A stretch of 64,000 bases of DNA. Source: Ramlibacter tataouinensis (GTDB lineage: Bacteria; Pseudomonadota; Gammaproteobacteria; Burkholderiales; Burkholderiaceae_C). The notes under the pieces were generated by a model. It was not told the DNA's origin. It saw nothing but the letters and a program-made list of their open reading frames with translations, and did no database searches. The stretch lies in assembly GCF_027941915.1 (NCBI RefSeq), contig NZ_CP116009.1, positions 186,001 through 250,000 of the forward strand, given 5' to 3'. Each line of letters starts with the position of its first letter. Position 1 is the stretch's first letter. This document shows, in pieces, positions 1-64,000 of this stretch. A program made the position numbers and the translations under genes.

Positions 1-33
1 CCTATTGGAGCGGAGCGGATACCAGCGTAGCGG

Positions 34-615
34 TTACGCGAAGTTCTTCTGCGCGAACTCCCAGTTCGCCAGCTTGTCCAGGAAGGTCTCGACGAACTTC
101 TGGCGCAGGTTGCGGTAGTCGATGTAGTAGGCGTGCTCCCAGACGTCCACCGTCAGCACCGCCTTGTCGGCCGTGGTCAGCGGGGTGCCGGCGGCGCCGG
201 TGTTGACGATGTCGACGCTGCCGTCCGGCTTCTTGACCAGCCAGGTCCAGCCGGAGCCGAAGTTGCCGACGGCGGACTTGACGAAGGCTTCGCGGAACGC
301 CGCGTAGCTGCCCCACTTGGACTGGATCGCCTGCGCCAGCGCACCGGTGGGCTCGCCGCCGCCGTTGGGCTTCATGCAGTTCCAGAAGAACGTGTGGTTC
401 CAGACCTGGGCCGCGTTGTTGTAGATGCCGCCGGAGGACTTCTTGACGATGTCTTCCAGTTCCATCTTCTCGAACTCGGTGCCCTTCTGCAGGTTGTTCA
501 GGTTCACCACGTAGGCGTTGTGGTGCTTGCCGTGGTGGTACTCCAGGGTTTCCTTGGAATAGTGCGGCGCCAGCGAATCGATCGGGTACGGGAGCGGGGG
601 CAGGGTGTGTTCCAT
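34..615 (-). CDS. sodB: Superoxide dismutase, Fe type
   Basis: The 193-residue product dismutes superoxide to oxygen and peroxide in the cytoplasm. It has the Fe/Mn SOD layout: an N-terminal helical domain with the metal-ligand region HGKHHNAYVVNLNN, then QVWNHTFFWNCM, and the C-terminal ligand motif DVWEHAYYIDYRN. The length is typical of the family. The Trp-Asn-His-Thr-Phe-Phe-Trp stretch favours the iron form, which is inference from family experience. The ATG is preceded by GAGGA at suitable spacing. It lies 49 bp downstream of xseA on the same strand, so partial co-transcription is possible. Confidence 0.96.
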   Translation of the reverse strand: MEHTLPPLPYPIDSLAPHYSKETLEYHHGKHHNAYVVNLNNLQKGTEFEKMELEDIVKKSSGGIYNNAAQVWNHTFFWNCMKPNGGGEPTGALAQAIQSKWGSYAAFREAFVKSAVGNFGSGWTWLVKKPDGSVDIVNTGAAGTPLTTADKAVLTVDVWEHAYYIDYRNLRQKFVETFLDKLANWEFAQKNFA

Positions 616-664
616 GGTTCCTCGAGTTGGTTGTTGGTCTGTCAGAAGCGGACGATTCTAGGCA

Positions 665-1957
665 CTAAAGCAACCTCGGCTGGACCACCGCCAGATCAAC
701 CTCTCCTTCCGACAGGGTTGCCCGCAGCACCTGGCCGGTGCGGGTCTGCGCCGCCCGGCAAACCACGTGCCCGTCCTCGTCGGTCAGCAGCGCATAGCCG
801 CGCTGCAGCACCAGCCGCGGGTCCAGCAGTTGCAGCCGCAGGTCGGCGCGGTGCAGGCGCTCGTGCTGGCGCTGCAACTCGCGGGGCAGCGCGGCCGCGT
901 GGCGGCTGTCGCGTGCGGCCAGTTCCGAGCGCGCCCGTTCGAGCCGCAGCCGCACCGCATGGCGCAGCCGGTCGCCGAGCTGGCCGAGGGCGCGCTGCTG
1001 CTGGGCGAGCCGCGACGAGGGCCGGCCCAGGCGTCCGCTGGCCTGGTCCAGCCGCTGCGCGGCCGTGTCCAGCCGGCGCATGACGGCGGCCCGCAGGCGC
1101 TCGTCCGTGCCTTGCAGGTCCTGCAGCCAGTCCGCACGCGGCCGGGTCACCAGCTCGGCGGCGGCGGTCGGGGTCGGCGCGCGCAGGTCGGCGCAGAAGT
1201 CGGCGATGGTGAAGTCGGTCTCGTGGCCGACGCCGCACACCAGCGGCACCGGACTGCGCACCACCGCACGGGCCAGCGCTTCCTCGTTGAAGGACCACAG
1301 GTCCTCGATCGAGCCGCCGCCGCGCACCAGCAGGATCACGTCGATGCGGCCCGCCGCCGCTTCGACGTACAGCGCCTCGAGCGCACGGACGAGCTCGCCC
1401 GCGGCCTGAGGCCCCTGCACCGGCGCGGGCGCCAGCACCACCGGGATGTGCGGCACGCGCCGCCGCAAGGCGGTGGCCACGTCGTGCAGCGCGGCGGCGC
1501 CGGTGGAAGTGACCAGGCCGATCGCGCGCGGCATCGCCGGCAGGGGCCTCTTGCGGTCGGCATCGAACAGGCCTTCGGCTTCCAGCCGGGCCTTGAGCTG
1601 GGCGAAGCGCTCGTACCAGGCGCCCTGCCCTGCCCGCCGCAGGCTTTCGACCACCAGCTGCAGGTCCCCGCGCGGCTCGTAGACCGTCAGCCGGCCCTGC
1701 ACCTCGACCAGGTCGCCGTCGCGCGGCACGAAATCGAGCAGGCCGGCCGCCCGGCGGAACATGGCGCAACGCAGCTGACCCTGCGGATCCTTGAGCGAGA
1801 AGTACAGATGCCCGCTGGACGGGCGCGAGCAGCCCGAAACCTCGCCGCGGACCGCCACCGGATTGAGTCGCGCGTCCAGGAAGTCCGCAACGGCGCGGCA
1901 CAGCGCGCCGACTTGCCAGATCCGCGGCGAAAACGCTGGGTCGGCCGGGCCGGTCAT
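665..1957 (-). CDS. xseA: Exodeoxyribonuclease VII large subunit
   Basis: About 430 residues. This is the catalytic large subunit of exonuclease VII, which degrades single-stranded DNA together with XseB. An N-terminal OB fold (around RGEVSGCSRPSSGHLYFSLKD) is followed by the family core with AIGLVTSTGAAALHD and LVRGGGSIEDLWSFNEEALA, then CGVGHETDFTIAD and a long Arg/Leu-rich coiled-coil C terminus. I chose the internal ATG giving MTGPADPAF. The frame stays open to a TTG at 1990 and an ATG at 1984, but neither adds family-like sequence. xseB is not adjacent. Confidence 0.93.
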   Translation of the reverse strand: MTGPADPAFSPRIWQVGALCRAVADFLDARLNPVAVRGEVSGCSRPSSGHLYFSLKDPQGQLRCAMFRRAAGLLDFVPRDGDLVEVQGRLTVYEPRGDLQLVVESLRRAGQGAWYERFAQLKARLEAEGLFDADRKRPLPAMPRAIGLVTSTGAAALHDVATALRRRVPHIPVVLAPAPVQGPQAAGELVRALEALYVEAAAGRIDVILLVRGGGSIEDLWSFNEEALARAVVRSPVPLVCGVGHETDFTIADFCADLRAPTPTAAAELVTRPRADWLQDLQGTDERLRAAVMRRLDTAAQRLDQASGRLGRPSSRLAQQQRALGQLGDRLRHAVRLRLERARSELAARDSRHAAALPRELQRQHERLHRADLRLQLLDPRLVLQRGYALLTDEDGHVVCRAAQTRTGQVLRATLSEGEVDLAVVQPRLL

Positions 1958-2286
1958 CAGGCGCGACGCGGCTGGCCAGCACATCCGCAACGGGACTTAG
2001 TCCACAGCGCGAGCGGGCTGCACTTGGAAACGAACCCGTCCCGGGAAAATGCTGATTCCGTCGAGCAAGTGCTTGATTTCACAGCGTTTTTTCCTGCTGA
2101 ATTTGTGATCGAACTGACAAATGGAAGCATTCATGCGGCCTGCGCGGCCATGGGGCGGTGGTTCTGCACAAAGTTGTCCACATCTTCTGTGAGTCGCTTC
2201 CTACGGTCGATGGCGTTTGTCCGACCGCGCCCGAGCTCCTCCATAATCGCGCCACCTTTTCGCATTCCAAGCCCGGCGGAGCCCCT

Positions 2287-2915
<629 letters not shown>

Positions 2916-2919
<4 letters not shown>

Positions 2920-3344
2920 ACTTCCGCGGCCGCACCCGGGAAGAGCCGGAGATCAACCTGATCCCGTTCATCGACGTGCTGCTGGTGGTGCTGATCTTCC
3001 TGATGCTGTCCACCACCTACAGCAAGTTCACCGAGCTGCAATTGCGCCTGCCGGTGGCCGACGCCGACGCCCAGCGCGACTACCCGCGCGAGGTGATCGT
3101 CGGGGTGGCCAGCGACGGCCGCTACACCGTCAATCGCGAGGCGGTCAGCGGCCGCAGCCCCGACGTGCTGGCGCAGGCGCTGTCCGAAGCCGCCAAGGCC
3201 GGGCGCGAGAGCGTCATCATCATCAGCGCCGACGCCACTGCGCCGCACCAGTCGGTGATCACCGTGCTGGAAGCGGCACGCCGCTCCGGCCTGCAGCAGA
3301 TCACCTTCGCGGCGCAGTCGTCGGCGCAGGCCGGCGGACGCTGA
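2916..3344 (+). CDS. exbD: ExbD/TolR-family biopolymer transport protein
   Basis: A 142-residue protein with one N-terminal membrane segment (NLIPFIDVLLVVLIFLMLST) containing the conserved pore Asp, followed by a periplasmic domain. It pairs with the upstream ExbB to energise TonB-type outer-membrane transport. Translation is coupled to exbB by an ATGA overlap. A TonB-dependent receptor is encoded at 60.5 kb in the same window, but any dedicated partnership is unknown. lpxK follows 5 bases downstream. Confidence 0.92.
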
Positions 3345-3349
3345 AGCCG

Positions 3350-4351
3350 ATGCGCCAGGCCCTGCAGAGCGCCTGGCTGCGCCGGGGGCCGCTGGCCCGG
3401 GCGCTCTTCCCCGTTTCCCTGCTGTACGGCAGCGCGGTGCGCGTGCGTGGAAGCCTGTACCGCGCCGGCATGCTGGAAGTGGAACGCGCGCCGGTGCCGG
3501 TCGTGGTGGTCGGCAACGTCGTGGCCGGCGGCGCCGGCAAGACACCGGTGGTGATGGCCATCGCCGAGCGGCTTGCGGCCGAAGGGCTGAAGGTCGGCGT
3601 GGTCTCGCGCGGGCACGGCCGGCACGGCGGCGACTGCCTGCCGGTGGCGCCCGGCAGCGATCCGGCCAAGGTCGGCGACGAACCCCTGCTGGTGGCCACG
3701 CGCTGCCGCGTGCCGGTGTTCGTCGCCGCGCGCCGTCCGCAGGCCGTGCAGGCGCTGCTGCAGGCGCATCCCGGCACGCAGGTGATCCTCAGCGACGACG
3801 GCCTGCAGCACCGCGCGATGGCGCGGGACGTGGAGATCTGCGTCTTCGACCGGCGCGGGGTGGGCAATGGCTGGCTGCTGCCGGCGGGGCCGCTGCGCGA
3901 GCCATGGCCGCGCGCGGTCGACCTCGTGCTGCGCGACGCGCAGACGCCCGGCATCGAGGGCTTCGTGGTGCGGCGCCGGCTGGCAGGCTACGCCTGGCGA
4001 GCCGACGGCGAGCGCCTGGAGCTGCGGGCGCTGGCGGCTGCGGGTGATTGCGCGGCCCTGGCGGGGATCGCGCAGCCGCAGGCCTTCTTCGACCAGCTGC
4101 GCGCGGCCGGCATCCGGCTGCGCGAGACCTGGGCCTTGCCGGACCACCACGAATTCGGCGCCCCGGAGCCCTGGTCCGCGACCGCCGGGCCGCTGCTGTG
4201 CACCGAAAAGGACGCCGTCAAGCTGTGGCGCCACCGCCCCGACGCCTGGGCCGTTCCGCTGGAGCTGGAGATCGACGCCGGCTTCTGGCCTGCCCTGCAT
4301 TCGCTGCTGCGGCCAAAGCTATCATCGCCGGATGGACCCCAAACTGCTTGA
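3350..4351 (+). CDS. lpxK: Tetraacyldisaccharide 4'-kinase
   Basis: A 333-residue inner-membrane-associated kinase that phosphorylates the lipid A precursor disaccharide-1-phosphate at position 4'. Visible signs are the N-terminal hydrophobic/basic region, the P-loop [28 protein letters not shown] and [15 protein letters not shown]. The length matches the family. The open frame extends upstream to 2846, but the ATG at 3350 lies directly after exbD and gives the family N terminus. Its 3' end overlaps the next small gene by 20 bases. Confidence 0.95.
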
Positions 4352-4538
4352 GCTGCTGGTCTGCCCGGTCACCAAGGGCCACCTCGACTACGACCGCTCG
4401 CGGCAGGAACTGGTCTCGCGCAGCGCCCGCCTCGCCTACCCGGTCCGCGACGGCATCCCGGTGTTGCTGGAGGACGAGGCGCGCGCCCTGAGCGACGAGG
4501 AACTCGAGCGCCTGCCCACGCGCACCCCGCTGGCCTGA
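4332..4538 (+). CDS. Trm112-family small protein (YcaR-like)
   Basis: A 68-residue protein starting [16 protein letters not shown], with the Trm112/UPF0434 fold pattern ending in [15 protein letters not shown]. Its role in bacteria is not settled. The gene is characteristically wedged between lpxK and kdsB, as here, overlapping the end of lpxK in another frame and stopping 4 bases before kdsB. Only one Cys is seen, so a metal site is unlikely. Confidence 0.9.
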
Positions 4539-4542
4539 CGCC

Positions 4543-5307
4543 GTGGGCTTCACCGTCGTCATTCCGGCGCGACTGGCCTCGACCCGGTTGCCCAACAAGC
4601 CGCTGGCCGACATCGCCGGCAAGCCGATGGTGGTGCGCGTGGCCGAGCGGGCCCGCCGCTCGGGAGCCAGCCGCGTCGTCGTCGCCGCCGACAGCACCGC
4701 CATCGTCGAAGCCTGCCGCAGCCACGGCGTCGAAGCGCTGCTGACCTCGCCCGACCATCCATCGGGGACCGACCGGCTGGCCGAAGCCAGCCGCCTGCTG
4801 CAACTGGGCGACGACGAGATCGTGGTCAACGTGCAGGGCGACGAGCCGCTGATCGAGCCGGCCCTGGTCGACGCGGTCGCCGCGCTGTTGCTGCAGCGGC
4901 AGGACGCATCCATGGGTACCGCGGCGCACCCGCTGCAGGACGTCGCCGAGTTCGCCAATCCGAACGTGGTCAAGGTCGTCACCGACGCCGCCGGCCTGGC
5001 GCTGTACTTCAGCCGGGCGCCGATCGCCTGGTGGCGCGATGGCTTTGCCAACGGCATGGCCAGCCTGCCCGAGCCGGCCCCGCTGCGGCACATCGGCATC
5101 TACTCCTATCGCTCCGGCTTCCTGCGCCGCTTCCCCGACCTGCCGCCGGCGCCGATCGAGCAGCTCGAGGCGCTGGAGCAGCTGCGCGCGCTCTGGCATG
5201 GCCACCGGATCGCGGTGCACGTGAGCGCCGGTGCGCCCGGCCCCGGGGTCGACACGCCGGACGACCTGGCGCGGGTGCGCGCCGCCTTCGCGCGGCTGCC
5301 GGATTGA
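4543..5307 (+). CDS. kdsB: 3-deoxy-manno-octulosonate cytidylyltransferase
   Basis: A 254-residue cytoplasmic enzyme that makes CMP-Kdo from CTP and Kdo for lipopolysaccharide core assembly. It begins with [17 protein letters not shown] (nucleotide-binding loop), then [14 protein letters not shown] and [13 protein letters not shown], all diagnostic. The start is GTG, 4 bases after the preceding stop, and no ATG fits. It shares an operon-like arrangement with lpxK, consistent with both serving LPS synthesis. Confidence 0.95.
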
Positions 5308-5377
5308 GCGCAAGCCGCGCCGAGGCTGCGTGCTATCCTCAAGCGCAATGACGCGCAGCGGCCCGGCGGGAGGATGA

Positions 5378-6076
<699 letters not shown>

Positions 6077-6089
6077 GCCCGTCTCGGCA

Positions 6090-6230
6090 GCCTTCCCGCG
6101 CAGGCGGGGCCTTCGCGTCGAGGTGCGTTGCGCTGGATCCCCGCCTTCGCGGGGGGTGACATTGCTTCCCAAGCCAATCTGAATGCCCCGCCTTCGCGGG
6201 GGACGGTGCCCCGCGGTCGCGGGGGACGGC
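6090..6230. repeat. Array of four GC palindromes between adk and the asparaginase gene
   Basis: Four short inverted repeats lie in about 130 bases: 6095-6108 (CCCGCGCAGGCGGG), 6139-6154 and 6186-6201 (both CCCCGCCTTCGCGGGG), and 6209-6224 (CCCCGCGGTCGCGGGG). They sit between two convergent genes. They resemble the multi-copy intergenic palindromes common in Burkholderiales genomes and may also help end transcription from both sides. Confidence 0.75.
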
Positions 6231-6237
6231 GGCTTCC

Positions 6238-7164
6238 TCAGCCCAGCAACTCCAGCAGGAGGTCCACCCGCGCCTTCACCGGTGTCAGCGGGTGCGCCGG
6301 CAGGCGGTCGCCGGGCTGGCCGATCACCTCGCCGTCCAGGCAGCGGGTCGAGCGCACCACGCGCACGCCCCGGTCCATGGCACGCAGCAGCGCCTGCTCC
6401 ATCTCCGAGTTGAGGCTGCCGTTGCCGGTGCCGGCCGCCACCAGGCCGCGCACGCCGGCGGCCACCAGGGCATCGACCGTGCGCGCGCCCGCGCCGGCCT
6501 GGTTGGTGACGATCTCGACCCACGGCCACTCGCGCGTGCGTGCGAGCCGGTCCAACAGCGCCGCCTCGGCCGAGCCCTGCGGCCAGGCCCGCAACCGGCG
6601 CAGCCGGCCGGCTTCCACGTAAGCCAGCGGCCCGGCGTCGCCGGAACCGAACGCATCCAGCCGGTACGGGTGCAGCTTGCGCACCTCGGCCGCGCCGTGC
6701 ACAACGCCGGCGCAGACCGCCGTCACGCCTTGCGCCCCGGGGTGCCGGGCGACGGCAAAGGCGTCCACCAGGTTCTGCGGACCGTCCGGCACCAGCGCCG
6801 TGGCCGGCCGCATGGCGCAGGTGATCACCACCGGCCTGGCGGGCGCCAGCACGCGCTGCAGGAACCAGGCGGTTTCCTCCAGCGTGTCGGTGCCATGGGT
6901 GATGACGATGCCGGCCACGTCCGCCTGCGCCAGCCAGTGGGCGCAGCGGGCCGCCAGGGCTTGCCACACGCCGAAAGCCATGTCCTTGCTGTCGATCTGC
7001 GCCACCTGCTCGGTGGCGACCGGCACGCCGGCCAGCTCGGGAATGCCCGCCAGCAGCTCGCCGACGCCGATCTGGCCGGCGACGTAGCCCATGTCCGCGC
7101 CCGGTGCGCCCCTTCCTGCGATGGTCCCCCCGGTGCCCAGCACCACGATCCTGTTCGAAGTCAC
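6238..7164 (-). CDS. L-asparaginase (type I/II family)
   Basis: About 308 residues. It hydrolyses asparagine to aspartate and ammonia. Both catalytic Thr motifs are present: [13 protein letters not shown] near the N terminus and [16 protein letters not shown] in the middle. [12 protein letters not shown] and RSTRCLDG follow. No signal peptide is evident, suggesting a cytoplasmic enzyme. The start is one of two GTG codons (7170 or 7164). The inner one is better spaced from AGGGA. The gene diverges from lexA, and the LexA boxes lie 19-53 bases upstream of its start, so SOS control is possible. Confidence 0.9.
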
Positions 7165-7182
7165 TTGCACTCTTTCCCTAAA

Positions 7183-7198
7183 CTGGTTAAAAATACAG
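7183..7198. promoter_or_regulatory. LexA (SOS) box 1
   Basis: CTG-N10-CAG with an A/T-rich middle (CTGGTTAAAAATACAG) matches the proteobacterial LexA operator. It lies 45 bases before the lexA start and 19 bases before the divergent asparaginase start. Confidence 0.88.
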
Positions 7199-7201
7199 AT
7201 A

Positions 7202-7217
7202 CTGGATGGGTAGCCAG
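7202..7217. promoter_or_regulatory. LexA (SOS) box 2
   Basis: A second CTG-N10-CAG (CTGGATGGGTAGCCAG) has its centre 19 bases from that of box 1. Tandem operators before lexA are typical of autoregulation, as in E. coli lexA. The middle is less A/T-rich, so this is probably the weaker site. Confidence 0.8.
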
Positions 7218-7242
7218 TGACTGCCCCCGAAGGAGCCAGCCC

Positions 7243-7917
7243 ATGACCGAGTCGCCCAAGCTCACCGCGCGCCAGCAGCAGATTCTGGACCTGATCCAGG
7301 CCGCCGTAGCGCGCACCGGCGCCCCGCCCACCCGCGCCGAGATCGCCGCCGAACTGGGCTTCAAGTCGCCCAACGCCGCCGAGGAGCACCTGCAGGCGCT
7401 CGCCCGCAAGGGCGTGATCGAGCTGGTCAGCGGCACCTCGCGCGGCATCCGCCTGAAAGACGCCACGCTGCGCTCCATCCACGAGTCGCGCTTCAAGCAG
7501 TTCGCGCTGTCGCTGCCGGGCATGGCGCAGATCCCGCTGCCGCTGGTCGGCCGCGTGGCGGCCGGCTCGCCCATCCTGGCGCAGGAGCACATCGACCAGA
7601 CCTACTACGTCGAGAGCACCCTGTTCCAGCGCCGCCCCGACTACCTGCTCAAGGTGCGCGGCATGTCTATGCGCGACGCCGGCATCATGGACGGCGACCT
7701 GCTCGCCGTCATGGCCACCCGCGAAGCCAAGAACGGCCAGATCGTGGTCGCGCGGCTGGGCGACGAGGTCACGGTCAAGCGCTTCCGGCGCAACAAGCAG
7801 GTGGTCGAGCTGCACGCCGAGAACCCGGACTACCCGACCATCGTGGTCAATCCCGGCGAGCCGTTCGAGATCGAGGGCCTGGCCGTGGGCCTGATCCGCA
7901 ACACCATGCTGATGTAG
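7243..7917 (+). CDS. lexA: LexA repressor
   Basis: A 224-residue SOS repressor. The N-terminal winged-helix domain starts [14 protein letters not shown], with a recognition helix in [20 protein letters not shown]. The C-terminal S24 autoprotease domain holds the cleavage region [11 protein letters not shown], the catalytic Ser in [17 protein letters not shown] and the catalytic Lys in [13 protein letters not shown] precedes the ATG. Two operator sites lie immediately upstream, so it should repress itself. Confidence 0.98.
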
Positions 7918-8039
7918 GCCGCCGCCGGAAGGCAGCAGGTGGCGGGCGTATGGCGCGCAAGGCGCCATCACCCTGCGCCTTCCGGCACCGCATCGCCAAT
8001 CTCGCCTGTGTTTCGTGCCTGAAGTTCAAGGAAAGCGAC

Positions 8040-8375
8040 ATGGGACTCACGATCTGCACTTTCGCCCGCGTGCTGGGCGCGGCTCGCCGCTGGTTCGCCG
8101 GCCGCGCCGCTTCCGCGGCGCATCAGCCGGCCTTCGCCGGCTCGCCGCTGCGGCCGGCGGGCATCCGCGGCCTGCACACCGCACCCTGCCGCGCGCAGGT
8201 CGCCTGGCCGCAGCGCAGCCCCTCGCCCCTGCCGCGGCGGCCGTTGCGCGTGCTGCGCGTGGTCGACGCCGCGCTCGGCCCCCGCACGGCCGGGCGGCTG
8301 GTGATCTCCGGCCGCATGGCCGACGTCTGCGCCGAGCTCGACCGCCTGGTCGCGCTGGAGTCGGCCGCCGCCTGA
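8040..8375 (+). CDS. Small conserved hypothetical protein
   Basis: A 111-residue product. The N-terminal half is basic and Ala/Arg/Pro-rich. The C-terminal 45 residues (from LRVLRVVDAALG to DRLVALESAAA) look folded, and this half is more family-like. AAGGAAAG at good spacing before ATG 8040 decides the start. The frame is open upstream to 7950 without a ribosome site. I do not recognise a function. It follows lexA on the same strand after 120 bases. Confidence 0.6.
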   Translation: MGLTICTFARVLGAARRWFAGRAASAAHQPAFAGSPLRPAGIRGLHTAPCRAQVAWPQRSPSPLPRRPLRVLRVVDAALGPRTAGRLVISGRMADVCAELDRLVALESAAA

Positions 8376-8431
8376 GCTGTTCATGGGCCACAAGCGGAAA
8401 CGCACAGCGTTTCCGATGTGACAATCGCCCC

Positions 8432-9439
8432 ATGAACATCGTGATCCTCGACGATTACCAGGACGCCGTTCGCAAGCTGCAATGCGCGGCCAAGCTCGAG
8501 GCCTTCCCCGCCAAGGTCTATACCAACACCGTCAAGGGCATCGGCCAGCTGTCCGTTCGCCTGCGCGACGCCGACGTGATCGTGCTGATCCGCGAGCGCA
8601 CCCCCATCAGCCGCCAGTTGGTCGAGAAGCTGCCGCGCCTGAAGCTGATCTCCCAGACCGGCCGCGCCGGCCCACACATCGACGTGGCGGCCTGCACCGA
8701 GCGCGGCGTGGTCGTCACCGAGGGCATCAGCTCACCCGTGGCCCCGGCCGAGCTGACCTGGGCGCTGATCATGGCCGCCATGCGGCGCCTGCCCCAGTAC
8801 GTCGCCACGCTCAAGCATGGCGCCTGGCAGCAGTCGGGCATGAAGTCGGCCTCCATGCCCACCAACTTCGGCCTCGGCATGGTGCTGCGGGGCAAGACCC
8901 TGGGCATCTGGGGCTACGGCAGGATCGGCCAGCTGGTGGCCAGCTATGGCCGCGCCTTCGGCATGCAGGTGCTGGTGTGGGGCCGCGAGGGCTCGCGCTC
9001 GCGCGCCGAGGCCGACGGCCACATCGCCGCCGAAAGCCGCGAGCAGCTCTTCACCTACAGCGACGTGCTCAGCCTGCACCTGCGGCTCAACCCCGAGACC
9101 GAGGGCATCGTGAGACTCGAGGACCTCTCGCGCATGAAGCCGCACTCGCTGTTCGTCAACACCTCGCGCGCCGAGCTGATCGAGCAAGACGCGCTGATCG
9201 CCGCCCTGAACCGCGGCCGCCCCGGCATGGCCGCGATCGACGTGTTCGAGAGCGAGCCGATCCTGCAGGGCCACGCCCTGCTGCGGCTGGAAAACTGCAT
9301 CTGCACCCCGCACATCGGCTACGTCGAGCAGGAAAACTACGAGTTGTTGTTCGGCTCGGCCTTCGACAACGTGGTCAACTTCATCCGCGGCGAGCCGACC
9401 CACGTGGTCAACCCCGAAGCCCTGCAGGTGCGCCGCTGA
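8432..9439 (+). CDS. D-isomer-specific 2-hydroxyacid dehydrogenase
   Basis: A 335-residue NAD(P)-dependent oxidoreductase of the D-2-hydroxyacid dehydrogenase family. It has an N-terminal catalytic half, a Rossmann motif TLGIWGYGRIGQLVASYG, and the catalytic Arg (NTSRAELIE), Glu (DVFESEPI) and His (CTPHIGYVE). The substrate cannot be read from sequence. It lies just before an MFS carrier gene (13-base gap), so the two may be co-transcribed. Confidence 0.88.
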   Translation: MNIVILDDYQDAVRKLQCAAKLEAFPAKVYTNTVKGIGQLSVRLRDADVIVLIRERTPISRQLVEKLPRLKLISQTGRAGPHIDVAACTERGVVVTEGISSPVAPAELTWALIMAAMRRLPQYVATLKHGAWQQSGMKSASMPTNFGLGMVLRGKTLGIWGYGRIGQLVASYGRAFGMQVLVWGREGSRSRAEADGHIAAESREQLFTYSDVLSLHLRLNPETEGIVRLEDLSRMKPHSLFVNTSRAELIEQDALIAALNRGRPGMAAIDVFESEPILQGHALLRLENCICTPHIGYVEQENYELLFGSAFDNVVNFIRGEPTHVVNPEALQVRR

Positions 9440-9452
9440 AGCGGGCCGCGCC

Positions 9453-10646
9453 ATGACAGCGCCCGGCGCCGCCGCAGCCACGGCCGGCCGCGCCGCCCCA
9501 GCGCCGGTTCTCTGGGCGCTGCTGTTCGGCAACTTCGTCATCGGCGCCGGCGTGATGGTGGTGGCCGGCACCCTCAACGAGATCAGCGATTCCCTGCAGG
9601 TGCCGGTGGCCACCGCCGGCCAGTTGATCACCGTCGGCGGCGTGGTGATGTGCCTGGGCGCGCCGCTGCTGGCCGCCGTGGTCGCCGGCTGGGACCGGCG
9701 CCGGCTGCTGGCCCTGGTACTGCTCTGGTACGCGCTGCTGCACCTAGCGTGCGCGCTGGCGCCGGGTTTCGGCGCCCTGCTGTCGCTGCGGGCGCTGGCG
9801 GTCGTCGCGCCCGCCATCTTCACGCCGCAGGCCGCGGCCTGCGTCGGCTTGCTGGTGCCCGCACACGAACGCGGCCGCGCGATCACCTTCGTGTTCCTCG
9901 GCTGGTCGCTGGCCTCGGTGCTGGGAATGCCGATGGGCGCCTTCATCGGCGGCGTGCTCGGCTGGCAGGCGGCCTTCGGCGCCGTGGCCGTGCTGGCGAT
10001 GGTCGGCGCCGCTTGGGTCTGGCGCAGCATGCCCGACGGCGTGCGTCCACCTGCGCTCTCGGCGCGCGCCTGGGCCGACACGCTGGGCTCGCGTCCGCTG
10101 ATGCTGTGCATCGCGGTGACGGTCCTGTACTCGGCCGGGCAGTTCGTGCTGTTCTCCTACCTCGCGCCCTACTTCCGCCATGCCCTGGGCACGGGGCCGA
10201 CGGCGATCAGCCTGATGTTCATGTGGTTCGGGCTGTTCGGCTTCATCGGCAATGTTCTGATGTCGCGCAACGTCGACCGCGTGGGCGCCGCCCGCTCGGT
10301 GGGGATCGGCATCGGCCTGATGGTCGCCAGCTTCGCGCTGTGGCCGCTGGGCACCTCGGTGCTGGCGATGGCGCTGGTGGTGGTGCCGTGGGCGCTGGGC
10401 TGCTTTGCCTCCAACTCGGCCCAGCAGGCCCGGCTGGTCGGCCTGGCGCCCGGCCTGGCCGCCGGCTCCATCGCCCTCAACTCCTCCGCCATGTATGCCG
10501 GACAGGCGATCGGCGCCGCCGGCGGCGGCTGGCTGATGCTGCACAGCGGATTCGGCCTGCTGCACTGGGCCGGGCTCGCTTCGCTGATCGCGGCCCTGGG
10601 CCTGAGCATGCTGGCCACCCGGGCGACCAGGACCGCGCGCGGATAA
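9453..10646 (+). CDS. MFS transporter, DHA1-like (12 TM)
   Basis: A 397-residue inner-membrane carrier of the major facilitator superfamily. About twelve hydrophobic segments are visible, with the family signatures GWDRRRLLALVLL between TM2 and TM3 and RGRAITFVFLGWSLASVLG near TM4-5. It resembles the sugar-efflux/drug-efflux (AraJ-like) subgroup. Substrate unknown. It is followed after 8 bases by the 3-hydroxyacyl-CoA dehydrogenase gene. Confidence 0.85.
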   Translation: MTAPGAAAATAGRAAPAPVLWALLFGNFVIGAGVMVVAGTLNEISDSLQVPVATAGQLITVGGVVMCLGAPLLAAVVAGWDRRRLLALVLLWYALLHLACALAPGFGALLSLRALAVVAPAIFTPQAAACVGLLVPAHERGRAITFVFLGWSLASVLGMPMGAFIGGVLGWQAAFGAVAVLAMVGAAWVWRSMPDGVRPPALSARAWADTLGSRPLMLCIAVTVLYSAGQFVLFSYLAPYFRHALGTGPTAISLMFMWFGLFGFIGNVLMSRNVDRVGAARSVGIGIGLMVASFALWPLGTSVLAMALVVVPWALGCFASNSAQQARLVGLAPGLAAGSIALNSSAMYAGQAIGAAGGGWLMLHSGFGLLHWAGLASLIAALGLSMLATRATRTARG

Positions 10647-10654
10647 TCCCGGCC

Positions 10655-12178
10655 ATGCAAACACCCCTCTTCCCAACGATGGCCGTGGTGGGCACCGGCG
10701 CCATGGGCCGCGGCATCGCGCAGATTGCCGCGCAGGCCGGCAGCCGCGTGCGCCTGTTCGACGCGCAGGCCGGCGCCGCCGGCAAGGCCGTGCAGGAGAT
10801 CGGCAACCAGTGGGACCGCCTGCAGGACAAGGGCCGCATGGACGCCGCCGCGGTCGCTGATTGCAAGGCCCGCTTGCTGCCGGCCGGCGACATCGCCGAG
10901 CTGGCCGACTGCCAGCTGGTGGTCGAGGCGGTGGTCGAGCGCCTGGAGGTGAAGAAGGAGCTGTTCGCGCGGCTCGAGACGATCGTGGCACCCGAGGCCG
11001 TGCTGGCCACCAATACCTCGTCGCTGTCGGTGACCGCCATCGCTGCGGGCCTGCAGCGTCCCGGCCGCTTTGCCGGCTACCACTTCTTCAACCCGGTGCC
11101 GCTGATGAAGGTGGTGGAGGTGATCGCCGGCCTGCGCAGCGACCCGGCCGCCTGCGAGCAGCTGGCCGCCTACGCGCGCCAGATGGGCCACACGCCGGTG
11201 CAGGCCCAGGACACGCCCGGCTTCATCGTCAACCACGCCGGCCGCGGCTACGGCACCGAGGCGCTGCGCATCGCCTCGGAAGGCGTGGCCGACTTCGCCA
11301 CCATCGACCGCATCCTGCGAGACCAGGCCGGCTTCAAGCTCGGGCCGTTCGAGCTGCTGGACCTCACCGCGCTCGACGTCTCGCACCCGGTGATGGAGTC
11401 GATCTACCGCCAGTACTACGACGAGCCGCGCTACCGCCCGAGCGTGATCACCGCGCAGCGCCTAGCCGGCGGCCTGCTGGGCCGCAAGTCGGGCGAGGGC
11501 TTCTACCGCTACGTCGAGGGCAAGGCCCAGGTGCCGGCCGAGCCGGCCCCGCCGAAGGTCGACGAGATGCCGCCGGTGTGGGTGTCGACCCGGGCGGCGC
11601 GACGGCAGGAGCTGTACCAGTTGCTCAAGGACCTGGGCGCGACGATCGAGACCGGCCAGTCTCCCTCGCTCAACGCCCTGACGCTCGTCGCCCCGCTCGG
11701 CTTCGACGTCACCACGGTGGCCGTGGTCGAGCGGCTCGACCCCGCCCGCACCGTTGGCATCGACCTGCTGATCGACGATGCGGCCACCCGGCGCCGCGTG
11801 CTGGCCACCAACCCGGCCACGCGCGCCGACATGCGCGATGCGGCGCATGCGCTGTTCGCCCGCGACGGCAAGCCGATCAGCGTGATCCGCGACTCGGGCG
11901 GCTTCGTCACCCAGCGCGTGCTGGCGACGATCGTCAACATCGCGTCCGACATCTGCCAGCAGCGCATCTGCACGCCCAAGGACCTGGAGACCGCCGTGAC
12001 CCTTGGTTTGGGCTACCCGATGGGCCCGCTGGCGATGGGCGACCGCTGGGGCCCGGCCAACGTGCTGGAGGTGCTGTTCAACCTGCAGACGGTCTATGGT
12101 GATCCGCGCTACCGCCCCAGCCCCTGGCTGCGCCGCCGCGGCGCGATCGGGCTGTCGCTGCTGCAAGAGGAAACCTAG
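10655..12178 (+). CDS. 3-hydroxyacyl-CoA dehydrogenase
   Basis: A 507-residue NAD-dependent enzyme of beta-oxidation-type pathways, oxidising 3-hydroxyacyl-CoA to 3-ketoacyl-CoA. It has an N-terminal Rossmann motif (AVVGTGAMGRGIAQIAA), NTSSLSVTAIAAGLQRPGRF, the catalytic His region GYHFFNPVPLMKVVEV, and two consecutive C-terminal dimerisation domains (around DTPGFIVNHAGRGYGTEAL and SGGFVTQRVLATIVN). The two-domain length resembles PaaH-type enzymes of phenylacetate catabolism. The hydratase gene follows after 3 bases. Confidence 0.93.
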   Translation: MQTPLFPTMAVVGTGAMGRGIAQIAAQAGSRVRLFDAQAGAAGKAVQEIGNQWDRLQDKGRMDAAAVADCKARLLPAGDIAELADCQLVVEAVVERLEVKKELFARLETIVAPEAVLATNTSSLSVTAIAAGLQRPGRFAGYHFFNPVPLMKVVEVIAGLRSDPAACEQLAAYARQMGHTPVQAQDTPGFIVNHAGRGYGTEALRIASEGVADFATIDRILRDQAGFKLGPFELLDLTALDVSHPVMESIYRQYYDEPRYRPSVITAQRLAGGLLGRKSGEGFYRYVEGKAQVPAEPAPPKVDEMPPVWVSTRAARRQELYQLLKDLGATIETGQSPSLNALTLVAPLGFDVTTVAVVERLDPARTVGIDLLIDDAATRRRVLATNPATRADMRDAAHALFARDGKPISVIRDSGGFVTQRVLATIVNIASDICQQRICTPKDLETAVTLGLGYPMGPLAMGDRWGPANVLEVLFNLQTVYGDPRYRPSPWLRRRGAIGLSLLQEET

Positions 12179-12181
12179 GCC

Positions 12182-12961
12182 GTGCCCGCCCAGCTCCAGA
12201 GCACCAGCGAAGGCAGCACCATGGTGCTGACCATCCGCAACCCCGAGCAGCGCAACGCGCTCGGGCCGGAAATCTACGCCGCGGGCGTCGAGGCGCTGAA
12301 CGTCGCCGAGTCCCACCCCGACGTGCGCAGCGTGGTGATCACCGGCGAAGGCGGCATCTTCTGCGCCGGCGGCAACCTGCAGCGCCTGCAGGCCAACCGG
12401 CAGCAGCCGCCCGAGGTGCAGGCGCGCAGCGTCGAGGGCCTGCACGACTGGATCGAGACCATCCGCAGCTTTCCCAAGCCGGTGATCGCGGCCGTGGAAG
12501 GGCCGGCCGCCGGCGCCGGCTTCTCGCTGGCGCTGGCCTGCGACTTCATCGTGGCCGCCGCCGATGCGGTGTTCGTCATGGCCTACAGCACGGTCGCGCT
12601 GTCGCCCGACGCCGGCGCCACCTGGTCGCTGGGCCGCGCGCTGCCGCGCCAGCTGGCCAGCGAGCTGCTGCTGTCGGGCGAGCGCATCGGCCCCGACCGG
12701 CTGCATGCACTGGGCGTCGTCAACAGGGTCGTGCCGCAAGGCAGTGCCCTGGCCGAAGCGCTGGCCCTGGCCGAGCGGCTCAACGCCCGCGCACCCAATG
12801 CGCTGGCCAGCATCAAGGAACTGCTCAACGAAGCGCCGGGCGCCAGCCTGCACCAGCAACTGGCCGCCGAGCGCGACCACTTCGTGCGCAACCTGCACCA
12901 CCCCAACGGCGGCATCGGCATCGCGGCGTTCCTGGCCAAGGAAAAGCCGCGCTACCGCTGA
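12182..12961 (+). CDS. Enoyl-CoA hydratase/isomerase (PaaG-like)
   Basis: A 259-residue crotonase-family protein. The oxyanion-hole segments are GIFCAGGNLQRL and AVEGPAAGAGFSLALACD. Instead of the usual hydratase Glu-Gly-Gly it has VALSPDAGATWSL, and an acidic residue in this position is typical of PaaG-like isomerases/hydratases. Start is GTG, 3 bases after the preceding stop. Likely co-transcribed with the 3-hydroxyacyl-CoA dehydrogenase. The acyl substrate is not determined. Confidence 0.9.
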   Translation: MPAQLQSTSEGSTMVLTIRNPEQRNALGPEIYAAGVEALNVAESHPDVRSVVITGEGGIFCAGGNLQRLQANRQQPPEVQARSVEGLHDWIETIRSFPKPVIAAVEGPAAGAGFSLALACDFIVAAADAVFVMAYSTVALSPDAGATWSLGRALPRQLASELLLSGERIGPDRLHALGVVNRVVPQGSALAEALALAERLNARAPNALASIKELLNEAPGASLHQQLAAERDHFVRNLHHPNGGIGIAAFLAKEKPRYR

Positions 12962-13053
12962 GCCGCAGCGCGGTCGCGCTGCGCCGCGACGCCGGGGCCG
13001 CGGGTCCCGCAAGCGACAATGGCCGCGCCTGCCAGTCACTGACAAGACAGACC

Positions 13054-13773
13054 ATGGACGAGCCCATTCTTACCATCGAGGAACGCGAGGCGATCAACGG
13101 CGGCCGCTGGTTCTCTTCGCTCTCCCCTTCGCTGCGCCACGACATCCTCCGATGCACCTACGTCAAACGCTACAAGGACGGCGAACTGATCGCCGCGCGC
13201 GGCGATCCGCCCGAGGAATGGATCGCGTGCGCCAAGGGCGCGGTGCGGGTGAGCTCGACCTCGATCTCGGGCAAGCAGATCACGTTGACCTACGTGGAGC
13301 CGGGCATCTGGTTCGGCGACGTCGCGATCTTCGACGGCGACCGGCGCACGCACGATGCCTACGCGCACGGCGACTCCACCATCGTGTGCGTGGCGCGGGC
13401 CGACCTGCGCAAGATCCTGGCCTCGCACGTCGAGCTGTACGAGGCGCTGCTGCGCCTGCATGCGCGGCGCATCCGCCAGCTTTTCGGGCTAGTGGAGGAC
13501 CTCAACACCCTGCCCCTGCGCGCGCGCCTGGCCAAGCAGCTGCTGCACCTGGTGCGCAGCTACGGCGTGCCGCAACTGGCCGACGGCAGCGAGATGCGCA
13601 TCGGCCTGCACCTGGCGCAGGAGGAGCTGGCCCAGCTGCTGGGCGCCTCGCGCCAGCGGGTCAACCAGGAGCTCAAGGCCATGGAACGCGATGACGTGAT
13701 CCGCATCGAGCCGGGCGGCCTGATCGTGCGCAACCGCGAAGGGCTGATGCGCATCGTCGAGGCTGATCTCTGA
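13054..13773 (+). CDS. Crp/Fnr-family transcriptional regulator
   Basis: A 239-residue regulator with an N-terminal cyclic-nucleotide-binding-type beta barrel (YKDGELIAARGDPPEEW, WFGDVAIFDGDRRTHDAYAH) and a C-terminal winged helix (LAQEELAQLLGASRQRVNQE). There is no N-terminal Cys cluster, so it is not an Fe-S FNR. The stop overlaps the start of the downstream kinase gene (13773), implying it may control the acyl-CoA genes around it. Confidence 0.9.
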   Translation: MDEPILTIEEREAINGGRWFSSLSPSLRHDILRCTYVKRYKDGELIAARGDPPEEWIACAKGAVRVSSTSISGKQITLTYVEPGIWFGDVAIFDGDRRTHDAYAHGDSTIVCVARADLRKILASHVELYEALLRLHARRIRQLFGLVEDLNTLPLRARLAKQLLHLVRSYGVPQLADGSEMRIGLHLAQEELAQLLGASRQRVNQELKAMERDDVIRIEPGGLIVRNREGLMRIVEADL

Positions 13774-14876
13774 TGAGCGAGTTCGACCACTTCATCGGCA
13801 CCGGCCCCGTCGGCGAGCGCCACGCCTTCGACGTCGCCGCCCTCACCGCCTGGCTGCGCCAGAACCTGCCCGGCTTCGAGGGGCCGCTCTCGGTCGAGCT
13901 GTTCAAGGGTGGCCAGTCCAACCCGACCTACAAGCTGGTCACGCCGGCGCGCAACTACGTGATGCGCGCCAAGCCGGGGCCGGTGGCGAAGCTGCTGCCG
14001 TCGGCCCATGCCATCGAGCGCGAGTTCGCCGTGATGACCGGCCTGGCCGGCACCGACGTGCCGGTGCCGCGCATGCACTGCCTGTGCGAGGACGAGTCGG
14101 TCATCGGCCGCGCCTTCTACATCATGGAGTTCATGCAGGGCCGCGTGCTGTGGGACCAGGGCCTGCCCGGCATGTCGCCCGCGCAGCGCGGCGAGATCTA
14201 CGACGAGATGAACCGCGTGATCGCGGCGCTGCACACGGTCGATTTCGCCGCGCGCGGCCTGGCCGGCTACGGCAAGCCGGGCAACTACTTCGAGCGCCAG
14301 ATCGGCCGCTGGACCAAGCAGTACAAGGCATCGGCGGACGGCGCGGGCCCCATGAGCCAGCCGATCCCGGCGATGGAAAAGCTGGTCGAGTGGCTGCCGG
14401 CGCACATCCCGGCCGCCGCGCGCGACGAGAGCAAGGTCTCCATCGTCCACGGCGACTTCCGGCTAGACAACCTGATGTTCGATGCCGGCCGGCCGCGCGT
14501 GATCGCCGTGCTCGACTGGGAGCTGTCCACGCTCGGCCACCCGCTGGCGGACTTCAGCTACCACTGCATGTCCTGGCACATCCCGCACGGCTCGTTCCGC
14601 GGCATCGGCGGACTGGACCTGGCGGCGCTGGGCATCCCCGCCGAGGACGACTACATGCGCCGCTACTGCGACCGCACCGGCCTGTCCACCGTCGCCGACC
14701 TCAAGGCCGACTGGAACTTCTACATGGCCTACAACATGTTCCGCATCGCCGCCATCCTGCAGGGCATCGCCAAGCGGGCGGAGGCGGGCACTGCGTCCAG
14801 CGCGCAGGCGGTGGCTTCCGGCAAGACCGCCCGGCCGATGGCCGAGCTTGCCTGGCAGTTCGCCCAGCGCGCCTGA
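13773..14876 (+). CDS. APH-family phosphotransferase (ACAD11-type kinase)
   Basis: A 367-residue aminoglycoside-phosphotransferase-like kinase. The nucleotide-binding region is GGQSNPTYKLVTPARNYVMR, the catalytic loop is SIVHGDFRLDNLMFD, and the metal-binding Asp lies in AVLDWELSTLGHPLADF. This subgroup sits beside or is fused to acyl-CoA dehydrogenases. The N-terminal half of animal ACAD11 is of this type, and relatives phosphorylate 4-hydroxyacyl-CoA. The acyl-CoA dehydrogenase follows after 24 bases, so drug resistance is unlikely. Confidence 0.88.
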   Translation: MSEFDHFIGTGPVGERHAFDVAALTAWLRQNLPGFEGPLSVELFKGGQSNPTYKLVTPARNYVMRAKPGPVAKLLPSAHAIEREFAVMTGLAGTDVPVPRMHCLCEDESVIGRAFYIMEFMQGRVLWDQGLPGMSPAQRGEIYDEMNRVIAALHTVDFAARGLAGYGKPGNYFERQIGRWTKQYKASADGAGPMSQPIPAMEKLVEWLPAHIPAAARDESKVSIVHGDFRLDNLMFDAGRPRVIAVLDWELSTLGHPLADFSYHCMSWHIPHGSFRGIGGLDLAALGIPAEDDYMRRYCDRTGLSTVADLKADWNFYMAYNMFRIAAILQGIAKRAEAGTASSAQAVASGKTARPMAELAWQFAQRA

Positions 14877-14900
14877 CCCCCACCTTTCGAAAGGCACTCC

Positions 14901-16175
<1,275 letters not shown>

Positions 16176-16180
16176 GCCTT

Positions 16181-16873
16181 CTACGAGAACGCCTTGACCG
16201 CGTTCTCGCAGGCGCGCCCGAACACACGGGTGGCGTGCTGCAGCGCGGGCAGCGCATCGGGCCCCTGCTCCATGCGCAGGTAGGCCCGGCCGCGCAGCAG
16301 CATCAGCAGCACCGGCAGTTCGGCGGCGGGTGCCGGCTCGGGCCACTCCATCAGCAAGTGGGCCAGCTCCGCATCCACCCAGGACTGGGCCTGGCCGCGG
16401 TCGTCGGCGACCACGGCGTAGCGGCTCCAGAACACGCGCGGCATGCTGTCCCAGCCCACCTCCTCGTGCATGGCCAGCAGCCGCATCTCCTCGGGCAGGC
16501 TGGGGTCCACGCTGGTCTGCAGCGAATCGGTGTACAGCGCATAGGCCTGCTTCTCCAGCGATTCCTTGAGCGGCCGGTTCATCGCGACCACCAGGACGTC
16601 GGGATCGATGTCGAGCTCGGCGCGGCCCCGCAGTTCCTCGCCGCGGATGTACTTGCGGCCCGGGCGCCCCAGTTCCATGCGCCAGCCCTTGCCGGCCACC
16701 CGGCCTTCGAAGGCGAGCGCGGTGGCGCCCGACTGGGTCGCCACGGTGAACCCCTGGCCGGCGGCCCAGTCGGCCGCCTTGCCGGCCAGCGGCGACGCCA
16801 TCGACGCCGGCGGCAAGCGCTGCTCCGGCGCCTGCCGGAGCGGGGAGAATGCCTTGCGGATGCGGTCGAACAT
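16181..16873 (-). CDS. Conserved hypothetical protein
   Basis: A 230-residue soluble protein beginning MFDRIRKAFSPLRQAPEQR. No signal peptide or membrane segment is visible. The middle has ELDIDPDVLVVAMNRPLKESLEKQAYALYTDSLQ, and later comes GWDSMPRVFWSRYAVVADD. I do not recognise a domain. The coding pattern and clean ATG support it as real. It ends 5 bases from the end of the convergent acyl-CoA dehydrogenase gene and diverges from the GST gene. Confidence 0.7.
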   Translation of the reverse strand: MFDRIRKAFSPLRQAPEQRLPPASMASPLAGKAADWAAGQGFTVATQSGATALAFEGRVAGKGWRMELGRPGRKYIRGEELRGRAELDIDPDVLVVAMNRPLKESLEKQAYALYTDSLQTSVDPSLPEEMRLLAMHEEVGWDSMPRVFWSRYAVVADDRGQAQSWVDAELAHLLMEWPEPAPAAELPVLLMLLRGRAYLRMEQGPDALPALQHATRVFGRACENAVKAFS

Positions 16874-16933
16874 GGCGCGCGGGATTGACCTACAGTGGCG
16901 CATTATCGAAGCAAACCCCAAGCGACCGAACCG

Positions 16934-17626
16934 ATGATCGAAGTCTTCAGCTGGCCGACGCCCAATGGCCACAAGGTGCACATCCTGCTGGAGGAATGCG
17001 GCCTGCCGTACCGGGCCACCGCCGTCGACATCGGCGCCGGCGACCAGTTCCAGCCGGATTTCCTGGCGATCAGCCCGAACAACAAGATCCCCGCGATCAC
17101 CGACCCGGAAGGCCCCGATGGCGAGCCGATCTCGCTGTTCGAGTCGGGCGCGATCCTGGTCTACCTGGCCGGCAAGACCGGCCGCTTCCTGCCCCGCGGC
17201 GACCGCGCCCGCTACGAGGTGCTGCAGTGGCTGATGTTCCAGATGGGCGGGGTCGGCCCGATGCTGGGACAGAACCACCACTTCCGGCAGTACGCGCCCG
17301 AGAAGATCGCGTACGCCATCGAGCGCTATACCAACGAAGCCCGGCGCCTGTACGGCGTGATCGACCGGCGCCTGGCACACAGCCGCTGGCTGGGCGGCGA
17401 CGAGTATTCGATCGCCGACATCGCCACCTGGCCCTGGCTGCGCAACTGGAAGAACCAGGGCATCGAGCTGTCGGACTACCCGGCGCTGGAGCGCTGGTTC
17501 CACGCCATCGAGCAGCGGCCCGCCGTGCAGCGGGGCATCCAGGTGCTGGCCGATCGCCGCAAGCCGATCACGGACGAGCGCGCGCGCGAGATCCTGTTCG
17601 GCAGTACTCAGTACCAGCGGCGCTGA
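16934..17626 (+). CDS. Glutathione S-transferase, YfcG/YghU-like
   Basis: A 230-residue protein with an N-terminal thioredoxin-fold domain (MIEVFSWPTPNGHKVHILLEE, then NNKIPAITD and ISLFESGAILVYLAGKTG) and an all-helical C-terminal domain (WLGGDEYSIADIATWPWL). The pattern matches the Nu-class disulfide-bond oxidoreductase GSTs. I chose ATG 16934 because the 13 residues encoded upstream do not fit the fold. The physiological substrate is unknown. Confidence 0.9.
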   Translation: MIEVFSWPTPNGHKVHILLEECGLPYRATAVDIGAGDQFQPDFLAISPNNKIPAITDPEGPDGEPISLFESGAILVYLAGKTGRFLPRGDRARYEVLQWLMFQMGGVGPMLGQNHHFRQYAPEKIAYAIERYTNEARRLYGVIDRRLAHSRWLGGDEYSIADIATWPWLRNWKNQGIELSDYPALERWFHAIEQRPAVQRGIQVLADRRKPITDERAREILFGSTQYQRR

Positions 17627-17659
17627 CCGCCGGACACGACGGCCAGCGGTCCGCCTCCG

Positions 17660-18169
17660 ATGCCCACCGCACTCCAGCTCGCTGCCGGCGATCCGGCCCT
17701 CGAAGAGCGCGTGCGGGCCTGCCGCAGGCTGCTGTCGCGCCGGGCCCTGGTGGGTGCGGCGGCCAGCGCGGTGCCCGTCCCGGGGCTGGACTGGGCGGCC
17801 GACGCCGCCCTGCTCACCCGCTTGCTGCCGGAGATCAACGGGGCCTTCGGCCTCACGCCCGACCAGCTCGCCCGGCTGCCGCACCACCGGCGCGACCAGG
17901 TCCAGAAGGCCGTGTCCGCCGTCGGGTCGGTCGTGATCGGCCGGATGGTGACGCGCGAGATGGTGCTGCGTCTGGCGCGCACCGTGGGCCTGCGCATGAC
18001 CGGCAAGCAGGCCGCCCGCTACGTCCCGCTGGCGGGCCAGGCGGTGGCCGCGCTGATGGGCTATGCCGCCCTTCGCTACCTGGGCGAAGAGCACCTCAAG
18101 GATTGCGTGCGGGTGGTCAGGGACGCGCGCCTGGCGCTGCCCGCGCCCGAGGCGCTGCGGCTGCGCTGA
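17660..18169 (+). CDS. Conserved membrane-associated protein (DUF697/EcsC-like)
   Basis: A 169-residue protein with amphipathic or membrane-prone helices: RALVGAAASAVPVPGLDWAA, VSAVGSVVIGRMVTREMVLR and LAGQAVAALMGYAALRYLGE. The pattern resembles DUF697/EcsC-type conserved proteins of Burkholderiales, without a known role. ATG start, 33 bases after the GST gene. Function not assigned. Confidence 0.75.
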   Translation: MPTALQLAAGDPALEERVRACRRLLSRRALVGAAASAVPVPGLDWAADAALLTRLLPEINGAFGLTPDQLARLPHHRRDQVQKAVSAVGSVVIGRMVTREMVLRLARTVGLRMTGKQAARYVPLAGQAVAALMGYAALRYLGEEHLKDCVRVVRDARLALPAPEALRLR

Positions 18170-18175
18170 TCCCGA

Positions 18176-18592
18176 TCAGTGGCTGAGCGACTGCGCCGAA
18201 AGCTTGCGCAGCACCTGCTCCTGGTCCAGCAGGCGAGCCGCCAGCCGTGCACCGTGGCGCAGCCAGCGCAGGTCGCGCTCGGCCGTGGCCTCGTCGGCGC
18301 TGGTGCAGCAGAGCATGCCGTGCACGCTGCCATCGCGCTTGAGCACCGGGGCTTCCAGCAGCCGCCCGGCTGCGGCTTCGCAGGCCACCCCGGTGGCCAG
18401 CGCCGCGGCCGGCCCGTGCTCCAGCGCCTCGACCACCCGGAAGCGGCGAGATCCGTCCGTGTAGTGCCCAACGAACACCACGTCCATGCCGTGCTCGCGC
18501 AGCATGGCCAGCACTTCGCGGATGGCGTCAGGCCGGCTCATGGCGGCGGACGCGTGGATCGTGGCGTTGGCGGCGGGGCTGGCGGGGCTCAT
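18176..18592 (-). CDS. GAF-like domain protein (probable)
   Basis: A product of about 138 residues with a core VVFVGHYTDGSRRFRVVEAL, AGRLLEAPVLKRDGSVHGML and a C-terminal helix DLRWLRHGARLAARLLDQEQVL. This order resembles GAF sensor modules that end at an output helix. No output domain is present. The start is uncertain: ATG codons at 18592 and 18541 are both possible and neither has a strong ribosome site. It converges on the DUF697-like gene. Confidence 0.55.
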   Translation of the reverse strand: MSPASPAANATIHASAAMSRPDAIREVLAMLREHGMDVVFVGHYTDGSRRFRVVEALEHGPAAALATGVACEAAAGRLLEAPVLKRDGSVHGMLCCTSADEATAERDLRWLRHGARLAARLLDQEQVLRKLSAQSLSH

Positions 18593-18851
18593 GCGGGCGG
18601 GCTCGGGACGAATGGGAATCCTACCCATGCGCCGTGGCGGGGTTGTGGCGCCGCGTAACAGCACCGGCATGGTCGCAACGGCCGGGCCGGGCCCGTTCGT
18701 GTTCGCAGCAACGCGAAACTCAAGTACCGGCGCGGGCGCGCAGCGGCCACGTCGCATGCCGCCAATGGATGAGCCTTGTTACGTTTGCGGCCGGGCGTGT
18801 GGCGTTTTCGCACGCGACGCATGGCGCCACCCCGGCCCGGGCTTCGGCGCA

Positions 18852-18894
18852 AAGACAAAGGGCTGCCGTCGGTGCGAAACCTGCGGCAGCCCTT
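18852..18894 (-). terminator. Rho-independent terminator after tRNA-Lys
   Basis: An 11-bp perfect stem (18858-18868 with 18884-18894) is followed on the minus strand by TTTGTCTTTG. It lies 10 bases beyond the CCA end of tRNA-Lys. Confidence 0.8.
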
Positions 18895-18903
18895 GGGGAT
18901 GGG

Positions 18904-18979
18904 TGGTAGGACGTGCAGGATTCGAACCTGCGACCAACGGATTAAAAGTCCGCTGCTCTACCAACTGAGCTAACGTCCC
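18904..18979 (-). tRNA. tRNA-Lys (anticodon UUU)
   Basis: 76 bases with encoded CCA. The D arm is GCTCAGTTGGTAGAGC, the anticodon loop CTTTTAA, and the T arm GCAGG-TTCGAAT-CCTGC. The acceptor stem is GGGACGT paired with ACGTCCT, so the terminal pair 1:72 is G:U rather than the usual G:C. Confidence 0.97.
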
Positions 18980-19051
18980 ACGGCAAAGCCCACGATTATA
19001 GCCAGCGGAGTGCCCACGGCTGGGCTGGCATCCGGCGATTTTGTTGGCGGT

Positions 19052-19699
19052 TCAAGGAGCCGGTCCGGCCCGCGCCAGCAAGCTGCGCACCTCGGCGTCG
19101 CTGGTCTGCGGGAAGTGCCGGTACCACAGGCTCACGGCGCGGAAGGGCATCGGAATCGCCGGGCACACCAGTTCGTCGACGGCCGGCCGCACCAGCTCGC
19201 AACCTTCGCTCGAGCCCACCGGCACGGCCGCGCACAGGCGCAGCGGGCCGGCGCTGCGAACCGCTCGCGCGGCCGCCAGCAGGCTGGCGCCAGTGGCCAG
19301 GCCGTCATCGACCACGATCACGCTGCGGCCGGCCAGTTGCAGCGGCAGGCGCCCGCCGCGGTACAGCAGTTCGCGGCGCTGCAGTTCTTCCAGTTCCCTG
19401 GCCGCGACGCGCTCGACGTCGACCGGGTCCACCGGCATGCCCGGCAACGGCGCGACCACCCGCACGCCGCCGGACGCGATCGCGCCCATGGCGACCTCGG
19501 GCGCTCCCGGATAGCCGAGCTTGCGCACCACGAACACGTCCAGCGGCGCCGCCAGGGCGTGCGCCACTTCGGCGGCCACCGGCACGCCGCCACGCGGCAG
19601 CCCGAGCACCAGCAAGCCGGGCGCGCCGCGCCAATGCGCAAGCCTGGTGGCGAGGACGCGGCCTGCCTCGCTTCGGTCGCGATACGGAAGGTCGGCCAT
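19052..19699 (-). CDS. Phosphoribosyltransferase domain protein
   Basis: A 215-residue type I phosphoribosyltransferase-fold protein. The PRPP-binding motif is SVIVVDDGLATGASLLAAAR, and the N-terminal part has LVLGLPRGGVPVAAEVAHAL and FVVRKLGYPGAPEVAMGAI. This family (ComF/PRTase-like, often near stress genes) has no firmly assigned substrate. The ATG and coding pattern are clear. It is separated from the islet boundary by about 210 bases in which I see no gene. Confidence 0.85.
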   Translation of the reverse strand: MADLPYRDRSEAGRVLATRLAHWRGAPGLLVLGLPRGGVPVAAEVAHALAAPLDVFVVRKLGYPGAPEVAMGAIASGGVRVVAPLPGMPVDPVDVERVAARELEELQRRELLYRGGRLPLQLAGRSVIVVDDGLATGASLLAAARAVRSAGPLRLCAAVPVGSSEGCELVRPAVDELVCPAIPMPFRAVSLWYRHFPQTSDAEVRSLLARAGPAP

Positions 19700-19909
19700 G
19701 TGCTTCCCTCTTTGGGCACACAGTGTGCGCCCGATCGGGCCTCGTCGCCCGTCGGGATGCTCGGCCGGCGATGTCGCGCCACGGTGCGGCGCTGCCCGAC
19801 GTGAAGAAGTGGTCCGCGCCAGGTATCGGTGAATGGCGGCAAGCAGTCTCGCCGCATCGGTGGCAGCGCGGTGGCAGATGCAGCGCGGGGCAATGGGAAC
19901 GGCAGCGGC

Positions 19910-19936
19910 CTGGCCTGCCCGGAGGGACTCGAACCC
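19910..19936. repeat. Distal att-like repeat (copy of the tRNA-Arg 3' end)
   Basis: 27 bases identical to 22250-22276. They reproduce the CCA end, acceptor 3' strand and part of the T arm of tRNA-Arg(UCU), but no other part of a tRNA. This is the classic footprint of site-specific integration into a tRNA 3' end. Confidence 0.85.
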
Positions 19937-20129
19937 ACAGATAGCTTATTCCTTGTTGTGCTGGACTGCGCTCCAGAGGGGATGGTGTGCTGCGTGGTGC
20001 TGGATTCGGCCGATTCTTCCCCGGATTCCTACCCGGCTCGAACCCACCCTTAAGAAATCGCCCCACCACCCGTCGCGCGATCAGGGCTACCCTAACCTCA
20101 GCCATAGAGCGAGGGAGGGAGGGAGAGGG

Positions 20130-21254
20130 ATGAAATGGCTCTTGGGGGTCATCCTGGCCGCCGCAGTTTCGGCCTGCACGGGTGGATGCGGCGGGGGTGG
20201 CGGCTCAGGCGCGGGCGCGGCGGTCGGGGCTGACATTGCCACGCCGGCACGGATCGTCGGCTACTCGCAGACCGCCGACTTCATCACCCTGGAATTTGAC
20301 CGACCCGCCGCCGCAAGATACGCAATGGCGGCGTCGGTCCCGCTTGAGGTGAGCTCCCTGCTGGGAATGGAAGAGCGCGCCGTCAACGTCCCGAGCGGAA
20401 AGGCGATCACCATCCCGATTCAGAACGAACCCACTGCGGGGGAGTACTCCATCGTCGTCTGGATTGGCAACGAATACGTCGAGGTGGTCCGGCAGTCGGA
20501 GGACTGGCTTCGGCAGACCTTCGACTTCGCGCGCCCCGGCGGCTACTCCATTCTTGGCCGACGCACGATCGAGGCGATCGCACCAGAAGGCGAGGTCCAA
20601 GCCTCGGCCCTGACCGTTGTCGGAACGCCCGTCATCGCCGCTGCACCTGAGGACGTGAGCCCATACGACGAGATCGACAAGGCGGCTGGCCTGCTTCGCC
20701 ACCTCTGGCAGCAGCCCCTCCAGCAAGGACCGACGAGCAAGAGCTACGACGAATTCCTGTCCCATCCCCTGCCGACGAAGATGCAGCTCGTCCAAAGCGG
20801 TGACTTCGCCATCATGTGCTCAGGGTTCCGCGACCTGTTTGCCCACGCCTCACTTGGTGTCGACGGGCTCAAGGTGCGGCTGGTCGAGGCCGCGAACTAC
20901 GCCCCGCAGCTACCGGACCTTGTGACCTACAGCCACTCGACGGCAGAAGTCTGGGTGGAGGGGCTGGGCCGCTGGGTGCTGTTCGACCCATGGCTCGGGA
21001 TCATGGTGACGCGGCAGGGCGAGCCTGTCGGCGTTCGGGAGCTGCTGGACGATCCCTCGGGCATCGAGGTCGCGCCCGTCATCGACGCGGTGCCGCGCAA
21101 GTACCGCGAAGAGAGCGGGCAAGTGGTTCACAACACGTTCAGCCCCTCGTCAGTGCAGGCCGAGCGGTTCACTTGCGGCCCGCTGGGGTGCGCGCCGGGT
21201 TATGTGGAGTACTTCAAGAGCGTCACCGTGCGCGACGTGGTTGCGCTGGAATAG
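20130..21254 (+). CDS. Lipoprotein with transglutaminase-like domain
   Basis: A 374-residue protein. It begins MKWLLGVILAAAVSAC, a lipoprotein signal with a lipobox ending at Cys16, followed by a Gly-rich linker. The middle looks like a beta-sandwich (residues 35-120). The C-terminal half carries a transglutaminase/protease-like triad: Cys230 in IMCSGFRDL, His269 in TYSHSTAEVW and Asp286 in LFDPWLG. It is predicted to be membrane-anchored outside the cytoplasm. GGAGAGGG precedes the ATG. It lies inside the islet and is probably cargo. Function beyond the fold is unknown. Confidence 0.75.
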   Translation: MKWLLGVILAAAVSACTGGCGGGGGSGAGAAVGADIATPARIVGYSQTADFITLEFDRPAAARYAMAASVPLEVSSLLGMEERAVNVPSGKAITIPIQNEPTAGEYSIVVWIGNEYVEVVRQSEDWLRQTFDFARPGGYSILGRRTIEAIAPEGEVQASALTVVGTPVIAAAPEDVSPYDEIDKAAGLLRHLWQQPLQQGPTSKSYDEFLSHPLPTKMQLVQSGDFAIMCSGFRDLFAHASLGVDGLKVRLVEAANYAPQLPDLVTYSHSTAEVWVEGLGRWVLFDPWLGIMVTRQGEPVGVRELLDDPSGIEVAPVIDAVPRKYREESGQVVHNTFSPSSVQAERFTCGPLGCAPGYVEYFKSVTVRDVVALE

Positions 21255-21256
21255 TT

Positions 21257-21709
21257 CTATGCGGGAAAGGTCAGCGCGGCCACGCCTCCACCAGCGCCGC
21301 CCGCTTCAACCGCTAGCACTCGTAGGCCCCGATCCACTTGCACCGCCCACTGCGCCAGGTCTTGAGCCGTGGCGCCATCCGGCAGGTCACTCGGCCGGCT
21401 GCACGCCGTCACCAGCGCCACAGGCGGCGGGTCGATCTTCGCGGGCACAGGCGGCTGCACGGTTGAGCACGCCGACAGCAGCAGGCTCAAGGGGCAAGCA
21501 GCAAGGTTCTTGGTGACATAGCGCACCTCCGTGATGGTCTCAGTGATGACTCGCTCGCGCGCCTCGGCGGCAACCGTGTAGCGCCTCTCGGCGGCGGGCT
21601 GCAGCTCGCGGTTGCGCTCCTGCTGGGCGATGGTGGCGGCGTGGTACTCGGCGTGCACCCTCTGCCGCTCGTCGGCGCGGATGCCATCAGGCTGGAGCGC
21701 AACGAGCAA
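21257..21709 (-). pseudogene. Broken phage Rz/Rz1-type spanin gene pair
   Basis: The reading frame starts with a short hydrophobic stretch (only a TTG at 21709 is available), then a charged helical region (ADERQRVHAEYHAATIAQQE to ARERVITETITEVRY) typical of inner-membrane spanins. It then runs into SLLLSACSTVQPPVP, an outer-membrane spanin lipobox. The true Rz1 start is ATG 21519 with GGAGG 6 bases upstream, but it encodes only MSPRTLLLAP before TGA. One extra base in the C4 run (21491-21494) would join it to LSLLLSACS and give an 87-residue lipoprotein. The pair is therefore frameshifted. Confidence 0.65.
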
Positions 21710-21735
21710 GAGGGTGGGAAGGGATGAGCTGAGCC

Positions 21736-21972
21736 ATGTGCACCGATCCAGACGGAGCAGCGTGCTTCCCGCAGTACGGCATTGCGCCGCACTCGCACGC
21801 CTACGATGCTGTCGGTCTCATAGAACCAGGCCGGACGTCCATCCTCCCGCGCGAGGAGTGGCCGACGAACTTCCAAGAAGATCCGCCCGGCTCCGGCCAC
21901 GGGTTGTATTGGTGCCCGTACTGCGGCGAAGGGAAGCCGCACGCCCTCCAACCAGGGGAACAGGGAGCATGA
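21736..21972 (+). CDS. Small phage-type CxxC protein
   Basis: A 78-residue protein beginning MCTDPDGAACFPQYGIAPHS. It also has LPREEWPTNFQEDPPGSG and a zinc-ribbon-like WCPYCGEGKP. Similar short proteins occur in Burkholderiales prophages beside excisionase genes. Its stop overlaps the next start (ATGA), so translation is coupled. Role unknown. Confidence 0.7.
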   Translation: MCTDPDGAACFPQYGIAPHSHAYDAVGLIEPGRTSILPREEWPTNFQEDPPGSGHGLYWCPYCGEGKPHALQPGEQGA

Positions 21973-22226
21973 GCGCAGTCCTGCAGATCCCCGAGTCGCC
22001 CGGCCGCCCGGTTCAGGTGGCCGCCAGCCGGTTCGTTACCATTGAGCTTGCCGAAGTCCTGACCGGCTTCACCCAGGGGGCAGGGCCTGGCGCAGCACAC
22101 TGGCCTTGTTGTTGCGCGCGGCATTACAGCGAGGAAATCGCGCGCTACTTCGGGGCCTGCGCACCTCCGAGAGCCCTGGCGCAGCGCTGGGGTTGTGGTT
22201 GGACTGGCGCACCACGAAGGAGCTAA
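21969..22226 (+). pseudogene. Truncated excisionase-like gene
   Basis: The first 36 or so codons (MSAVLQIPESPGRP then RFVTIELAEVLTGFT) look like the N terminus of small phage excisionase/DNA-binding proteins, whose helix-turn-helix continues after the LTG(F/Y) motif. From about 22075 the sequence no longer fits: it becomes Cys/Gly-rich and runs to a chance stop. A deletion joining this point to sequence near the tRNA would explain both the truncation and the missing integrase. Assignment rests on a short stretch. Confidence 0.5.
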
Positions 22227-22250
22227 GTGCGCGTCTCCATTGAGAAATTC

Positions 22251-22327
22251 TGGCCTGCCCGGAGGGACTCGAACCCCCGACCTGCTGCTTAGAAGGCAGC
22301 TGCTCTATCCAGTTGAGCTACGGGCAG
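22251..22327 (-). tRNA. tRNA-Arg (anticodon UCU)
   Basis: 77 bases with encoded CCA. The acceptor CTGCCCG pairs with CGGGCAG. The D arm is GCTCAACTGGATAGAGC, the anticodon stem GCTGC-CTTCTAA-GCAGC, and the T arm GGGGG-TTCGAGT-CCCTC. Its 3' end is the integration site of the adjacent islet. Confidence 0.96.
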
Positions 22328-22373
22328 GCGGACGCCGGATTCTCGCATCCCGGCTGCTGCTGCGCGACGGTGC

Positions 22374-22565
22374 TCAGCGCGGCTTGCCCCCACCGCCCAG
22401 GTATTGGCGCACCTTGTCGGCGCGATTGCCCACCGCTTGCACGGCTTCCTTGAGGCGTTCGGGGGTGGTGTTCAGGCCCTTGGCCCAGTCGCGCTACTCG
22501 TAGTCCTGGTGCACGTTGATGCGCTGGCGGTCCTGGCCCTGCGACTGGCTGCGGATGTCGGGCAT
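22374..22565 (-). pseudogene. DUF3606-type small protein with in-frame TAG
   Basis: The frame starts at ATG 22565 with GGGAGAT upstream and encodes MPDIRSQSQGQDRQRINVHQDYE, then a TAG (22494-22496). It continues RDWAKGLNTTPERLKEAV, AVGNRADKVRQYLGGGGKPR and a proper TGA. The whole 63-codon frame matches the DUF3606 pattern (INV..DYE.RDW....TPE.LK.AV..VG). One base change, for example TTG to TAG, would account for the stop. It lies between tRNA-Arg and tRNA-Pro. Confidence 0.72.
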
Positions 22566-22720
22566 CACGATCTCCCTGGTAGACCACTGAACCGTACCGC
22601 GACGGGCGGGTTACACGTTGCAGGCGCAGCCCATCGGGCCAGGACAGGAAAAACCGCGCGGGGGGAGCTCCAGTGGCCATTCGGCCAAAGGGAGAAGCCT
22701 TCGTGAATCGAAGGCCCGGC

Positions 22721-22797
<77 letters not shown>

Positions 22798-22842
22798 AAC
22801 CCAGGCATTCTAACGACCGCAGTTGCACCGAGGAGACGAGAG

Positions 22843-23232
22843 ATGGCGATCCGCATCGTGAGGCTGGGCACAGCGCGCAAACCCGGCGAGGGGCTGCGCA
22901 TCGGAACGGTCCGGCGGCCGCCGCGCGGCGTGCCGAAGGAACGCTTCGCCGCCGACGACTGGTACGACGTCTGGTACCCCAACCTGTCGCCCAGCCCGCC
23001 GGTGATGCAGATGGCACTGCAGGCGAAGGACGACAAGGAGTGGGCGGCGTTCGTCCGCAAGTTCAAGGCCGAGATGGCGCAGCCCGACGCGAGCCGTTCG
23101 CTCGACCTGCTGGCCGCGCTGTCGCACGGCAGCCATTTCTCGATGGGCTGCTACTGCGAGAACGAAAGCCACTGCCACCGCTCGGTGCTGCGCGAGTTGC
23201 TGCAGCAGCGCGGCGCCGACATCGCCGCCTGA
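22843..23232 (+). CDS. DUF488 family protein
   Basis: A 129-residue soluble protein beginning MAIRIVRLGTARKPGEGLRI. It carries the DUF488 pattern DDWYDVWYPNLSPS near the N terminus and a C-terminal GCYCENESHCHRSVLRELL with three Cys and several His. The family is widespread and of unknown biochemical role. GGAGACGAG precedes the ATG. The coding frame is well supported. Confidence 0.85.
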   Translation: MAIRIVRLGTARKPGEGLRIGTVRRPPRGVPKERFAADDWYDVWYPNLSPSPPVMQMALQAKDDKEWAAFVRKFKAEMAQPDASRSLDLLAALSHGSHFSMGCYCENESHCHRSVLRELLQQRGADIAA

Positions 23233-23258
23233 CGGGCGGGCGCACCCCCAAGGAAAAA

Positions 23259-23280
23259 AACGCCGGCCAGTGCCGGCGTT
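23259..23280 (-). terminator. Rho-independent terminator of the low-complexity protein gene
   Basis: A 9-bp perfect stem (23259-23267 with 23272-23280, loop CAGT) is followed on the minus strand by a run of T. It lies 34 bases past the stop at 23314. The DUF488 gene ends from the other side, so the hairpin could act both ways. Confidence 0.85.
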
Positions 23281-23313
23281 CGGGAGCGCATTCGCCCCAG
23301 TGATCGGCGCGAT

Positions 23314-23916
23314 CTAGTCCAGCTTCCTGGCCTGCCCCGGAGGCAGGCAGCCGTTGTCCTTCTTCGCCAGGCCCGGCGGGCAATCGCCGCGGTTGCCCAT
23401 GGCCGAGCCGGTGGACGACGACGACGAGCCATTCGGCGTGGCGGTGGACGTGCTGTCGCTGGTGGTGCCGCCGTTCAGGTAGATGTTGTTGGTGTTGCTG
23501 TTGGTGGCGCTGGAGCTGGAGCCGGACGTGGCATCGCTGCCGCTGGCCGAACCCGCCGTGCTGCCGGCGGTGCTCCCCGCTGTGTCGCCGCTGCCCACCG
23601 GGGCGGGCGTCGCACCGGAATTGGTGGCCGGCGGCGTGCCGCTGGCACCCATGGCGCTGGTGCCGCTCGGCTCGGCGGTGGAGCCGGAGCCGGCTGCCGT
23701 GGCGCCCGGCTGGACGATGGCGCCGCCGCTGGCGCCCAGCGTGCCGTCCGTGGTGGCGCCCTGGCCGCTCACCGAGTTCTGGGACGACAGGCTGCCGCTA
23801 CTGGTCGCGGAAGCTCCGGACTGGGTGTCCAGGGTCGAGCCGCTGCTGGCGGTCTGCGCATACGCGGCGCCGGCAACAAGGGTGGAAGCGAGCAGGTAGC
23901 TCAGAAGTTTGCTCAT
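23314..23916 (-). CDS. Secreted Ser/Thr/Gly-rich low-complexity protein
   Basis: A 200-residue protein with a clear Sec signal peptide (MSKLLSYLLASTLVAGAAYA, cleavage after AYA). About 140 residues of Ser/Thr/Gly/Ala/Asn-rich sequence follow, including short AGST repeats (TAGSTAGSTAGSASGS). The end has a conserved-looking basic Cys motif, DCPPGLAKKDNGCLPPGQAR, in which two Cys flank a Pro/Gly-rich turn. That C-terminal motif recurs in small periplasmic proteins of Burkholderiales. Function unknown. GGAGATCC lies before the ATG. Confidence 0.75.
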   Translation of the reverse strand: MSKLLSYLLASTLVAGAAYAQTASSGSTLDTQSGASATSSGSLSSQNSVSGQGATTDGTLGASGGAIVQPGATAAGSGSTAEPSGTSAMGASGTPPATNSGATPAPVGSGDTAGSTAGSTAGSASGSDATSGSSSSATNSNTNNIYLNGGTTSDSTSTATPNGSSSSSTGSAMGNRGDCPPGLAKKDNGCLPPGQARKLD

Positions 23917-24121
23917 GCGTGGATCTCCGTGAAGTGGAACCCGCGGCGCGACGGTTGCGCCAGGGCATGACGGCAGGATGCCTGCACGGCCGCGCTGGCG
24001 CGGTCGGACGCATGAACACATCCGGGTGCGAGGGTTCCGACAGCGGTAGGAGACGGACAACGGCGATTGGCGGCATCGCGCCACACGAGAACTCGCCCCA
24101 GTGACCGGCTGGCAACAAAAA

Positions 24122-24142
24122 AAGCGCCGGCAAGCGGCGCTT
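24122..24142 (-). terminator. Rho-independent terminator of the boxRCB unit
   Basis: An 8-bp stem (24122-24129 with 24135-24142) is followed on the minus strand by TTTTTTTGTTG. It lies 24 bases beyond the boxB stop. Confidence 0.85.
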
Positions 24143-24166
24143 CTTGTTGCGGCCGAACGACCCGGC

Positions 24167-25591
<1,425 letters not shown>

Positions 25592-25623
25592 GATGGTCCT
25601 CGTCTCCGGTCAGGCCGGCTCAA

Positions 25624-27315
25624 TCAAATCCGCTTCCAGTCGAACTTCGCCTTCTTGCCCGTGCCGAACAGCTTCAGCGCGCCGTCCTCGCCGACGGCGT
25701 TGGGACGGATGAAGATCCAGTTCTGCCAGGCCGACAGTCGGCCGAAGATGCGCGTCTCCATGGTTTCCCTGCCGCCGAAGCGCAGCGAGGCTTCCATGCC
25801 GGTCAGGGCGTCGGGCGACAGCGAGGCGCGCTCTTCCAGCATCAGCCGGATCTCGTCGTCCCAGTCGATGTCGTCCGGCGTCAGCGTCACCAGGCCCAGG
25901 CCGAGCGCCTGGTCGGCGCGCAGCGCGCTGCCCTGCAGGGCGTGCAGTTGCTCGATGGTGCCGGCGTCCTCGCTGAAGCGGGTCTGCAGGCGGGTCAGGC
26001 CGTTCACCTCCGGGTACCAGCCGAAGTTCGCCGCCGACAGGTGCAGCGCCGGCGCGACGTCCGGCGCGTCCGGCAGGTCCAGCATGTAGATGCGGTCGCA
26101 GGCCAGCGCCAGCTCGTAGAAGGTGCCGGCGAAGCACGAGCCCTGGTCGACCAGCGCGATCAGCGAGCGGCTGGTGACGTCCAGGCGGGCCAGCGTGCGG
26201 CGCAGCAGGCCCAGCGTCTCGCGCACCAGCCAGTGGTCCTTGCGTTGCTGCAGCACCGCGTCGGCCTGCAGCACGCGCTGGGCATCGCCGCGGGTCTTGA
26301 TCACCCAGGTGCCGACCTCCAGCTCGTTGGTGCGCAGCTGCAGGATGGCGTCGTCGAGCTCGCGGGCGAACTTCAGCGGCCACCACTGCGCGCCGGCGGC
26401 CACGATGGCCTCGGGCGTGGATTCCACCGCCGCGGCCGGCGCGTTCACCGTGAGGGTGGCGATGCGCTGGGCGCGGTCGATCTGCACGTCCACCGTCTCG
26501 TAGCGGTAGCCCTGCTCGTCGATGCGGACGGCCAGCGGCACCAGCTCGATGCCCTGCTCCGGGCCCTGGCGGCCGGACTGCTTGCGCAGCGCCTCGACCT
26601 CCGCCGCCACCAGCTGCGGGAACTGCTGCGGCTTGGCGTACTCGTCGATCAGCTTCCAGTCCTTGGCGCGGTCGGCGCGCACGCCTTCGCTGGTGGTGCA
26701 GAAGATGTCGGCCAGGTCGCGCCGCACCTTGCGCTTGTCGGTCACGCGGGTCAGGCCGCCGGTGCCCGGCAGCACGCCCAGCAGCGGCACCTCGGGCAGG
26801 CTGACGGTGGACGAGCGGTCATCGACCATCACGATGCGGTCGCAGGCCAGCGCCAGCTCGTAGCCGCCGCCGGCGCAGGCACCGGTGACCGCCGCCACCG
26901 ACTTCAGGCCGTCGTGCTGCGAGGAGTCCTCCAGCCCGTTGCGGGTCTCGTTGGTGAACTTGCAGAAGTTCACCTTCCAGGCATGGGTGGACAGCCCCAG
27001 CATGTAGATGTTGGCGCCCGAGCACCAGATCTTCTCCTTGCCGGACTCGAACACCACCACCTTGACGCCGGGGTGCTCGAAGCGGATGCGGTTGATCGCA
27101 TCGTGCAGCTCGATGTCGACCCCGAGGTCGTAGCTGTTGAGCTTGAGCTTGTAGCCCGGCTTGATGCCGCCGTCCTCGTTGATGTCGAGCTTCAGGCGCG
27201 CGACGTCGCCCTCGACGGACAGGCTCCAGTGCTGGTAGCGGGCGGGATGGGTGGCGAAGCTGACCAGCTCGCGGTCGCCCTGCTTGAACAGCAGGGGTTC
27301 GGTCATGGCGTTCAT
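25624..27315 (-). CDS. boxC: Benzoyl-CoA-dihydrodiol lyase
   Basis: A 563-residue crotonase-family enzyme that opens the benzoyl-CoA epoxide/dihydrodiol ring, releasing formate. It contains two crotonase-like halves, with GACAGGGYELALACDRIVMV in the first and DQGSCFAGTFYELALACDRI in the second. Length and N terminus (FKQGDRELVSFATHPARYQH) match BoxC. Its ATG overlaps the boxR stop by 4 bases. A second in-frame ATG 9 bases downstream is also possible. Confidence 0.95.
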   Translation of the reverse strand: MNAMTEPLLFKQGDRELVSFATHPARYQHWSLSVEGDVARLKLDINEDGGIKPGYKLKLNSYDLGVDIELHDAINRIRFEHPGVKVVVFESGKEKIWCSGANIYMLGLSTHAWKVNFCKFTNETRNGLEDSSQHDGLKSVAAVTGACAGGGYELALACDRIVMVDDRSSTVSLPEVPLLGVLPGTGGLTRVTDKRKVRRDLADIFCTTSEGVRADRAKDWKLIDEYAKPQQFPQLVAAEVEALRKQSGRQGPEQGIELVPLAVRIDEQGYRYETVDVQIDRAQRIATLTVNAPAAAVESTPEAIVAAGAQWWPLKFARELDDAILQLRTNELEVGTWVIKTRGDAQRVLQADAVLQQRKDHWLVRETLGLLRRTLARLDVTSRSLIALVDQGSCFAGTFYELALACDRIYMLDLPDAPDVAPALHLSAANFGWYPEVNGLTRLQTRFSEDAGTIEQLHALQGSALRADQALGLGLVTLTPDDIDWDDEIRLMLEERASLSPDALTGMEASLRFGGRETMETRIFGRLSAWQNWIFIRPNAVGEDGALKLFGTGKKAKFDWKRI

Positions 27316-28280
27316 GATGACGCGGTCTCCTTGGGAATGCGGGGGGTGGTGGAGGCCTTGGCGGGCCGCCGCGCTTTGTTGCCGGTGGGGAGGGCCGTCG
27401 CAGCGGGTGCCGGCACGGCCCGCTCGAGGTCCTTGAACGATTGCTGCACGCTGCGCGCGGCGGTATCGACCACCGCGTCGGCACGGGCGTACAGCGATTC
27501 GCGGCTGGCCAGGATGCGGCGCAGGTCGTCCAGCGCCTCGCTGGTGGCGCCGCGGGTGGTGTCGAACGGGCGCATGTCGCCTTGCGCCACCACCCGGCTC
27601 ATGTGCTCCTCGGGGCTGGCCTTGAGCCAGACGCAGTAGAAGCGGCTTTGCAGCAGGTCGAAGGTCTCGCGCTCGCTGACGATGCTGCCGCCCGTGGTCA
27701 TGATCACGCCGTCGGGGTGCTCCTCGGCGATGCGGAACAGCGCGCGCCGCTCGTAGCGGCGGAAGCCCGCCTGGCCGTGCAGCAGCAAAATCTCGTTCAT
27801 GCCGATGCCGGCCTCGCGCTCGATCTCGCGGTCGAGTTCGACGAAAGGCACGCCGCGGTCGGCGGCCAGCTGGGCGCCCAGGGTCGACTTGCCGGCGCCG
27901 CGCAGGCCGATCAGCGCGATGCGACGCTCCCGGCCCTGCTCCTCGCCCAGGCCGAAGGCGCCGGCCAGCAGCGAATGGGCCTGGTCGAGCCGGGCGTCGT
28001 CCAGCCGCTCCAGCAGGTCGTGCAGCCTGCTGAGCGCCGGTCGCGGCGCGTCCTGGAACAGCTCCAGCACGGTGATGTGCAGCGCGCGCGCCGCGGCCTG
28101 CAGCGAATGGATGGAGACGTTGCCCTTGCCGGTTTCCACGTCGGCCAGGAAGCGCTCGGACAAGCCCGAATCATGGGCCAGCTGCTTGCGGGTCATGCCC
28201 CGGCGCGCCCGCCAGGCGCGCACGCGGTTGCCCAGTTCGGCCATGGTGGCCTGGGTATCTTCGGCAGTGAGAACGGGCAT
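27312..28280 (-). CDS. boxR: BoxR: HTH regulator fused to a shikimate-kinase-like domain
   Basis: About 322 residues. The N terminus is an XRE-type helix-turn-helix (RGMTRKQLAHDSGLSERFLA). The C-terminal two thirds are shikimate-kinase-like, with the P-loop ALIGLRGAGKSTLGAQLAAD and VPFVELDREIEREAG. In this BzdR/BoxR family the kinase fold binds benzoyl-CoA to relieve repression rather than making shikimate phosphate. The start is taken as ATG 28280 (MPVLTAED). The frame is open to 28292. It faces the flavodoxin gene across a short divergent promoter region. Confidence 0.93.
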   Translation of the reverse strand: MPVLTAEDTQATMAELGNRVRAWRARRGMTRKQLAHDSGLSERFLADVETGKGNVSIHSLQAAARALHITVLELFQDAPRPALSRLHDLLERLDDARLDQAHSLLAGAFGLGEEQGRERRIALIGLRGAGKSTLGAQLAADRGVPFVELDREIEREAGIGMNEILLLHGQAGFRRYERRALFRIAEEHPDGVIMTTGGSIVSERETFDLLQSRFYCVWLKASPEEHMSRVVAQGDMRPFDTTRGATSEALDDLRRILASRESLYARADAVVDTAARSVQQSFKDLERAVPAPAATALPTGNKARRPAKASTTPRIPKETASS

Positions 28281-28306
28281 GTGGCTGGGCAATTCCGATC
28301 CAGCTG

Positions 28307-28334
28307 TTGATCTGGATCAAGATTGCACTATACT
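28307..28334 (+). promoter_or_regulatory. Sigma70-type promoter for flavodoxin-bclA
   Basis: TTGATC (28307-28312) and TATACT (28329-28334) are separated by 16 bases, 57 bases before the flavodoxin ATG. TGCA-containing sites, the core of the BzdR/BoxR operator, lie within it (28324-28327) and just downstream (28363-28366). BoxR control is therefore plausible. The site itself is inferred from consensus only. Confidence 0.65.
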
Positions 28335-28390
28335 TCCGTCCATCGACATGTCAAGCAGTTTGCTGCATGTCAAACCAAGGAAGTGGCCTT

Positions 28391-28864
28391 ATGAAGCTGA
28401 AAATCCTCGTCGGCACCATGACCAGCACGGCCGACTATGTCGCCCAGGCGATCCAGATGGACTGCGCCGACCTGGTGGATGAGATCGAGGTCGTCATGAT
28501 GGATGGGCTGGATGCCAGCGCCTTCGACGAAGATGCGCTTTATCTCATCTGCACCTCGACCTACGGTTCCGGCGACGTGCCGGACAACGCCCGCGCCCTC
28601 TACGAGTCGCTGGACAGCGCGCCCAAGTACCTGGGCCACGTGCGCTACGGCGTGATCGCCCTGGGCGATCGCACCTACCAGCAGACCTTCTGCTTCGGCG
28701 GCAAGAAGTTCGACGAGCGCCTGCAGGGCCTGGGTGCCCAGCGCATCGGCGAAGTCTTTCTCCATGACGCCAGCGCGGGAACCATGCCCGAAGAGGAAGG
28801 CACCGCCTGGTGCCGCCAGTGGCTGACCCAGGCGCTGGCACCCGAGGAAAAGGCCGCGGCTTGA
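28391..28864 (+). CDS. Flavodoxin-like protein (MioC-type)
   Basis: A 157-residue FMN-binding electron-transfer protein. It shows the phosphate loop GTMTSTADYVAQAI, the FMN-flanking CTSTYGSGDVPDN and ALGDRTYQQTFCFGGKKFD. ATG 28391 has AAGGAAG upstream; the frame is open to 28307. It lies between boxR and bclA on the bclA side. In this cluster it could supply electrons to BoxB or serve another step, but that is inference. Confidence 0.88.
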   Translation: MKLKILVGTMTSTADYVAQAIQMDCADLVDEIEVVMMDGLDASAFDEDALYLICTSTYGSGDVPDNARALYESLDSAPKYLGHVRYGVIALGDRTYQQTFCFGGKKFDERLQGLGAQRIGEVFLHDASAGTMPEEEGTAWCRQWLTQALAPEEKAAA

Positions 28865-28977
28865 ACTGACAACTTGCGCGACGCGGGCGCTTGTGCCCAT
28901 ATTGCCGGCGGGCCACGTGGCCCGTCCCGCCGCCCGCAGGTGAACAGGCGGCAAACGAAGAACGAGGAGACCGGCCC

Positions 28978-30549
28978 ATGCACATGAGCCACGCCGACCA
29001 CGGCAGCCGTCCGCCCCAGGTGGACATCCCGCGCGACTACAACGCCGCGCACGACCTGCTGGCGCGCAACGCATCGCGTCCCGACAAGCCGGCGTTCATC
29101 GATGCGAGCACCGGCGCCACCCTCACCTATGGCGAGCTCACCGAGCAGGCGCACCGCTTCGCGAACGCGCTGCGCGAACGCGGTTTCCAGCCCGAGGCGC
29201 GCGTGCTGGTGGCGATGCTGGACACGCCGGAATGGCCGGTGGTCTTCCTCGGCTGCATGCTGGCCGGCGTGGTGCCGATCGCGGCCAACACCCTGCTGAC
29301 CGCGCCTGACTTCGAGTTCATGCTGCGCGACTCGCGCGCGCAGGCCCTGTTCGTCTCCAAGCCGCTGGCGGCGACCTTCGATCCCATCATCGGCAAGGCG
29401 CCGGCGCTTCGGACCGTGATCCTGGCCGGCGCCGACGGCCCCGACACGGTGGCCGGCCTGGTGGCGGCGGGCTCGCCCGAGCCGAAGGTCGAGGCGACCT
29501 GCGCCGACGCAGCCTGCTTCTGGCTGTATTCGAGCGGCTCGACCGGCACGCCCAAGGGCACGGTGCACCTGCACAGCCACCTGATCCAGACCGCCGAGCT
29601 CTATGGCCGCGGCGTGCTCGGCATCCGCGAGGACGACGTCGTCTATTCGGCCGCCAAGCTGTTCTTCGCCTACGGGCTGGGCAACGCCCTCACCTTCCCG
29701 ATGGCCGTGGGCGCCACCACCGTGCTGCTGCCCTCGCGGCCGACCCCGGGCGACGTGTACGGCGTGCTGAAGAAATTCCAGCCGACGATCTTCTACGGCG
29801 TGCCCACGCTGTATGCGGCGCTGCTGGCCGACCCGGCGCGGCCGAAACGGTCGGAGCTGAACCTGCGCGTGTGCACCAGCGCCGGCGAGGCGCTGCCGGC
29901 CGAGATCGGCAAGCGCTGGAACGCCGAGTACGGCTGCGAGATCCTGGACGGCATCGGCTCCACCGAAATGCTGCACATCTTCCTGTCGAACCGGCCCGGC
30001 GAGGTGCGCTACGGCACCACCGGCAAGCCGGTGCCCGGCTACGAGCTGCGCATCGTCGGCGACGAAGGCCAGGAGTGCGGCGTCGGCGAGATCGGCGAGC
30101 TGCAGATCAGCGGGCCCAGCGCCGCGCTGATGTACTGGAACAACCGCGGCAAGACCAAGGCGACGTTCTGCGGCGAGTGGACGCGCAGCGGCGACAAGTA
30201 CACGCGCGACGCCGACGGCTACTACACCTACGGCGGGCGCAGCGACGACATGCTCAAGGTCGGCGGCATCTACGTGTCGCCGTTCGAGGTCGAGGCATCG
30301 CTCATGACGCACCCCGCCGTGCTGGAGGCGGCGGTGATCGGCCTGGCCGACAGCGACCAGCTGGTCAAGCCCAAGGCCTACGTGGTGCTCAAGGCCGGCG
30401 TACAGGCCGATGCCGTCGAACTGCAGCAGCATGTGAAGGCGCAGCTCGCGCCTTACAAGTACCCGCGATGGGTCGAGTTCGTGAGCGAACTGCCCAAGAC
30501 CGCGACCGGCAAGATCCAGCGATTCAAGCTGCGGCAACTCGCCGGCTAG
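28978..30549 (+). CDS. bclA: Benzoate-CoA ligase
   Basis: A 523-residue AMP-forming acyl-CoA synthetase activating benzoate to benzoyl-CoA, the entry step of the box pathway. It has the P-loop-like YSSGSTGTPKGTVHLHSHL, YGGRSDDMLKVGGIYVSPFE and the C-terminal catalytic Lys in PKTATGKIQRFKLR. The N terminus (PPQVDIPRDYNAAHDLLARN) is characteristic of benzoate-CoA ligases. AGGAGA precedes the ATG. A related 2-aminobenzoate or 4-hydroxybenzoate ligase is less likely given boxB/boxC next door. Confidence 0.93.
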   Translation: MHMSHADHGSRPPQVDIPRDYNAAHDLLARNASRPDKPAFIDASTGATLTYGELTEQAHRFANALRERGFQPEARVLVAMLDTPEWPVVFLGCMLAGVVPIAANTLLTAPDFEFMLRDSRAQALFVSKPLAATFDPIIGKAPALRTVILAGADGPDTVAGLVAAGSPEPKVEATCADAACFWLYSSGSTGTPKGTVHLHSHLIQTAELYGRGVLGIREDDVVYSAAKLFFAYGLGNALTFPMAVGATTVLLPSRPTPGDVYGVLKKFQPTIFYGVPTLYAALLADPARPKRSELNLRVCTSAGEALPAEIGKRWNAEYGCEILDGIGSTEMLHIFLSNRPGEVRYGTTGKPVPGYELRIVGDEGQECGVGEIGELQISGPSAALMYWNNRGKTKATFCGEWTRSGDKYTRDADGYYTYGGRSDDMLKVGGIYVSPFEVEASLMTHPAVLEAAVIGLADSDQLVKPKAYVVLKAGVQADAVELQQHVKAQLAPYKYPRWVEFVSELPKTATGKIQRFKLRQLAG

Positions 30550-30623
30550 GGTAAATCTTGGTGCATCCGCAGGCACCCTGCGGTACAAATTGCTTTAGGC
30601 CTCAACTATATGGAGAACCACGA

Positions 30624-31817
30624 ATGACCACACGCCGCCTCGTCCTCACCCGCAGTGCCGCCGTCGTCGGCGCCGCGTCCGTCGGCCTGCTGCTGCCGCA
30701 GATCGTTCGCGCCCAGTCGAACCGCGTTCGCGTCGGCTTCATGCTGCCGTACACCGGCACCTTCGCGCAGCTCGGGGTGAACATCGAGAACGGCGTGCGC
30801 ATGGCGATCAACGAGAAGGGCGGCAAGCTCGGCGGCCGCGAGATCGAGTGGTTCAAGGTCGATGACGAGTCGGAGCCGTCCAAGGGCGTGGAGAACGCGC
30901 AGCGCCTGGTGCAGCGCGACAAGGTCGACGTGCTGATCGGCACCGTGCACTCGGGCGTTCAGATGGGCATCCAGCGCGTGGCACGCGAGTCCGGCGTGCT
31001 CAGCCTGATCCCCAATGCCGGCGTCCACGCCGCCACCCGCGGGCTGTGCGCGCCCAACGTGTTCCGCACCTCGTTCACCAACAGCCAGCCGACGCTGGCG
31101 CTGGGCAAGCCGATGGTCGACAAGGGCCTGAAGAAGGCGGTGTGGATCACCTGGAAGTACGCGGCCGGCGACGAGGCCTTCGAGGGCTTCAAGGAAAGCT
31201 ACACCAAGGCCGGCGGCACCATCGTCAAGGAACTGGGCCTGCCCTTCCCGAACGTGGAGTTCCAGGCCCTGCTGACCGAGATCGCCTCGCTCAACCCCGA
31301 TGCCGTGGCCTGCTTCTTCGCCGGCGGCGGCGCGGCCAAGTTCATCCGCGACTACGCGGCCGCGGGCCTGAAGGGCAAGATCCCGCTGTGGGGCTCGGGC
31401 TTCCTGACCGAGGGCGTGCTCGACGCCGCCGGTGCGGCCGCCGACGGCATCATGACCACGATGCACTACAGCGACTCGCTCGACACCCCGCGCAACAACA
31501 AGTTCCGCGGCGACTTCGCGCGCACCTTCAAGCTGCAGCCGGACGTGTACGCGGTGCAGGGCTACGACACCGGCCTGCTGCTGGCCCAGGGCATGGAAGC
31601 CGTCAAGGGCGACATCGGCAACAAGCAGGCGCTGTACAAGGCGCTGGAGACCCAGACCATCGACAGCCCGCGCGGCAAGTGGACCATGAGCAAGGCCCAC
31701 AACCCGGTCCAGGACATCTACCTGCGCCGCGTCGAGAACAAGGAGAACAAGGTGATCGGCGTCGCCGCCAAGGCGCTGGCCGACTCCGGCGCCGGCTGCA
31801 AGATGGCCAGCGCCTGA
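30624..31817 (+). CDS. ABC transporter substrate-binding protein (branched-chain type)
   Basis: A 397-residue periplasmic binding protein of the LivK/Peripla_BP_6 type. The N terminus MTTRRLVLTRSAAVVGAASV with Arg-Arg then a hydrophobic stretch ending LLPQIVRAQS suggests a Tat-like or Sec signal. Mature-domain landmarks are VRVGFMLPYTGTFAQLGVNI and VDVLIGTVHSGVQMGIQRV. Binding proteins at this place in box clusters are thought to take up benzoate or other aromatic acids. Substrate is inferred from context. Confidence 0.9.
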   Translation: MTTRRLVLTRSAAVVGAASVGLLLPQIVRAQSNRVRVGFMLPYTGTFAQLGVNIENGVRMAINEKGGKLGGREIEWFKVDDESEPSKGVENAQRLVQRDKVDVLIGTVHSGVQMGIQRVARESGVLSLIPNAGVHAATRGLCAPNVFRTSFTNSQPTLALGKPMVDKGLKKAVWITWKYAAGDEAFEGFKESYTKAGGTIVKELGLPFPNVEFQALLTEIASLNPDAVACFFAGGGAAKFIRDYAAAGLKGKIPLWGSGFLTEGVLDAAGAAADGIMTTMHYSDSLDTPRNNKFRGDFARTFKLQPDVYAVQGYDTGLLLAQGMEAVKGDIGNKQALYKALETQTIDSPRGKWTMSKAHNPVQDIYLRRVENKENKVIGVAAKALADSGAGCKMASA

Positions 31818-32014
31818 CGCTGCGCGCCGCGCGGGCATGCGCCCGCGCCCGCCGGGGCCGCAGGGGGCTCGAGGCCAGGCCAACGGCCTCCCAGCCCTTT
31901 TTCTCGGCCCCTGCATGAACTGATCCATTCCCAACGACAATCCGCGCGTGGCCCGGCGCCCGTGTCCCGGATGCGGTTGGCCCTCGCCCCATCGCTTCTA
32001 GCCCGTTCTCCCAA

Positions 32015-32878
32015 TTGGACTTCTCCACCTTCCTGCTCCAGCTGCTCAACAGCGTCCAGTACGGGCTGCTGCTGTTCATGCTGGCCGCCGGCCTGACCCT
32101 GATCTTCGGGATCATGGGCGTGGTCAACCTGGCCCACGGCAGCTTCTACATGCTGGGCGCCTACCTCGCCTGGTGGCTGACCCGCAGCTTCGGCAGCCTG
32201 ACGCTGGCCATCGCGCTCGGCTCGGTGCTGGCGGTGGCCTTCGGTTTGCTGCTGGAGCGCCTGCTGTTCCGGCACTTCTACCACCGCGACCACCTCGACC
32301 AGGTGCTGCTGACCTTCGGCCTGATCTACGTGTTCGAGGAAGCGCGCTCGATCTTCTGGGGCGACGACGTGCACGGCGTGTCGATTCCGGAAGCGCTGGG
32401 CGCCTCCATCCCGCTGACCGACAACCTGTCGTACCCGGTGTACCGCCTGTTCATGTCGGGCCTGTGCATCGTGCTGGCGATCGGGCTGTACCTGCTGATC
32501 TCCAAGACGCGCCTGGGCATGAAGATCCGCGCCGGCGCCTTCAACCACGACATGACCGAGGCGCTGGGCATCAACATCAAGCGCATCCACGCCATCGTGT
32601 TCGCGCTCGGCGTCGGGCTGGCCACCATCGCCGGCATGATCGCCGCGCCGATCTCCAGCGTGTACCCGAACATGGGCTCGCAGGTGCTGATCATGTGCTT
32701 CGTGGTGGTGGTGATCGGCGGCATCGGCTCGGTGCGCGGCGCCCTGATCGCCGCCCTGCTGGTGGGCGCCGTCGACACCTTCGGCAAGGTGCTGCTGCCG
32801 CAGGTGGCGGGCATGCTGGTCTACATCCTGATGGCAGCGGTGCTGCTGTGGAAGCCCGAAGGGCTGTTCAAGCAATGA
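32015..32878 (+). CDS. Branched-chain-type ABC permease, LivH family
   Basis: A 287-residue inner-membrane protein with about eight hydrophobic segments. It has LTLIFGIMGVVNLAHGSFYM near the N terminus (LivH signature) and VVIGGIGSVRGALIAALLVG towards the C terminus. Start is TTG with no nearby ATG, and translation from it gives the family N terminus (DFSTFLLQLLNSVQYG). The 197-base gap after the binding-protein gene holds nothing recognisable. Forms the aromatic-acid importer with the three genes that follow. Confidence 0.9.
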   Translation: MDFSTFLLQLLNSVQYGLLLFMLAAGLTLIFGIMGVVNLAHGSFYMLGAYLAWWLTRSFGSLTLAIALGSVLAVAFGLLLERLLFRHFYHRDHLDQVLLTFGLIYVFEEARSIFWGDDVHGVSIPEALGASIPLTDNLSYPVYRLFMSGLCIVLAIGLYLLISKTRLGMKIRAGAFNHDMTEALGINIKRIHAIVFALGVGLATIAGMIAAPISSVYPNMGSQVLIMCFVVVVIGGIGSVRGALIAALLVGAVDTFGKVLLPQVAGMLVYILMAAVLLWKPEGLFKQ

Positions 32879-33892
32879 GCGCAGCCAAGTCCCACCTCGA
32901 AGTCCTCCCGCGCAGCCTGCAGGTGCTGCTGGTGCTGGGCTTCATCGCGCTGGCGGCCTTCCCGTTCGTCGGCACCGACTTCTACGCCAGCATGGTCGCC
33001 CGGATGATGATCCTGGCCATCTTCGCCATGAGCCTGGACCTGCTGCAGGGCGTCACCGGGCTGGTGTCGCTGGGCCATGCCGCCTTCTTCGGCATCGGCG
33101 GCTACATGCTGTCGATGGTGTCGTCCGACAGCGGCGCGGTCAGCCTGTGGTGGACCCTGCCCGTGGCCTTGCTCGCCTCGGCGCTGTTCGCCCTGGTGAT
33201 CGGCTTCTTCGTGGTGCGCACGCGCGGCATCTACTTCATCATGGTGACGATGGCGTTCGCCCAGATGCTGTTCTACCTGGTGTTCGACAACAAGGACCTG
33301 CGGGTCTTCGGCGCCTCGCTGCGCCTGGGCGGCTCGGACGGCATGTACATCAACTTCAAGCCGGATGCGGGCCTGTTCGACCTGGAGGACAAGAAGGTCT
33401 TCTACTTCTTCACCCTCGCCTGCCTGGTCCTGGTCTACGCCTTCCTGCGCCGGCTGCTGTGGAGCCCGTTCGGGCGCGTGCTGGCCGGCATCCGCGTCAA
33501 CGAGCACCGCATGCGCGCGCTCGGTTACGGCACCTTCGGCTACAAGCTGGCCGCCTTCACGCTGGCCGGCGCTGTGGCCGGGCTGGCGGGCTACCTGTGG
33601 GGCGCGCAGACCGGCTTCGTCAACCCGGAGCTGATGGGTTTCCACATGAGCGCGCACGCCATCATGATGGTGATCCTGGGCGGCATGGGCAACTTCGCCG
33701 GCGCCATCGTCGGTGCGTTCGCGTTCGAGTACCTGCTGCACCTGTTCAAGGACCTGCCCGACATCGGCGCTTTCCGCGCCGGCAAGCACTGGCAACTGTG
33801 GATGGGCCTGTTCATCGTGCTCGTGGTTGCGTTCGCGCCGCGCGGCCTGCTCGGCGTGGCCGAGCGGCTGCTGCACCGCAAGGGGGGCGGCG

Positions 33893-33900
<8 letters not shown>
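32875..33900 (+). CDS. Branched-chain-type ABC permease, LivM family
   Basis: A 341-residue membrane permease. The LivM signature SLGHAAFFGIGGYMLSM and FRVNE-type cytoplasmic loop GRVLAGIRVNEHRMRALGYG are clear, followed by MVILGGMGNFAGAIVGAFAF. Start overlaps the livH-like stop (ATGA) and its stop overlaps the start of the ATPase gene, indicating one operon. Confidence 0.92.
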
Positions 33901-34641
<741 letters not shown>

Positions 34642-34642
<1 letters not shown>

Positions 34643-35355
34643 TGTCCGAGCTCCTGATCGACGCCCGCGGCCTGCACACCTACTACGGCCAGAGCCACAT
34701 CCTGCGCGGCGTGGACTTCCAGGTCGCGCGCGGCGAGACCATCGGCCTGATGGGCCGCAACGGCATGGGCAAGAGCACCCTGCTCAAGACGCTGATGGGC
34801 CTGGTCAAGCCGCGCGACGGCAAGGTCCAGGTGATGGGCCGCGACATGACCGGCTGCGCGCCATACGAGATCGCGCAGCTGGGCGTCGCCTACGTGCCCG
34901 AGGGCCGCGGCATCTTCGGCAACCTGAGCGTGGTCGAGAACCTGAAGATGGCGGCCCGCGCCGGCACCCGCGGCCAGCGCGACTGGACCTACGAGCGGGT
35001 GCTCGAGACCTTCCCGCGGCTGGCCGAGCGGCTGTCGCACGGCGGCCAGCAGCTGTCGGGCGGCGAGCAGCAGATGCTGACCATCGGCCGTGCGCTGATG
35101 ACCAACCCCGACGTGCTCATCCTCGACGAGGCCACCGAAGGGCTGGCGCCGCTGATCGCGCGCGAGATCTGGCGCATCTGCGGGCTGATCCGCGAATCCG
35201 GCATCTCGACGGTGATCGTCGACAAGAACTGGAAGCACGTCACGCGGCTGACCAACCGCAACCTCATCCTGGTCAAGGGCACGGTCGTGTTCACCGGCAG
35301 CTCGGATGAGCTGCGCGCCCAGCCCGAGCTGCTGGCCCAGCACCTGGGCGTGTAA
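34642..35355 (+). CDS. Branched-chain-type ABC ATPase, LivF family
   Basis: A 237-residue nucleotide-binding subunit with Walker A GRNGMGKSTLLKTL, signature QLSGGEQQMLTIGRALM and Walker B VLILDEATEGLAPLI. The switch His is replaced by Asn-Trp-Lys in VIVDKNWKHV, as seen in some LivF proteins. Last gene of the importer; a hairpin follows. Confidence 0.93.
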
Positions 35356-35365
35356 GCCCCTGACT

Positions 35366-35385
35366 TGCCGCGACGCGGCATTCTT
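35366..35385 (+). terminator. Possible terminator after the ABC operon
   Basis: Inverted repeat TGCCGC-GAC-GCGGCA followed by TTCTT, 10 bases after the last ABC gene. The stem is short, so confidence is moderate. Confidence 0.5.
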
Positions 35386-35535
35386 CCATCGGCGATGTGA
35401 ATCGGGCGCCCATGCGGGCGTCCGCTGGAATCGACGTGCCCCTGTAGGCACGGGCCTACGGCATTTCGCCGGGGCTTCCTTCATGCTCTCCACAGCGTGC
35501 GCAGCAGAATTCTTTGCACACGCAAGTTACGGAAC

Positions 35536-37479
35536 ATGACGGCCAGCCACCTCCCCTCCGGCGCAGTCGCTTCCCAGGTTCCGGGCGTGCAACGGGCCGC
35601 CGACCGTCCCAGCCACCACCACCGCCAGTTCGAGGTCATGGGGGCCCATCCGGACGGGCCGGGCACGCGCTTCACGGTCTGGGCGCCGAATGCGCGCCGC
35701 GTCTGCGTGGCCGGCAGCTTCAATGGCTGGCACGGCGAGCCGCTGCAGCGGCTGGAAGATGGCAGCGGCCTCTGGCACGGCCGGGTCGAGGGCGCCCACG
35801 CCGGCGACTTCTACAAGTACCGCATCGAGGGCGCCCACGGCGAGTGGATGGACAAGGCCGACCCGTATGCCTTCCGCAGCGAGCATCCGCCCGGCACCGC
35901 CTCGCAGATCTGGGGGCTGGCGCACGACTGGGGCGACCGCGAGTGGATGGCGCAGCGCGGCGAGCGACAGTCGCACCGCGCGCCCATCTCCATCTACGAG
36001 GTGCACCTCGGATCCTGGCAGCGCGAGGAGGACGGGCGCGTCCTGAACTACCGCGACCTCGCCGTGCGGCTGGCCTCGCACTGCCGCACCTTGGGCTTCA
36101 CCCACGTGGAGCTGATGCCGGTGGCCGAGCACCCGTTCTACGGCTCCTGGGGCTACCAGACCACCGGCTACTACGCGCCGACCGCGCGCTATGGCACGCC
36201 GCAGGACCTGATGGTGCTGGTGGACACGCTGCACCGGCAGGGCATCGGCGTGATCCTGGACTGGGTCGGCTCGCATTTCCCCTCGGACCGGCACGCGCTG
36301 GCCCGCTTCGACGGCACCGAGCTGTACGAGCACGCCGACCCGCGCCTGGGCTACCACCCGCAGTGGAACAGCCTGATCTTCAACTACGGGCGCTACGAGG
36401 TACGCGACTTCCTGATCAGCAACGCCCTGTTCTGGCTGGAGAAGTACCACTTCGACGGGCTGCGCGTCGATGCGGTGGCGTCGATGCTGTACCTGGATTT
36501 CGCGCGCGAACCGGGCCAGTGGATCCCCAACCCCGAAGGCGGCAACCAGAACCTGGAGGCGGTGCGCTTCCTGCAGGACCTCAACAGCGCCGTCTACGCC
36601 GCCTTCCCCGACGTGCACATGATCGCCGAAGAGTCCACCGCATGGGCCGGCGTCTCGCGCCCGGTGCACGACGGCGGCCTGGGCTTCGGCATGAAGTGGA
36701 ACATGGGCTGGATGAACGACACGCTGCGCTACCTGCAGCGGCCGCACTTCTTCCGGCGCTGGCACGGCGACGACATCCGCTTCTCCTCGGTCTACGCCTT
36801 CAACGAGAACTTCGTGCTGCCGCTGTCGCACGACGAGGTGGTGTACGGCAAGGGCAGCCTGCTCGGCCGCCAGCCCGGCGACGAGTGGCAGCGCTTCGCC
36901 GGCCTGCGCGTGCTGTACGGCCTGATGTGGACGCACCCCGGCAAGAAGCTGCTGTTCATGGGCGGCGAGTTCGGCCAGCTGCAGGAGTGGCACCACGAGC
37001 GCACGCTCGACTGGCACCTCTGGGCGCGGCCGTTGCACGCCGGCGTGGCGCGCTGGGTGGCCGACCTCAACGACGCCTACCGCAACCTGCCGGCCCTGCA
37101 CGTGAACGACTTCCACGGCGAGGGCTTCGCCTGGCTGCCGGTCGAGACGCCGGAGCCGCAGACGGTGCTGGCCTTCGTGCGCCGCGGCGAAGCGGGCGAC
37201 CCGCCCGTGGTCGCCCTGTGCAACCTGACCCCCGAGCCGCGCCACGGGCTGCGACTGGGACTGCCCCATGCCGGCCCCTGGCGCGAACTGCTCAACAGCG
37301 ACGCGCCGTGCTACGGCGGCAGCGGCATGGGCAATCTCGGCCGCGTGGACGCGGCCGAGCAGCCGCTGGCGGACCGGCCCGCCAGCGCCAGCCTGACCCT
37401 GCCCCCCCTGGCCACCCTGGTGCTGGTCGGCGACGTGGAGCGCCTCGATGCACCGTCTCCTGGCGCAGACCCACCATGA
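35536..37479 (+). CDS. glgB: 1,4-alpha-glucan branching enzyme
   Basis: A 647-residue GH13 enzyme introducing alpha-1,6 branches into glycogen. A CBM48 domain (RFTVWAPNARRVCVAGSFNG) precedes the barrel. Catalytic residues lie in DGLRVDAVASMLYLD (Asp nucleophile), HMIAEESTAWAG (Glu) and LPLSHDEVVYG (Asp). It is shorter than E. coli GlgB because the extra N-terminal module is missing. I chose ATG 35536; the frame is open 39 bases further up. The 180-base upstream gap has competing small hairpins (35435-35459) but no gene. Confidence 0.95.
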   Translation: MTASHLPSGAVASQVPGVQRAADRPSHHHRQFEVMGAHPDGPGTRFTVWAPNARRVCVAGSFNGWHGEPLQRLEDGSGLWHGRVEGAHAGDFYKYRIEGAHGEWMDKADPYAFRSEHPPGTASQIWGLAHDWGDREWMAQRGERQSHRAPISIYEVHLGSWQREEDGRVLNYRDLAVRLASHCRTLGFTHVELMPVAEHPFYGSWGYQTTGYYAPTARYGTPQDLMVLVDTLHRQGIGVILDWVGSHFPSDRHALARFDGTELYEHADPRLGYHPQWNSLIFNYGRYEVRDFLISNALFWLEKYHFDGLRVDAVASMLYLDFAREPGQWIPNPEGGNQNLEAVRFLQDLNSAVYAAFPDVHMIAEESTAWAGVSRPVHDGGLGFGMKWNMGWMNDTLRYLQRPHFFRRWHGDDIRFSSVYAFNENFVLPLSHDEVVYGKGSLLGRQPGDEWQRFAGLRVLYGLMWTHPGKKLLFMGGEFGQLQEWHHERTLDWHLWARPLHAGVARWVADLNDAYRNLPALHVNDFHGEGFAWLPVETPEPQTVLAFVRRGEAGDPPVVALCNLTPEPRHGLRLGLPHAGPWRELLNSDAPCYGGSGMGNLGRVDAAEQPLADRPASASLTLPPLATLVLVGDVERLDAPSPGADPP

Positions 37480-37510
37480 GCGCCCACTGCAACGTGCTGG
37501 CGGCGTTCGC

Positions 37511-39663
<2,153 letters not shown>

Positions 39664-39667
<4 letters not shown>

Positions 39668-39804
39668 GGTGGGCGCACGCCATGCGCTTCGGCGCCACCG
39701 TGCAGGCCGGCCCCGCGCCGGGCGGCGCGGCGGGCGGGTGCGTAGAGGAAGTGTCCGGTGCCCAGTCCGCTTGCGGCGTTCACGGCTTGCGCGGGTCGCC
39801 ATGA
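39664..39804 (+). pseudogene. 46-codon ORF, probable treZ deletion scar
   Basis: The ORF begins with ATGA overlapping the glgX stop and ends with TGA inside the ATGA that starts the malQ-treY gene, so it is coupled on both sides. It encodes MRWAHAMRFGATVQ followed by Gly/Ala-rich sequence. MRFGATV resembles the first residues of TreZ (maltooligosyltrehalose trehalohydrolase), whose gene is commonly found beside malQ/treY. I infer a large in-frame deletion of treZ. It could instead be a real leader peptide or chance. Confidence 0.5.
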
Positions 39805-42800
39805 ACCCCGACCCCGACCTCGCCCGCCGGGCCGAGCAGTGCGGCATCGCCCTGCGCTACACCAGCTTCTGGGGCGAGGAGCAGGCGGTGCCCGATGCCG
39901 TGCTGGCGCAGGCGCTGGCCAGCATGCGTGCGGACGAACTCGGGGCGTTCGAGGTCGAGGGTTTGCCGCCGGTGCACGTCGCCGTCGAAGGCGACGAGGT
40001 CCGGATCGCCTGGCAGGGCCCTTGCGATGCCACGCACTGGAAGCTGCGCCGGGAGGACAGCGACGAAGCCGCATCGCTGCACGGCGAAGTCATGCACGAC
40101 GGCAGCGCGCACTCGATCACCCTTCCCGCCGACCTGCCGGCCGGCTACTGGCAGCTCACCGTCGCCGGCAGCGAGGCCACCACCTGCCTCCTCGTCATCG
40201 CCCCGCGCCGTTGCTGGACCCCCTCCGCGCTGCTCGAGGGCGAGCGCTGGTGGGGCTGCACGGTGCAGCTCTACGCACTGCGCTCCGCGCGCAACTGGGG
40301 CATCGGAGATTTCGGCGACCTGCGCCGGCTGGTGGACGCCGCCGCGCGGCAGGGTGCCTCTTTCGTCGGCCTGTCGCCGCTGCACGCTTTGTTCCCGCAG
40401 CGGCCCGAAGCCGCCAGTCCCTACAGCCCGTCCAGCCGGCGCGCGCTCAACCCGATGTTCCTGGACGTGCAGGCGCTGGCCGAGGTCGCCGGCTGCGACG
40501 AAGCGCAGCGCAAGCTGCACGACGAGGACTTCCAGGACCGGCTGCGCCGCCTGCGCGAGACCGACCAAGTCGACTACGCCGGCGTGGCTGCCGCCAAGGA
40601 AGAGATGTTGGCCCTGCTCTGGCGCCACTTCGAGACGCAAGAGCTGCAGGCAGCCTCGCCGCGCAGCCAGGCCTTTGTCCGCTTCATGCAGGAACGCGAG
40701 GCCACACTGGGCCCGCATGCGCTGTTCGAGGCGCTGCAGGCGCACCTGCAGGCGAGCGATCCGGGTGCCTGGGGCTGGCCGGACTGGCCGCCGGGGTGGC
40801 AGGACCCGGAAGGCGAGGCAGTGCAGGCATTCCGCCGCACACACGCCTCGGCGATCCGCTACCGCTTGTGGCTGCAGTGGCTGGCCGAGACGCAGCTCGA
40901 ATCCGTTCAGCGCCACGCCCGCTCGCGCGGCATGGGGCTGGGGCTGTACCGCGACCTGGCGGTGGGCGTCAACCCGGGCGGCGCCGAAACCTGGGTCCGG
41001 CCTTCGCTCCATGCGCTGGGCATGGCCGTGGGCGCGCCGCCCGATCCCCTGAACATCCAGGGGCAGAACTGGGGCCTGCCGCCGGTCAACCCGGTGCTGC
41101 TGCGCGCGGCGCGCTACCAGCCCTTCATCGACACCCTGCGCGCCAACATGCGCCACGCCGGCGCGCTGCGGCTGGACCACGTGATGGCCCTGATGCGGCT
41201 GTTCTGGATCGGCGCCGAGGGCGGCACCTACGTCCGCTACCCGCTGCGCGAGCTGCTGGGCATCCTGGTGCTGGAGAGCCATCGCCAGCAATGCCTGGTG
41301 ATCGGCGAGGACCTGGGCAATGTCGCGCCCGACATGCGCGAGGCCATGCGCGAGCGCGGGCTGTTGTCGTATCGGCCGCTGCTGTTCGAGCGCACGCCCG
41401 CCGGCGGCTTCCGTCCGCCCGCCGAGTGGCCGCCGCAGGCGCTGGCCGTCGCCAGCACGCACGACCTGCCGACCCTGCGCGGCTTCTGGCTGGGCGATGA
41501 CCTGGAACTGCAGGCGCAGCTCGGCCTGTTCCCGGACGATGCCCGGCGCGAACTGGCGGTGCTGGACCGGGCCCAGGACCGGGCCCGGCTGCTGCTGGCC
41601 CTGGAACGCGAACGGCTGCTGCCGCCTGGCGCGAGCGCACAGCCGGCCTCGGTGCCGGATGCCACGCCCGAATTCGTGGCCGCCGTGCATGCCTTTCTCG
41701 CTCGCACGCCGTGCTGGCTGGCCGGGGTGCAGCTGGAAGACGTGGCCGGCCAGCGGCTGCAGGTCAACGTGCCCGGCACCACCGAGGACCAGTGCCCCAA
41801 CTGGCGGCGCAAGCTCGATCTGCCGCTGGAGACGCTGGCCAGCGACGCGCGCTTCGCCGCCGTGGCGGCCGTGATGCGGGCCGAGCGCAGCGGCCCGGCG
41901 CCCGATGCCGCCCCGGCCGAGCTGCCTCCGCTGGACAGCGCGCGCATCCCGGCCGCCACCTACCGCGTGCAGTTCCACGAGGGCTGCCGCTTCGCCGACG
42001 TGGCCGAGGCCGTGCCCTACCTGCGGGCGCTGGGCGTGAGCCATCTCTACAGCTCGCCGTTCCTGCGCGCCCGCCCCGGCAGCACCCACGGCTACGACAT
42101 CGTGGACCACTCGGCGCTCAACCCGGAGCTGGGCGACGAGCACGACTTCGAACGGCTGTGCCGCGCGCTGCGCCGCCACGGCATGGGCCACATGCTGGAC
42201 CTGGTGCCCAACCACATGGGCGTGCTGGAAGCGGACAACGCCTGGTGGCTGCAAGTGCTGGAACACGGCCAGGCTTCGGCCCATGCGCAAACCTTCGACA
42301 TCGAGTGGGACCCCGCGGCGCCCGAGATGCGCGGGCGGGTCCTGCTGCCGGTGCTGGGCGACCACTACGGCCGGGTGCTGGAGGCCGGCGAGCTGCGCCT
42401 GCACTTCGCCGCCGAGGCCGGCGCCTTCGAGTTGCGCTACTTGGACCACCGCTTCCCGCTCGACCCCGCGAGCTACCCGGACATCCTGGCCGTGCTGCCG
42501 CCACCGTTCGCGCAGGACGAGGCCGAGAGCGACAGCCACGCCGTGGTCGCCTCGCTGCTCGCCTCGTTCGAGCGGCTGCCGCCGCGCGACAGCGCCGACG
42601 AAGGCGAGCGCCGCGCCCGCGTGCGCGACGCGGCGATCTACCAGCGCAACCTGGCGCGGCTAGCAGGGCGCCATGGCTGGCTGGCCCGGTGGATCGCCGC
42701 CTGCATCCAGCGATTCAGTGGCACGCCGGGCGACGCCGCCAGCTTCGACCGGCTGGACCGCCTCGTTGCGCGCCAGGCCTGGCGGCTGGCCGACTGGCAC

Positions 42801-44837
42801 GTGGCGAGCGACGACGTCAACTACCGGCGCTTCTTCGACGTCAACACGCTGGCGGGGCTGCGCATGGAACGCCCCGAAGTCTTCGAGGCCACCCACGCCC
42901 GGGTGCTGCAGTGGCTGCAGGACGGGCACCTGGATGCGCTGCGCATCGACCACCCCGACGGCCTGTCAGATCCGCAACAGTACTTCGAACGACTGCAAGC
43001 CCGCCATGCGCGCCAGGCGGAAGTCGCTGGCCGCGAGCCACGCGCGCTGTACCTGGTGGTCGAGAAGATCCTGGCCGGGCACGAGCCGCTGCCGCACGGC
43101 TGGCCGGTGCACGGCGACACCGGCTACCGCTTCGCCGCGCTGGCCAACGGGCTGTTCGTCGACGGCAGCCGGGTCGATGCCATGGACCAGGGCTATCGCA
43201 GCTTCACCGGCGTGCGCGAGGACTTCGCCGAAATCGCGTACCAGTGCAAGCGCCTGATCATCGGCAGCTCGCTGTTCTCCGAGCTGAACTGGCTGGTGGA
43301 GGCGGTCCATCGCATCACCCGGGCCAACCGGCGGCGCTGCGACTTCACCCGCCACCGGCTGCGGCTGGCGCTGGCCGAGATCGCCGCCGGCTTTCCGGTC
43401 TACCGCACCTACCTGCGCGTGGGCGAGCCGCCCAGCGCCGCCGACCGGCGCCACCTCGACTGGGCGGTGGCGGCGGCGCGCCGCCGACTGGGCGGCTCCG
43501 AGGCCGGCGTGCTGGACCACGTGCGCGAGGTGCTGCTGGGCGAAGGCGAAGCCGCCGCCGTGCCGGCGCCGCAGCGGGCCCGCCTGCTGGCGCGCTGGCA
43601 GCAGTTCACCGCGCCGGTGATGGCCAAGGCGGTGGAAGACACGGCCTTCTACCGCTACCTGCGCCTGGTCTCGCTGAACGAGGTCGGGGGCGAACCGGCG
43701 GCCTACGGCATCTCGGTGGCGGCCTTCCACGCCGCCAACCTGGCGCGCGCCCGGCACCGGCCGCAGTGCCTGCTGGCGACCTCCACCCACGACAGCAAGC
43801 GCGGCGAAGACCTGCGCGCGCGCATCGACGTGCTGTCCGAGCAGCCCCACACCTGGCTGGACGCCGTGCAGCGCTGGGCCGGCTGGGCCGAGCGCTTCGT
43901 CACCGACACCGAAGCCGGCCCGGCGCCCAGCCGCAACGACATCTGGCTGCTGTTCCAGACCCTGGCCGGGCTGTGGCCGGCGCTGGAGCCCCATGCGCAG
44001 GAACGCGCGGCCTTGCGCGAGCGCCTGCAGGCCTACATGCGCAAGGCGGCGCGCGAGGCCAGGCAGCGCACCAGCTGGATTTCGCCCGACCCCGCCTACG
44101 AGGACGCGCTGGCGCGCTACGTCGAGGCGGTGTTGCGACCGGGCGCCAACCCGTTCGCCGACGAGCTGCAGCGCTTCACCGCACGCCTCGCGCCCTGGGG
44201 CTTTCGCAACAGCCTGGCGCAGCTGGCGCTCAAGTTCACCGCCCCCGGCGTGCCGGACATCTACCAGGGCTGCGAGCGCTGGAACTTCAGCCTGGTCGAT
44301 CCCGACAACCGGCGGCCGGTGGACTTCGGCGAGCTGGCGCGTTCACTGGCGCAGCTCCAGGCGCGCTGCGCCGACGGCGTCGCGCCGCCAGGGTTGTGGG
44401 CGGAGCTCCAGGCCCGCATGGCCGACGGCCGCATCAAGCAGGCGGTGACCTGGCGCCTGCTGCAATTGCGCCGGCGCTGGCCGCAGCTGTTCCGCGACGG
44501 CGCCTACCTGCCGTTGCCGGCCGAGGGGCCGGCCGGCGAGCATGCCGTCGCCTTCGCCCGCACCCACGCTGGCGACGCCGCGCTGGTGGTGGCGGCGCGC
44601 CTGGCCTGCAGCCTGTGCGGCAACGACGAATCGCGCTGGCGGCCGGCCCTGTGGCGCGGCACGCGCCTGCGCGCCAGCGATGCATCTGCGCTGGCCGGCT
44701 GGCCGGCCTGGCGCAACGCGCTCACCGGGATCGAGCTCTCCGCGCACGCGATGACCGACCTGGAAACCCTCTTCGCCAGCGCCGCCGGCCTGCCCTTTGC
44801 CGTGCTGGAGGCGCACCAGGAAAAGGAGCCGGCATGA
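39801..44837 (+). CDS. malQ-treY: 4-alpha-glucanotransferase / maltooligosyltrehalose synthase fusion
   Basis: A 1,678-residue two-enzyme protein. Residues 1-700 are MalQ (GH77): RNWGIGDFGDLRRLVD, nucleophile region ALRLDHVMALMRLFWI, acid/base VIGEDLGNVAPDM and STHDLPTLRGFW. After a Pro/Ala linker near residue 700-715 comes TreY (GH13): HGYDIVDHSALNPELGDEHD, DLVPNHMG, DVNTLAGLRMERPEVF, LRIDHPDGLSDP, LVVEKILAG and STHDSKRGEDLRARI. The two halves would trim and rearrange glucan chains and turn the reducing end into a trehalose unit. ATGA overlap with glgA downstream. Confidence 0.95.
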   Translation: MNPDPDLARRAEQCGIALRYTSFWGEEQAVPDAVLAQALASMRADELGAFEVEGLPPVHVAVEGDEVRIAWQGPCDATHWKLRREDSDEAASLHGEVMHDGSAHSITLPADLPAGYWQLTVAGSEATTCLLVIAPRRCWTPSALLEGERWWGCTVQLYALRSARNWGIGDFGDLRRLVDAAARQGASFVGLSPLHALFPQRPEAASPYSPSSRRALNPMFLDVQALAEVAGCDEAQRKLHDEDFQDRLRRLRETDQVDYAGVAAAKEEMLALLWRHFETQELQAASPRSQAFVRFMQEREATLGPHALFEALQAHLQASDPGAWGWPDWPPGWQDPEGEAVQAFRRTHASAIRYRLWLQWLAETQLESVQRHARSRGMGLGLYRDLAVGVNPGGAETWVRPSLHALGMAVGAPPDPLNIQGQNWGLPPVNPVLLRAARYQPFIDTLRANMRHAGALRLDHVMALMRLFWIGAEGGTYVRYPLRELLGILVLESHRQQCLVIGEDLGNVAPDMREAMRERGLLSYRPLLFERTPAGGFRPPAEWPPQALAVASTHDLPTLRGFWLGDDLELQAQLGLFPDDARRELAVLDRAQDRARLLLALERERLLPPGASAQPASVPDATPEFVAAVHAFLARTPCWLAGVQLEDVAGQRLQVNVPGTTEDQCPNWRRKLDLPLETLASDARFAAVAAVMRAERSGPAPDAAPAELPPLDSARIPAATYRVQFHEGCRFADVAEAVPYLRALGVSHLYSSPFLRARPGSTHGYDIVDHSALNPELGDEHDFERLCRALRRHGMGHMLDLVPNHMGVLEADNAWWLQVLEHGQASAHAQTFDIEWDPAAPEMRGRVLLPVLGDHYGRVLEAGELRLHFAAEAGAFELRYLDHRFPLDPASYPDILAVLPPPFAQDEAESDSHAVVASLLASFERLPPRDSADEGERRARVRDAAIYQRNLARLAGRHGWLARWIAACIQRFSGTPGDAASFDRLDRLVARQAWRLADWHVASDDVNYRRFFDVNTLAGLRMERPEVFEATHARVLQWLQDGHLDALRIDHPDGLSDPQQYFERLQARHARQAEVAGREPRALYLVVEKILAGHEPLPHGWPVHGDTGYRFAALANGLFVDGSRVDAMDQGYRSFTGVREDFAEIAYQCKRLIIGSSLFSELNWLVEAVHRITRANRRRCDFTRHRLRLALAEIAAGFPVYRTYLRVGEPPSAADRRHLDWAVAAARRRLGGSEAGVLDHVREVLLGEGEAAAVPAPQRARLLARWQQFTAPVMAKAVEDTAFYRYLRLVSLNEVGGEPAAYGISVAAFHAANLARARHRPQCLLATSTHDSKRGEDLRARIDVLSEQPHTWLDAVQRWAGWAERFVTDTEAGPAPSRNDIWLLFQTLAGLWPALEPHAQERAALRERLQAYMRKAAREARQRTSWISPDPAYEDALARYVEAVLRPGANPFADELQRFTARLAPWGFRNSLAQLALKFTAPGVPDIYQGCERWNFSLVDPDNRRPVDFGELARSLAQLQARCADGVAPPGLWAELQARMADGRIKQAVTWRLLQLRRRWPQLFRDGAYLPLPAEGPAGEHAVAFARTHAGDAALVVAARLACSLCGNDESRWRPALWRGTRLRASDASALAGWPAWRNALTGIELSAHAMTDLETLFASAAGLPFAVLEAHQEKEPA

Positions 44838-46315
44838 ACGTCCTCTTCGCCACGCCCGAATGCGCCCCCTACGTCAAGACCGGCGGCCTGGGCGACGTCA
44901 GCGGCGCCCTGCCGGCGGCGCTGGCGGCGCGCGGCCACGACGTGCGCGTGCTGCTGCCCGCCTACCGCGGCATGAAGGTCAGCGGCGAGCTGGGCGACGG
45001 CATCGACCTGCCGGCCAGCGGTCCCTGGCCGGCCGCGCAACTGCTGCCGGTGAAGGCCGACAACGGCGTCACGCTGCTGCTGCTGGCCTGTCCGGCCCTG
45101 TACCAGCGCGCCGGCGGCCCCTACCTGGACAGCAGCGGGCGCGACTACGCGGACAACGCCCTGCGTTTCGGCTTCCTCAGCCGGGTGGCCGCCCTGCTCG
45201 GCACCGCCGGCAGCCCGATCGAGGGCTGGCAGGCCGACATCGTGCACGCCAACGACTGGCCCTGCGCGCTGGCGCCGCTGTACCTGGCGCACGCGCGCAA
45301 GCAGGACACGCACCGGCCGGTGGCCGCCAGCGTGCTGACCATCCACAACATCGCCTTCCAGGGCGTATTCGAGCTGGCCCAGGCCGACCGGCTGGACATT
45401 CCCGGCCCCTGGCGCGGCATCGAAGGCGTGGAGTTCTGGGGCCAGCTGTCCATGCTCAAGGGCGGCCTGCAGTTCGCCCAGGCGATCACCACCGTGAGCC
45501 CGACCTACGCGCAGGAGATCCAGACGCCGGCCTTCGGTGCCGGCCTCGACGGCGTGCTGCGCAGCCGCGCCGACCGGCTCACCGGCATCCTGAACGGCAT
45601 CGACACGGCGGTGTGGAACCCGGCCTCGGACCCCTTGCTGCCTCACCGCTACACGGCCGACGACCTGTCGGGCAAGGCGCGCAACAAGGCCACGCTGCAG
45701 GCGCAGTGCGGCCTGTCGCCCGATCCCAACGCGATGGTGTTCGGGCTGGTGAGCCGGCTCACACCCCAAAAGGGCATCGACCTGGTGCTGCAAGCACTGC
45801 CGGCCCTGCTGCAGTCCGGCAGCCAGCTCGCGCTGCTGGGCAGCGGCGATGCGCAGTTGCAGCAGCGGCTGCTGGAGGCCGCCGCCCATGCCCCGCGCGC
45901 TGCCAGCGTGACGCTCGGCTTCAACGAAACGCTGGCCCACCTGATCGAGGCCGGCTCGGACTGCTTCCTCATGCCCTCGCGCTTCGAGCCCTGCGGCCTG
46001 AACCAGATGTACAGCCAGGCCTATGGCACGCCGCCGGTGGTAGGCGGCACCGGCGGGCTGGTGGATTCGGTGGTGGACGCGACGCTGGATCCGGTCGGCG
46101 GCAGCGGCTTCGTCATGCGCTCGGCCGATGGCGAAGGGTTTGCCGAGGCCCTGGCCCGCGCGCGCGCCGCATGGACGCGCCCGGCCGAGTGGCGCCGCAT
46201 CCAGGGCAACGGCATGCGCCGCGACTTCGGCTGGACGGCCAGTGCGGGGCGTTACGAGCAGGTGTATGCCGAGGCGGTGGAGCGGGCTCGGCCGCGGTCT
46301 TATCCGACGGCTTGA
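44834..46315 (+). CDS. glgA: Glycogen synthase (ADP-glucose type)
   Basis: A 493-residue GT5 enzyme extending alpha-1,4-glucan from ADP-glucose. It has the N-terminal ADP-glucose motif APYVKTGGLGDVSGALP, HANDWPCALAPLYL, TPQKGIDLVLQALPALL and the C-terminal MPSRFEPCGLNQMYSQAYG followed by VVGGTGGLVDSV. Its start overlaps the malQ-treY stop. glgC and glgP are not in the window. It is the last gene of the glycogen block. Confidence 0.95.
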   Translation: MNVLFATPECAPYVKTGGLGDVSGALPAALAARGHDVRVLLPAYRGMKVSGELGDGIDLPASGPWPAAQLLPVKADNGVTLLLLACPALYQRAGGPYLDSSGRDYADNALRFGFLSRVAALLGTAGSPIEGWQADIVHANDWPCALAPLYLAHARKQDTHRPVAASVLTIHNIAFQGVFELAQADRLDIPGPWRGIEGVEFWGQLSMLKGGLQFAQAITTVSPTYAQEIQTPAFGAGLDGVLRSRADRLTGILNGIDTAVWNPASDPLLPHRYTADDLSGKARNKATLQAQCGLSPDPNAMVFGLVSRLTPQKGIDLVLQALPALLQSGSQLALLGSGDAQLQQRLLEAAAHAPRAASVTLGFNETLAHLIEAGSDCFLMPSRFEPCGLNQMYSQAYGTPPVVGGTGGLVDSVVDATLDPVGGSGFVMRSADGEGFAEALARARAAWTRPAEWRRIQGNGMRRDFGWTASAGRYEQVYAEAVERARPRSYPTA

Positions 46316-47050
46316 AACGGGCGGCCGGGAGGACACGCCCTCCATCCTCCACGGCCGCTTTTCGCTTGCGGCAACCTACCCTGGAAGAAACCCCCTTGCC
46401 AATCGACCGCCGTCTTTCGCCTGCGGCGACCTACTTTTCTTTGCTTCGCCAAAGAAAAGTAGGCAAAAGAAAGGCGACCCCGGTGCCTGTGACCCGCGCT
46501 GTCGCGCGGGCAACCTTCGCCTCGGCTGCTCGGCCGGGGCCCGCACGAAACTCGCCGCACCGCCTTCCCTGCGGTCGGCGGCGCTTTCGCTCAAACAGCG
46601 TGCAGGCCTGATCCGGCCTCCGCCGCGCCGCGAAGGCACAGTCACAGGGGAGCAAGGGTCAACACGGCCGCAAGCGGCCGTGTCCTTGTGGTGGTGGGGC
46701 TTGGCATAGCGCACCGCCATGTTGTGGTGGTGGGGCCTGCCAGCACGCCGCCATGTCAGGCACCTCTTCGAATTCGCACGCTGGTTCACGCGGTGGGCGG
46801 CGCCTGACGGGGCCGATTTGTGGGGCGCCGCGAAATTGCTCCGGCCTGGAGCAGCGCGCCGCAGGCGCGCGGACGTGCACTGACTTGGCGGCAACTGTCC
46901 GAGTGGTGCGACGAAGGAGCACAACGAGTCTTGCCGCCCGCCCCAGGCCGGAGCCATTTCGCGGGAAGCCCTCCAAGCGAAGCGCGCAGGGTCGCCACAC
47001 CATGAGGCACCGGCAGCCGCGCCCCCCGGCCTCGGCTCACCCTACTTCAA
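46316..47050. other. 735-bp non-coding stretch with repeat-like sequence
   Basis: No convincing gene was found between glgA and the FMN-reductase gene. All frames here translate to Arg/Ala/Pro-rich sequence without domain features. A strong hairpin lies at 46430-46463. The surrounding text resembles multi-copy intergenic sequence seen in related genomes, which is recollection rather than proof. Confidence 0.6.
46430..46463. repeat. Perfect 14-bp inverted repeat (intergenic hairpin)
   Basis: 46430-46443 (CCTACTTTTCTTTG) pairs perfectly with 46450-46463 (CAAAGAAAAGTAGG) around a 6-base loop. There is no T run in the right position for a simple terminator. It is A/T-rich within GC-rich surroundings. 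Confidence 0.8.
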
Positions 47051-47060
47051 GCGCGGCGCG

Positions 47061-47624
47061 TCAGGCGGTCGCGTGCTTCTTCACCCAAGCGCAGTACTTG
47101 TCCATCCACCCCTGCAGGAACTTGCGGGTCTCCTCGATGCCAATGCCGCCGTCGGGGGCGAACAGGCCTTCGCGGGCCTGCACGAAGGCCTCGGGCTGGC
47201 CGAGGGTGGGCATGTCCAGGTAGGCCAGGGTGTTGCGCAGGTGCTGCTGCGCCATGGACGTGCCCAACGCGCCGACCGAGATGCCGATCACGCCGGCCGC
47301 CTTGCCGGCGAAGGCGCTCTGGCCATAGGGCCGCGAGGCGTTGTCGATCGCATTCTTGAGCACGCCGGGAACCGAGCGGTTGTACTCGGGTGTCACGAAC
47401 AGCACGCCCTGGGCGTTGCTGATCTCGCCCTTGAGCCGCTTCACCGGCTCGGGCATGTTGGCGTCCAGGTCCTGGTTGTACAGCGGGATGTCGCTGAGGA
47501 CGCACTCCTGGAAACTGAATTCGGACGGCGCCATCTTGAACAGCGCGTGCGCCAGCTTGCGGTTGAACGAGTCCTTGCGCAGGCTCCCCACGAGGACGGC
47601 GACACGGTAGCTGTTGGTGGCCAT
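47061..47624 (-). CDS. NADPH-dependent FMN reductase family protein
   Basis: A 187-residue flavodoxin-fold oxidoreductase. It begins MATNSYRVAVLVGSLRKDSF with the FMN phosphate-binding GSLR-x-S motif and has LFVTPEYNRSVPGVLKNAID, the family hallmark, then AGKAAGVIGISVGALGTSMA. Likely reduces FMN, quinones or azo compounds; substrate not determinable. ATG 47624 chosen from the motif position; the frame is open to 47699. Confidence 0.92.
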   Translation of the reverse strand: MATNSYRVAVLVGSLRKDSFNRKLAHALFKMAPSEFSFQECVLSDIPLYNQDLDANMPEPVKRLKGEISNAQGVLFVTPEYNRSVPGVLKNAIDNASRPYGQSAFAGKAAGVIGISVGALGTSMAQQHLRNTLAYLDMPTLGQPEAFVQAREGLFAPDGGIGIEETRKFLQGWMDKYCAWVKKHATA

Positions 47625-47741
47625 GGTTTCTCCAGTTGCAGTTGAGGCGGGACAATCCCCATTCTGGGCGGATCGCGCGTGCCGTGCCGGGGGCCGCAAC
47701 CTTTCGCAAGGACTGTCGCAGGTGCATGCCTGCAGGCCCGT

Positions 47742-48650
47742 TCAGCTCACGCCGCGGCCTTCGTCGTTGCGCGCCTGCGCCACGCTGCCGCCGGCCGGCA
47801 CGTCGTGGGTGACCCAGACGTTGCCGCCGATCACCGCGCCCTTGCCGATGGTCACGCGCCCCAGCACCGTCGCGCCGGCATAGATGACCACGTCATCCTC
47901 GACGATGGGATGCCGCGGCAGGCCCTTGGTGAGCTGGCCGTCTTCGCCCACCGGGAAGCGCTTGGCGCCGAGCGTGACGTTCTGGTAGAGCCGCACGCGC
48001 TCGCCGATGACGCAGGTCTCGCCGATCACGACGCCGGTGCCGTGGTCGATGAAGAAGCCGGCACCGATCGTCGCGCCGGGATGGATGTCGATGCCGGTGC
48101 GGCTGTGCGCGCTCTCCGAGACGATGCGCGCCAGCAGCGGCAGCCCGAGCTGGTACAGCTTGTGGGCCAGCCGGTGGTGGATCATGGCCAGCACGCCCGG
48201 GTAGCACAGCAGGACTTCGTCGACGCTGCGTGCCGCCGGGTCGCCGTGCCAGGCGGCCAGCACGTCGGTGTCCAGCAGGCGGCGGATCGCCGGCAGCGAC
48301 TGCGCGAAGTCGCGCACCAGCGCGCCGGCGCGCTCCCTCACGTCGGCCGTCGGCCCTTCGCCGCGGCGCGAAGCCTGGCAGACCTCCAGCACCGCCTGCT
48401 GCAGCAGGCCGCGCAGCGCCGCATCCAGCGTGTGGCCGACATAGAAGTCCTCGGACTCGTTGCGCAGGTCGGGCGGGCCCAGGCGCATGGGGAACAGCGC
48501 GCCCTTGATCTGCTCGACGATGCGCTCCAGCGCCTGCGGCGAGGGCAACTCGCGCCCGCCGTTCTCGCGCGAGCGTCCCTGCGAGTCGCGCCAGTCGCTG
48601 CGCGCCGCGTGCAGGCCCTGCACGACGGCGCCGATGTCGAAGGAGGTCAT
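47742..48650 (-). CDS. epsC: Serine O-acetyltransferase
   Basis: A 302-residue enzyme making O-acetylserine from serine and acetyl-CoA, the carbon skeleton for cysteine. The left-handed beta-helix region is obvious: GIDIHPGATIGAGFFIDHGT, VVIGETCVIGERVRLYQNVT and VVIYAGATVLGRVTIGKGAV. The N-terminal helical part has DPAARSVDEVLLCYPGVLAM. AGGAGGTC-type sequence is not upstream but within the start region of the opposite strand, so the ATG is set by homology. It ties functionally to the sulfate-reduction operon at 51.8 kb. Confidence 0.92.
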   Translation of the reverse strand: MTSFDIGAVVQGLHAARSDWRDSQGRSRENGGRELPSPQALERIVEQIKGALFPMRLGPPDLRNESEDFYVGHTLDAALRGLLQQAVLEVCQASRRGEGPTADVRERAGALVRDFAQSLPAIRRLLDTDVLAAWHGDPAARSVDEVLLCYPGVLAMIHHRLAHKLYQLGLPLLARIVSESAHSRTGIDIHPGATIGAGFFIDHGTGVVIGETCVIGERVRLYQNVTLGAKRFPVGEDGQLTKGLPRHPIVEDDVVIYAGATVLGRVTIGKGAVIGGNVWVTHDVPAGGSVAQARNDEGRGVS

Positions 48651-48824
48651 GGGTGATGGGTTTCCAGATGGAAGGGCGCCACGATACCGGAGAACGCCGG
48701 CCACCGATGCGACGCAGCCCAACATCCCGCGCCGCGCTGGGGGTGTGCGCCGGCGCGTTGCACAGGAGGGCCATGCGATGTTGCTACAGTCGGCGGGTTC
48801 CCTTTCGTTCAGCAGGAGGCGCCG

Positions 48825-49097
48825 ATGGCGCGCACGGTCCAATGCATCAAGCTCGGCCAGGAAGCCGAGGGCCTCGATTTCCCGCCCTACCCGGGCGAAC
48901 TTGGCAAGCGCATCTACGACAACGTCAGCAAGCAGGCCTGGCAGGATTGGCTCAAGCACCAGACCATGCTGGTCAACGAGAACCGGCTGAACCTGGCCGA
49001 CCAGCGCGCCCGCGAGTACCTCAAGCGCCAGATGGAGGCGCACTTCTTCGGCGGCGGCGCCGACGTCGCCCAGGGCTACGTCCCGCCCACGCGCTGA
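48825..49097 (+). CDS. yggX: YggX-type Fe(II)-trafficking / oxidative damage protection protein
   Basis: A 90-residue protein, the standard length. It begins [20 protein letters not shown] with the conserved Cys7 and continues [20 protein letters not shown] and [20 protein letters not shown]. The family protects Fe-S clusters during oxidative stress. AGGAGG precedes the ATG at good spacing. mnmC starts 12 bases after it. Confidence 0.96.
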
Positions 49098-49109
49098 TCG
49101 CCGCCCACC

Positions 49110-50957
49110 GTGGCCGAGCCGGTCGAGTGGCTGCCTGACGGCACGCCGCGCAGCGCGCGCTTCGACGACATCTACCGCAGCCACGCCGGCGCCCTGGCGC
49201 AGGCGCGCCATGTGTTCCTGGGCGGCTGCGGGCTCCCGCAGGCCTGGGCCGGGCGACCGCAGTGGCGCATCCTGGAAACCGGCTTCGGGCTGGGTCTGAA
49301 CTTCCTGGCGGCCTGGCGCGCCTGGAAGGACGATCCGCAGCGCCCGCAGATCCTTCACTTCGTCTCCGTCGAGGCCTGGCCGGTCGCGGCCGGCGACCTG
49401 CTGCGCAGCGCCGCCGCCACGCCCGAACTGGAGCCGCTGGCGCGCGAACTGGCGGCGCAGTGGTGGGGCCTGGTACCCGGCTTCCACCGGCTGCAGTTCG
49501 AGGGCGGGCGCGTGCTGCTCACGCTGTGCGTGGGCGAGGCCCGGCCGCTGCTGCGCGAACAGGCGTTCGCCGCCGATTCGGTGTTCCTCGATGGCTTCGA
49601 CCCGCAGCGCAACCCGGCGATGTGGGCACTGGACACGCTCAAGGCGGTGGCGCGCTGCTGCCGCCGCGGCACCCGGCTGGCGACCTGGAGCGTGGCCGGA
49701 CACGTGCGGCGCGACCTGGAGCTGTGCGGCTTCGCGGTGGAGAAGGTGCCCGGCCTGCCGCCCAAGCACGAAAGCCTGCAGGCGCGCTTCAACCCGCCCT
49801 GGACGCTGAAGCATGCGCCGCCGCAGCCGCGCGCGGCGGCCGTCGGCAAGGCCTTCGTGGTCGGCAGCGGGCTGGCCGGCGCCGCGGTCGCCGCCGCACT
49901 GGCGCTGCGCGGCTGGCAGGTCCAGGTGCTGGATGCCGCCGCGGCTGCGGCCGCCGGCGCCTCGGGCCTGCCTGCCGGGCTGCTGGCGCCGCACACCTCG
50001 CCCGACGACAACCTGCTCTCGCGCCTGTCGCGCGCCGGCGTGCGCCTGAGCCTGCAGCAGGCGCAGATGCGGCTGGCGGCCGGCCGCGACTGGCAACGCA
50101 CCGGCGTGCTGCAGCGCCGCTTCGACCCGCGCCGGCTGCCCGACCTGGGTCCCTGGCAGCACGATTGGCAACAGCCGCTCGACGAGGAAGCGGCCAGCGT
50201 CTGGCATGCCGCCGCGGCCTGGGTGCGCCCCGCCGCGCTCGTGCAAGCCTGGCTGGCCGAGCCGGGCATCGAGTGGCGCGGCCACACGCCGGTCGATCGC
50301 CTCGAGCGGCACGAGGGGCAATGGCAGGCGCTGGACGCGGCCGGCCAGGTGCTGGCCCGGGCCGACCTCGCGGTGGTCGCGGCCGGCCTGGACAGCGCCG
50401 GGCTGCTGCCTTCCTCCGGCGACGACCCCGCGGCCCCTGCCATCCGCCTGCATGCGGTCCGCGGCCAGGTGAGCTGGGACCTGCTGGAGGCCGGCCCGGC
50501 CCTGGCGGCGCACCCGCACAACGGCAAGGGCCACTTCCTGCCCGACGTCCAGCTGCCGCAGGGCCGCGCCTGGCTGTCCGGCTCCACCTACGTGCGCGCC
50601 GACCGCTCGACGCAGGCGCGACCCGAGGAGCATCGGGCCAACCTGGAGCGGCTGCGCCTGCTGGTGCCCGACGCGGCGCAGCGGCTGGCGGCGCGCTTCG
50701 AGCGGGGCGAGGTGCGCGCCTGGACCGGCGTGCGCTGCGCCTCGGGCGACCGCCGGCCGCTGGTGGGGGAGATCGAACCGGGCCTGTGGGTCAGCACGGC
50801 GCTGGGTTCGCGCGGGCTGACCTTCGCGCACCTGTGCGCCGAACTGCTGGCTGCGCGCCTGCACGCCGAGCCGCTGCCGGTACCGACCCGGCTGGCCGCC
50901 GCGCTCGATGCGACCCGGCCGGCGGCGATCGCTACGCGCGTTCCAGCAACGCCTTGA
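49110..50957 (+). CDS. mnmC: Bifunctional tRNA mnm5s2U biosynthesis protein
   Basis: A 615-residue two-domain enzyme for the wobble uridine in tRNA. The N-terminal part is the methyltransferase that makes the final methyl transfer (LETGFGLGLNFLAAW as SAM site, FLDGFDPQRNPAMW). From about residue 245 comes the FAD oxidase that removes the carboxymethyl group (KAFVVGSGLAGAAVAAALAL, GLPAGLLAPHTSPDDN). Start is GTG. Its last 26 bases overlap the end of the convergent receiver-domain gene. Confidence 0.93.
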   Translation: MAEPVEWLPDGTPRSARFDDIYRSHAGALAQARHVFLGGCGLPQAWAGRPQWRILETGFGLGLNFLAAWRAWKDDPQRPQILHFVSVEAWPVAAGDLLRSAAATPELEPLARELAAQWWGLVPGFHRLQFEGGRVLLTLCVGEARPLLREQAFAADSVFLDGFDPQRNPAMWALDTLKAVARCCRRGTRLATWSVAGHVRRDLELCGFAVEKVPGLPPKHESLQARFNPPWTLKHAPPQPRAAAVGKAFVVGSGLAGAAVAAALALRGWQVQVLDAAAAAAAGASGLPAGLLAPHTSPDDNLLSRLSRAGVRLSLQQAQMRLAAGRDWQRTGVLQRRFDPRRLPDLGPWQHDWQQPLDEEAASVWHAAAAWVRPAALVQAWLAEPGIEWRGHTPVDRLERHEGQWQALDAAGQVLARADLAVVAAGLDSAGLLPSSGDDPAAPAIRLHAVRGQVSWDLLEAGPALAAHPHNGKGHFLPDVQLPQGRAWLSGSTYVRADRSTQARPEEHRANLERLRLLVPDAAQRLAARFERGEVRAWTGVRCASGDRRPLVGEIEPGLWVSTALGSRGLTFAHLCAELLAARLHAEPLPVPTRLAAALDATRPAAIATRVPATP

Positions 50958-51681
50958 GCCGGGCGGGATCGGCCGGCATGGCCAGCAGCGCCGGCCGCCC
51001 GCTCCACAGCGCGCGCAGCCGGTCGACGACCGAGACGCCCGGCTTGGTGACGATCAGGTGCGCGCCGCCCTGCCCGCCGGTGCGCAACTGCCGCACGAAG
51101 TCCCAGCCGTCCTCCCCGCCCAGCCCGAAGTCCACCAGCAGGATCGAATAGCGGTTCAGGCGCGCGAGTTCCAGCGCGTCGGCCGCCGTCGCGGCCTCGT
51201 CGGCCTGGGTCAGTCCGGCGAGCGACAGGCGGGCGCGCAGGTACAGGCGCTCGTTGCGGTCGGCGGCGGCGATCAGCGCCCGCTGCGGAGGCGGGCCGGG
51301 CTCGGGCGGCAAGGTGTCCTGGGCTTCCTCGTCGGTCGTCGCACCGAGGTCGAAATCCAGGTCCGGCGGCGGCCCGAAGAGCTGGTCCATGGCCGCGATG
51401 ACGTCCGGCCACTGGATCGGGCGCTGGAAGCTGCGCCAGGCGGTGGGCGGCGCGCCGGCGCCCACCCAGATCATCTTCAGCTCGTGGTTGCTCGGGGATT
51501 CGAACTCGACCACCGCCTCGTGCGATTCGCTGTCGATCAGCGCCATCTGGGCGGCCACGCCGTAGTCGGGGCTCCACAGCGCGTAGCCCGTGTCGCGTTC
51601 CTCCGACAGGCGAAACAGGGTGTTCAGCGCGTGGCGCTCCACGTCGCTGAACCCCAGCACCTTGACGAAGACCCTCTGCAT
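50932..51681 (-). CDS. Receiver-domain (response-regulator-like) protein
   Basis: A 249-residue protein. The N-terminal ~120 residues (MQRVFVKVLGFSDVERHALN, YALWSPDYGVAAQMALIDSE) form an unassigned alpha/beta domain. The C-terminal part is a CheY-like receiver with the phospho-acceptor Asp in YSILLVDFGLGGEDGWDFVR and Lys in LIVTKPGVSV. No DNA-binding or enzyme output domain. It diverges from the cysI operon. Partner kinase not seen. Confidence 0.75.
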   Translation of the reverse strand: MQRVFVKVLGFSDVERHALNTLFRLSEERDTGYALWSPDYGVAAQMALIDSESHEAVVEFESPSNHELKMIWVGAGAPPTAWRSFQRPIQWPDVIAAMDQLFGPPPDLDFDLGATTDEEAQDTLPPEPGPPPQRALIAAADRNERLYLRARLSLAGLTQADEAATAADALELARLNRYSILLVDFGLGGEDGWDFVRQLRTGGQGGAHLIVTKPGVSVVDRLRALWSGRPALLAMPADPARLKALLERA

Positions 51682-51740
51682 CTGTTCCCCGGCTTTGGGC
51701 CGGAATTATGGCCGCTGGCCCAACCGTGGGAAATCGAGCC

Positions 51741-51756
51741 CGCATATGCATATGCG
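51741..51756. promoter_or_regulatory. 16-bp perfect palindrome upstream of cysI
   Basis: CGCATATGCATATGCG is its own reverse complement. It lies 25 bases before a candidate cysI -35 element (51781), and an A/T-rich CATAAG and AAAAAA stretch follows it. It sits between the divergent receiver-protein gene and cysI. A CysB-type or other operator is plausible but not proven. Confidence 0.6.
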
Positions 51757-51780
51757 CATAAGCGGCCAAGAAAAAAGTCG

Positions 51781-51809
51781 TTGGGGCGCGGGGCCGCGCC
51801 TCCTAGAGT
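51781..51809 (+). promoter_or_regulatory. Candidate cysI promoter, possibly leaderless
   Basis: TTGGGG and TAGAGT separated by 17 bases. The -10 element ends 8 bases before the cysI ATG and there is no ribosome site, so the mRNA would have almost no leader. Confidence 0.5.
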
Positions 51810-51817
51810 CGCGCCCC

Positions 51818-53629
51818 ATGTACCGTTACACCGAGTTCGACCGCGCCTTCGTGCAGGCCCGGGCCGCGCAGTACCGCGACCAGCTCGAGCGCCACCTGGC
51901 CGGCCAGTTGCCGGAGGACGATTTCCGCCCGCTGCGCCTGCAGAACGGCTGGTACGTCCAGCGCTACGCGCCCATGCTGCGCGTCGCCGTGCCCTATGGC
52001 GAGATCTCCAGCGCGCAGCTGCGCGTGCTGGCGCGCATCGCGCGCGAGTACGACCAGCCCGATGCCGACCTGCTGCACCGCGCGCAGCAGCAGCAGCTGG
52101 CGCTGGGCGAAGTGCCGGTGCCCGGCGGCACGCCGGTGGCGAGCCGCCTCAAGCACGGCTACGGCCACTTCACCACGCGCACCAACGTGCAGTTCAACTG
52201 GATCCCGCTGGTGCGCAGCGCCGAGGTGATGGAGCTGCTGGCAAGCGTCGACATGCACGGCATCCAGACCAGCGGCAACTGCGTGCGCAACATCACCGCC
52301 GACGCGCTGGCCGGCATCGCGCCCGACGAGATCGCCGATCCGCGGCCCTTCTGCGAGATCCTGCGGCAGTGGAGTTCGCTGCACCCCGAGTTCTCCTTCC
52401 TGCCGCGCAAGTTCAAGATCGCCATCAACGGCGCGCAGGAGGACCGCGCGGCGCTGGGCTGGTACGACATCGGCCTGCAGCTGCTGCGCAACGAGGCCGG
52501 CGAGCTGGGCTTCCGCGTCCAGGTCGGCGGCGGCATGGGCCGCACGCCCATCATCGGCACCGTGGTGCGCGGCTTCCTGCCCTGGCACCAGCTGATCAAC
52601 TACGTCGAGGCGGCGATCCGGGTCTACAACCACTACGGCCGCCGCGACAACGCCTGGAAGGCGCGCATCAAGATCCTGGTCAAGGCCGAGGGCCAGCGCT
52701 ACATCGATGCGGTCGAGGCCGAGTACGCCCGCATCGTGGCCGGCGGCGCCGCCCACACCATCACGCAGGCCGAGTACGACCGCGTGGCCGCATGCTTCGA
52801 GGCCCCGTCGGTGCGTCCCACGCTGAAGGACCCGCGCCTGCACGAGATCGTGCGCGACGACGCCGAAGCCGACCCCGGCTTCGACCGCTGGCTGCAGCGC
52901 AACGTGCGCGCCCACCGCGATCCGGTGCTGCGGGCCGTCACGCTGTCGTTCAAGCGGCTGGGCCAGGCGCCCGGCGACGCCACCGCCGACCAGCTCGATG
53001 CCGCGGCCGAACTGGCCCAGCGCTTCTCCTCGGGCGAGGCGCGCGTCACCCACGAGCAGAACCTGCTGCTGCCCTGGGTGCACCAGGACGACCTGCCCGA
53101 ACTGTGGGCCGCTGCCCGCAAGCTGGGGCTGGCGCGGCCCAACATCGGCCTGCTCACCGACATGATCGCCTGCCCGGGCGGCGACTTCTGCTCGCTGGCC
53201 AACGCGCGCTCGCTGCCGATCGCCGAGGCCATCACCCAGCGCTACCAGGACCTGGACGAGGAGCACGACCTGGGCGAGATCGACCTCAACATCTCCGGCT
53301 GCATCAACTCCTGCGGCCACCACCATGCCGGCCACATCGGCATCCTCGGCGTCGACAAGGACGGCCGCGAGTGGTACCAGGTGACGGTGGGCGGCGCCGA
53401 CGGCTCCGACCTGTCCGGCGCCGCCACGCCGGGCAAGGTGCTGGGCCCCTCCTTCAGCGCTGCGGAAGTGCCGGAAGTGGTCGAAGCCCTGCTGGACACC
53501 TATCGGCGCGAGCGCATCAGCGTGGAGGGGCGGCTGGAGACCTTCATCGCCACCGTGCGGCGCACCGGCATCGAGCCCTTCAAGGCCGCCGCCAACGCAG
53601 CCCGCCTGGCAGAGAAGGAGACCGCATGA
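51818..53629 (+). CDS. cysI: Sulfite reductase hemoprotein (NirB/CysI family)
   Basis: A 603-residue siroheme/4Fe-4S enzyme reducing sulfite to sulfide. Ferredoxin-like halves are visible: HGYGHFTTRTNVQFNWIPL and TSGNCVRNITADALAG in the first, and the cofactor Cys motifs ACPGGDFCSLANARSLPI and NISGCINSCGHHHAGHIGI in the second. Assignment to sulfite rather than nitrite rests on the following cys genes. First gene of the sulfate assimilation operon; the next start overlaps its stop (ATGA). Confidence 0.94.
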   Translation: MYRYTEFDRAFVQARAAQYRDQLERHLAGQLPEDDFRPLRLQNGWYVQRYAPMLRVAVPYGEISSAQLRVLARIAREYDQPDADLLHRAQQQQLALGEVPVPGGTPVASRLKHGYGHFTTRTNVQFNWIPLVRSAEVMELLASVDMHGIQTSGNCVRNITADALAGIAPDEIADPRPFCEILRQWSSLHPEFSFLPRKFKIAINGAQEDRAALGWYDIGLQLLRNEAGELGFRVQVGGGMGRTPIIGTVVRGFLPWHQLINYVEAAIRVYNHYGRRDNAWKARIKILVKAEGQRYIDAVEAEYARIVAGGAAHTITQAEYDRVAACFEAPSVRPTLKDPRLHEIVRDDAEADPGFDRWLQRNVRAHRDPVLRAVTLSFKRLGQAPGDATADQLDAAAELAQRFSSGEARVTHEQNLLLPWVHQDDLPELWAAARKLGLARPNIGLLTDMIACPGGDFCSLANARSLPIAEAITQRYQDLDEEHDLGEIDLNISGCINSCGHHHAGHIGILGVDKDGREWYQVTVGGADGSDLSGAATPGKVLGPSFSAAEVPEVVEALLDTYRRERISVEGRLETFIATVRRTGIEPFKAAANAARLAEKETA

Positions 53630-54018
53630 CGGCCCGCACCCTCCAGGTCCTGACCGCCCACGAGTACGCGGAGATGGGCACCGGCATGAACGTGCTGCGC
53701 ATCGCCAACGACCGCGACGTGGAAGACCTCGACTTCGAAGGCGCCCAGGTGATCGAGCTGGACTTTCCCCGGTTCACCGACGGCCGCGCCTACAGCCAGG
53801 CCCACGCGCTGCGCCGGCGCGGGTTCGGCGGTGAACTGCGCGCCGTCGGCGCGGTGCTGATCGACCAGCTGGTGCTGATGCAGCGCAGCGGTTTCTCCAG
53901 CGCGGTGCTGCGGGCCGACCAGAACCCGGCCCATGCGCAGCGCCAGTTCGATCGCTTCGCCGCCTTCTACCAGGGCGACGCCACCGGCAACCAGCCGCGT
54001 TTCCGGAGCGCGGCCTGA
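53626..54018 (+). CDS. DUF934 protein, CysI partner
   Basis: A 130-residue protein with the family core FPRFTDGRAYSQAHALRRRG and VGAVLIDQLVLMQRSGFSSA. DUF934 genes follow cysI in many beta- and alphaproteobacteria and are thought to help sulfite reduction, possibly in electron transfer, but the biochemical role is unproven. Coupled to cysI by overlap, and its last base is the first base of the cysH start. Confidence 0.92.
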   Translation: MTARTLQVLTAHEYAEMGTGMNVLRIANDRDVEDLDFEGAQVIELDFPRFTDGRAYSQAHALRRRGFGGELRAVGAVLIDQLVLMQRSGFSSAVLRADQNPAHAQRQFDRFAAFYQGDATGNQPRFRSAA

Positions 54019-54740
54019 TGCGCGCGACCGAGCTGCACGCGCGGCCTTCGCCCGGTTACGAAGCCCGGCTCGAGCGCACGCGTTCGCTGCTGGTGCGCGC
54101 GGCGGCCGGGTACGCGCCGCTGGTGCAGGCCAGCAGTTTGGGTGCCGAGGACATGGTGATCTCGCACCTCGTGCAGTCGCTGGAGCTGGACATCCCCGTG
54201 TTCGTGCTCGATACGGGCCTGCTGCACGCCGAGACGCTGGCGGTGCTGGAGCGCCTCCAGGCGCGTTCGCGCGTGCCGGTGCAGGTCTGGCGGCCGGAAC
54301 CGGATGCGGTGATCCGCTTCGTCGAGCGCGAAGGCGACCGGGCCATGTACCGCAGCGTCGAGCTGCGCAAGGCCTGCTGCCACATCCGCAAGGTCGAGCC
54401 GCTGCAGCGCGCGCTGGCCGGCCAGCGCGCCTGGATCACCGGGCTGCGGCGCGAGCAGTCGGCCGCCCGCGCCGAAGTGCCGCTGGTGGACGACAGCGAG
54501 CCGCGCGTCAAGTTCAACCCGCTGGCCGAATGGACCTGGGGCGACGTCTGGCACTGCATCGCGACCGAGGGCATCGACTACCACCCGCTGCACGACCAGT
54601 TCTATCCCAGCATCGGCTGCGCGCCCTGCACCCGGGCGATCAGCCTGGGCGAGGACTTCCGGGCCGGGAGGTGGTGGTGGGAGGATGCGTCCGCGAAGGA
54701 ATGCGGCCTGCACGTCAAGACCGAAGGAGAACCCGCATGA
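54018..54740 (+). CDS. cysH: APS reductase (CysH family, Fe-S type)
   Basis: A 240-residue enzyme reducing adenylyl sulfate to sulfite. It has SSLGAEDMVISHLV, VFVLDTGLLHAETL and the paired-Cys motifs KACCHIRKVEPL and SIGCAPCTR that hold a 4Fe-4S cluster, plus ECGLH near the C terminus with the redox Cys. These Cys pairs mark the APS- rather than PAPS-using form. No APS kinase (cysC) is therefore needed in the operon and none is present. Confidence 0.94.
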   Translation: MRATELHARPSPGYEARLERTRSLLVRAAAGYAPLVQASSLGAEDMVISHLVQSLELDIPVFVLDTGLLHAETLAVLERLQARSRVPVQVWRPEPDAVIRFVEREGDRAMYRSVELRKACCHIRKVEPLQRALAGQRAWITGLRREQSAARAEVPLVDDSEPRVKFNPLAEWTWGDVWHCIATEGIDYHPLHDQFYPSIGCAPCTRAISLGEDFRAGRWWWEDASAKECGLHVKTEGEPA

Positions 54741-55669
54741 ACGCCCGCGTGGACCCGCAGCTGCTCGCCCGCCTGGGCAACGGCCACCTCGATGCGCTGG
54801 AGGAGGAAGCGATCTTCGTGCTGCGCGAGGTGGCTGGCGCCTTCGAGCGCCCCGCCCTGCTGTTCTCCGGCGGCAAGGATTCGCTGGTGCTGCTGCGCTG
54901 TGCCGAGAAGGCGTTCGGCATCGGCCGCCTGCCCTACCCGCTGCTGATGATCGACACCGGGCACAACTTCCCGGAGGTCACCGGTTTCCGCGACCGACGC
55001 GCGGCGGAACTGGGCGCCGAGCTGATCGTGCGCAGCGTGGAAGACTCGATGCGGCGCGGCACAGTCCGCCTGGCCCGCCCCGACGAACCGCGCAACCCGC
55101 ACCAGTCGGTCACCCTGCTGGAGGCGGTGGAGGAGTTCCGCTTCGACGCGCTGATCGGCGGTGCCCGCCGCGACGAGGAGAAGGCCCGCGCCAAGGAGCG
55201 CATGTTCTCCCACCGCGACGGCTTCGGCCAGTGGCAGCCCAAGAGCCAGCGGCCCGAGCTGTGGACGCTGTTCAACACCCGGCTGCACCCCGGCGAGCAC
55301 TTCCGCGTGTTCCCGATCTCCAACTGGACCGAGCTGGACGTGTGGCAGTACATCGAGCGCGAGCAGATCGAACTGCCGTCGCTCTACTACGCGCACCAGC
55401 GCCAGGTGGTCGAGCGCAAGGGCCTGCTGGTGCCCGTGACCGAGCTGACCCCGCCGCGCGAAGGCGAAACCGCCACCCCGCGCACGGTGCGCTTCCGCAC
55501 CCTGGGCGACATCACCTGCACCTGCCCGGTGGCCAGCACGGCCGCGAACGCCGCCGAAGTGGTGGCCGAGACGCTGGCCGTCGAAGTCAGCGAGCGCGGC
55601 GCCACCCGCATGGACGACAAGACCTCGGACGCGTCCATGGAGCGGCGCAAGAAGGAAGGGTATTTCTGA
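54737..55669 (+). CDS. cysD: Sulfate adenylyltransferase subunit 2
   Basis: A 310-residue PP-loop ATPase subunit forming APS from ATP and sulfate with CysN. Motif LLFSGGKDSLVLLRCAEKAF, then LMIDTGHNFPEVTGFRDRRA and ARRDEEKARAKERMFSHRDG, and a C terminus ending ERRKKEGYF as usual. ATGA overlaps on both sides. Confidence 0.96.
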   Translation: MNARVDPQLLARLGNGHLDALEEEAIFVLREVAGAFERPALLFSGGKDSLVLLRCAEKAFGIGRLPYPLLMIDTGHNFPEVTGFRDRRAAELGAELIVRSVEDSMRRGTVRLARPDEPRNPHQSVTLLEAVEEFRFDALIGGARRDEEKARAKERMFSHRDGFGQWQPKSQRPELWTLFNTRLHPGEHFRVFPISNWTELDVWQYIEREQIELPSLYYAHQRQVVERKGLLVPVTELTPPREGETATPRTVRFRTLGDITCTCPVASTAANAAEVVAETLAVEVSERGATRMDDKTSDASMERRKKEGYF

Positions 55670-56931
55670 TGGCGACCGATACCGCAGCCCCGCTGCGCTT
55701 CATCACCGCCGGCTCGGTCGACGACGGCAAGAGCACGCTGATCGGCCGGCTGCTGGTCGACAGCAAGGCCGTGCTGCAGGACCAGCTGGCCGGCGTACAG
55801 CGCGCCGGCGCCACCGACCTGGCCCTGCTCACCGACGGCCTGCAGGCCGAGCGCGAACAGGGCATCACGATCGACGTGGCCTGGCGCTACTTCGCCACGC
55901 CGGCGCGCAAGTTCATCATCGGCGACGCGCCCGGCCACGAGCAGTACACCCGCAACATGGTCACCGCCGCTTCGGCCGCGGACGCCGTGGTGGTGCTGGT
56001 CGATGCCACCAAGCTGGCCTGGCAGGCGGGCGAGCCGGCGCTGCTGCCGCAGACGCACCGGCACGCCCTGCTGGCCCACCTGCTGCGGGTGCCCTCGATC
56101 GTGTTCGCGGTGAACAAGCTCGATGCCATCGAGGACCCCGCGCTGGCCTTCGGCCGCATCGCGTCCGCCCTGCAGCGCTTCGCCGCAGCCGCCGGCCTGC
56201 AGGCGCAGGCGGTGGTGCCGGTCTCGGCGTTGCAAGGGCTCAACGTGGTCCAGCCCACGCCGGGATGGTGCGGCTACCAGGGCCCGTCCCTGCTGCAGTG
56301 CCTGGAATCGCTACCGGTAGCAGCCGCCGAGACCCAGGAAACCTTCTCGTTCCCGGTGCAATGGGTGGAGAAGGCGCCCGAGGGCAGCGACACGCGCCAG
56401 GGCCGCCGCGTGTTCTGGGGCCGGGTGGCCACCGGCGCGGTGGCGCCGGGCCAGGCCGTGCGGGTGATGCCCTCGGGGCAGACGGCCCAGGTGGTGCAGG
56501 TGCTGGACGGCGTGCGCCGGCCGCGCGAAGTGGCCGCCGGCCACAGCGCCGGCCTGGTGCTGGACCGCGAGGTCGATGTCTCCCGCGGCGACTGGCTGCT
56601 GGCGGCCGACGCGCCGGAAGCGGTGCGCGAGCTGTCGGGCACCATCGCCTGGCTGGACGACGAGCCCCTGCCGGCCGGCCGGGTGTACTGGGCGCTGCAC
56701 GGCCACCGCTGGGTCAAGGCCCGCGTGCGGCGGGTGGTCCATCGCCTGGACATCCACACCCTGCAGCCGCAGCCGGCCGGGGAACTGGAGCCCAACGCCA
56801 TCGGCCGGATCGAGTTGGCCCTGCAGGAGCCGCTGGCCGTGCGCTCCTTCGGGCGCGCCCGTGGACCGGGCTCGCTGGTCCTGGTCGATACCACCAGCCA
56901 CCGCACCGCCGCGGCGCTGCTGGTCGATTGA
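55669..56931 (+). CDS. cysN: Sulfate adenylyltransferase subunit 1
   Basis: A 420-residue GTPase subunit of ATP sulfurylase. GTPase motifs are [16 protein letters not shown] (G1), [14 protein letters not shown] (G2), [13 protein letters not shown] (G3) and [10 protein letters not shown] (G4). There is no C-terminal CysC (APS kinase) domain, consistent with a direct APS reductase. Last gene of the operon. The 109-base gap after it contains no gene. Confidence 0.95.
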
Positions 56932-57040
56932 GCAACGTCAAGGTAGCCCGCCGGGCTCTGCGGCACCATGCCCTCGAGCCCGTCCGGCCCCTGCCGGACC
57001 GTTAAAATTCGGGGTTTTCCCCAGCGATGACCGCCAGCAC

Positions 57041-57364
57041 ATGACCCACGTCGTCACCGAACAATGTATCCGCTGCAAGTACACCGACTGCGTGGACGTC
57101 TGCCCCGTGGACTGCTTCCGCGAAGGCCCCAACATGCTGGTGATCGATCCGGACGAGTGCATCGACTGCGCCGTCTGCATCCCGGAGTGCCCGGTGAACG
57201 CGATCTATGCCGAGGAGGACGTCCCGGCCGACCAGGTGGCCTTCATCAAGCTCAATGCCGAACTGTCGCCGGCCTGGAAGAGCATCACCAAGCGCAAGCC
57301 GGCGCTGGACGACGCCGAGGAATGGAAGGACAAGCCGGGCAAGCTCTCGGAGCTCATCCGGTAA
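57041..57364 (+). CDS. fdxA: Ferredoxin, 7Fe type (FdxA)
   Basis: A 107-residue electron carrier. The first cluster motif is [18 protein letters not shown] (with the extra Cys spacing of a 3Fe-4S site) and the second is [12 protein letters not shown] for a 4Fe-4S site. The length and long C-terminal tail match the Azotobacter FdI-like FdxA group. A TAAAAT element lies upstream. The gene is close to a ferredoxin-NADP reductase, its likely redox partner. Confidence 0.94.
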
Positions 57365-57374
57365 TAGGACCACC

Positions 57375-57470
57375 CCGGGACAACGACCACCCCGAAGCGC
57401 CTTCGGCGCCTCCCCTCAAGGGGCGCCGCCAGCGGCCCGGCGAAGCCGGTTCCGCGGCGGCCCCGAGTAG
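57375..57470. repeat. GC-rich hairpin-rich intergenic element between fdxA and the reductase gene
   Basis: Contains GCGCCTTCGGCGC at about 57398-57410 followed by CCCCTCAAGGGG, CCGGCGAAGCCGG and CCGCGGCGG. The chain of inverted repeats, without T runs, resembles multi-copy intergenic sequence of Comamonadaceae, from memory. Possible attenuation between two co-oriented genes. Confidence 0.5.
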
Positions 57471-57509
57471 GTGAGGCCCAGAGCGATAGCGGAGCAAGCT
57501 AGGATTCGA

Positions 57510-58613
57510 ATGGAACCCCGACTCAGCCAAGAAGTGATCAAGACCGCCGCCGAGCATGACGGCCCCATCGAGACCGACGCCGTGATCGTCGGGGCCGGCC
57601 CGGTCGGGCTGTTCCAGGTCTTCGAGCTGGGCCTGCTGGAGATCAAGGCCCACGTGATCGATTCGCTGGCCTACCCCGGCGGCCAGCCGATCGAGCTTTA
57701 CCCGGACAAGCCGATCTACGACATCCCGGCCATCCCGGTGTGCACCGGCAAGGAGCTGACCGACGCCCTGCTCAAGCAGATCGAGCCGTTCGGCGCCACC
57801 TTCCACCTGGGCCAGACCGTCACCGAGCTGAGCAGGCAGGACGACGGCCGCTTCTTCGTGCAGACCTCCAAGGGCACCCAGTTCCTGACCAAGACCGTCT
57901 TCATCGCCGCCGGCGTGGGCGCCTTCGAGCCGCGCACGCTCAAGGTCGACGGCCTGGACAAGTTCAGCGACTCGCAGCTGTTCTACCGGGTCCGCAACCC
58001 GGCCGACTTCGCCGGCAAGAACCTGGTGATCGTCGGCGGCGGCGACTCGGCGCTGGACTGGACGCTCAACTTCGCGGCCGAGGGCCCGAACAAGGCCGAG
58101 AGCGTGATCCTGGTGCACCGGCGCGACGGCTTCAAGGCCGCGCCCGCCTCGGTGGCGAAGATGCGGGAGCTGTGCGACCAGTACGAGATGCAGTTCATCG
58201 TCGGCCAGGTCACCGGCTACGAGGAAAAGGACGGCCGCCTGACCGGCGCCAAGGTCACCGGCGCCGACGGCGTGACGCGCGTGGTGCCGCTGGACATGCT
58301 GCTGGTGTTCTTCGGCCTGTCGCCCAAGCTGGGGCCCATCGCCGACTGGGGCCTGGACATCGAGCGCAAGCAGCTGGTGGTGGACACCGAGAAGTTCTCC
58401 ACCAGCGTGCCCGGCATCTTCGCGGTGGGCGACATCAACACCTACCCCGGCAAGAAGAAGCTGATCCTCTCGGGCTTCCACGAATGCGCGCTGGCCGCCT
58501 TCGCCGCCGCGCCCATCATCTTCCCGGAGAAGGGCAAGATCCACCTGCAGTACACCACCACCTCGCCCAAGCTGCACAAGGTGCTGGGGGTGGAGTCGCC
58601 GGTGTTCGACTGA
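57510..58613 (+). CDS. Ferredoxin-NADP reductase (thioredoxin-reductase-like)
   Basis: A 367-residue flavoprotein with two dinucleotide folds: [20 protein letters not shown] for FAD and [20 protein letters not shown] for [16 protein letters not shown]-like and [20 protein letters not shown] segments close the FAD domain. It lacks the CxxC of thioredoxin reductase, so it belongs to the TrxR-like FNR group. Nearness to fdxA suggests a redox pair that may feed reductive steps such as sulfite reduction or Fe-S assembly. Confidence 0.92.
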
Positions 58614-58638
58614 CACCGCACGGCAGCCATGGCATGAC

Positions 58639-58662
58639 GGGGGCCCTGCGGGGCCCTTCTTC
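58639..58662 (+). terminator. Possible terminator after the ferredoxin reductase gene
   Basis: GGGCCC-TGCG-GGGCCC followed by TTCTTC. A short but GC-rich stem, 30 bases after the stop. Confidence 0.5.
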
Positions 58663-58702
58663 ATGGCGGCTTACAATCCGCGCCGCGCTCGCAAGGGCGC
58701 AT

Positions 58703-58786
58703 CCGCTAGGGGTGTTGCTGCCTTCAGGCAGCGACTGAGACAGTCCCTTCGAACCTGATTGAGGTAATCCTCGCGCAGGGAAGCCG
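58703..58786 (+). ncRNA. TPP riboswitch 1 (THI element), before cytX
   Basis: The aptamer shows GGGGTG, a variable P3 hairpin (GCTGCCTTCAGGCAGC), CTGAGA, then ACCTGATTGAGGTAAT and CGCGCAGGGAAG, the conserved TPP-binding core. It ends 72 bases before the cytX ATG. No terminator is evident in the expression platform, so control of translation start is more likely, though this is inference. Confidence 0.93.
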
Positions 58787-58857
58787 GCCAACGCAGCAGC
58801 GCCCTTCGCGGGCTTCGCTCCCAGGCTTGCCTTCGCGCGACCCACTGGAGTTTCGCG

Positions 58858-60156
58858 ATGGCCACCCTCCCGCCTGCCGCAGCAACGCTGCCCCTTCCCG
58901 CCGCCAACCAGGCGCTGACACCCCTGCCCGCTTCCGAGCGCGTATTCGGCTGGCGCGAACACGCGTCCCTGTGGTTCAGCCTGGGCGTCGGCCTGCTGGT
59001 GATGCAGGTCGGCGCCTACCTGGTGCCGGCGCTCGGCGCGCGCGATGCCCTGCTGGCGATCGTCGCCGGTTCGGTCATCGGCGCCGGGCTGCTGGCCTGG
59101 GTCGCCAAGCTGGGCTGCGACAGCGGCCTGGCCAGCGCCGGGCTGATGCATGCCGTCTATGGCAGCGGCTTCGCGCGGCTGCCCATCGTCCTGAACATCG
59201 TCCAGCTGCTCGGCTGGGGGACGTTCGAGCTGGTCGTGATGCGCGATGCCACCGTGGCCATCGCCGCCCAGGGCGGCAGCGCCGCCGGCTGGTGGCCGCT
59301 GGCCGCGACGCTGGCCTGGGGCGGGCTGGTAGCGCTGCTGGTCTCCGGCTCGATGGTGCGGCTGGTGCGCCGAATCGTCTCGCGCGTCGCGCTGCCGCTG
59401 GTGGTGCTGTCGCTCCTGTGGCTCAGCTGGCAGTTTCTCGGCATGGCCCAAGCGCAGGGCTGGCAGGCGCTGTGGCGCCGCCCGGGCGCCGGCGGCATGG
59501 GCGTGCTGCAAGCCCTGGACCTGGTGATCGCCATGCCGATCTCCTGGCTGCCGCTGGTGGCGGACTATGCCCGGCACGGCTCGAGCGGGCGCGCCGCCCT
59601 GAAGGGAACCTGGTTCGGCTTCGCCCTGGCCAACACCTGGTGCTATGCCCTCGGCGTGCTGGTGGCACTGACCCTGCCCAGCCAGGACCTGGTGACGGCC
59701 CTGCTGCTGGCGCAAGGCGGCCTGATCGCGCTGTCGCTGATCCTGATCGACGAGGTCGACAACGCTTACGGCGACGCCTACTCGGGTGCCGTGTCCAGCC
59801 ACAGCCTGGCGCCGGGCTGGAGCATCCGGCGCTGGGGACTCGCCATGGCCGTGGTCTGCACCGCCATGGCCCTGGTGCTGCCCATGCACAGCCTGGAGCC
59901 GTTCCTGCTGCTGCTCAGCTCGGTGTTCGTGCCGCTGTTCGGCGTGGTGCTGGGCCGGCTGTCCTTCGGCACCGACACCGTGGCGCTGCTCGCGCGGGCG
60001 CGCCGCGCCGAAGCGGTGCCGATCGCGATCTGGGTCGCCGGCATCGTCACGTACCACGCCTGCGGCCGGTTCGCGCCTGCACTGGGCTCGGCCCTGCCCG
60101 CGCTGGCGCTGACCTTCGCGCTGGCGTGGGCCACGCGGCCGCGGGCGAAATCCTAG
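58858..60156 (+). CDS. cytX: Putative hydroxymethylpyrimidine transporter, CytX type
   Basis: A 432-residue inner-membrane permease of the NCS1 (purine/cytosine permease) family with about twelve hydrophobic segments. Landmarks are the N-terminal WREHASLWFSLGVGLLVMQV, IVQLLGWGTFELVVMRD and the cytoplasmic-side PISWLPLVADYARHG. CytX proteins are linked to thiamin-pyrimidine uptake because they are typically preceded by TPP riboswitches, as here. Its stop overlaps the stop of the antisense thiD-like fragment. Confidence 0.9.
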   Translation: MATLPPAAATLPLPAANQALTPLPASERVFGWREHASLWFSLGVGLLVMQVGAYLVPALGARDALLAIVAGSVIGAGLLAWVAKLGCDSGLASAGLMHAVYGSGFARLPIVLNIVQLLGWGTFELVVMRDATVAIAAQGGSAAGWWPLAATLAWGGLVALLVSGSMVRLVRRIVSRVALPLVVLSLLWLSWQFLGMAQAQGWQALWRRPGAGGMGVLQALDLVIAMPISWLPLVADYARHGSSGRAALKGTWFGFALANTWCYALGVLVALTLPSQDLVTALLLAQGGLIALSLILIDEVDNAYGDAYSGAVSSHSLAPGWSIRRWGLAMAVVCTAMALVLPMHSLEPFLLLLSSVFVPLFGVVLGRLSFGTDTVALLARARRAEAVPIAIWVAGIVTYHACGRFAPALGSALPALALTFALAWATRPRAKS

Positions 60157-60260
60157 GCCGCCCGCAGTCGCGCCGGCTGCAGCGCCTGCGCATCGGGCGG
60201 TGTTCGCCCCAGCAGCAACGCCGCCTCGTCGAGGTTGGGCGTGACGCGTGCCGCTAGAAT
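60153..60260 (-). pseudogene. thiD-like (PfkB-family) fragment
   Basis: The minus-strand frame encodes ILAARVTPNLDEAALLLGRT followed by a short tail and TAG. TPN-x-x-EA-x-LLG is a hallmark of hydroxymethylpyrimidine kinase (ThiD) and related PfkB kinases, but only about 35 residues are present and the sequence ends abruptly at the cytX stop. With TPP riboswitches on both sides, a thiD remnant is the best guess. A general sugar kinase remnant is possible. Confidence 0.4.
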
Positions 60261-60290
60261 CCGCGAACGCTTCGCCGCTTGCGGTGAAGT

Positions 60291-60369
60291 CCGCTGGGGG
60301 TGTTGCCGTGCGCGGCGACTGAGAGAGTCCCTTTGAACCTGATTGAGGTAATCCTCGCGCAGGGAAGCA
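60291..60369 (+). ncRNA. TPP riboswitch 2 (THI element), before the TonB-dependent receptor gene
   Basis: GGGGGTG, a P3 hairpin (GCCGTGCGCGGC), CTGAGAGAGTCCCTTTGA and then the same 33-base core as riboswitch 1 (60335-60367 identical to 58751-58783). It ends 86 bases before the GTG start of the receptor gene. Confidence 0.92.
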
Positions 60370-60454
60370 AGCGTCGGGCGGCGCTCCGGGTTCTCGCAGG
60401 AGCAGCAAGCCGTCCCCCGCTGGCCCACCTGCCACCACCGTTGAAGGACACGGC

Positions 60455-62548
60455 GTGGCACGACTCCAACCGATTCCGGGCGCAGTAGCGCTCCTTCTTC
60501 TTGCGCTGTCCGCGGCGCAGGCGCAGGAAACCACCTTGCGCCCCCTCGTCATCACGCCGGCCGAGGTGCCGGCGGCGGCCGACGTCACCGGCTTCGGCGA
60601 CTTCCCGCGCAAGGAAGTGCCGGTGTCCACCACCGTCATCACCGGCCAGGAGATCGACGACAGCGGCGCACGCCGCCTGGCCGACCTGACCCGCTTCGAC
60701 AGCTCCGTCAGCGACGCCTACAACGCGCCCGGCTACTGGGACTTCCTGTCCATCCGCGGCTTCACCCTGAACAACCAGTTCAACTACCGGCGCGAGGGCC
60801 TGCCGATCAACGCGGAGACCACGATCCCGCTGGACAACAAGGAACGCATCGAGGTGCTCAAGGGCACCAGCGGCATCCAGGCCGGCACCAGCGCGCCGGG
60901 CGGGCTGGTCAACTATGTCGTCAAGCGCCCGACCGCACGCCCGCTGCGCGAAGTGCGCCTGGAGGCGAGCCAGCGCGGCAGCCTGCTGGGCGCGGTCGAC
61001 CTGGGCGGCCGCTTCGGGGTCGACGACGCCTTCGGCTACCGCCTGAACGCCGCGCAGGAGCGCCTGCGCCCGCTGGTGCGCAACACCGACGGCGAGCGCA
61101 GCCTGCTGGCGCTGGCGGCCGACTGGCGCGCCAGCCGCGATGCGCTGGTGGAAGCCGAGATCGAATGGAGCCGGCACGGCCAGCCCAGCCAGACCGGCTT
61201 CAGCCTGCTCGGCAACGTCCTGCCCGGCCCGGTGGACCCGCGGCTGAACCTGAACAACCAGCCCTGGCTGCAGCGCTCGCAATTCGACGCCCTCACCGGC
61301 ACCCTGCGCTTCACCCAGGCGCTGGGCAGCAACTGGCGCTGGACCGCGCAACTGGGCACCCAGCGGCTCGAGACCGACGACTTCACGGCCTTTCCATTCG
61401 GCTGCTCGGCGGAAGGCAACTTCGACCGCTTCTGCTCGGACGGCACCTTCGACTACTACGACTTCCGCAGCCAGGACGAGCGCCGCCGGCGCGATGCCGC
61501 GGCCGGTAAGCTGGCCGGCAGCGTGCAGGCCGGCGGCGTCACGCACGAGCTGTCGGGCGGGGTGCTGCGGCATCGCACGCGAGATCGCTTCAACCCGCAG
61601 GCCTTCAACCTGGCCGGCACCGGAACCATCGACGGCCTGGCCGTGGTGCCGCCCAGCCCGGTGACCGGCTTCATCGTGCCGGACCGCGACGAGCACACCA
61701 CCGAGTTCCACCTGCAGGACGCGGTCCGCTGGAACGATCGCCTGACCACCTGGCTGGGCGTGCGCCACACGCGCCTGGACCGCGGCTACCGCCAGAGCCT
61801 GACCACGCCGTGGGCGGCCGTCAGCTACAAGCTCGGCGACCAGGTGGCGTACGGCAGCTGGGGCGAAGGCGTGGAGTCCTGGCAGGTCACGACCGATCCG
61901 CTGTTCGCCCTGGCCAACGCCGGGCAGGTGCTGCCGGCCGCCAAGTCGCGCCAGGCCGAGGTGGGGCTGCGCGGCGGCGATGCGGCGCTGGGCTGGCAGG
62001 TCGCGCTGTTCCAGGTGCGCCGCCCGATGACCAACTTCGACTTCTGCACCCGCACCTTTGCCTGTGCCGTCGGCCAGTACGACGGCTCGGCCGTGCATCG
62101 CGGGCTGGAGGCCTCGGCGCAATGGACGCAAGGGCCGTGGCGGCTGCAGGGCGGCGCCACCCTGCTGCGCGCGCGCCGCGAAGGCAGCGTCTACGAGCCC
62201 GCCACCAACGGCCAGCAGCCGGTGAACGTGCCGGAGGTCGTGCTGCGCGGCAGCGCCGCCTACCGCCTCGCGGCCGTGCCGGGCCTGGAGCTGCAGGGCC
62301 ACGTCTCGCACGAGGGCTCGCGCCCGGTGCTGGCCGACGGCTCGGTGTCGATCCCCTCGTGGACGCGCCTGGACGCCGCGCTGCGCTACGAGCGCCGCAT
62401 CGGCGCGGCCGACACCACCTGGACCGTGGGCGTGCACAACCTGCTGGACCGCCGCTACTGGCGCGAATCCCCCACCCAGTTCGCGCACGTCTACCTGTAC
62501 CCGGGTGCCCCTCGCACCCTTCGCGTGTCTTTTGCTGCCGCGTTCTGA
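60455..62548 (+). CDS. TonB-dependent outer-membrane receptor under TPP control
   Basis: A 697-residue receptor. A signal peptide (LLLLALSAAQAQ) is followed by a plug domain with the TonB-box-like start TLRPLVITPAEV, STTVITGQEIDDSGARR and VLKGTSGIQAGTSAPGG, then a beta-barrel ending in VYLYPGAPRTLRVSFAAAF with C-terminal Phe. It resembles the siderophore-receptor subfamily, but the TPP riboswitch 86 bases upstream argues for import of thiamin or a precursor. GTG start with GAAGGACA upstream. Confidence 0.9.
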   Translation: MARLQPIPGAVALLLLALSAAQAQETTLRPLVITPAEVPAAADVTGFGDFPRKEVPVSTTVITGQEIDDSGARRLADLTRFDSSVSDAYNAPGYWDFLSIRGFTLNNQFNYRREGLPINAETTIPLDNKERIEVLKGTSGIQAGTSAPGGLVNYVVKRPTARPLREVRLEASQRGSLLGAVDLGGRFGVDDAFGYRLNAAQERLRPLVRNTDGERSLLALAADWRASRDALVEAEIEWSRHGQPSQTGFSLLGNVLPGPVDPRLNLNNQPWLQRSQFDALTGTLRFTQALGSNWRWTAQLGTQRLETDDFTAFPFGCSAEGNFDRFCSDGTFDYYDFRSQDERRRRDAAAGKLAGSVQAGGVTHELSGGVLRHRTRDRFNPQAFNLAGTGTIDGLAVVPPSPVTGFIVPDRDEHTTEFHLQDAVRWNDRLTTWLGVRHTRLDRGYRQSLTTPWAAVSYKLGDQVAYGSWGEGVESWQVTTDPLFALANAGQVLPAAKSRQAEVGLRGGDAALGWQVALFQVRRPMTNFDFCTRTFACAVGQYDGSAVHRGLEASAQWTQGPWRLQGGATLLRARREGSVYEPATNGQQPVNVPEVVLRGSAAYRLAAVPGLELQGHVSHEGSRPVLADGSVSIPSWTRLDAALRYERRIGAADTTWTVGVHNLLDRRYWRESPTQFAHVYLYPGAPRTLRVSFAAAF

Positions 62549-62569
62549 AGAAGAGCCGAAAAGTCCCGC

Positions 62570-62575
62570 TATAAT
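62570..62575 (+). promoter_or_regulatory. -10 element of the tRNA-Asn promoter
   Basis: A perfect TATAAT lies 11 bases upstream of the mature tRNA-Asn 5' end. The -35 region is not recognisable. Confidence 0.6.
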
Positions 62576-62586
62576 CGAAGGCTCTT

Positions 62587-62662
62587 TCCCCGATAGCTCA
62601 GTCGGTAGAGCGCCGGACTGTTAATCCGTAGGTCCCTGGTTCGAGCCCAGGTCGGGGAGCCA
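62587..62662 (+). tRNA. tRNA-Asn (anticodon GUU)
   Basis: 76 bases with encoded CCA. The acceptor TCCCCGA pairs with TCGGGGA. The D arm is GCTCAGTCGGTAGAGC, the anticodon loop CTGTTAA, and the T arm CCTGG-TTCGAGC-CCAGG. Confidence 0.97.
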
Positions 62663-62670
62663 AATCCAGC

Positions 62671-62698
62671 AAGGCCCCGCACGCAAGTGCGGGGCCTT
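62671..62698 (+). terminator. Rho-independent terminator of tRNA-Asn
   Basis: A 12-bp perfect stem (62671-62682 with 62687-62698, loop GCAA) followed by TGCTTTT, 8 bases after the tRNA. Confidence 0.88.
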
Positions 62699-62784
62699 TG
62701 CTTTTGGCTGAGCCGAATGCAGCCGCACTTGCCCGATTCGAGCGCCTGCGGCAAGCTGGGGCCGCAACTTCCGCCCCACACGCC

Positions 62785-63591
62785 ATGTACACGCGAATCC
62801 TTGTTCCGGTCGACGGCTCGTCGTTCTCGAACCAGATCCTGCCGCTGGCAGGCACGATCGCGAGGGCGACCGGCGCCCAGCTGGCCCTGTACCGCGCGGT
62901 CGGAAGGACCGACGGGGTCGCCGAGGCGCGCCATGCATTGCAGACCCTGGCCGATTCCTGCGGGGCCGAGGCCATCTGCACGGAGGTGCACGGGGGCGTG
63001 GCCGAGGCGATCCACCAGGAAGCCGAGCGCGTTCCCGGCACGCTGGTGGCCATCACCTCGCATGGGCGATCCGGCGTCATGCGCGCCGTGCTCGGCAGCA
63101 CGGCGCTGGACGTCTTGCGCACCGGCGGCAACCCCATCCTCGTCTACCGCCCCCGGGAGCCGGCCGCGGGTTCGGCAGCCGCCGGGGCGGCGATCGAACG
63201 CATCTTCGTTCCGCTGGACGGCAGCCCCTTGTCCGAATCGATCATCCCGCAGGCCGTGGACCTCGCGCGCGGGTTGAAGGCGCGCATGGTGGTGGTCGCG
63301 GTGCTCGGCCGGGTCGGTGCGTCCGGGCTGGAAGGGCTCGACGTCATGGAGTCCAACTACGTCCAGAACCAGGCGGCGGCGATCACCCGGACGCACGGCA
63401 TCGATGCCGGGTGGGAGGTCCTGCATGGCGATCCGGAGAAGGCAATTCCGGAATTCGTGCGCAACTACCCCGCTTCGATCCTGGCCATGACCACGCGCGG
63501 GCGCAGCGCCGTGACCTCCGCCCTGCTCGGCAGCGTCACGGCCGCTGCCTTGCGGGACGGGGGCGTGCCGGTGTTCACGCGCCTGCCGTGA
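62785..63591 (+). CDS. Tandem universal stress protein
   Basis: A 268-residue cytoplasmic protein made of two UspA domains. Domain 1 starts TRILVPVDGSSFSNQILPLA and ends ITSHGRSGVMRAVLGSTALD (the G-x2-G-x9-G(S/T) nucleotide motif). Domain 2 starts RIFVPLDGSPLSESIIPQAV and has MTTRGRSAVTSALLGSVTAA in the matching place. Both ATP-binding motifs look intact. The ATG at 62785 gives the family N terminus; the frame is open to 62698 inside the tRNA terminator. Confidence 0.92.
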   Translation: MYTRILVPVDGSSFSNQILPLAGTIARATGAQLALYRAVGRTDGVAEARHALQTLADSCGAEAICTEVHGGVAEAIHQEAERVPGTLVAITSHGRSGVMRAVLGSTALDVLRTGGNPILVYRPREPAAGSAAAGAAIERIFVPLDGSPLSESIIPQAVDLARGLKARMVVVAVLGRVGASGLEGLDVMESNYVQNQAAAITRTHGIDAGWEVLHGDPEKAIPEFVRNYPASILAMTTRGRSAVTSALLGSVTAAALRDGGVPVFTRLP

Positions 63592-63595
63592 GGCG

Positions 63596-63620
63596 AGCCC
63601 GCGCGGGCTTCGATCCTTTG
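63596..63620 (+). terminator. Possible terminator after the stress-protein gene
   Basis: AGCCC-GCGC-GGGCT followed by TCGATCCTTT. The stem is short, and the convergent gene ends at 63683. Confidence 0.4.
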
Positions 63621-63682
63621 CCGCTGCTTCCCAAGGCCAGCGGCAGCAACGCCGGCAGCGCGTCAGTGCCCGTCGGCCCCCT

Positions 63683-64000
63683 TCAAAGCAGGTGCCAGAT
63701 CAACTGCGCGTTGATGCGGTAGTTGCGCGGCTCCTCCGGTGGCGCGCCGACCGGCAGGCTCAGCGTCACGCGGGCGCTGGCGGTGCTGCCGAAGGTCAGG
63801 TTGACGCCGGCACCGACCGCGGTGAGCGCATCGGAGCCGCGCGGATTCAACTGCGGCCGGAACGGGCGGACCACGCCGTGGTCCAGGAAGACGAAGGCCG
63901 ATCCGGCAGCGGCGGACGACGGCGGCAGGGCCAGCCGGTAATGCGCCTCCAGGTTCAGGACATACCCGCGGTCGCCGGAGAACAGGCCCAGCGAGTGGCC
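63683..64000 (-). CDS. Outer-membrane TpsB/ShlB-like transporter, C-terminal fragment (runs off the window)
   Basis: The 5' part lies beyond the window end. The visible 105 codons encode the end of a beta-barrel: SLGLFSGDRGYVLNLEAHYR, GSAFVFLDHGVVRPFRPQLN, SDALTAVGAGVNLTFG and a final strand ending NYRINAQLIWHLL. Alternating hydrophobic strands and a final aromatic-rich strand fit the ShlB/FhaC two-partner-secretion family or related Omp85 proteins. The matching secreted protein is not in the window. Confidence 0.65.
   Translation of the reverse strand, partial: GHSLGLFSGDRGYVLNLEAHYRLALPPSSAAAGSAFVFLDHGVVRPFRPQLNPRGSDALTAVGAGVNLTFGSTASARVTLSLPVGAPPEEPRNYRINAQLIWHLL

Follow-up and report, generated by a model that had tools for sequence, protein, structure and literature searches.

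The locus described here raises the question of what is taken up by a TonB-dependent receptor that automatic annotation would call a siderophore receptor and whose leader carries a TPP riboswitch, and of which proteins would carry its ligand onwards. The window, the whole stretch of 64,000 nucleotides from Ramlibacter tataouinensis that was analysed, contains the following features of interest (window coordinates, strand, description and basis).

58698..58798, + strand: TPP riboswitch aptamer of cytX (RF00059, 58.1 bits)
58858..60156, + strand: CytX-like NCS1 permease, predicted HMP importer (TIGR02358 as best match; PF02133)
60171..60254, - strand: remnant of the HMP-P kinase gene thiD spanning about 28 codons, in convergent orientation to cytX (ThiD similarity)
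60286..60382, + strand: TPP riboswitch aptamer in the receptor leader (RF00059, 54.3 bits, matching the gathering score)
60443..60448, + strand: GAAGGA, likely Shine-Dalgarno sequence of the receptor, just 5' of the GTG at 60455 (sequence)
60455..62548, + strand: TonB-dependent receptor of 697 aa, predicted thiamin importer (ORF, Pfam Plug and barrel domains, AlphaFold2 model)
60608..60904, + strand: plug domain of the receptor, residues 52-150 (PF07715)
60944..62545, + strand: β-barrel of the receptor, about 22 strands, residues 164-697 (DSSP of the AlphaFold2 model; PF00593)
62587..62659, + strand: tRNA-Asn directly 3' of the receptor (Rfam tRNA)

With a probability of roughly 0.77, these features belong to a scheme in which the receptor would import thiamin, an unlinked Pnu-family permease and a kinase would take it over, the riboswitch would provide feedback, and CytX would serve a parallel HMP route.

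The receptor frame (60455-62548) begins with a GTG start codon. The N-terminus of the protein consists of MARLQPIPGAVALLLLALSAAQAQ followed by LRPLVITPA, which can be read from the sequence as a plausible signal (about residues 1-23) and a TonB box. Both PF07715 (Plug) and PF00593 (TonB_dep_Rec_b-barrel) score over their Pfam cut-offs, and the AlphaFold2 model, built with 29 homologues, has a mean pLDDT of 85 and displays the plug together with about 22 barrel strands. Comparison of the model against solved structures revealed the siderophore receptors FemA, BauA, FhuA and FoxA as the nearest, with Z scores of 38-39 across about 630 residues; they share the plug and the 22-strand barrel with the receptor but are only 20-25% identical to it, and a connection of these four to a TPP riboswitch is not described in the literature searched. 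By its predicted architecture, the protein is thus a TonB-dependent outer-membrane transporter. As the original prediction anticipated, annotation by similarity would indeed name it a siderophore receptor, because the NCBIfam model TIGR01783 ('TonB-siderophor') matches at 270.1 bits against a cut-off of 223.5; however, this is a broad subfamily model whose score does not prove the substrate. The best Fur-box match near the receptor reaches 11/19, compared to a mean of 9.1 and a maximum of 12 in shuffles. A loop motif, [FYW][DN]R[FY]CSDG, was considered as a receptor signature and dropped, being present in just 41 of 103 receptors.

A search of 501 bases with RF00059 located the aptamer of the receptor leader with an E-value of 5.7e-10, ending 72 nt before the receptor frame. 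It is absent from the above-cut-off list of a 9-kb scan and is counted over the cut-off genome-wide. In the alignment its core is intact, with CUGAGA, GAACCUGAU, GGUAAU and GCGCAGGGAAG, and the conserved RF00059 core of CUGAGA, ACCUGAU and GCG is present. The riboswitch that had been predicted for this leader is therefore borne out at the gathering score, and it is conserved well beyond the window. Our family sample comprises 150 genomes of the window's family, mostly from different genera, 75 of which encode the receptor; a covariance model built from receptor-linked aptamers placed a TPP riboswitch ahead of 74 of these 75 receptors in the same orientation, at a median gap of 92 nt. In the sole exception, G122, the receptor closes a run of cytX, thiO, thiS, thiG and thiE headed by a single riboswitch. 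Within the genus, all nine receptors inspected (9/9) have an upstream TPP riboswitch. Moreover, among 31 named receptor loci, the labels are with few exceptions those of Burkholderiales, Comamonadaceae or genera within this order, and most of the loci have a TPP aptamer shortly 5' of the receptor. Since the riboswitch precedes 74 of 75 receptors and the one exception belongs to a thi operon with a riboswitch at its head, the predicted link between TPP and the receptor is real and old. In the receptor leader itself, neither an intrinsic terminator nor a clear expression platform was found, folding was no better than that of shuffles, and no sigma-70-like promoter could be recognized by consensus 5' of the riboswitch. 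The tRNA directly downstream of the receptor also recurs at most of the 31 named loci; tRNA-Asn is conserved beside the receptor in relatives and forms no part of the uptake system. Just past it, the frame 62785-63591 (+) reads like two universal-stress-protein domains.

Upstream of the receptor lies the gene that the original prediction had cast as the inner-membrane half of a two-membrane route. A CytX-like permease is indeed encoded there, behind a TPP riboswitch of its own that lies 59 nt 5' of cytX and scores above the receptor aptamer. It resembles CytX, a proposed HMP transporter, in that TIGR02358 is its best NCBIfam match and in its riboswitch, yet it stays below the curated cut-off (228.7 versus 309.85 bits) and is not what usually accompanies the receptor. 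The proposed route through CytX is not supported by the family comparison: cytX occurs in 29 of 150 genomes and in only 5 of the 75 with a receptor, giving counts of 5/70/24/51 (both, receptor only, cytX only, neither), so that 24 of the 29 cytX genomes lack the receptor (p = 1.3e-4 for avoidance, phylogeny ignored), and it is a PnuC/PnuT homologue that co-occurs with the receptor instead. cytX is near the receptor also in G132, G071, G122 and L035. At the 15 other same-genus loci for which the upstream flank was retrieved, cytX is beside the receptor in none, and the gene directly before the receptor is ferredoxin-reductase-like. This anticorrelation in the family, together with the same-genus loci devoid of cytX, rules out CytX as an obligate partner of the receptor.

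The short interval between cytX and the receptor aptamer holds a trace of a different arrangement. The thiD remnant is 71% identical to residues 136-163 of the ThiD of G132 (E 1.5e-5), and intact thiD genes lie convergent with cytX at the equivalent place in L035, L088, L089 and L090. In G132 (L088), thiD closes a riboswitch-led thiM-thiE-thiD run that is divergent from the receptor. The simplest reading of these sequences is an ancestral thiM-thiE-thiD arrangement in the window's lineage that would have been lost by deletion, with the remnant as its scar.

The own genome, a single contig of 4.47 Mb, has no thiC and retains thiG; a third TPP riboswitch precedes thiD, thiE, thiO, thiS and thiG, all but thiG being named by reading their sequences. 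As thiC is absent though this riboswitch-led set is kept, the organism should be an auxotroph for HMP or thiamin, and for the same reason CytX probably supplies HMP in parallel. Across the family sample, the receptor is present in 43 of 53 genomes that lack both thiC and thiG, versus 31 of 87 that have both (p = 1.2e-7, phylogeny ignored). In 36 of those 43 receptor genomes a single TPP riboswitch was detected; for 21 of these the coordinates were inspected individually, and every one of the 21 riboswitches is situated shortly 5' of the receptor. The loss of thiC is also associated with the receptor in the family sample (p 1.2e-5, phylogeny ignored), whereas the genus shows no such association (3/16/11/30, p 0.51). 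The receptor as a marker of thiC loss was accordingly set aside and serves as supporting evidence at most. Because the within-genus association is missing and 31 genomes with both genes retain it, the receptor represents a salvage system rather than just a sign of auxotrophy. thiC is missing from most of the 60 same-genus genomes.

Search for a transporter that accompanies the receptor pointed to the PnuC/PnuT permease family (PF04973), found in 83 of the 150 family genomes. Receptor and permease occur together in 72 genomes, the receptor alone in 3, the permease alone in 11 and neither in 64 (p 1.7e-26). In the same-genus sample of 60 genomes, which is independent of the family sample save for two genomes, the corresponding counts are 18/1/3/38; restricted to genomes of at least 95% completeness, they are 14/0/0/23. 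In both samples the co-occurrence statistics ignore phylogeny. In the own genome the permease (G000:C1:889697-890236, PF04973 E 1.2e-50) is unlinked to the receptor and sits behind a gene that reads as an enolase. A P-loop kinase frame of the AAA_28 type starts where the permease ends, the pair spanning L145 7647-8872 (G000:C1 about 889646-890871), and at 30 of 32 permease loci the two genes are neighbours. The kinase is NadR-like and has a C-terminal CDTCSDPDCE motif. Curated models name the permease PnuC, a nicotinamide riboside transporter, and give the kinase a weak NadR match; no TPP riboswitch was found at the permease locus. One of the three family genomes with a receptor but no permease, G031 (99% complete), has a second TPP riboswitch before ThiB-ThiP-ThiQ (L161 4126-7570), which by reading of its sequences is a thiamin ABC transporter; it is the only one of the three in which a substitute was found.

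A classical thiamin pyrophosphokinase (PF04263) was detected in none of the 150 family genomes, which makes the NadR-like kinase a candidate for the missing thiamin kinase step. The role of permease and kinase in thiamin metabolism is inferred from their co-occurrence with the receptor. We give even odds that the permease in truth transports thiamin and the kinase phosphorylates it, the kinase being of a family not known to act on thiamin, and that the two would form with the TPP-switched receptor the standard thiamin salvage route of this bacterial family. No report of a NadR-like thiamin kinase appeared in the open literature searched.

We propose that thiamin would bind inside the receptor barrel and be moved into the periplasm by TonB-ExbBD energy, after which the unlinked PnuC/PnuT-family permease would take it across the inner membrane. 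The kinase whose gene immediately follows that of the permease, or another kinase, would trap the thiamin as thiamin phosphate. TPP made from the imported thiamin would bind the riboswitch in the receptor mRNA and bring expression down, and CytX, under its own TPP riboswitch and not as the receptor's obligate partner, would feed HMP to the intact ThiD-ThiE-ThiO-ThiS-ThiG.

Variovorax, which we take to belong to the same bacterial family as the window's organism, offers one comparison. There, a TPP-riboswitch operon has been described whose permease and receptor are predicted to import thiamine (Hessler et al. 2023, PMC10409787). This operon, a prediction only, resembles that of G122 in combining a permease, thi genes and the receptor under TPP control; in contrast, the window's receptor has its own riboswitch, and the thi genes that would once have intervened are reduced to the thiD remnant. 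Genetic evidence for thiamin uptake is a feature of the OMthi/BT2390 system of Bacteroides thetaiotaomicron, where deletion of the TPP-switched TonB receptor BT2390 in a thiamin-synthesis mutant raised the thiamin need (PMC5613172), and PnuT, a thiamin member of the PnuC/PnuT permease family, is known from Bacteroidetes (PMC5613172). Compared by gene content and control, both that system (with PnuT BT2396) and ours possess a TPP-switched TonB receptor and a Pnu-family permease in the same genome. However, the former belongs to another phylum, and Bacteroidetes pnuT is TPP-controlled and adjacent to tnr3, whereas the permease of the window's genome is unlinked, lacks a TPP riboswitch and is followed by the NadR-like kinase. 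TPP-controlled TonB thiamin receptors have also been listed as putative in classification studies (PMC2771747, PMC3400609), and omr1 has been described close to a riboswitch in SAR86 and Flavobacteriales (PMC10881298). TPP-switched TonB thiamin receptors are thus already known from Bacteroidetes or predicted in Variovorax; the new part is the link of the receptor to an unlinked permease-kinase pair, for which the literature searched holds no precedent.

That the receptor might instead take in HMP or some other pyrimidine derived from thiamin breakdown and pass it to CytX is suggested by the neighbourhood itself, with cytX next door under its own TPP riboswitch and near the receptor in the four further cases named above, and by the absence of thiC beside a retained thiD-E-O-S-G set, which makes HMP the missing precursor. 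We nevertheless regard this as unlikely, since cytX and the receptor avoid each other in the family (5/70/24/51), other same-genus receptor loci are without cytX, the receptor pairs with ThiBPQ in G031, and 42 receptor genomes lack thiC, thiG and cytX altogether, so that a supply of HMP would on its own be insufficient for making thiamin. Intact thiamin, or its phosphates, is therefore favoured over HMP as the most economical substrate: without thiG an imported pyrimidine would not restore synthesis, and the permease link, the ThiBPQ transporter of G031 and the receptor's riboswitch as the only one detected in 36 of the 43 receptor genomes lacking thiC and thiG point the same way. The substrate was originally given as thiamin or a pyrimidine; the choice is narrowed towards intact thiamin by the 43 of 53 genomes without thiC and thiG that encode the receptor. 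Most likely, then, the receptor would import intact thiamin or a thiamin phosphate ester, and its expression would be lowered by TPP.

It is quite improbable that the ligand is phosphorylated thiamin, a thiamin antagonist or breakdown product, or another vitamin-like ligand, for example nicotinamide riboside, with thiamin itself secondary. The co-occurring permease and kinase do bear the names PnuC and NadR-like, and control by TPP leaves the bound thiamin compound unspecified; against this, almost all receptors have the TPP riboswitch, their placement in thi operons points to thiamin metabolism, and ThiBPQ replaces the permease in G031. A siderophore receptor with an incidental riboswitch is scarcely credible despite the TIGR01783 score and the nearest solved folds, since the riboswitch precedes 74 of 75 homologues, the best Fur-box match falls within the range of the shuffles, the receptor is tied to the permease and to the loss of thiamin synthesis genes, TIGR01783 is a broad subfamily model, and published work groups thiamin receptors with siderophore receptors (PMC3400609); the thiamin-related role first proposed for this gene is upheld by the same riboswitch conservation, permease tie and thi-gene losses.

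Many members of this family have genes for neither half of thiamin and depend on importing it, and standard annotation hides the route by calling the receptor a siderophore receptor and the likely permease and kinase nicotinamide riboside proteins. If the three were read as a single system for thiamin salvage, annotation would be corrected in roughly half the genera sampled; if true, this reading would help to predict vitamin B1 auxotrophy and cross-feeding among communities of soil and water, and provide a specific, testable candidate for the missing thiamin kinase.

Two further receptor loci differ in their organization. L112 (G080:C1:1565573-1569862) carries a tandem pair of receptors, 47% and 44% identical to that of the window, with one detected TPP riboswitch, in a genome without thiC and thiG. 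In Ramlibacter terrae (L035 4001-6113), the receptor is split into three overlapping frames and is thus frameshifted, by pseudogene formation or sequencing error, and its riboswitch is intact.
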